From: Thermoproteota archaeon
GTDB taxonomy: Archaea; Korarchaeota; Korarchaeia; B14-G2
Assembly: GCA_003661385.1 (NCBI GenBank)
Contig: QMWA01000009.1
Span: 1 to 24,824 of the forward strand
Direction of reading: 5' to 3'
Length of the DNA: 24,824 bases
Part shown: positions 1 to 24,824 of the stretch, in pieces
Numbering within the stretch: position 1 is the stretch's first letter
Layout: the number at the start of each line of letters is the position of its first letter
Notes under the pieces: model-generated
What the model was told of the DNA's origin: nothing
What the model saw: the letters and a program-made list of their open reading frames with translations, nothing else
The model's database searches: none
Program-made: the position numbers and the translations under genes

Positions 1-1
1 A

Positions 2-922
2 AGCTTTGACAGCAAGAAGCCGCAGGAAAAGTGCTTTGTCTCCCATGCTCACCTCGACCACCTCCCAAGCAGGAGCTGCAGGTGTGTCTGCAGCCCTGAG
101 ACCGCCGCCCTAGCTAGGCTAAGAGGAGTCACGCTGCTAGAGGACAGTACACCTCAGATCAAGCTGCTTGATGCAGGCCACGTCTTGGGGTCTAAGGCAG
201 CCCTCATAGAGGACTTCCTGCTGTTCACAGGTGACATATGCCTGAGGAGCAGAGGCTTCATGGAGGGCTTTAAGCCTGTGAAGGCTCAGGTACTGGTCAT
301 AGAGTCAACCTATGGCTCAAGCAGCTTCCAGTTCCCTGACGCTGAGGAGGTAGCTAAGGAGGCTCGCGATCTCATAGAAGAGATGCTCAGTAGAGGGCAC
401 CCTGTAGTGCTGATGGGATACCCCCTTGGGAAAGCTCAGATCCTGATCCACTTCTTCAGCTCTATAGCGCGAGTTGTAGCCCACTCTACCGTAGCAAAGT
501 TCACAGAAGTCTACAGGAGGTTCGGAGTAGATTTACCTGATGTCCTAAGCTACCCGAAGGCTAGGCTGGCTAAGGTATTGGAGAGGGAGAGCTGGGTGAT
601 GCTCACACCGATGTACAGCTCCACAAGCCCTCTGATACAGGCGCTGAAGAGGAGGCATGGCGTCAAGACCATGGCCTTCTCAGGGTGGGCTGTCACCAGC
701 AGCTTCAAGGCTAAGCTTGGAGCAGACTACGCTTTCCCACTAAGCGACCATGCTGACTTCCACGACCTGCTAAAGGTGGTGGAAGCCGTGAGCCCTGAGC
801 TTGTAGTCACCTACCACGGGCAGAGCTCCAGCCTAGCTAGGGCACTCAGGCAAATGGGGTTTGCAGCTGAATCCCTCGCAGAGAAGAAGGCCATAGACCT
901 ATCCCTGCTCTGGAGGAGGTAG
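2..922 (+). CDS. MBL-fold/beta-CASP-like exonuclease (SNM1/mRNA 3'-end processing type), 5' truncated
   Basis: The open frame runs in from the window edge, so the true start lies upstream. The TTG at 185 is internal, because the diagnostic motif precedes it. The visible 306 residues contain the metallo-beta-lactamase metal motif SHAHLDH (bases 41-61), then DAGHVLGS with the next metal histidine, a central YGSSSF segment, and a late SDHADFHDL followed by VTYHG. That order is typical of archaeal COG1236-like or DNA-ligase-associated exonucleases of the beta-lactamase fold, which process DNA or RNA ends with two zinc ions. About 30-40 N-terminal residues are probably missing. The gene converges on ahcY with one base between the stop codons. 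The fold is certain from the motifs. Whether the substrate is RNA or DNA cannot be decided here, and no ligase gene is visible nearby. Confidence 0.85.
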   Translation, partial: SFDSKKPQEKCFVSHAHLDHLPSRSCRCVCSPETAALARLRGVTLLEDSTPQIKLLDAGHVLGSKAALIEDFLLFTGDICLRSRGFMEGFKPVKAQVLVIESTYGSSSFQFPDAEEVAKEARDLIEEMLSRGHPVVLMGYPLGKAQILIHFFSSIARVVAHSTVAKFTEVYRRFGVDLPDVLSYPKARLAKVLERESWVMLTPMYSSTSPLIQALKRRHGVKTMAFSGWAVTSSFKAKLGADYAFPLSDHADFHDLLKVVEAVSPELVVTYHGQSSSLARALRQMGFAAESLAEKKAIDLSLLWRR

Positions 923-923
923 C

Positions 924-2171
924 TTACGTCCCAAGCTTCCACGACTCAAGGTACTTCTGCTGCTCTTCTGTCAGCTTATCTATCTCCACGCCTAACGTCT
1001 CAAGCTTGAGCTCAGCTACCCTCCTATCCACCTCATCTGGGACATTATAGACCCTGCTCTCGAGTTCTCCCCTATTCTCCATAAGATACTTCACACAGAG
1101 AGCTTGAAGGCTGAACGACAAGTCCATCACCTCGCTTGGATGCCCCTCTCCACACACCAAGTTAACTAGCCTGCCTTCAGCTAGGAGATACAGCTTCCTA
1201 CCGTCTTCAAGCTCATATTCCTCAACATTCTCCCTTATCTTCCTGACTCTCCTGCTGATCGACTTCAAGTCCGGTATGCTAACCTCCACATTGAAGTGCC
1301 CTGCATTCGCCAGCATCGCCCCAGACCTCATCCTCATGAAGTGCTCTCTCGTCAAGACGTCCTTACATCCAGTGGCGGTTATGAAGACATCTCCTATCTC
1401 AGCTGCCCTCAGAGAGGGCATAACCTCATGCCCATCATAGTAGGCTTTCAGAGCCTTAATCGGGTCCACCTCACACACTATGGTGTGCGCCCCAACAGCT
1501 CTAGCCATTTTCGCAATGCCCTGCCCACAGTGCCCATATCCCAAGACCACAACCTTCTTCCCTGGGAGAAGTATGTTGGTGCACCTCAGCACTCCATGCA
1601 GGCTGCTTTCTCCAGTCCCATAGTAGTTGTCGAAGAGCCTCTTAGAGCTAGCATCGTTGACCGCTACAACCGGGATCCTGAGATCTCCACTCTTCTCCAT
1701 GGCCTTAAGTCTTATCACACCTGTCGTAGTCTCCTCCTGCCCTCCTATAGCCTCATCGAGCATATCCTTCACGTGCGCTGTCGCTATCAGATCTGCTCCA
1801 TCGTCAAGCATGACCTGGGGCTTCTCCTCGAGAACCCTGCTGATGCTCCAGTAGTAGTCGTCACTGCTCTCTCCTCTCCACGCGAAAACAGAGATCCCGT
1901 CCTCGACGAGAGCTGCTGCGACATCATCCTGAGTGGAGAGGGGGTTGGATGCGCACAGGTATACTTCAGCTCCACCAGCCTTCAAGGTCCTAACGAGGAC
2001 AGCTGTCTCCTTGGTCACATGCAGGCACGCACCAATCCTCACACCGCTGAGGGGCTTACCCTTAGAGAACTCCTCCCTCACCCTCATAAGCACTGGCATG
2101 TGCCTCTCTGCCCACTCTATCCTGAGCCTCCCCCCGCCAGCTAGCTTGGTGTCCTTCACACGGTAGTCCAA
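924..2171 (-). CDS. ahcY: S-adenosyl-L-homocysteine hydrolase
   Basis: This 415-residue protein cleaves S-adenosylhomocysteine to adenosine and homocysteine, removing the inhibitory by-product of methyltransferases in the cytosol. It carries the NAD-binding GYGHCGQG at residues 211-218, VNDASSKRLFDN at about 171-182 (the family's catalytic Lys/Asp/Asn cluster), an early CLHVTKETAVL segment and DDGADLI. The length matches the shorter archaeal/thermophilic class rather than the longer eukaryotic and mesophilic bacterial class. The start is TTG at 2171, preceded by GGTGG a few bases upstream. A TATA-like CTTATTAC (minus-strand reading of 2203-2210) lies 35 bases upstream, consistent with a short leader. 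It is transcribed divergently from the acetyltransferase. I see no missing residue or frame disruption. Confidence 0.97.
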   Translation of the reverse strand: MDYRVKDTKLAGGGRLRIEWAERHMPVLMRVREEFSKGKPLSGVRIGACLHVTKETAVLVRTLKAGGAEVYLCASNPLSTQDDVAAALVEDGISVFAWRGESSDDYYWSISRVLEEKPQVMLDDGADLIATAHVKDMLDEAIGGQEETTTGVIRLKAMEKSGDLRIPVVAVNDASSKRLFDNYYGTGESSLHGVLRCTNILLPGKKVVVLGYGHCGQGIAKMARAVGAHTIVCEVDPIKALKAYYDGHEVMPSLRAAEIGDVFITATGCKDVLTREHFMRMRSGAMLANAGHFNVEVSIPDLKSISRRVRKIRENVEEYELEDGRKLYLLAEGRLVNLVCGEGHPSEVMDLSFSLQALCVKYLMENRGELESRVYNVPDEVDRRVAELKLETLGVEIDKLTEEQQKYLESWKLGT

Positions 2172-2185
2172 GATACCACCAGCAG

Positions 2186-2210
2186 GTTAAAATCTCATCA
2201 GTAATAAGAG
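2186..2210. promoter_or_regulatory. Interleaved divergent TATA-like boxes, ahcY and acetyltransferase
   Basis: GTTAAAAT (2186-2193) is 33 bases before the plus-strand TTG 2223. The minus-strand CTTATTAC (2203-2210) is 35 bases before the ahcY TTG 2171. Each box lies nearer the other gene, so the two core promoters cross within a 51-base gap. Initiation in one direction probably interferes with the other. Confidence 0.4.
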
Positions 2211-2222
2211 TTAGGGCTAGCG

Positions 2223-2720
2223 TTGCCTCGAGTCAGGAGAGGGAGGAGAGAGGACCTAGAGGACATAGTGAGGCTCGAGCTAGAGTGCTTCGCGAGCCCA
2301 TATCCCCCTGCTTTCATAAGCTACATGCTCAAGAGCTCCACCCATACGCTTCTGGTATGTGAGGTATCTGGTGTAACCGTTGGGTATGCAGCTGGGAGAA
2401 TAGAGGGGAGTAGGGGCCACCTGCTATCAATATGCGTGTCCAAGCGACACAGAAGGAGGGGGCTTGGAAGAATGCTGCTAAAGGCGATGGAAGAGGAGCT
2501 CAAGAAGAAGGGTGCAGAGGAAGTGTACCTCGAGGTCAGGGAGGACAACCATGCTGCACTAAGCCTCTATGCATCTGCTGGCTACAGGCAAGCTGGCAGA
2601 ATCCCCTGGTACTATGAGGATGGGTGCCCAGCGATAGTCATGAGGAAGAGCCTTAAGCGTATGCAAGCTGAGCCTCCTCAACCTCCTCAAGCAGATCGAC
2701 TTCCTCCTCATCTAGCATAG
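2223..2720 (+). CDS. GNAT N-acetyltransferase, RimI/Ard1-like
   Basis: This 165-residue GNAT-fold protein probably acetylates protein N-termini (archaeal Ard1/RimI type). The acetyl-CoA pyrophosphate loop RRRGLG is at residues 77-82, preceded by the beta4 strand HLLSICVSKRHR. The NHAALSLYASAGY segment at about 118-130 is the usual GNAT motif B, and YYEDGCPAIVMRKSL closes the fold near residue 144. The last 20 residues are Pro/Gln-rich and unlike the family. They are encoded across the convergent ribbon-helix-helix gene and look like read-on past the natural end. The start is TTG at 2223, with a TATA-like GTTAAAAT at 2186-2193 about 33 bases upstream. The substrate is unproven. Confidence 0.88.
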   Translation: MPRVRRGRREDLEDIVRLELECFASPYPPAFISYMLKSSTHTLLVCEVSGVTVGYAAGRIEGSRGHLLSICVSKRHRRRGLGRMLLKAMEEELKKKGAEEVYLEVREDNHAALSLYASAGYRQAGRIPWYYEDGCPAIVMRKSLKRMQAEPPQPPQADRLPPHLA

Positions 2721-2964
2721 CAAGCAGAGCATAAATGCTCATGCCAAGCCTGTCTGCAGCCTCAGCTAGTGTGAGCTCTCCCCTCCTATACCTCTCCAGC
2801 GTCTTCCTGAGCTTCCAAGCTCTGACATAGTCGTCTAGCGCCTGCCCTATGATCATGGCTCTACTCTTCCTCTCCTCCTTAGCTATGGCCTCAAGCTGCT
2901 CAACCAGGTCACGGGGGAGCTTAGCCCATATCCTAACTTCCCTACTCTTCTTTGCCTTCCCCAT
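2653..2964 (-). CDS. Ribbon-helix-helix protein with UPF0175-like C-terminus (antitoxin-like regulator)
   Basis: The protein has 103 residues from ATG at 2964. The N-terminal part, REVRIWAKLPRDLVEQLEA and following, reads as a ribbon-helix-helix DNA-binding strand plus two helices. The C-terminal part, RRGELTLAEAADRLGMSIY, matches the UPF0175 pattern (helix-turn-helix-like, ending in an acidic tail). UPF0175 and RHH proteins are often antitoxins or autoregulators, but no toxin gene (PIN, RelE, HEPN) is adjacent, so this looks like an orphan. The frame stays open to 3108. I prefer ATG 2964 because a TATA-like box (2993-3002) lies about 33 bases upstream, inside the longer frame. Its 3' end overlaps the acetyltransferase tail by 68 bases on the opposite strand. 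Confidence 0.75.
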   Translation of the reverse strand: MGKAKKSREVRIWAKLPRDLVEQLEAIAKEERKSRAMIIGQALDDYVRAWKLRKTLERYRRGELTLAEAADRLGMSIYALLAMLDEEEVDLLEEVEEAQLAYA

Positions 2965-3033
2965 GCTATCCAACCTAGGAGCCTGGGGCGTGAAATTAAA
3001 GCTTGCGGTCAGAGCGTCACCTGCCACAACTCC

Positions 3034-3040
3034 TTTTAAA
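3034..3040 (+). promoter_or_regulatory. TATA-like box of the M50 protease/DUF63 pair
   Basis: TTTTAAA is centred 36 bases before TTG 3073. Transcription would start about 10 bases before the start codon and still include the GGGGTG ribosome site at 3062-3067. Confidence 0.5.
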
Positions 3041-3072
3041 CCAATAAGAGTCTCAGTGCATGGGGTGTAAGC

Positions 3073-3849
3073 TTGCCTACCTGCAGCTACTGCGGGCAGC
3101 CGATACACGGAGACGTATACTACTGCACAAGCTGTGGCTCAGTGTTCTGCAAGAAGTGCAGCTTATCCCCTGAGCTGGGATACCACTGCGCGAGCTGTGG
3201 AGCACTGCTGACAAAGGAGTCAGCCATCTTAAAGCCCCTGGAGCCATACTACACTAGGCCATGGTACCCAGTTCCAGTCAGGGGAGGTAAGCTGAGCTTC
3301 ACAGGCAGAGAGCTATCAGACATAGCACTAGCCCTAGCTGCGCTCCTGATCTCAGCCTGGATACTAGAGAGAGGGGGGCTAAGGACGTTCCTGGTGGTTT
3401 CACCAGGGATAGCAGTAGGGTTCCTGCTGCACGAGCTGGCACACAAGTTCACAGCTCAACACCTGGGGTATCAAGCGGAGTTCAGGGCGTTCTGGATGGG
3501 AATCCTGATAATGGTCCTGACATCGCTAACAGGGTTTATACTGTTCGCTGCCCCAGGTGCTGTCGTAGTGGGGGCAGCCTACCACTGGAGGGAAAGAGAC
3601 CTAGGCCTGATAGCCTCAGCAGGCCCGCTAACCAACATAGTGCTGGCATTGCTATTCCTAGCTACAGCCCCGCTAGCATCAGGGCTTGCAGCAGGCATCT
3701 TAGGGTATGCAGCCAAGATAAACAGCTGGCTTGCGTTCTTCAACCTCATCCCACTATGGGAGCTAGATGGCCGTAAGATAGCAGCCTGGAGCTGGAAGGC
3801 CTGGGCGCTTCTGGCGGCAGCAGCGCTAGCCCTGCTGGTACTGAGCTGA
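3073..3849 (+). CDS. M50 (site-2 protease-like) membrane metalloprotease with N-terminal double zinc finger
   Basis: The 258-residue protein starts with about 45 residues carrying eight cysteines in four pairs (C4/C7, C18/C21, C26/C29, C39/C42), which suggests a cytosolic cross-brace or double zinc ribbon. A short linker leads into a multi-pass membrane domain from about residue 80. HELAH at 120-124 is the HExxH zinc motif, and NLIPLWELDG ending at 233 supplies the third ligand (NxxPxxxLDG). This is the intramembrane S2P/M50 family, which cleaves membrane-embedded substrates, often in signalling. The start is TTG 3073, with GGGGTG just upstream at 3062-3067 and TTTTAAA at 3034-3040. A DUF63 membrane gene follows after 4 bases, so the two are probably cotranscribed. 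The substrate is unknown. Confidence 0.9.
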   Translation: MPTCSYCGQPIHGDVYYCTSCGSVFCKKCSLSPELGYHCASCGALLTKESAILKPLEPYYTRPWYPVPVRGGKLSFTGRELSDIALALAALLISAWILERGGLRTFLVVSPGIAVGFLLHELAHKFTAQHLGYQAEFRAFWMGILIMVLTSLTGFILFAAPGAVVVGAAYHWRERDLGLIASAGPLTNIVLALLFLATAPLASGLAAGILGYAAKINSWLAFFNLIPLWELDGRKIAAWSWKAWALLAAAALALLVLS

Positions 3850-3853
3850 TAAG

Positions 3854-4627
3854 ATGCCTCCGATACTGGAGCTCATAAGAAAGTACTTCATAGAGCCAAT
3901 ATTGAAGGGCTCAGGCTACAACCCAGTCAACACAGCAGCATATGCAGCTCTATTCCTGCTAGCTCTGCTGATGGTAGTGAAAATATTCGAGAAGCTCAGG
4001 CTCCTGGAGGGCTTCATAGGGACAAGGAAGTTCACCCTGACCATGGTGCTCTACGGCGTCATGGCAGGCCTCCTGAGGGTAGCAAGAGACGCAGGCGTCA
4101 CAAGCACGCTGCTCCTCGTGACTCCGATGATATTTGGTGTGATGACGGCTGTGTTCCTCTCCATGGCGGTGGCATCAAAGCTGCTTGGGTCTCCACTCCC
4201 ATTTCAGCTAGCTCCGCTTCCATCCATAGCTGTGCTCGCCGTCCTAGGAGCTCCTCAAAACCTGAGGGCGCTAGCATACATCCTAGCACTCAACCTCCCA
4301 CTGATAGCAGCGTACATACCTGCTAAGCAGAAGTCGGTGGTCGCGCTGGTGCACAGCCAGTACTTCGACGCTACAGCGACTGTAGTGGCCATAAGCCAAG
4401 GCTACTGGGAGCAGCACGTGATCCCACGGCTTATACTCAGCATCCACCCCTACCCCCTAGCTGCTGTGCTGTTCATGTCGCTGAAATCCCTGGTAGCGCT
4501 GCTGCTCGCCAGAGCTCTAACCACACCTGAACTGGGGTGGAAGGGGGAGCTAGTCAAGGGGATACTAACCTCACTCGGCTTTGGGACAGGGGTGAGAGAT
4601 GCGCTGAGAGCCACCTACCTCGTGTAG
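3854..4627 (+). CDS. DUF63 family archaeal membrane protein
   Basis: This 257-residue polytopic protein has roughly seven hydrophobic segments. Its N-terminus (RKYFIEPILKGSGYNPVNTA) is the characteristic opening of the archaeal DUF63 family, and HSQYFDATATVVAI in the second half is another conserved block. No biochemical function is established for the family that I know of. It begins 4 bases after the M50 protease stop and has no promoter of its own, so it is probably made with the protease; a shared membrane role is an inference only. The length is normal for the family. The 3' flank holds the inverted repeats described separately. Confidence 0.85.
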   Translation: MPPILELIRKYFIEPILKGSGYNPVNTAAYAALFLLALLMVVKIFEKLRLLEGFIGTRKFTLTMVLYGVMAGLLRVARDAGVTSTLLLVTPMIFGVMTAVFLSMAVASKLLGSPLPFQLAPLPSIAVLAVLGAPQNLRALAYILALNLPLIAAYIPAKQKSVVALVHSQYFDATATVVAISQGYWEQHVIPRLILSIHPYPLAAVLFMSLKSLVALLLARALTTPELGWKGELVKGILTSLGFGTGVRDALRATYLV

Positions 4628-4628
4628 A

Positions 4629-4771
4629 GCTGACAGCTGCTGGAGACTGCAGAGCTTAGGGCCTGAGGCTGCTACAGGGCACATACCCAGGCATGCCTCG
4701 CTGGCTCCAGCCACCTGCTGGCTTGCCACTGGAGACCAGCCTCTGCAGCCGATAAGCTGGCAGCCACAACC
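4629..4771. ncRNA. Possible structured RNA or 3'UTR element with nested inverted repeats (H/ACA-like end)
   Basis: This is most of the longest gene-free stretch. Three pairings nest: 4629-4637 with 4756-4764 (8 of 9 pairs, one A-G mismatch), 4647-4654 with 4741-4748 (8 perfect pairs), and 4700-4710 with 4729-4740 (11 pairs, one bulge). The last two abut and could stack. The outer stem is followed by ACA at 4766-4768 and then an oligo-T run, which resembles the 3' end of archaeal H/ACA guide RNAs. A competing stem (4667-4674 with 4758-4765) would sit flush with the ACA. There is no clear promoter upstream, so it may be the DUF63 3'UTR or a terminator. The GC-rich composition makes chance pairing plausible. 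Confidence 0.3.
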
Positions 4772-4780
4772 TTTTTAAGT
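4771..4780 (+). promoter_or_regulatory. TATA-like box of the peptide-binding protein gene
   Basis: An AT-rich CTTTTTAAGT stands in a GC-rich background. Transcription would begin near 4801, downstream of the in-frame GTG at 4779 and upstream of ATG 4818, which has GGTGGGTG at 4809-4816. This decides the start of the binding-protein gene. The same CCTTTTTA core recurs upstream of the first permease gene. Confidence 0.55.
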
Positions 4781-4817
4781 GGAGCATACGCCCGTAAGTG
4801 GCTCAGAAGGTGGGTGC

Positions 4818-6842
4818 ATGTCTGCTGCGAAGTATGCTGCAGTGTTCATAGTTGGAATACTTGTAGGCGGCATAGTGGTATACGGGGCTTTTCCAAGGAA
4901 GGTGGTTAAAGAAGTCGTCAAGGAGGTTCCAAAGGAAGTTGTTAAGACCAAAGAGGTTGTTAAGGAGGTTACAAAGGAGGTGCCAATAAAGCCAAACTTC
5001 GTGATAGTATACGACCAGGCAACCAAGATACCTGAAGGAGAGCTCATGAGATGGACTAACATAAACCCAGGTGGCCTATACAGCCTAGAGCTCTCAGCTC
5101 TGATCCTAGCAGCAAGATATGAGACAGATGCTGCCAAGAGAGCTGCCCTGTACGCTGCAGTCCAGAGGCTAGCTAACGACGAGCTCCCACTAATCTACCT
5201 GTACCAGCCCCACATAAGGCTACACTACTGGAACTGGGTAAAGAACTACTATGCCAACCCAATTGCACCAGACTTCAAGATAAACTGGCTCGAAAAGGAC
5301 CCAAGCGCACCGAGGCCAGACCAGATAGTGTATGTCACGATAGGTGAGCCTGAGTCTCTCGACCCTGCTGTCTCATATGAGTCAGCAGGCTGGTTCATAG
5401 CTGGGAACGTGTATGAGAGGCTAGTAGAGTACTACCTAGATCACACCGATTACGTGATCCCTGGGCTAGCTGTCGCGTGGGCAGTAAGCCCAGATGGCTT
5501 AAACTACTACTTCGCTATAAGAGCCGGAGTGAAGTTCTACGACCCATATGAGGGCAAGACCTACGACCTAAAGCCATCTGACGTAGTCTTCTCGATAAAG
5601 AGGGTCGCTGGGATAAAGGAGAGCCCAAGCTGGATAATAACAGACTTCATAGATGTCGATGCAGTAACGGTCGTGAGCGAAGATGAGATGAAGGACATAC
5701 TCGCAAAGGGCCTAGACGTACCAGTGAAGGGCAAGTCATACACCGTCAAGAGCCTAGACGAGTGGGTTGATGTCTTCAAGAAGGAGTTCCCTGAGGTCCC
5801 ATACCAGAAGGACTTCCAGATAGCAGGCTTCGTGAAGGTCCCAATGATAGAGCCATACCCAGCTCTCCCACTGCTAGCATCAATAGTAGGCTCAATAGTC
5901 TCAGAGGACTACATCAAGGCTCATGCAACACCAGATGACCCATGGGCTACTGAGTACATGTACGAGCACCCCTGTGGAACTGGAGCATACTACGTTGAGT
6001 CATGGGAGCACCAGGCTCAGATCGTGCTCAAGCCCAACCCACACTACTGGGGGCTACCAAAGCCCAAGATAAAGGAGTTCATCTACAAGATAGTGCCAGA
6101 AGCCCAGAGCAGGATCCTGGCGCTGAAGGCTGGTGACGCTGACTTCGGCTACGTGCCAGCTCCAGTGGAGGAGCAGATGGAGGGCGTGACCCTAGAGCAC
6201 GGCGGCAAGACCTGGAAGTTCATCCAGGAGAGCAAAGGCTATGACCTAGCGCAGGTACACCTGGTACCAAACTGCGCTAAGCCGCCATTCAACAACAAGC
6301 TCGTAAGGCAGGCCTTAGCCTGGGCGATACCATACGACGAGATAATAAAGACTGTCCTGATGGGGCATGGAGACCCAGTCTACGGCCCGATAGTCAGAGG
6401 CCTCTTCGGCTACACCGAGGATGGCATAACAAAGTACAACCTGAACCTTGAGAAGGCAAAGGAGCTGCTGAAGAAGGCTGGAGTAGACCTATCAAAGTAC
6501 AGCATCGAGATAGCATACAACGAGGGCAACAAGGTAAGAGAGCAGATAGCAACAATCCTACAGCAGACATGGAGCCAGCTGGGATTCAAGGAGGTGAAGG
6601 TCACAGCATACGCGTGGCCAACTTACATAGACAAGCTGGAGACCGGAGACTTCGACGTGGGCATAATAGGCTGGGGAGCCGACTACGCTGACCCAGACAA
6701 CTTCGCATACCCACTGGCAACAGGAGGATACAAGTTCATAGGCCTAGAGGTAGTCTGGCTGAGCCCAACTGAAGCCACAGTATTCAAGACCACCAAGGAC
6801 ATCATCATGATAGCTCCATCAGGCAGAGCGATCGTAGGCTAG
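4818..6842 (+). CDS. Peptide/oligopeptide ABC transporter substrate-binding protein (family 5), apparently circularly permuted
   Basis: This 674-residue membrane-anchored binding protein captures peptides, or possibly sugars, for the permease genes that follow. Order seen: a membrane anchor at residues 1-25 with no lipobox Cys; a Lys/Glu/Val repeat stalk at 26-57; then residues about 88-160, with ARYETDAAKR, IYLYQP and WVKNYYANP. That last block is the signature of the C-terminal end of SBP family 5 proteins. The canonical N-lobe opening VYVTIGEPESLDPA starts only at about residue 170. The normal central order follows to GWGADYADPDNF at about 618-629, after which only 45 residues remain, without the usual NPEVD...TDPAKR...LYQ block. 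The gene therefore reads as a circular permutant. It is intact, with its own promoter and a T-run after the stop. The longer GTG start at 4779 is rejected because it lies on the TATA box. Confidence 0.9.
   Translation: MSAAKYAAVFIVGILVGGIVVYGAFPRKVVKEVVKEVPKEVVKTKEVVKEVTKEVPIKPNFVIVYDQATKIPEGELMRWTNINPGGLYSLELSALILAARYETDAAKRAALYAAVQRLANDELPLIYLYQPHIRLHYWNWVKNYYANPIAPDFKINWLEKDPSAPRPDQIVYVTIGEPESLDPAVSYESAGWFIAGNVYERLVEYYLDHTDYVIPGLAVAWAVSPDGLNYYFAIRAGVKFYDPYEGKTYDLKPSDVVFSIKRVAGIKESPSWIITDFIDVDAVTVVSEDEMKDILAKGLDVPVKGKSYTVKSLDEWVDVFKKEFPEVPYQKDFQIAGFVKVPMIEPYPALPLLASIVGSIVSEDYIKAHATPDDPWATEYMYEHPCGTGAYYVESWEHQAQIVLKPNPHYWGLPKPKIKEFIYKIVPEAQSRILALKAGDADFGYVPAPVEEQMEGVTLEHGGKTWKFIQESKGYDLAQVHLVPNCAKPPFNNKLVRQALAWAIPYDEIIKTVLMGHGDPVYGPIVRGLFGYTEDGITKYNLNLEKAKELLKKAGVDLSKYSIEIAYNEGNKVREQIATILQQTWSQLGFKEVKVTAYAWPTYIDKLETGDFDVGIIGWGADYADPDNFAYPLATGGYKFIGLEVVWLSPTEATVFKTTKDIIMIAPSGRAIVG
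4902..4983 (+). repeat. Degenerate tandem repeat coding for the VKEV-rich stalk
   Basis: Imperfect units of GTTGTTAAGGAGGTT-like sequence recur, with a 42-base period best seen between the units beginning near 4913 and 4955. They translate to VVKEVPKEV / VVKEVTKEV, a charged, probably helical or extended spacer between the membrane anchor and the binding lobes. The repeat stays in frame and could expand or contract without breaking the gene. Confidence 0.6.
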
Positions 6843-6856
6843 CCTCCCCCCACACA

Positions 6857-6861
6857 TTTTT
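6857..6861 (+). terminator. T-run after the binding-protein gene
   Basis: Five T residues lie 15 bases past the stop, preceded by a C-rich segment. A small hairpin (6882-6886 with 6890-6894, three-base loop) lies further down. Archaeal transcription often ends at such T-runs, which would separate the abundant binding protein from the permease genes. The run is short, so this is tentative. Confidence 0.35.
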
Positions 6862-6904
6862 GCAGCCTCTCACCTGGCTCTAGCTGAGACAGCTCCTCCA
6901 TAAG

Positions 6905-6913
6905 CCTTTTTAG
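6905..6913 (+). promoter_or_regulatory. TATA-like box of the permease/ATPase operon
   Basis: CCTTTTTAG, centred about 38 bases before the GTG start of the first permease gene, shares the CCTTTTTA core with the box upstream of the binding-protein gene. A second promoter after the T-run implies that the four downstream genes form their own transcription unit. Confidence 0.5.
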
Positions 6914-6946
6914 GTATGCTTTTCAAGGCTAGAGCAGGGGTTCTAG

Positions 6947-7957
6947 GTGGCAGAGCTAAAGTACTACCTGATACGCAGAGTGATAACCTTCCTACCGACA
7001 GTTGTCGGGATGCTTTTCCTCGTGTTCCTTGTCTCGCACATAGTCCCAGGGGATCCAGCTAGGCTATGGGCTGGCCCTGAGAAGGCAGTTAAGCCTGAGG
7101 TGCTCGAGAAAATAAGGAGGCAATACTACCTAGATAAGCCATGGTATGTTGCTTTCTGCTACTATATGAGGGATGTGTTTACTGGAAACTGGGGCAAGTC
7201 TCCTGTAACCAACAGGAAGATAATAGACGACATAAAAACATACTTCCCAGCTACAGCTGAGCTAGCAATAGTATCTGAGCTTCTGATAATAGCTGTGGGG
7301 GTTCCATTCGGGATAGTATCTGCTCTAAAGAGGGACTCGATAATAGACCATGTTGCGCGTGTTTTCTCGCTGATAGGGACCTCGCTACCAATATTCCTCA
7401 CTGCAATATTCTTCCAGTATGTGTTCTACTTCAAGCTCAGGCTCGTTCCTCTCGGTGGCAGGGGGGTTAAGCCTGAAGTCGTGAGGACAGGCCTATACAT
7501 TTTGGACAGCTTGCTGTGTGGAGACTGGCATGCACTCTTAGAGAACCTCAAGACGATAATCCTCCCTGCACTAGCTCTATCGATGTTAGGCATGGGGATA
7601 GTCACCAGGATAACTCGGAGCAGCATGTTGGATGCACTAGGCTCTGACTTCGTGGACTACGCGAAGATGAAGGGCTTGCCGAACAGGTGGGTCATTTACA
7701 GGCATGCTCTCAAGAATGCGCTGGTTCCAGTGGTCACAGTCTTGGGTCTCCAGTTCGGTGGCTTGCTAAGCGGGGCAGTAATAACTGAAACAGTGTTCGC
7801 TAGGCCTGGTGTAGGGAGATATGCTGTCCAAGCAGCTTACTCCCTAGACTACCCCGCTATAATAGGGGTCACCCTGCTGATAGGCCTCGTCTACATCTTC
7901 GCTAACCTCGTAGTCGACATACTCTATGCCTGGATAGACCCTAGAGTCAGGCTATGA
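6947..7957 (+). CDS. Peptide ABC transporter permease, DppB/OppB type
   Basis: This 336-residue inner-membrane permease has about six transmembrane segments. It begins with the family opening LIRRVITFLPTVVGM followed by HIVPGDPAR. The cytoplasmic EAA loop that docks the ATPases reads DYAKMKGLPNRWVIYRHALK at about residues 240-260, followed by GGLLSGAVITETVFARPGVG. The start is GTG 6947, with GGGG at 6937-6940 and a TATA-like box further upstream. It is first in the four-gene permease/ATPase operon; the next gene starts 9 bases after its stop. The substrate (di- or oligopeptide, or an oligosaccharide as in some archaeal family members) cannot be read from the sequence. Confidence 0.95.
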   Translation: MAELKYYLIRRVITFLPTVVGMLFLVFLVSHIVPGDPARLWAGPEKAVKPEVLEKIRRQYYLDKPWYVAFCYYMRDVFTGNWGKSPVTNRKIIDDIKTYFPATAELAIVSELLIIAVGVPFGIVSALKRDSIIDHVARVFSLIGTSLPIFLTAIFFQYVFYFKLRLVPLGGRGVKPEVVRTGLYILDSLLCGDWHALLENLKTIILPALALSMLGMGIVTRITRSSMLDALGSDFVDYAKMKGLPNRWVIYRHALKNALVPVVTVLGLQFGGLLSGAVITETVFARPGVGRYAVQAAYSLDYPAIIGVTLLIGLVYIFANLVVDILYAWIDPRVRL

Positions 7958-7966
7958 GGTCAGAGC

Positions 7967-8989
7967 ATGAAGGAGAAGCTAGCTCGCGGACTAAATAGGA
8001 TGCTAGACTTAATGGGCTATGGGGAGAAGTGGAGGGAGTGGAAGCGGAAGCGCAGAGCGATGTTCGAGGAGTGGGAGCTGATGTACAAGGCCCTCAAAAG
8101 GTCTCCTCTGGCTAAAGCTGGAGCTGCAATGGCTGTAGTCTTCTTTATCCTAGGAATTTTTGGCCCACAGATCCTAGCACTGATCAACGGCCTGTACAGC
8201 CTTCTCTACAGCCAGGGTATCATAAAGCAGAAGATTGTCCTTGACCCCTACAAGATATTCGCTGGCCCACGCCTCGGGAAGCCAAGCCTCCTCCACCCAT
8301 TTGGCTGCGATGAGTATGGCAGAGACCTATTCGCCAGGGTGCTGACTGGGGCCAGAGTATCCCTGATAGTCAGCGTAGTAGTGATATCTCTCGGAATACC
8401 ACCTGGAATACTTCTGGGCCTAGTTTCAGGCTACTATGGCGGGAAGGTAGACGAGTTCATAATGAGGGTAACCGATGTGTTCCTAGCATTCCCAGCACTG
8501 GTCCTAGCAATGGCTATAGCAGCTTCTTTAGGTGCAGGCTTAAAGAGCGCCATAATAGCGCTCACTATAGTGTGGTGGCCAAGCTACGTGAGGCTGGTCA
8601 GAGGGCAGGTGCTGAGTGCAAGAGAGAACGTCTACGTCGAGGCTGCGAGAGCTATTGGAGTCAGCAACCTAAGGATAATGGTCAAGCACATACTCCCGAA
8701 CATAATATCCCCTGTCATAGTCCTAGCAACCCTAGACTTCGGCACAGTGGTCATATTGAACGCTGCTCTGAGCTTCATAGGACTCGGAGCTCAGCCTCCT
8801 ACACCAGAGTGGGGGAGGATAGTATACGATGGCCTAGACTACCTCATGATGGCCCCCTGGTACTCGATAATCCCTGGGACAGCGGTATTCCTCACAGCAC
8901 TGGGCTTCAACCTCCTAGGAGACGGCCTCAGAGACGTTCTAGACCCCCGGATAAGGAGGAGCATAGAGTTCGCATCAGGTAGAGAGTAG
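7967..8989 (+). CDS. Peptide ABC transporter permease, DppC/OppC type
   Basis: This 340-residue second permease subunit pairs with the preceding DppB-like protein. An unusually basic N-terminal region of about 45 residues (KWREWKRKRRAMFEEWE) precedes the first membrane segment. HPFGCDEYGRDLFARVLTGA and the EAA loop VEAARAIGVSNLRIMVKHIL are the family hallmarks, followed by LSFIGLGAQPPTPEWG. The start is ATG 7967; the ribosome site GAGGT overlaps the upstream stop codon, which suggests coupled translation. The ATPase gene follows after 7 bases. Confidence 0.95.
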   Translation: MKEKLARGLNRMLDLMGYGEKWREWKRKRRAMFEEWELMYKALKRSPLAKAGAAMAVVFFILGIFGPQILALINGLYSLLYSQGIIKQKIVLDPYKIFAGPRLGKPSLLHPFGCDEYGRDLFARVLTGARVSLIVSVVVISLGIPPGILLGLVSGYYGGKVDEFIMRVTDVFLAFPALVLAMAIAASLGAGLKSAIIALTIVWWPSYVRLVRGQVLSARENVYVEAARAIGVSNLRIMVKHILPNIISPVIVLATLDFGTVVILNAALSFIGLGAQPPTPEWGRIVYDGLDYLMMAPWYSIIPGTAVFLTALGFNLLGDGLRDVLDPRIRRSIEFASGRE

Positions 8990-8996
8990 TGGGAGC

Positions 8997-9977
8997 ATGA
9001 GCAGGAGAGATGAGATCCTCAGGATAGAAGACCTCTATGTCCACTTCTACACCTATGCTGGCGTCGTCAAGGCGATAGATGGCGTCAACATGAGCGTCCT
9101 GCGAGGCGAAACCTACGGGCTAGTAGGTGAAACAGGCTGTGGGAAAAGCGTCACCATGAGAGCAGTTCTCAGGCTGATCCCACCACCAGGCAGAATAGTA
9201 AAAGGCAGAGTAATATTCAACGGAGTAAACCTACTGGAGCTGCCAGAGGAGGAGATGAGGAAGATCAGGGGAGCTAAGATAGCCTATATAGTGCAAGATC
9301 CGACAGCAGCACTAGACCCCCTCTACACGAGCGGCTTCCAGGTAGCTGAAACAATCCTAGCGCACGAAGAGAACGTAGGCAAGAAGTCGGTATGGGAGCG
9401 TGTAGTCTCACTGTTCAAGTCAGTCCTCATACCCGATGCAGAGAGGAGGGTTAAGCAGTACCCACATGAGTTCAGCGGAGGGATGAGGCAGAGAGTAGTA
9501 ATAGCATGCGCCATAAGCGAGAAGCCAGAGCTCCTGATAGCAGACGAGCCTACGACATCAGTAGACGTCACGGTGCAGGCGCAGATCCTGGAGGTCCTAG
9601 AGGACTTGAAGAAAACCCAGGAGATGACCATGATCCTGGTAACACACAACCTCGGGCTAGTAGCTCAGATATGCGATAGGGTTGGTGTCATGTACGCTGG
9701 CTCAATAGTTGAGGTAAGCGATGTCTTCAGGCTGTTCGAGGAGCCTCTCCACCCCTACACGAGAGGTCTGCTAAACGCTATACCCCACGTAACCAGAACC
9801 CAATTCAGGCTCGAGCCAATACCTGGCACAATTCCTGACCTGATAAACCCGCCACCAGGCTGCAGGTTCCACCCCAGGTGCAAGCACGCAACGGGAATCT
9901 GTAAGAGGGAGAAGCCTAAGCTGAGGGAGATAGAGCCAGGCCGCTTTGTCGCATGCCATCTGTATAGAGGTGATTAG
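8997..9977 (+). CDS. Peptide ABC transporter ATPase, DppD/OppD type
   Basis: This 326-residue ATPase energises import. Walker A GETGCGKSV is at residues 44-52, signature SGGMRQR at 160-166, Walker B LLIADEP ending at 185, and the switch histidine lies in VTHNLG. The C-terminal oligopeptide-transporter extension carries four cysteines (C289, C295, C302, C320) in GCRFHPRCKHATGIC...ACH. A comparable Cys set has been reported to hold an iron-sulphur cluster in some Dpp ATPases; whether it does here is inference. The start is ATG 8997. The partner ATPase gene starts 2 bases after its stop, so the pair is coexpressed as a heterodimer. Confidence 0.95.
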   Translation: MSRRDEILRIEDLYVHFYTYAGVVKAIDGVNMSVLRGETYGLVGETGCGKSVTMRAVLRLIPPPGRIVKGRVIFNGVNLLELPEEEMRKIRGAKIAYIVQDPTAALDPLYTSGFQVAETILAHEENVGKKSVWERVVSLFKSVLIPDAERRVKQYPHEFSGGMRQRVVIACAISEKPELLIADEPTTSVDVTVQAQILEVLEDLKKTQEMTMILVTHNLGLVAQICDRVGVMYAGSIVEVSDVFRLFEEPLHPYTRGLLNAIPHVTRTQFRLEPIPGTIPDLINPPPGCRFHPRCKHATGICKREKPKLREIEPGRFVACHLYRGD

Positions 9978-9979
9978 CT

Positions 9980-10945
9980 ATGGAGGCTCCGCTCATCCAG
10001 GTAAAGGACCTGGTAAAGTACTTTCCCGTGAAGAAGCTGTTCATCACAGTAGGCCAGGTCCACGCAGTGGATGGCGTTTCATTCGAGATAATGAGGGGAG
10101 AGACCTTCGGGCTGGTAGGCGAGTCCGGGAGCGGGAAGACAACGCTCGGCCGCCTCATGCTAAGGCTTCTCACACCAACCTCAGGGGACGTGGTTTACAA
10201 CGGGAGAAGCATATTCGAGCTGGAGGGAGGTGAGCTGAAGGAGTTCAGGAGAAGAGCTCAGATAGTGTTCCAAGACCCCTACACGTCGCTCAACCCACGC
10301 ATGACGATATATGACATACTGTCTGAGCCAATAAACGTGCATAAGATCAGGATACCTGACAAGAGGGAGTACATAGTCAAGCTACTTGAGACAGTGGGCC
10401 TTGGTGAAGAGCACCTCTACAGGTACCCACACGAGTTCAGCGGAGGCCAGAAGCAGAGGATTGCTATAGCTAGGGTTCTAGCCTTAAGGCCTGAGTTCAC
10501 AGTCTTAGATGAGCCGACCTCAGCTCTCGATGTCAGCGTCCAGGCGCAGATCCTCAACATGCTCAAGGAGCTGCAGTCAGAGTTCAAGTTCACATACCTG
10601 TTCATCTCACATGACCTATCAGTAGTCAAGTTCATGAGCCACAGGATAGCTGTGATGTACGTGGGGAAGATCATTGAGGTAGCTCCATCAGATGACCTGT
10701 TCTCAGAGCCACTCCACCCATACACCCAGATGCTCCTATCTGCTCTCCCCGTCCCTGACCCCAAGTACACGAGAAGCAAGCAGATAATAAAGCCAAGAGG
10801 CCAGGTTCCGAGCGCAATCTCGCCTCCACCAGGCTGCAGGTTCCACCCCAGGTGCCCATTTGCAAGGGAGAAGTGCAAGGCTGAGGAGCCTGAGCTAAGG
10901 GAGGTCAAGCCCAGCAGGCTAGTAGCCTGCCACCTCTACTCCTAG
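9980..10945 (+). CDS. Peptide ABC transporter ATPase, DppF/OppF type
   Basis: This 321-residue second ATPase forms a heterodimer with the DppD-like subunit. Walker A GESGSGKT is at residues 47-54, signature SGGQKQR at 154-160, Walker B TVLDEP ending at 179, and the H-loop lies in ISHDLS. The C-terminal extension has cysteines C286, C292, C299 and C317 in the same arrangement as its neighbour. It is last in the operon. Its final 27 bases overlap the 3' end of the convergent unknown gene. The ABC core is complete and probably active. Confidence 0.95.
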   Translation: MEAPLIQVKDLVKYFPVKKLFITVGQVHAVDGVSFEIMRGETFGLVGESGSGKTTLGRLMLRLLTPTSGDVVYNGRSIFELEGGELKEFRRRAQIVFQDPYTSLNPRMTIYDILSEPINVHKIRIPDKREYIVKLLETVGLGEEHLYRYPHEFSGGQKQRIAIARVLALRPEFTVLDEPTSALDVSVQAQILNMLKELQSEFKFTYLFISHDLSVVKFMSHRIAVMYVGKIIEVAPSDDLFSEPLHPYTQMLLSALPVPDPKYTRSKQIIKPRGQVPSAISPPPGCRFHPRCPFAREKCKAEEPELREVKPSRLVACHLYS

Positions 10946-11587
10946 AGCTCGAGCTACCTCCCCCATCACCTTATCATTCTTCTTAGCTAGCACTCTGAGC
11001 CTCCTATCCTCTTCACCAGAGTTCAAGTCAAAGAACACATGGCTCTCAAGGCATACTGCAAACGGAACATACACAACAAGCTCTCTCTCAGGCTCTCTCA
11101 CCTCACCAAGCTCCCTGATAATCCCTCTAGCCACCACAAGGTCAACTACATCCCTAAGCTCGTCAGCAGCCCTGACTCTGGGCTTAGGCATGAAAGCTGC
11201 CCTAGCAAAGTCGGCTCTAGCAAGCTCCACCGCATACTCAAACCTGTACTCACTAAGCTCCCTCATCCTGGACTCGGCCTCAGATGCAGCCTTGAGCAGA
11301 AGCTCTAGGAAGCTCCTGCTCTCCTCTGGAGTGCACCCCATGCATGCTCCAGCTGGCGCTCCAGGAGCCCAGCCTACAACCCTACGCAAGAGGAGCACCG
11401 CGTCAATAGGGTCTACCAGAAACCTCGAGAACACCTCATTGACTCCCACCAGGCCTCTATCTGTCTCTAGAGCCCTATACGGCATCCACAGCTCCTTCAG
11501 TTCACCAGCCTCGCAGGCCTTAGCTGCCTGCTTCAAGCTGAACCTCACGGGAAGATGCCCCACACGAGCACTCAAGACCTCCCCCAA
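10919..11587 (-). CDS. Hypothetical protein, family not recognised
   Basis: This 222-residue soluble protein has no signal or membrane segment that I can see. The middle contains a CMGC pair of cysteines (APAGACMGCTPEESRSF) followed by a long Glu/Arg/Ala-rich helical stretch. The C-terminal third is alternating hydrophobic (LVVYVPFAVCLESHVFFDL) and ends in a basic segment. I recognise no catalytic motif. The start is TTG at 11587, one base after the stop of the CPBP-like gene, so the two are probably translated together. An alternative TTG lies 12 bases inside. A role linked to the membrane gene upstream is only a guess from position. The 3' end overlaps the transporter ATPase by 27 bases. 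Confidence 0.7.
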   Translation of the reverse strand: MGEVLSARVGHLPVRFSLKQAAKACEAGELKELWMPYRALETDRGLVGVNEVFSRFLVDPIDAVLLLRRVVGWAPGAPAGACMGCTPEESRSFLELLLKAASEAESRMRELSEYRFEYAVELARADFARAAFMPKPRVRAADELRDVVDLVVARGIIRELGEVREPERELVVYVPFAVCLESHVFFDLNSGEEDRRLRVLAKKNDKVMGEVARALGVEVAGY

Positions 11588-11588
11588 G

Positions 11589-12266
11589 CTACCCCCTCAT
11601 CAAGCCCAGTGCCTCAAGCAGCAGTGGTGGAAGTATGTCTGCTGTAGTCTGACACACATATGTGCTCAGCACGCTACCAGTACGCCTGTAAAGCTCCCCC
11701 TCGACCACTCCTGCGATAAACACGTAAGCTGCTCTGGTAGGAGCATACCCCATCGCGTAGAATGCGCATGCGAAGAGCACTGCCTGAGCCAAGTTACCCA
11801 ACAACCCACCTACATGCTGCGTTATAATGGTCTGCGCGAACCCCCTGAAGTAGAGCTCTTCAGCTGGTATCAGGAGAAGAGAGTTCCACAGGATAAAGCC
11901 CCATGTAGCCCTCCAGTCTGGGAGCCCCACGGCTACAGCTGCTAGCGACGACATCCCAAGCAGAAAACCCAGCGCCACGTGGCTGCTAGCGCCACGCAGC
12001 CTCACTCCTATAGCCCCTATCCCTCTCTTGGAGAGCACTGCATAGGCCAGAGGAGAGCACAGCATGACAGCGTACACATGCAGGTACGTCTTCTCTGCAG
12101 TAGCCCCAAGCCACAGCATCAGAGGGTATGAGACTGCAACTGAAAGCAGCCCAAGCAGGCTGCCTCCACCTCTAGTAATGCAGGCCTCCAGCTTCAGCAT
12201 CCAGTAAACCGAGCTGGTGAAGAGCACTACCCCAGCCAGGGTCAGAGTGAGCTCCTGGCTGCTCAT
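11589..12266 (-). CDS. CPBP/CAAX-protease-like (Abi) membrane protein, possibly inactive
   Basis: This 225-residue polytopic membrane protein has about six to seven hydrophobic segments. The CPBP glutamate motif EELYFR (E136, E137, R141) is present, and AGVVEGELYRRTGS matches the family's later block. In active intramembrane glutamic proteases a histidine follows in FxxxH and another in HxxxN/D. Here these read FACAF (F169) and QTTAD (Q206), so both expected histidines are absent. It may be a pseudoenzyme or have a divergent mechanism. The start is ATG 12266. A TATA-like box at 12289-12294 lies 25 bases upstream and may also serve the divergent lipid gene. Prenylated-protein cleavage should not be assumed. 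Confidence 0.85.
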   Translation of the reverse strand: MSSQELTLTLAGVVLFTSSVYWMLKLEACITRGGGSLLGLLSVAVSYPLMLWLGATAEKTYLHVYAVMLCSPLAYAVLSKRGIGAIGVRLRGASSHVALGFLLGMSSLAAVAVGLPDWRATWGFILWNSLLLIPAEELYFRGFAQTIITQHVGGLLGNLAQAVLFACAFYAMGYAPTRAAYVFIAGVVEGELYRRTGSVLSTYVCQTTADILPPLLLEALGLMRG

Positions 12267-12287
12267 CAGCCCTCACCTGGATAGACT

Positions 12288-12295
12288 CTTATAGC
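12288..12295. promoter_or_regulatory. Single near-palindromic TATA-like box between two divergent genes
   Basis: CTTATAGC sits centrally between ATG 12266 (minus) and ATG 12315 (plus), about 25 and 24 bases from each. That is the spacing expected for leaderless archaeal transcripts in both directions. No other AT-rich patch exists in the 48-base gap, so one box may drive both genes. Confidence 0.45.
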
Positions 12296-12314
12296 ATGCC
12301 TCCTAAGGCAGCTC

Positions 12315-12992
12315 ATGTGGGCTGGCTGGAAGCACATAACCAAACTAGACCCCGACAAGTACCTACCCAGAGAGCGGTATAAGGACGTTCTTGAGTCTGG
12401 CACCGACGCTGTAATAGTGGGTGGCACCCAGAATATCACCAGGGAGAAGGTCGAGTTTGTCCTCAAGATGCTTGAGGGAAGCAAGATCCCGGTTGTGCTC
12501 GAGCCAGCTAGCAGGGAAGTCGTCGTGCTAGAGGGCATAGACTTCCTGTTCATCCCATCAGTCCTCAATAGCCGCAGCGTAGACTGGGTCCTCAGGAAGC
12601 ACTACGAGTGGGTTGAGCTATGGAAGAGGAGCTATGGGAGCATACCCTGGGAGAAGGTGGTGGGAGAGGGGTATATAGTTCTGAACCCAGATTCCGCTGT
12701 AGCTAAGGTGACTCGAGCTGATGCCCAGATCTCAGCTGAGAGAGCTGCTGCGATAGCTGAGCTAGCAGACCAGTACCTAGGGTTCCCGATAGTCTACATA
12801 GAGTACAGCGGGAGGTTTGGTGACCCCAAGCTAGTTGAGGCTGTATCGAGGTGCGTTAAGAGGGCAAAGCTGTTCTATGGCGGCGGGATAAATAGTAGAG
12901 AGAAGGCTAAGGTGATGAGCAGGTACGCTGCTATCGTAGTCGGGAACATAGTGTACGAGGACTTCGACAAGTACCTTGAGACCATAGTCTAG
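12315..12992 (+). CDS. (Geranylgeranyl/heptaprenyl)glyceryl phosphate synthase, PcrB-like (group I)
   Basis: This 225-residue TIM-barrel prenyltransferase joins a polyprenyl diphosphate to sn-glycerol-1-phosphate. In Archaea this is the first committed step of ether-lipid synthesis. WKHITKLDPDK at residues 5-15, SGTDAVIVGGTQ, FIPSVLNS, VLNPDSAVAKVT, EYSGRFGD, FYGGGI and VVGNIVYEDFD cover the whole family pattern. The KLDPDK and LNPDS wording is that of group I enzymes (haloarchaeal/Archaeoglobus type and bacterial PcrB). The LIDPDK-type group II is the form I associate with crenarchaea. The start is ATG 12315, probably leaderless. It is convergent with the aminotransferase, with a 4-base overlap of the ends. 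Confidence 0.93.
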   Translation: MWAGWKHITKLDPDKYLPRERYKDVLESGTDAVIVGGTQNITREKVEFVLKMLEGSKIPVVLEPASREVVVLEGIDFLFIPSVLNSRSVDWVLRKHYEWVELWKRSYGSIPWEKVVGEGYIVLNPDSAVAKVTRADAQISAERAAAIAELADQYLGFPIVYIEYSGRFGDPKLVEAVSRCVKRAKLFYGGGINSREKAKVMSRYAAIVVGNIVYEDFDKYLETIV

Positions 12993-14173
12993 CTTAGCTT
13001 CTCCTCAGCATACTCCCTGAACTTCTCTAGCCCCTCCCTCAGGTCCTCTATCGACGTGGCAAACGATATCCTGAGGTAGCCCTCCCCCTCCTCCCCGAAT
13101 GCTGTCCCAGGCAGGAGCGCTACACCCTTCTTTTGGAGCAGCTCATCAGCCACCTTGTCAGAGCTTAGCCCCAGCTCCGTAATGTTTGGGAACGCATAGA
13201 ACGCGCCCTCAGGCTTAAGGCACCTGACTCCAGGTGTCCTGTTGAGCACCTCAACTACTAGATCTCTCCTCCTCTGGTACTCTCTGACCATCTGCTCCAC
13301 CGGCTCTTGAGGCCCCTTCAGAGCCTCTATGGCAGCCCTCTGCACGAAGGATGTTGGACAGGAGACTGTGTTGAGCTGTATCTTCATTATGTGCTCTGCA
13401 ACTTCACGTGCTGTGATGGCGTAGCCTAGCCTCCACCCTGTCATGGCAAACGTCTTGCTGAAGCCGTTGACGTAGATCACGTTATCAAGGCTATCACAGT
13501 GCTCTAATATGCTGGAAGCCTTCTTTCCGTCGAATACTATCCTGTCATATATCTCATCTGAGACGACTATCAGCCTCCTCTCAGCAGCTATCTCAGCTAA
13601 GCTCCTCAGATCCTGCTCGCTCATTATGAGCCCAGTCGGGTTGCTTGGTGTGTTTATGACCACCATCTTCGTTTTCTCACCGGTCTTCTCCTGGATGTCC
13701 TCTGCTCCAAAGCTGAACCTCTTCTCCTCACTCAGCTTGACCTTCACAACCTTAGCTCCAGCAAACGTAGCTGAAACAGCGTAAGCAGGGTAGGCTGGCG
13801 ACGGCACTATGACCTCGTCACCTGGGTTGAGTGTAGCCATCATCGCAGCGAATATCGCCAGCTTAGCCCCCACAGTCACGACCACGTTCTCAGGCTTTAT
13901 GTCAACCCCCTTCCTCTGCGACTCGTACTCCGCTATGGCCTCTCTCAGCTCCTGGATGCCATTAGACGGAGTGTAGTGGGTGAAGCCATCTGCCAGCGCC
14001 CTATATGCTGCCTCCTTGATGTGGCCTGGTGTGTCGAAGTCTGGCTCCCCTATCTCAAAGTGGTATACCTTCATGCCCTTGGCTTCAAGTTCCTTAGCCT
14101 TCCCCAGGACTATGAAAGCGCTCTCTACACCAAGGCCTCGCATGCGCTCAGCTATACGCCAATCCAACCACAT
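12989..14173 (-). CDS. Class I PLP aminotransferase (aspartate/aromatic aminotransferase-like)
   Basis: The protein has 394 residues from ATG at 14173. It is a fold-type I PLP enzyme exchanging amino groups between an amino acid and 2-oxoglutarate. Seen are FEIGEPDFDTP, HYTPSNGIQELREAI, the NTPSNPTG block (about 175-181), SDEIYDRI, the PLP lysine K240 in GFSKTFAMTGWR, and the substrate-carboxylate arginine in YLRISFA. The frame stays open to 14233, but ATG 14173 is chosen. A TATA-like TATATTA (14197-14207) lies 29 bases upstream, inside the longer frame, and the shorter form fits the family start and avoids overlap with the regulator gene. The exact amino-acid specificity cannot be assigned. 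Confidence 0.93.
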   Translation of the reverse strand: MWLDWRIAERMRGLGVESAFIVLGKAKELEAKGMKVYHFEIGEPDFDTPGHIKEAAYRALADGFTHYTPSNGIQELREAIAEYESQRKGVDIKPENVVVTVGAKLAIFAAMMATLNPGDEVIVPSPAYPAYAVSATFAGAKVVKVKLSEEKRFSFGAEDIQEKTGEKTKMVVINTPSNPTGLIMSEQDLRSLAEIAAERRLIVVSDEIYDRIVFDGKKASSILEHCDSLDNVIYVNGFSKTFAMTGWRLGYAITAREVAEHIMKIQLNTVSCPTSFVQRAAIEALKGPQEPVEQMVREYQRRRDLVVEVLNRTPGVRCLKPEGAFYAFPNITELGLSSDKVADELLQKKGVALLPGTAFGEEGEGYLRISFATSIEDLREGLEKFREYAEEKLS

Positions 14174-14196
14174 CACCAGAGGGCCTACACTCCTAC

Positions 14197-14207
14197 AGTA
14201 TATTATC
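14197..14207 (-). promoter_or_regulatory. TATA-like box of the aminotransferase gene
   Basis: Read on the minus strand, GATAATATACT is centred 29 bases before ATG 14173. It falls in the short gap after the NikR-like stop at 14220, indicating a separate promoter and supporting the shorter aminotransferase start. Confidence 0.45.
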
Positions 14208-14219
14208 CTTCCTCTAAGC

Positions 14220-14627
14220 CTATGGCTTCTCAAGTGGAAGGAGCATCACTTCCATGCTCCTAACACCCACCATGCTCTTAGACCTCCTCACAGACTCCCA
14301 CACCTCTCTCCCAGCCCCCTTAAGCACGAAAACATGTATCACGTTATCTCTTCCTCTGAACTTCATCTCGAATAGGAGGCTTCCTCCACACCTTTCTCTG
14401 ACCCTCTCCGCGACCTCGTCCTCAGCTAGGAAACCCAGCACACACAGGACCTCCCCCGTGTACTCTCCGAGAGCAGCCTGGCTAAGCACCCTTCCATCAA
14501 TGAACTCCTCTATAGCTGTCCTTATAGCCTCGGACCTGTTCCTGAAGCCAAGCTTCCACACCAGCCCATCAAGCCTATCAAGCAGCTCCTTGGGGAGTGA
14601 GACGCCAATCCTAGAGATCCCCCCCAT
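14220..14627 (-). CDS. NikR-like ribbon-helix-helix transcription regulator lacking nickel ligands
   Basis: This 135-residue regulator has an N-terminal ribbon-helix-helix (ISRIGVSLPKELLDRLDGLV and RNRSEAIRTAI, residues 4-44) nearly identical in pattern to NikR. A C-terminal ACT-like domain follows (EVLCVLGFL, HVFVLKGAGREV, VRSMEVMLLP). NikR binds nickel through His/His/His/Cys in the HVH-x5-C region. Here that segment reads LLFEMKFRGRDNVIHVFVLKG, so the ligand positions are Phe, Met and Val or Asn. Nickel sensing by the known site is therefore unlikely, and an organic ligand is possible. The start is ATG 14627, with a G-rich ribosome site directly upstream. It is divergent from the hexuloisomerase operon across a 67-base gap, making that operon a candidate target. 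Confidence 0.85.
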   Translation of the reverse strand: MGGISRIGVSLPKELLDRLDGLVWKLGFRNRSEAIRTAIEEFIDGRVLSQAALGEYTGEVLCVLGFLAEDEVAERVRERCGGSLLFEMKFRGRDNVIHVFVLKGAGREVWESVRRSKSMVGVRSMEVMLLPLEKP

Positions 14628-14652
14628 ACCACCCCCGCCTAGTTCAGCTAGA

Positions 14653-14665
14653 TTAAGTTAAAAAC
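14653..14665. promoter_or_regulatory. Shared AT patch between NikR-like gene and hexuloisomerase operon
   Basis: TTAAGTTAAAAAC lies 33 bases from ATG 14627 on the minus strand and 34 bases from GTG 14695 on the plus strand. It can serve as TATA box in both directions. A dimeric RHH regulator binding here would control both units; the binding itself is inferred. Confidence 0.45.
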
Positions 14666-14694
14666 ATCTAAGCCCAGAGCATACTGGGGGTCTT

Positions 14695-15315
14695 GTGGAG
14701 GGCTCAGAGAAGTCTCTACGGTACTTTTATCTTGCAGGTAGCCAGTTTATCGATGAGATAAAGGATGCCTTCAGCAAGCTGGATCCTAAGCAGGTTGAGG
14801 CCTTCATAGACGCGATAGTCAACTCAAAGAGGGTCTATGTCGCTGGAGCAGGCAGGTCAGGGCTCATAGCAAAGACTTTTGCCCAGAGGCTCGTGCACCT
14901 TGGGATAAAGGTCTTTGTCATAGGCGAGACGGTGGTGCCAGCTGCTAGGCCAGGCGACACAGTCCTATGCCTGTCAGGGAGCGGAGAAACCAGCTACGTT
15001 GTAAACACAGCGCAGATAGCCAAGAAGATAGGGTGCAAGCTGATTGCTATAACCTCTCACCCAGACTCCACGCTAGCTAAGCTAGCTGACGTTGTTGTGG
15101 TGGTCCCAGGGAGGACTAAAGAGGACCTGGCGAGCAGAGACTTCATAGCGAGGCAGCTGACAGGCATACACGAGCCACTAAGCCCACTAGGCTCTCTATT
15201 CGAGGTCAATGCGATGATATTCCTGGAGTGCACCGTGGTCGAGCTCATGAAGAGGCTTAACAAGTCAGAGGAGGACCTCAGGAGAGAGCACCAGAACATA
15301 GAGACCCTGGGGTAG
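14695..15315 (+). CDS. 6-phospho-3-hexuloisomerase (SIS domain)
   Basis: This 206-residue single SIS-domain protein converts 3-hexulose-6-phosphate to fructose-6-phosphate. In many archaea the ribulose-monophosphate route runs backwards to supply ribulose-5-phosphate where the pentose phosphate pathway is absent. VYVAGAGRSGLIAKTFA (48-64), VIGETVVPA, LSGSGETS (93-100) and ITSHPDSTLAKLADVVVVVP match the family, as does the late SPLGSLFEVNAMIFLE. The start is GTG 14695 after GGGGG. The partner hexulose-phosphate synthase is not in the window. It heads a run of four same-strand genes; the next starts 4 bases after its stop. Confidence 0.92.
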   Translation: MEGSEKSLRYFYLAGSQFIDEIKDAFSKLDPKQVEAFIDAIVNSKRVYVAGAGRSGLIAKTFAQRLVHLGIKVFVIGETVVPAARPGDTVLCLSGSGETSYVVNTAQIAKKIGCKLIAITSHPDSTLAKLADVVVVVPGRTKEDLASRDFIARQLTGIHEPLSPLGSLFEVNAMIFLECTVVELMKRLNKSEEDLRREHQNIETLG

Positions 15316-15319
15316 CAGG

Positions 15320-16342
15320 TTGAGCATCCTCAAGGACATTGTGAAGAGCATCAGGCTAGGAGCAGGCAGAGAGAAGCTCTGCCCAGTTTGCGGAGCAAGG
15401 CTAAAGCCTGTGAGGACGCTGGTATCCGGGTGGCTCACACCACAGAGCTACTACTGCGAGAACTGCGGCTACGTAGGCCCGATCTTCATGGACAGCTCCC
15501 AAAGCAGTTTAAATCAGAGAGCAGAGCCTAGGGGTAGCTATGAGGGTGCTCTAAGTCTCCTCAAGATAGACCCTGAGAAGACAGCTGCCAGGATAACTGA
15601 GTTCATAAGGGGCACTGTGAGCTCTGCTGGAGCAAAGGGAGTGGTAGTTGGGATGTCTGGTGGGGTAGACAGCTCAGTTGTCGCGTCGCTGTGCGTCAGG
15701 GCGCTGGGAAGCAGCTCTGTGCTGGCGTTGATGCTCAGGGACAAGCCTACCAAAGAGTCTGATGTGAGAGATGCCCAGGAGCTGGCAGAAGCTCTAGGCA
15801 TAAGCCATGAGGTAATAGACATAGGTGACATAGCAGATAGCATAGCATCTTCATGCAAGCACAGCTCAAAGGTGGATCACATGGTCAGAGGCAACATTGC
15901 AGCTCGCCTTAGGATGATACTGCTGTATATGCATGCGAACATAGAAGGCTTCCTTGTAGCTGGAACCGGGAACAGAAGCGAGCTCCTCTTAGGGTACTTC
16001 ACCAAGTACGGTGATGGAGGTGTGGACTTCCTTCCAATTGGAGGGCTATACAAGACACAGGTCTACCAGCTCGCCAGGTACCTGCAGATCCCTGAGAAGA
16101 TCATCGAGAAGAGGCCATCTGCAGGCCTGTGGCCTGGGCAAGCTGACGAAGACGAGCTTGGGGTCTCTTATGAGGTCGCTGACGCAATACTCTACTGCAC
16201 CATAGACCTCGGGCTAGACGCCAAGTCAACCATGGACCTGACAGGAGCCTCAGAGCAGGAGGTCTCTCGAGTACTAGAGCTGGTCAAGTCGTCAGCGCAC
16301 AAGAGGGCAATGCCTCCCACAGGCCCGCTTCCAGCCAGATAA
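15320..16342 (+). CDS. nadE: NH3-dependent NAD synthetase with N-terminal zinc ribbon
   Basis: The 340-residue protein makes NAD from nicotinic acid adenine dinucleotide, ATP and ammonia. Residues about 18-58 form a zinc ribbon (CPVCG at 21-25, CENCG at 46-50, with SGWLTPQSYY between). Residues about 82-335 are the synthetase: the PP-loop SGGVDSS at 113-119, TGNRSELLLGYFTKYGDGGVDF, and KRPSAGLWPGQADEDELG. No glutaminase domain is present. A stand-alone NadE would begin near residue 80, but I find no in-frame ATG, GTG or TTG between the ribbon and the first synthetase helix, so the fusion appears genuine. The start is TTG 15320. An internal TTTAAA near 15509 is probably incidental. The ribbon's role is unknown. 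Confidence 0.92.
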   Translation: MSILKDIVKSIRLGAGREKLCPVCGARLKPVRTLVSGWLTPQSYYCENCGYVGPIFMDSSQSSLNQRAEPRGSYEGALSLLKIDPEKTAARITEFIRGTVSSAGAKGVVVGMSGGVDSSVVASLCVRALGSSSVLALMLRDKPTKESDVRDAQELAEALGISHEVIDIGDIADSIASSCKHSSKVDHMVRGNIAARLRMILLYMHANIEGFLVAGTGNRSELLLGYFTKYGDGGVDFLPIGGLYKTQVYQLARYLQIPEKIIEKRPSAGLWPGQADEDELGVSYEVADAILYCTIDLGLDAKSTMDLTGASEQEVSRVLELVKSSAHKRAMPPTGPLPAR

Positions 16343-16372
16343 CCTTATTACACCCAGGTAGAGCAGGAGGAT

Positions 16373-17056
16373 ATGCTGCGAGACGCCCTGCTGGTAGCTG
16401 CTGTCTACGTGTACGTCTTCGCTCTCATATCTGTAGGTGAGGCCTTAAGGAGGAGAGGCTGGGACCCACGTGTGACACGCAGGCTAATACACCTGTTTGC
16501 AGGAGACGCGATACTGATACTCCCCCTGTTCTCAAGCTGGTACTGGCCTGCCCTGATACCGATAGGGCTCGGGGTCCTCATGACAATAGCCTTCATGAAG
16601 AGAGTGGGGTTCTTAGCCTCCCCCATGGTCGAGTCAGAGGATGAGGTACTCCACGTGTATGGCCCAGTCTACTACATAATATCGATCCTGATACTGGTTG
16701 CAGTTCTGTTCGATGACCCCCTGACGGTGGTAGCTAGCGTTTTCGTGATGGCCTGGGGAGATGGAGCTGCAGCCATACTCGCTCCAAAGCTGAAGCGAAG
16801 GCACATGTATCCCTGGAGCGATAAGTCCATTGAAGGCAGCAGCATAGTCTTCGCCTTCTCGCTGGCAGCGATGGTGTTCACACAAGCTGTGATGAAGGCT
16901 GCATACGGGGTGTCTGCAAGCTCCCCTGTGGTGTTCACGCTAGCTGGAGCTGCTACCGCTGCTGTAGCTGAAGCCATGGCAGCTGGCCCGCTCAGGCACT
17001 TTGACAACTTCACAGTTCCATTAATAACAGCCCTCATACTACACCTAGTAGGGTGA
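16373..17056 (+). CDS. Dolichol/phytol kinase-like membrane protein (SEC59/VTE5-type, CTP-dependent family)
   Basis: This 227-residue protein has about six membrane segments and the lipid-kinase/CDP-diglyceride synthase-like pattern: RRLIHLFAGD at 36-45, AWGDGAAAILAPKLK at 127-141, KSIEGS at 151-156 and DNFTVPL near the end. Relatives phosphorylate polyprenols (dolichol, phytol, geranylgeraniol) with CTP. A role in isoprenoid salvage or in making dolichyl phosphate for glycosylation is likely, but the acceptor is not determined. The start is ATG 16373 with a strong GGAGG at 16366-16370. CTTATTAC centred about 26 bases upstream could be an extra internal promoter. rfcL follows after 4 bases. 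Confidence 0.82.
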   Translation: MLRDALLVAAVYVYVFALISVGEALRRRGWDPRVTRRLIHLFAGDAILILPLFSSWYWPALIPIGLGVLMTIAFMKRVGFLASPMVESEDEVLHVYGPVYYIISILILVAVLFDDPLTVVASVFVMAWGDGAAAILAPKLKRRHMYPWSDKSIEGSSIVFAFSLAAMVFTQAVMKAAYGVSASSPVVFTLAGAATAAVAEAMAAGPLRHFDNFTVPLITALILHLVG

Positions 17057-17060
17057 CCTC

Positions 17061-18359
17061 TTGCCTACAGAAGTCCTATGGGTCGACAAGTATGCTCCAA
17101 AGAAGCTAAGCGAGATCATAGGCTGGAGAAAGCAGGTTGAGGAGTTTGTAAGCTGGTTTAACAGAGCCTTAAGAGGAGAGGAGAAGAGGCCATGCCTGCT
17201 TGTAGGCCCACCTGGAGTAGGGAAGACAGCGCTAGTCCACGCGTTCGCTAGAGAGCGGGGTGTAGAGCTCATAGAGCTGAACGCCTCAGATGAGCGTAGC
17301 GCTGAGAAGATAAGGGAGCTTGAGAAGGTTGTCGTCACTGGGTCGATAACAGGTAGGCCAAAGCTCCTGTTCCTAGATGAGATAGATGGCATGAGCGGGA
17401 CAGCAGACAGAGGAGGGGTCTCAGCCATACTCAAGATCATAAAGATATCGAGGATACCTGTCGCCATGGCTGCAAACGACCCATACTCGCAGAGGCTAAG
17501 GCCTCTAAGAGACATGGCCTACACGATAAGGTTCCATGCCCTGAGAAGCGACCTGATAGCCAGGAAGCTCAAGCAGATAGCTGAGGCAGAAGGCCTGAAC
17601 ATAACAGAGGATGCGATAAAGGCTATAGCTCAGAGGTCAGGTGGAAGCCTGAGGTCGGCTATAAACGACCTACAAGCTCTATCAAGCAGAGAGCTGATAA
17701 CCAAAGCTGACGTGGAGGCCATGCTAGGAGTAAGGGACGTGCAATCCAATGTCTTTGAGGCCTTAAACAAGCTCTTCAAAGGCTCACCAGAGCTCGCGAA
17801 GCAGGCATTCGAGGACTCAGGCCTAGACCCCAGGGCGTTCCTCCTATGGGTCAAGCACGCTACCACCGTAGCATACTCAGACCCCGATGAGGTTTCAAGA
17901 GCATTCGACAGCTTGAGCAAAGCGGACATATTCCTAACTAGGATCATAAGAGAGCAGGAGTGGGGGCTCTTAAAGTACGCCATAGACTTCATGACGATGG
18001 GAGTCAACCTAGCTGGGGAGAAGCCAAGAGGCTTCATCAGGTGGGGTGTTCCATCAAGGTTCAGAGTCGCCAGAGAAGAAGCTCTCAGGTCAGCTCTAGC
18101 GAAGATAGCGAGACACACGCACACCTCAACCAGGGAGGTCAGGAGGCTGCTTCCACTGATCAGGATAATAGCATCCAAGGGCAGGCTGAGCTTCCTCTCA
18201 AGAGAGGAGCAGGCTGCTCTAGCTCCCCTAGCTAAGCAGCCGCCAGAGCTCAAGGAGGAGAAGGAGGCTAGGGCAGAGGAGAAGCCCAGGAGAAGGAGGA
18301 GGGCAGCGAGGAGGGCTGCGAAGAGGAGCAGCGGGCAAGCTACTCTAAGCTTAGGCTAG
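17061..18359 (+). CDS. rfcL: Replication factor C large subunit (clamp loader)
   Basis: This 432-residue AAA+ subunit loads the PCNA clamp at primer-template junctions together with RfcS, which is not in the window. Walker A GPPGVGKT is at 49-56, Walker B LLFLDEID at 102-109, sensor 1 lies in MAANDP, and sensor 2 in SGGSLRSAINDL. The TEVLWVDKYAPKKLSEIIG opening is typical of archaeal RfcL. The C-terminus is a Lys/Glu then Arg-rich tail ending QATLSLG, where archaeal RfcL usually carries a PCNA-interacting box. Here the terminal aromatics are missing, so it is degenerate. The start is TTG 17061, 4 bases past the kinase-like stop. The gene is convergent with the rhomboid gene, whose stop is immediately adjacent. 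Confidence 0.95.
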   Translation: MPTEVLWVDKYAPKKLSEIIGWRKQVEEFVSWFNRALRGEEKRPCLLVGPPGVGKTALVHAFARERGVELIELNASDERSAEKIRELEKVVVTGSITGRPKLLFLDEIDGMSGTADRGGVSAILKIIKISRIPVAMAANDPYSQRLRPLRDMAYTIRFHALRSDLIARKLKQIAEAEGLNITEDAIKAIAQRSGGSLRSAINDLQALSSRELITKADVEAMLGVRDVQSNVFEALNKLFKGSPELAKQAFEDSGLDPRAFLLWVKHATTVAYSDPDEVSRAFDSLSKADIFLTRIIREQEWGLLKYAIDFMTMGVNLAGEKPRGFIRWGVPSRFRVAREEALRSALAKIARHTHTSTREVRRLLPLIRIIASKGRLSFLSREEQAALAPLAKQPPELKEEKEARAEEKPRRRRRAARRAAKRSSGQATLSLG

Positions 18360-19049
18360 CTACCCATACCAGTATGGAGGTGTGTAGTACTCCACAGGCA
18401 TAGCTCTAGCCCTCCTCCTTGCGAAGAGCTTTATCAGCGCTAGGCCTGTTAGGAAGCCTCCGACATGAGCCCAGAATGCTATCGAGGCTTCTGGTGCAAG
18501 CAGCCCGAGCAATAGCTGCATTATGAACCAGAAGCCTATGTACCACCTAGCGCTGATGTAGTAGATTACGGGGATGAACCTGAAGTAGAAGACTAAGGTC
18601 TCTATCTTGGCATTCGGGTATAGCAGGAAGTATGCTCCGAGGATGCCGCTTATCGCTCCGCTAGCCCCTACAGCTGGCACTCTCGAGTCCATGTTTATGA
18701 CGAAGTGGAAGAATGTCGCTCCAAGCCCAGAAAGCATGTAGAACAGCACGTACTTTGCTCTCCCACAGGCATCCTCGATGTTATCTCCAAATATGTAGAG
18801 GTAGAGCATGTTCCCGAGGAGGTGCATCCAGTCGCCATGGAGGAACATCGACGTTATCGGAGTGTAGTAGAGCCTGTGGAACTTAGATATGAAGTAGTAT
18901 GGTGTAAAGCCGTAGCGGAGAAACAGCCTCGCGAGCTCCGGCCTCGGGTGCACCACCTCCCAGAGGAACACTACAACATTTATTGCTATGAGAGCTGGTG
19001 TAACCACAGGTCTACGTGATGGCCTGTTTATGTCCCTCAGTGGAATCAA
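18360..19049 (-). CDS. Rhomboid-family intramembrane serine protease
   Basis: This 229-residue protein has about six membrane segments. The catalytic serine is S130 in GASGAISG, and the histidine is H195 in HVGGFLTG. The oxyanion-side motif HGDWMHLLGNM (H71, H76, N80) is complete, so activity is expected. It cleaves transmembrane substrates; the target is unknown. The short C-terminal tail is basic then Tyr/Pro-rich (VEYYTPPYWYG). The start is TTG 19049. A TATA-like TTAAAAT patch (19080-19086) lies 34 bases upstream on the minus strand. Confidence 0.93.
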   Translation of the reverse strand: MIPLRDINRPSRRPVVTPALIAINVVVFLWEVVHPRPELARLFLRYGFTPYYFISKFHRLYYTPITSMFLHGDWMHLLGNMLYLYIFGDNIEDACGRAKYVLFYMLSGLGATFFHFVINMDSRVPAVGASGAISGILGAYFLLYPNAKIETLVFYFRFIPVIYYISARWYIGFWFIMQLLLGLLAPEASIAFWAHVGGFLTGLALIKLFARRRARAMPVEYYTPPYWYG

Positions 19050-19091
19050 GCATGATCCTGTGCTAGAGTACGCATGTACTTAAAATAGGTT

Positions 19092-19649
19092 GTGGGGGTG
19101 TCTCAGCTGGATCTGAGGTCAGGTAAGCTGGTCATAGTAGCACACTGCCTACTAAACCCGAACACCAAGGTCTTAGGTGTGGCTAGGAGGAGCTCTGCCC
19201 TGTGGCCTCTGCTTAAGGCCATAGAGGATCACGACTGCAGCATATTCCAGCTCCCATGCCCAGAGCTAGGCTACTACGGCTACAACAGGTTCTGGGCTAC
19301 AGTAGAGCAGCTAGACACACCTGGCTTCAGAAGGTACTGCAGGAAGCTAGCTACACTGGCCTTAGACTCCCTAGTGGAGCTGGCTAGAAACGGCATCAGG
19401 ATACTGGCTCTAGTAGGGGTGGAGGGGAGCCCATCCTGTGCCGTAGGCAAGACCACATCTGGAAGCTGGAGAGGAGACCCGCACCTAGCTGGAGAGACCA
19501 GGAAGGTGAGTAAGCCAGGTGTGTTCATGGCTGAGCTCATCCAGCTCATGAGGGAGGCAGGCTTAGACGCTCCAGCCCTAGACATACGGGAGAAGTCGCC
19601 TGAAGAAGGCATCAGGCAGCTGAGGCTGATACTGAGGGGTTCAGCTTGA
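19092..19649 (+). CDS. DUF523/TudS-related putative desulfidase
   Basis: The 185-residue protein carries three spaced cysteines in the pattern of the TudS-related family: AHCLLNPNTKVLG (C19), FQLPCPELGYYGYNR (C56) and GVEGSPSCAVGKT (C116). TudS enzymes bind a [4Fe-4S] cluster through three cysteines and remove sulphur from thiouracil; the related subfamily is mostly uncharacterised. Its stop overlaps the TTG start of the archaeosine transglycosylase (TTGA, 4 bases), indicating translational coupling and hinting at a tRNA or nucleobase role, which is inference. The start is GTG 19092 or GTG 19098. The only TATA-like patch is just 9 bases upstream, so the true start or promoter is uncertain. 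Confidence 0.78.
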   Translation: MGVSQLDLRSGKLVIVAHCLLNPNTKVLGVARRSSALWPLLKAIEDHDCSIFQLPCPELGYYGYNRFWATVEQLDTPGFRRYCRKLATLALDSLVELARNGIRILALVGVEGSPSCAVGKTTSGSWRGDPHLAGETRKVSKPGVFMAELIQLMREAGLDAPALDIREKSPEEGIRQLRLILRGSA

Positions 19650-21397
19650 CGTTTAAGATGAGAGCTCGAGACGCTGCTGGTAGGCTTGGAGAGCTCAAAA
19701 CCCAGCATGGAACCATACAGACCCCAGCCCTCTTCCCTGTAGTAAACCCAAGCAAGCTGACCCTAACTCCATCTGAGATAAGGGAGCTTGGAGCACAGTG
19801 CATAATGACCAACGCCTACCTGATATACAAGAGCAGCCGCCTCAGAGAGCAGGCTCTAGAGCATGGCGTACATGGAGCTCTAGGCTTTGACGGCCCGATA
19901 GCAACAGACTCAGGAAGCTACCAGCTATACAGGTATGGTGAGGTAGCTGTAGAGAACACTGAGATCATCGAGTTCCAGTGGAGGATAGGCTCTGACATAG
20001 CTACGATACTCGATGTCCCGATGTCCGGTGACATAGCGCGTGAGGACGCCAAGAGCGGAGCTGAGGCCACAGTAAACAGGGCTAGGGAATGGAGCTCCGC
20101 TAGAGACAGGCTGGAGGGGCCACTTTGGGTTGGGACAGCCCAGGGAGGCCCCCACCTCGACATCGTCAGCTGGTGTGCCAGCGAGCTCTCTAAGCTAGGC
20201 TTCCAGATGTACGCTTGCGGAACCCTGAAGAAGGCAACTGAGCAGTACGAGTACAAGCCGACAATAGACTACGTCATCACAGCTAGGAGCATATTCCCAT
20301 GGTGCTCTCCAATGCACCTATGGGGGCTCGGCCACCCTGGTGCATTCGCGCTGTTTGCTGCATTAGGCTGTGATACATTCGACTCAGCATCATATGCCAT
20401 CTACGCTAGGGGATCCAGGTACATGCTGCCAGAGAGGGTTCTGAGGCTTGAGGACCTCACTGAGCTGCCATGCAGCTGCTCTGTCTGCTCAAAGTACACT
20501 GCGAGAGAGCTAGCTGAAGAGGAGAAGCCTGTGAGAGAGAAGCTGCTGGCAAAGCACAACCTACACGTGATGCTGGCTGAGATGAGGAGGGTGAGAGAAG
20601 CCATAAGAGGAGGCTACCTATGGGAGCTGGTCATCCAGAGAGCTAGAGGCCACAGCGGCCTATACCAGGCTTTAAGGTACCTGCTGGAGAGCAAGTACAG
20701 CTGGCTTGAGGAGCACGAGCCCTTCTCAAAGAGGTCTGGGGTCAGGCTGATAAGCGAAGAAGCCTACTTAAGGCCTGATGTCAGGAGAGCTGCTGAAATC
20801 ATAAAGTCCAGGAGCTTCAAGGGCAGCTTAGCTGAGTCACCTCTAGGTAAGGTGCCTGCTGGCCTAGCCTACACGTTCCCAGTAGGCCACATGGACTCAG
20901 ATGAGCCTCCTCAAGTAGACCCATACGAGCAGGTGTCCCATACGCTGGTATTCCAGTTCGGAGAAGGGGCTGACAGCTTCCTTGAAAGAGAGAAGCTCAG
21001 CTACCGCTTCTCCAAGAAGACTGGGATGCTCCGCGACGTGTACTATGATGGGAAGAGGATAGGGGCCTTCAGGTACTATGATGGGCACTTCATACCAAGC
21101 CTAGAGGGGGCTAGGCTCATAATGCGTGGAGTAGAGCCTCCATCCTGCAGAGTTGTGATCAAGGACGAGTTCGAGGAGGCTGTAGCATCTGGCACCACGG
21201 TCTTCACCCACTTCATTGAAGACTGCGACCCCAAGATAAGGCCGTATCAGGAGGCGTTTGCAGTAAACAGGGGGGACGAGCTGCTGGCAGTCGTACACAC
21301 CCTGCTCTCTGCCTCAGAGGTAGGGGGGTGCGAGAGGGCAGCTTTCGCCAGAAACAGGTTCCACATCAAGCCATTTAAGCCCAAGCTTGCAGTTTAA
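19646..21397 (+). CDS. tgtA: tRNA-guanine(15) transglycosylase (archaeosine biosynthesis)
   Basis: This 583-residue enzyme swaps guanine-15 in the D-loop of archaeal tRNAs for preQ0, the precursor of archaeosine. The catalytic TIM barrel spans about residues 1-320, with ATDSGSYQLYRYG (D88), TAQGGPHLD, GCDTFDSASYAIYARGSRY (D246 the likely nucleophile) and the zinc site C276/C278/C281 plus a His near 304-307. The archaeal-only C-terminal domains follow, ending in a PUA RNA-binding domain (about 505-583). The size equals the well-known full-length archaeal form, not the split form of some crenarchaea. The start is TTG 19646, inside the upstream stop, with GAGGGG seven bases earlier. Confidence 0.96.
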   Translation: MTFKMRARDAAGRLGELKTQHGTIQTPALFPVVNPSKLTLTPSEIRELGAQCIMTNAYLIYKSSRLREQALEHGVHGALGFDGPIATDSGSYQLYRYGEVAVENTEIIEFQWRIGSDIATILDVPMSGDIAREDAKSGAEATVNRAREWSSARDRLEGPLWVGTAQGGPHLDIVSWCASELSKLGFQMYACGTLKKATEQYEYKPTIDYVITARSIFPWCSPMHLWGLGHPGAFALFAALGCDTFDSASYAIYARGSRYMLPERVLRLEDLTELPCSCSVCSKYTARELAEEEKPVREKLLAKHNLHVMLAEMRRVREAIRGGYLWELVIQRARGHSGLYQALRYLLESKYSWLEEHEPFSKRSGVRLISEEAYLRPDVRRAAEIIKSRSFKGSLAESPLGKVPAGLAYTFPVGHMDSDEPPQVDPYEQVSHTLVFQFGEGADSFLEREKLSYRFSKKTGMLRDVYYDGKRIGAFRYYDGHFIPSLEGARLIMRGVEPPSCRVVIKDEFEEAVASGTTVFTHFIEDCDPKIRPYQEAFAVNRGDELLAVVHTLLSASEVGGCERAAFARNRFHIKPFKPKLAV

Positions 21398-21404
21398 GCG
21401 TGGC

Positions 21405-23237
21405 CTAGAGCCCGCCGACGAACACAGGCCTCATTGAGAGCCGTACTGGGAGGTTCAGCGGCCTCCAGGGCAGCCCTCTACACTTGCTGCTGACCTCCTC
21501 GATCAGCTCCTCAATGCTCATCCTCTTATCTCCTCCTCCCCTCTCTCTAACTGCTAAAACTCCTTCTTCAATCTCCTTTGCTCCAACGAACACTATGTAT
21601 GGTATCCACTCCCTTTCAGCAGCGCGGACCTTCCTAGCCAAGCTCATGTCCCTGTCGTCGACATCAGCTCTGATCCTGCTGTCGCTAAGCTTCCTGCAGA
21701 CTTCAAGGCTGTACTCAATGAGCTTCTCGTCAGCTGCGACTGGCAGGATCCTGACCTGGGTCGGTGAGAGCCACAGTGGAAGCTTAGGCTTCTCGCCTTG
21801 CTTCATCTGCTTAGCTGCAGTCTCTAGGAGGGCGTAGATGAACCTCTCAATTGAGCCCATAGATGAGTGGACTATTATAGTGCCCTTCTTCTCTCCCTTC
21901 TCATCAATGTAGTAGATGCCATACCTCTCTGAGTCCTCTATGTCAAGCTGCACTGTGGATAGCTGGGCGTTCCCCCCCTCTGGGTCTATGAACTGGAACT
22001 CGTGCTTCAGTATCCAGTAGTGCTTCCTCTTAGGCAGGAGCTCTATGAGAGCAGGCTTCCCAGTGTACTTCAGCATCTCAAGAAGAGGCTCCTTAAGCCT
22101 GCTGTAGAACTCCTCCACAACCCTAAATGCCACTGCGAAGTCTATTTGGAGTGCTCTAAGGAGGTCAGTGTACCTCTTGAACAGCATTATAAACTCCTTT
22201 ACCCCGCCCTCTAGGCTAGCTGTGAAGCAGTGTATGTCTGGCATGGTGAAGCTTCTCAGCCTACGCAGCCCAACACACTCTCCTCTCTGCTCGTACCTGA
22301 ATGAAGGGGATATCTCATAGAACCTAGCTGGCAGCGACCTGTATGTCAGGGTTGTTGTCTTGAGCATCTCGAAGAGCCCGAAGTCGCCAGCAAACCTCAC
22401 TATAAGCCTCCTTCCATCCAAGTCTATCTCATAGTCCTTCTCCCTGAACTTCTCAGCCTGCTCCCTTATCTCCTCCACGTCTTCCCTGTAGAAGAGTGGG
22501 GTCTCTATCTCCATTGCGCCAAGGCTGTGAGCTATGTCGAGTGCGAGGTCTTCTAGCAGCCTCTTTAGCAGAGTCCCCTTGGGGTAGAACCTGAAGTGCC
22601 CCACGTCTGCAGCAGGCTCATAGTCGACGAGCTCAAGCCTCCTCATAGCCTCGGTGTGGAAGGGCTTGGCTGAAGCCCTTTCTCCACCGAGCTCTATCTT
22701 GATGAGCTCAGCAAGCTCGCTATCCAGCTCAGCAACCTTAGCTGGGTCAGCTGGAAGCTCCTCTCCGCTTGGAGTGAGGACTAGCAGCTTGCTCTCAGCC
22801 TCTTCCTCAACAGTCTTAGCCACCCTAGGTGCCCTGATGTCCCTGTAGGTCTCTGAGAGCGGGTGGCCCTTGCATCTGATCTCAAATGACTTGTACCACC
22901 CAAACGGCGAGCTATATACCTCAAACCCCCCCTCCCTAAGCTTCCCTCTGAATGCCTCCAGAACCTCTAGTGCAACAGATGGTGGAGCAGGGTTGGGTGA
23001 AAGATGCACCCAGGGGTATACCACTACCCTCCTGCAATCTACCCTATCAGATACAGCAGACACCTCACGGGCAGCGTGCTCAGCCACCTCAGGCTTGTCT
23101 CCCCTCTCCACGGTTGTGAACACGACGAGTGCCTCATCTATCCTCTTCTCCTCTGCTTCAGCCTCCTCAGCCTTCTCAATAGCCTTCTCGAGAGGCTTGT
23201 ACCTGATGTAGTCTGCATGCACTATCAGCAGCTTCAA
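21405..23237 (-). CDS. thrS: Threonyl-tRNA synthetase, archaeal type with N-terminal editing domain
   Basis: This 610-residue class II synthetase has three parts. The archaeal D-aminoacyl-deacylase-like editing domain is about 1-140 (MKLLIVHADYIRY, VVYPWVHLSPN, SPFGWYKSFEI). The catalytic core is about 215-500, with motif 2 SPSFRYEQRGE, RSFTMPDIHCF, VHSSMGSIERF and motif 3 LPLWLSPTQVRI. The anticodon domain is about 505-610. Two zinc ligands, H336 and H457, are present; the position usually Cys (AACFGQF-type) is D285 in FAGDFGLF. A single bifunctional gene contrasts with crenarchaea that split editing and charging. The start is TTG 23237, one base after the stop of the upstream gene, so translation is coupled. 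Confidence 0.95.
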   Translation of the reverse strand: MKLLIVHADYIRYKPLEKAIEKAEEAEAEEKRIDEALVVFTTVERGDKPEVAEHAAREVSAVSDRVDCRRVVVYPWVHLSPNPAPPSVALEVLEAFRGKLREGGFEVYSSPFGWYKSFEIRCKGHPLSETYRDIRAPRVAKTVEEEAESKLLVLTPSGEELPADPAKVAELDSELAELIKIELGGERASAKPFHTEAMRRLELVDYEPAADVGHFRFYPKGTLLKRLLEDLALDIAHSLGAMEIETPLFYREDVEEIREQAEKFREKDYEIDLDGRRLIVRFAGDFGLFEMLKTTTLTYRSLPARFYEISPSFRYEQRGECVGLRRLRSFTMPDIHCFTASLEGGVKEFIMLFKRYTDLLRALQIDFAVAFRVVEEFYSRLKEPLLEMLKYTGKPALIELLPKRKHYWILKHEFQFIDPEGGNAQLSTVQLDIEDSERYGIYYIDEKGEKKGTIIVHSSMGSIERFIYALLETAAKQMKQGEKPKLPLWLSPTQVRILPVAADEKLIEYSLEVCRKLSDSRIRADVDDRDMSLARKVRAAEREWIPYIVFVGAKEIEEGVLAVRERGGGDKRMSIEELIEEVSSKCRGLPWRPLNLPVRLSMRPVFVGGL

Positions 23238-23238
23238 C

Positions 23239-24003
23239 CTACCACACTCCCTCTACTGCCTTCAGCCTAGTGGCCTGTGTGTACTTTGCTTTAGCCACTC
23301 CTCCACCTGCAATAAAAGTGTAGCTTGCAGTAGTCTCGGAGGACACCAGGACGCCGGTTTGAAGGTCGTAGTATGCAACGGACTTCAAAGAGAAGCTTCC
23401 ACCTCCCTTCTCGAATGGGGAGATGAACTCCATGGTCAGATTCCTGCCATAGACCTCAATCCTGACGCACCTCAACCTACCTACTGGGGTTGAAACGGAG
23501 TAGACTCCAGCCACCCTGACCTCCACGATGCCGCTGGCACTCATGTTGAAGCCTGGTGCAGCGGCTATCACAGCTTCAAATGGGCTGCTCCAGCTATCTC
23601 CCTCCACAAGCCTTCTACCATACACTCTGACCTCCTCGCCGATTCCTGCTGCAGACTCCAGGATCCTAGCGAGCTCCCCCTCTCCCTCAAGGACTTCTAG
23701 GACCCTTCCCTCCCTATCGACCCTCAGCAGGACCTCTCTGGCTCCAGCCTTACTGAGCAGCCTGAGCCTCAGTGTGCTTGCGCCTGAAGAGGAGCTGACT
23801 ACCTCTAGCTCAAGAGAGCCCTTAGTAGTCTGCTTGACCCCGAGCATCTCAACTTGAGCTACAAAGCTATACTTGTACCTGGCTCCAAGCTTGGGCTGGA
23901 AGTACAGGACCACTTGCTCAGGGGGCTTCAGCAGGGTGTACCCTGCCATGATGGCTGCAGCTGCTAGCAGAGCTGCAGCCGCTATAGCTACCTTCCTAGG
24001 CAT
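23239..24003 (-). CDS. Membrane-anchored exported protein, family not recognised
   Basis: The 254-residue protein begins with a basic residue pair and an Ala-rich hydrophobic segment (about 5-22) that acts as an uncleaved anchor or signal peptide with no lipobox. The rest reads as beta-strand-rich extracytoplasmic sequence with alternating hydrophobics: YKYSFVAQVEML, LRLRLLSK, VRVAGVYSVSTPVG and VAYYDLQTGVLVSSETTASY. The phrase 'YYDLQTGVLV' with 'TPVGRLRCVRIEV' resembles bacterial and archaeal proteins that report a stored or converted sugar or thioester, but I cannot place it in a family. The start is ATG 24003, with a TATA-like GGTTAAAGG (24024-24032) 25 bases upstream, so it is probably leaderless. 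It precedes thrS by one base. Confidence 0.75.
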   Translation of the reverse strand: MPRKVAIAAAALLAAAAIMAGYTLLKPPEQVVLYFQPKLGARYKYSFVAQVEMLGVKQTTKGSLELEVVSSSSGASTLRLRLLSKAGAREVLLRVDREGRVLEVLEGEGELARILESAAGIGEEVRVYGRRLVEGDSWSSPFEAVIAAAPGFNMSASGIVEVRVAGVYSVSTPVGRLRCVRIEVYGRNLTMEFISPFEKGGGSFSLKSVAYYDLQTGVLVSSETTASYTFIAGGGVAKAKYTQATRLKAVEGVW

Positions 24004-24037
24004 GCCTTATTCCTGCAAAAGAAGGTTAAAGGTTTTA

Positions 24038-24289
24038 CTAGCTTACTGCGCTAGGTAGCTCTCCAAGCGCCTTGATCAGCTTGTCTATCTTCCTCTCAAC
24101 CCTATCCACTCTAGCATTCAGTGCTGCCATGCTTTTCACGAGGAGCCCAAACGCCTCTGATGCCCTCTCCAGCGTCGACAGCGTGGTAGCCATGCTAGGC
24201 TGCTTCTCCTCTTCTTTGACGAGATCTGAGGCTCTAACGGGCTCCACCCTGTCAGGCTTGAATGCCCTAGTCACCAACCCTGCTCCCAT
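24038..24289 (-). CDS. Small coiled-coil protein of unknown function
   Basis: The protein has 83 residues from ATG 24289. The N-terminal half is charged and probably disordered (RAFKPDRVEPVRASDLVKEEEK). Residues about 37-76 form an amphipathic coiled coil (LERASEAFGLL, LNARVDRVERKIDKLIKAL) suited to oligomerisation. A TATA-like AATATTA (24309-24315) about 23 bases upstream suggests a leaderless transcript, which supports it being a real gene despite its size. The next gene downstream has its own box, so it may be monocistronic. I recognise no family. Confidence 0.6.
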   Translation of the reverse strand: MGAGLVTRAFKPDRVEPVRASDLVKEEEKQPSMATTLSTLERASEAFGLLVKSMAALNARVDRVERKIDKLIKALGELPSAVS

Positions 24290-24325
24290 CTACTAGGGGA
24301 CAGAAACCAATATTATGCCAGAAGC

Positions 24326-24760
24326 TCATATGTCAAATAACACCCTGAGCTTCCACCCCTCTTCTCCCTTTGATATCTCCATCATCCCGTATGTCACAGC
24401 TTTGATGTCTGTTTTCGGCATGTGCTTCTCAGGGCTGTACTCTTCTCCACGTACCCTCGCCTTAAGCCTGTAGACCTCCCCCTCAGCCACCTCTACGTCG
24501 AACTCGGAGTAGACCTTGCCTTCTGCATCAAACTTGTATAGCAGCTCTTCAAGCCAGCTTACGAGCAGAACCTCCAGGCTATCTGCTTCAAGCTCGACTT
24601 CCTCCTCGATCCTAGGCTCAACTCTGCTCGTATCCACCATTACCTCGAACATCCCTCTAGCTGCCTCAGCAAACGCATCCCCCAGCGTAGGCCCATAGGC
24701 CTCCACGTATGCGTCGCTTGTGTGCTCGAGGAACCTGAAGCCCTTCCTGCTCAAGCTCAC
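24326..24760 (-). CDS. Archease (RtcB RNA-ligase activator)
   Basis: This 144-residue protein stimulates the tRNA-splicing ligase RtcB by promoting guanylylation and turnover. The N-terminal GFRFLEHTSDAYVEAYG with D16, the central LLVSWLEELLYKFD and the late KAVTYGMMEI...LRVLFDI, with a C-terminal Asp, are the family's conserved blocks; the Asp residues form the metal site. RtcB is not in the window. The start is GTG 24760. An in-frame stop lies directly upstream, which limits the choice to this GTG or the TTG two codons later. A palindromic CTTAAACTTAAG at 24781-24792 is centred 26 bases upstream, consistent with a leaderless transcript. Confidence 0.93.
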   Translation of the reverse strand: MSLSRKGFRFLEHTSDAYVEAYGPTLGDAFAEAARGMFEVMVDTSRVEPRIEEEVELEADSLEVLLVSWLEELLYKFDAEGKVYSEFDVEVAEGEVYRLKARVRGEEYSPEKHMPKTDIKAVTYGMMEISKGEEGWKLRVLFDI

Positions 24761-24765
24761 ACCAG

Positions 24766-24824
24766 CTATACTCGCCTCCTCTTAAACTTAAGCCTGACTT
24801 CCCTCCCAGCGAAGGGGCTTCTAG
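24766..24824 (-). CDS. Possible C-terminal end of an upstream gene (partial)
   Basis: From the window edge an open minus-strand frame gives RSPFAGREVRLKFKRRRV and then TAG at 24766-24768, 5 bases before the archease start. The AGG and AAG codons match local usage and the basic end looks protein-like. The piece is too short for a family call, and the archease TATA-like box lies inside it, so it could equally be intergenic DNA. Confidence 0.3.
   Translation of the reverse strand, partial: RSPFAGREVRLKFKRRRV
24781..24792 (-). promoter_or_regulatory. Palindromic TATA-like box of archease
   Basis: CTTAAACTTAAG contains an inverted CTTAA/TTAAG pair centred 26 bases before GTG 24760, the usual distance from TATA box to transcription start. 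This points to a leaderless archease transcript. Confidence 0.45.

Follow-up and report, generated by a model that had tools for sequence, protein, structure and literature searches.

The closest described counterparts of the protein analyzed here are the family 5, cluster C solute-binding proteins (SBPs) DppA of Escherichia coli (1dpe) and HbpA of Helicobacter pylori (6ofq), which have a similar body fold (Z 24–25) and have motifs and DppBCDF partners in common with it. Compared with them, the present protein has a rotated chain, an extra hairpin after the DPDNF motif that is split between the two ends, and a long stalk. A membrane-tethered SBP with a naturally permuted chain is already known, namely TpMglB-2 (Tp0684) of Treponema pallidum, designated "Type Ic / Cluster Bc," for which the authors likewise propose a tethering advantage (PMC4990184). 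However, TpMglB-2 is a cluster B sugar-binding protein with a permuted N-lobe and a single described topology, whereas the relatives of the present protein show several openings among orthologs; the Pfam, sequence, and structure matches of the present protein are all to family 5/cluster C, not to cluster B. What appears to be new here is permutation in family 5, with several openings and a case within one genus. The original prediction, made from sequence alone, knew of no family 5 precedent, and none was found described in the open-license literature searched.

The window, by which we mean the whole 24,824-nucleotide stretch of korarchaeal DNA analyzed (contig QMWA01000009.1), contains at 4818–6842 an ORF of 675 codons, at the same coordinates as originally predicted. 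Its product passes the curated PF00496 cut-off (251 bits versus 32.4), but the match covers only residues 213–637 (E 1.9e-74). A linear domain search recognizes such a protein only in part, PF00496 missing the moved block, and such cases are therefore easily overlooked. In what follows, S2 denotes the old C-terminal block, S3 the old N-terminal part, and S4 the middle part, the canonical order being S3–S4–S2. The parts of the window protein are as follows.

4818..6842, + strand: circularly permuted family 5 SBP, 674 aa (ORF, PF00496, segment order, relatives)
4830..4886, + strand: N-terminal hydrophobic segment, residues 5–23, probable membrane anchor (sequence; inference)
4899..4985, + strand: VKEV-repeat stalk, residues 28–56 (sequence)
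4989..5021, + strand: KPNFVIVYDQA, the strand that ends the split hairpin and now begins the mature domain (comparison with intact type B hairpins)
5073..5282, + strand: S2, canonical C-terminal block, residues 86–155, moved to the front (block HMM, HbpA 457–522, alignment)
5298..5318, + strand: DPSAPRP linker from old C terminus to old N terminus, residues 161–167 (linker comparison)
5319..6053, + strand: S3, canonical N-terminal part, residues 168–412 (HbpA alignment, segment mapping, DppA superposition)
6054..6737, + strand: S4, canonical middle part, residues 413–640, ending shortly after DPDNF (same basis as S3)
6738..6839, + strand: present C-terminal tail, residues 641–674, containing the opening strands of the divided hairpin (hairpin comparison)

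The window protein is a natural circular permutation of a family 5 SBP, as shown by the rotation of its segments and the presence of each in a single copy. In phmmer comparisons with the solved chain of HbpA, residues 171–263 align to chain positions 34–126, residues 358–633 to 184–442, and residues 86–150 to 457–522. Because this last match is weak by itself (7.8 bits), a dedicated HMM was built from 25 canonical relatives, using their C-terminal fragments only (-Z 20000); it finds a single match in the window protein, at residues 91–154 (E 1.1e-15), which is as strong as its matches in true canonical C termini, and it detects no second copy of the block. Consistently, a full-length canonical HMM matches the window protein with profile positions 434–494 first (37 bits) and 9–417 second (285 bits), whereas canonical controls each give one colinear match and a shuffled sequence gives no match. 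The linear order is S2–S3–S4, each segment occurring once, in place of the usual S3–S4–S2. The moved block is 23–38% identical to canonical C termini. Among outside relatives, most of them bacterial, 36 ORFs gave matches to both the block and the C-part, and in all 36 the block lies C-terminal to the C-part, in the canonical order. A frame-shifted or lost canonical C terminus was also considered and rejected: only 104 bases separate the stop codon from the next gene, and relatives end alike.

Most of the original prediction held. The HMMs and the HbpA alignment bear out its claim that a block with TDPAKR-like (TDAAKR) and LYQP motifs precedes the canonical opening; DPDNF ends at residue 629 and is followed by 45 residues, as it had said; DPSAPRP joins the old ends; and one copy of each segment is present in an intact frame. 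Its placement of the new termini in the loop after DPDNF also held and can be refined: the chain is broken within the extra hairpin inserted there, so that the first strands of the hairpin (KDIIMIAPSGRAIVG) form the present C terminus, and the domain now begins, behind the stalk, with PNFVIVYDQA, the final hairpin strand. Of the membrane anchor and VKEV stalk claimed for the new N terminus, the stalk is present in the sequence, and the anchor is probable but inferred. The break within an inserted hairpin and the several differently opened rings in archaea, described below, had not been foreseen.

The structure of the window protein was predicted with AlphaFold2 from an alignment of 49 body rows and 8 C-terminal fragments (mean pLDDT 78, pTM 0.78). 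With the body rows alone the block is poorly modeled, residues 91–140 having pLDDT 28–78; once the C-terminal fragments are added, the same residues reach about 80–91 (ten-residue means) and form a helix–helix–strand unit, with the strand at 126–138, and the body strand 464–467 is extended to 464–475. In a sequential superposition, model residues 168–641 fit DppA (1dpe) 1–430 with Z 24.3 and an rmsd of 3.0 over 407 residues. The model is consistent with predicted docking of the block into the body, a reading that rests on the confidence values and on strand 464–475, with no non-sequential superposition. A predicted fold in which the front block does not complete the C-lobe would have refuted the original prediction, and this outcome was not met. 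The hairpin and stalk are modeled without confidence, the C-terminal tail (641–674) with low confidence, and the hydrophobic segment 5–23 as a helix, also of low confidence.

Four genes of an ABC importer lie just downstream.

6947..7957, + strand: permease, DppB-like (PF00528, E 1.4e-45)
7967..8989, + strand: permease, DppC-like (PF00528, E 2.4e-35)
8997..9977, + strand: ATPase, DppD/OppD-like (PF00005 and PF08352 oligo_HPY)
9980..10945, + strand: ATPase, DppF/OppF-like (PF00005 and PF08352 oligo_HPY)

Genes for DppB, C, D, and F adjoin the permuted gene at 23 of the 24 loci examined; near the permuted gene of L243, no such set was found in the stretch examined. From operon, fold, and motifs we infer, without experiment, that the window protein is an ordinary family 5 importer subunit, ligand binding being itself inferred. 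It falls far below all NCBIfam equivalog cut-offs, including that for the DppA dipeptide-binding equivalog NF043070 (160.5 bits versus a curated 1005), and a substrate is therefore not assigned. The operon is directly followed by a 222-residue frame without any Pfam match (10922–11587, – strand), and a DUF63 membrane protein (PF01889) is encoded upstream of the binding protein (3854–4627, + strand).

Relatives with a permuted chain are present in about 130 archaeal genomes, many of which are complete. A search of relatives for the same order, suggested by the original prediction, found the S2–S3 junction in many independent genomes, several of them complete and including the single-contig G033, G055, G083, and G086; duplication of the block, which would have marked it as an extra module, was seen in none. 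In L005 (G014, of the window's class) the same order is found in one ORF with 48% identity over residues 55–666, and the single-contig G033 and G055 have the S2–S3–S4 order at about 40–42% identity to the window protein. The permuted family is present in 64 of 115 genomes of the class of G033, every one of them in family f10, which we take to be Thermococcaceae, a few of the copies being partial; in about 60 of 229 genomes of the class of G053, counting clear permuted ORFs (a raw tally of 77 also includes canonical partial matches); in family f12 (seven genomes) and family f87 (one genome); and, for the window protein's own permuted family, in only 2 of 26 genomes of the window's class. A scan of 84,980 species returned 77 loci, none of which was seen to be permuted, but it covers close relatives only and may omit near genomes; no relatives were found in viral contigs. 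Some Thermococcaceae copies (G094, G108, G158) are frame-split or contain an internal stop. In G088 a second permuted copy spans the record start (C1:1860551-1861318 and 2-1354), a full copy also being present. In L005, the type C relative closest to the window protein, the last ~130 residues of the 795-codon frame form an additional C-terminal domain (..VGGPMANPF..VAGTNRFGTEAA..), which we take to resemble archaeal S-layer protein domains.

Comparison of these relatives shows that the opening of the ring has changed repeatedly. The yardstick was P0002 (S1 80–137, S2 138–235, S3 236–497, S4 501–726), S1 being the additional helix-and-hairpin element of the post-DPDNF loop. Type A proteins (S1–S2–S3–S4) are opened before the hairpin, at two different points: before the S1 helix in Thermococcaceae and after it in the class of G053. 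Type B proteins (S4–S1–S2–S3) are opened after "NPYYW..", between "..YYWNATLWEQLYGYKP" and "..HKTVIYLINND". In type C (the window protein, L005, and L188–L193), S1 is split between the two ends. The Thermococcaceae type A proteins (L006/P0002, L007) share the S2–S3 fusion, the operon, and the opening loop region with the window protein, to which they are about 40% identical, but are opened before the hairpin. In all three types S2 is joined to S3 by a DPxAP-like linker, which suggests one original fusion.

Trees were computed from proteins rotated to canonical order with S1 excluded, the A and B groups being set by architecture. Type A and type B are each rejected as a single clade (AU p 2.7e-74 and 2.4e-13, respectively). 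The B proteins of genus g46 are nested inside Thermococcaceae A; Thermococcaceae A without g46 is rejected as a clade (p 0.0015), as it is when the L206/L207 group is included in the test (p 7e-10). The Thermococcaceae clade p is only indicative because the test was prompted by the first tree, and long-branch effects near the root are possible. In a tree of the DppBCDF partner genes, the g46 B operons likewise fall among A operons (SH-aLRT 94–95), and, within Thermococcaceae, the B gene of G083 and the A gene of G033 have flanking genes in common; these two are therefore orthologs in place.

A fourth architecture, type D (S4b–S2–S3–S4a), is opened in mid-S4. It is exemplified by Archaeoglobus-like lipoproteins (L257–L259), also permuted family 5 SBPs, whose permutation is of separate and recent origin relative to types A, B, and C. 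In genus g340, which we take to be, probably, Archaeoglobus, G709, G712, and G715 carry type D, whereas G710, G711, G713, and G714 carry the canonical order. Between the two, DNA blocks of 956 and 476 bp are swapped, with about 79–80% identity and clean edges; both pieces are orthologous and together make up the whole mature protein. The type D proteins keep the signal peptide and lipobox in front, have a short new linker at the old ends, and stop at the cut. The type D gene of G709 is divergent to DppBCDF, and in G550, of canonical order, the gene heads the DppBCDF operon; in the canonical g340 species, the stretch examined around the gene showed no DppBCDF set. Further type D proteins occur in G734 (L256), in G654/G544 (L290, L291), and in the window's class (L292–L294, L296); in L256 and in those of the window's class the anchor is a C-terminal rather than an N-terminal hydrophobic segment. 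A quick 45-row tree with long branches requires at least nine architecture changes over five types, with starred branches forcing four for type D. In DppA numbering (chain 1dpp), the B opening lies near 205–209 and the D opening near 339; we take the former to be in domain I and the D and A/C openings to be in domain III.

Collectively, these data make very likely a model in which a rotated importer subunit with an unchanged fold arose by duplication, and did so repeatedly in archaea; the fold, the function, the tether shift, and the duplication route are inferred. The window protein would be the membrane-anchored binding subunit of the DppBCDF-type ABC importer, with an ordinary two-lobed family 5 fold whose chain is rotated, its old ends fused by the DPxAP linker and its new ends created by opening inside the hairpin of the post-DPDNF loop. 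A peptide-like or other family 5 ligand would be caught between the lobes and passed to the permeases as usual, and the protein would hang from the membrane by another part of the fold. The mature domain would have been duplicated in tandem and in frame, the old C terminus thereby being fused to the old N terminus, after which the ends would have been trimmed, leaving the signal peptide and stalk before the new start; the process would have recurred in archaea, with openings limited to a few loops. This route accounts both for the retention of the signal in front and for the presence, in every case, of one complete set of segments. We infer that duplication and truncation is the likeliest origin, although no intermediate was found: no tandem dimer is present among the open frames retrieved, the longest A/B/C frame having 809 codons. 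That relocation of the tether brought a benefit is possible, as a hypothesis.

Among the alternatives, the one that survives best is that the opening point is neutral and without functional consequence, which we consider as likely to be right as wrong. In its favor, types A, B, and C all have the same operon partners, and the openings fall in loops; against it, the anchors differ with the opening (N-terminal membrane segment, lipobox, or C-terminal hydrophobic segment), a pattern that is suggestive but untested. Less likely, though possible, is that the different openings go back to a single ancient fused tandem dimer that each lineage trimmed on its own, without repeated new duplications. The S2–S3 linker common to A, B, and C allows a single fusion, and the two kinds of A, like C, represent different openings within the same hairpin. 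However, no dimer is seen (A/B/C frames ≤809 codons), the g46 B proteins are nested among A orthologs, and the Archaeoglobus-like type D, separate, recent, and without a dimer ancestor, shows that an ancient dimer was not the sole route. It is very unlikely that permuted genes arise by reintegration of a circular RNA or DNA intermediate: these archaea do have well-documented circular RNAs, rRNA among them (PMC7758197, PMC9014305), but random reintegration would not leave a signal peptide or membrane segment in front, as is seen in most cases, and no footprint of a circular intermediate was found. Also very unlikely is the view that the front block was added, as a duplicate or a foreign module, to an SBP that separately lost its C terminus. 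Such loss and gain would yield the identical linear order, and the block is only distantly similar to canonical C termini (23–38% identity); yet every member has one copy of the block, the B and D proteins keep it attached to its canonical preceding segment, and the two pieces in the Archaeoglobus-like genus are orthologs that leave no part of the mature protein unaccounted for. Finally, an assembly or binning artefact producing a chimera of two SBP genes is all but excluded, for although the genome assembly that contains the window is a draft, in 206 contigs, the same order recurs at 48% identity in another genome of its class, the junction is present in single-contig genomes, and a DPxAP-like linker is conserved across relatives.

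Evidence for natural circular permutation usually comes from the comparison of distant homologs; here, several openings of one ring are found among orthologous, operon-linked proteins, and congeners differ by a precise rotation. Two old questions become testable, namely how a permutation can come about with function preserved throughout and whether it matters to an ABC importer where the termini or tether lie, and the archaea concerned include cultivable genera. A bolder reading, which we think rather more apt to fail than to stand, is that permutation recurs at hot-spot loops, sometimes within a genus, because it moves the tether around an unchanged fold, with selection acting on how the protein hangs. 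If this is true, the orthologs of one operon type would represent a series of natural permutants, selected for the way in which they hang from the membrane. As a separate observation, L298 (reverse strand) and L301 (4970–6550) encode congeneric lipoproteins, one canonical and one type D, at ~80% DNA identity.
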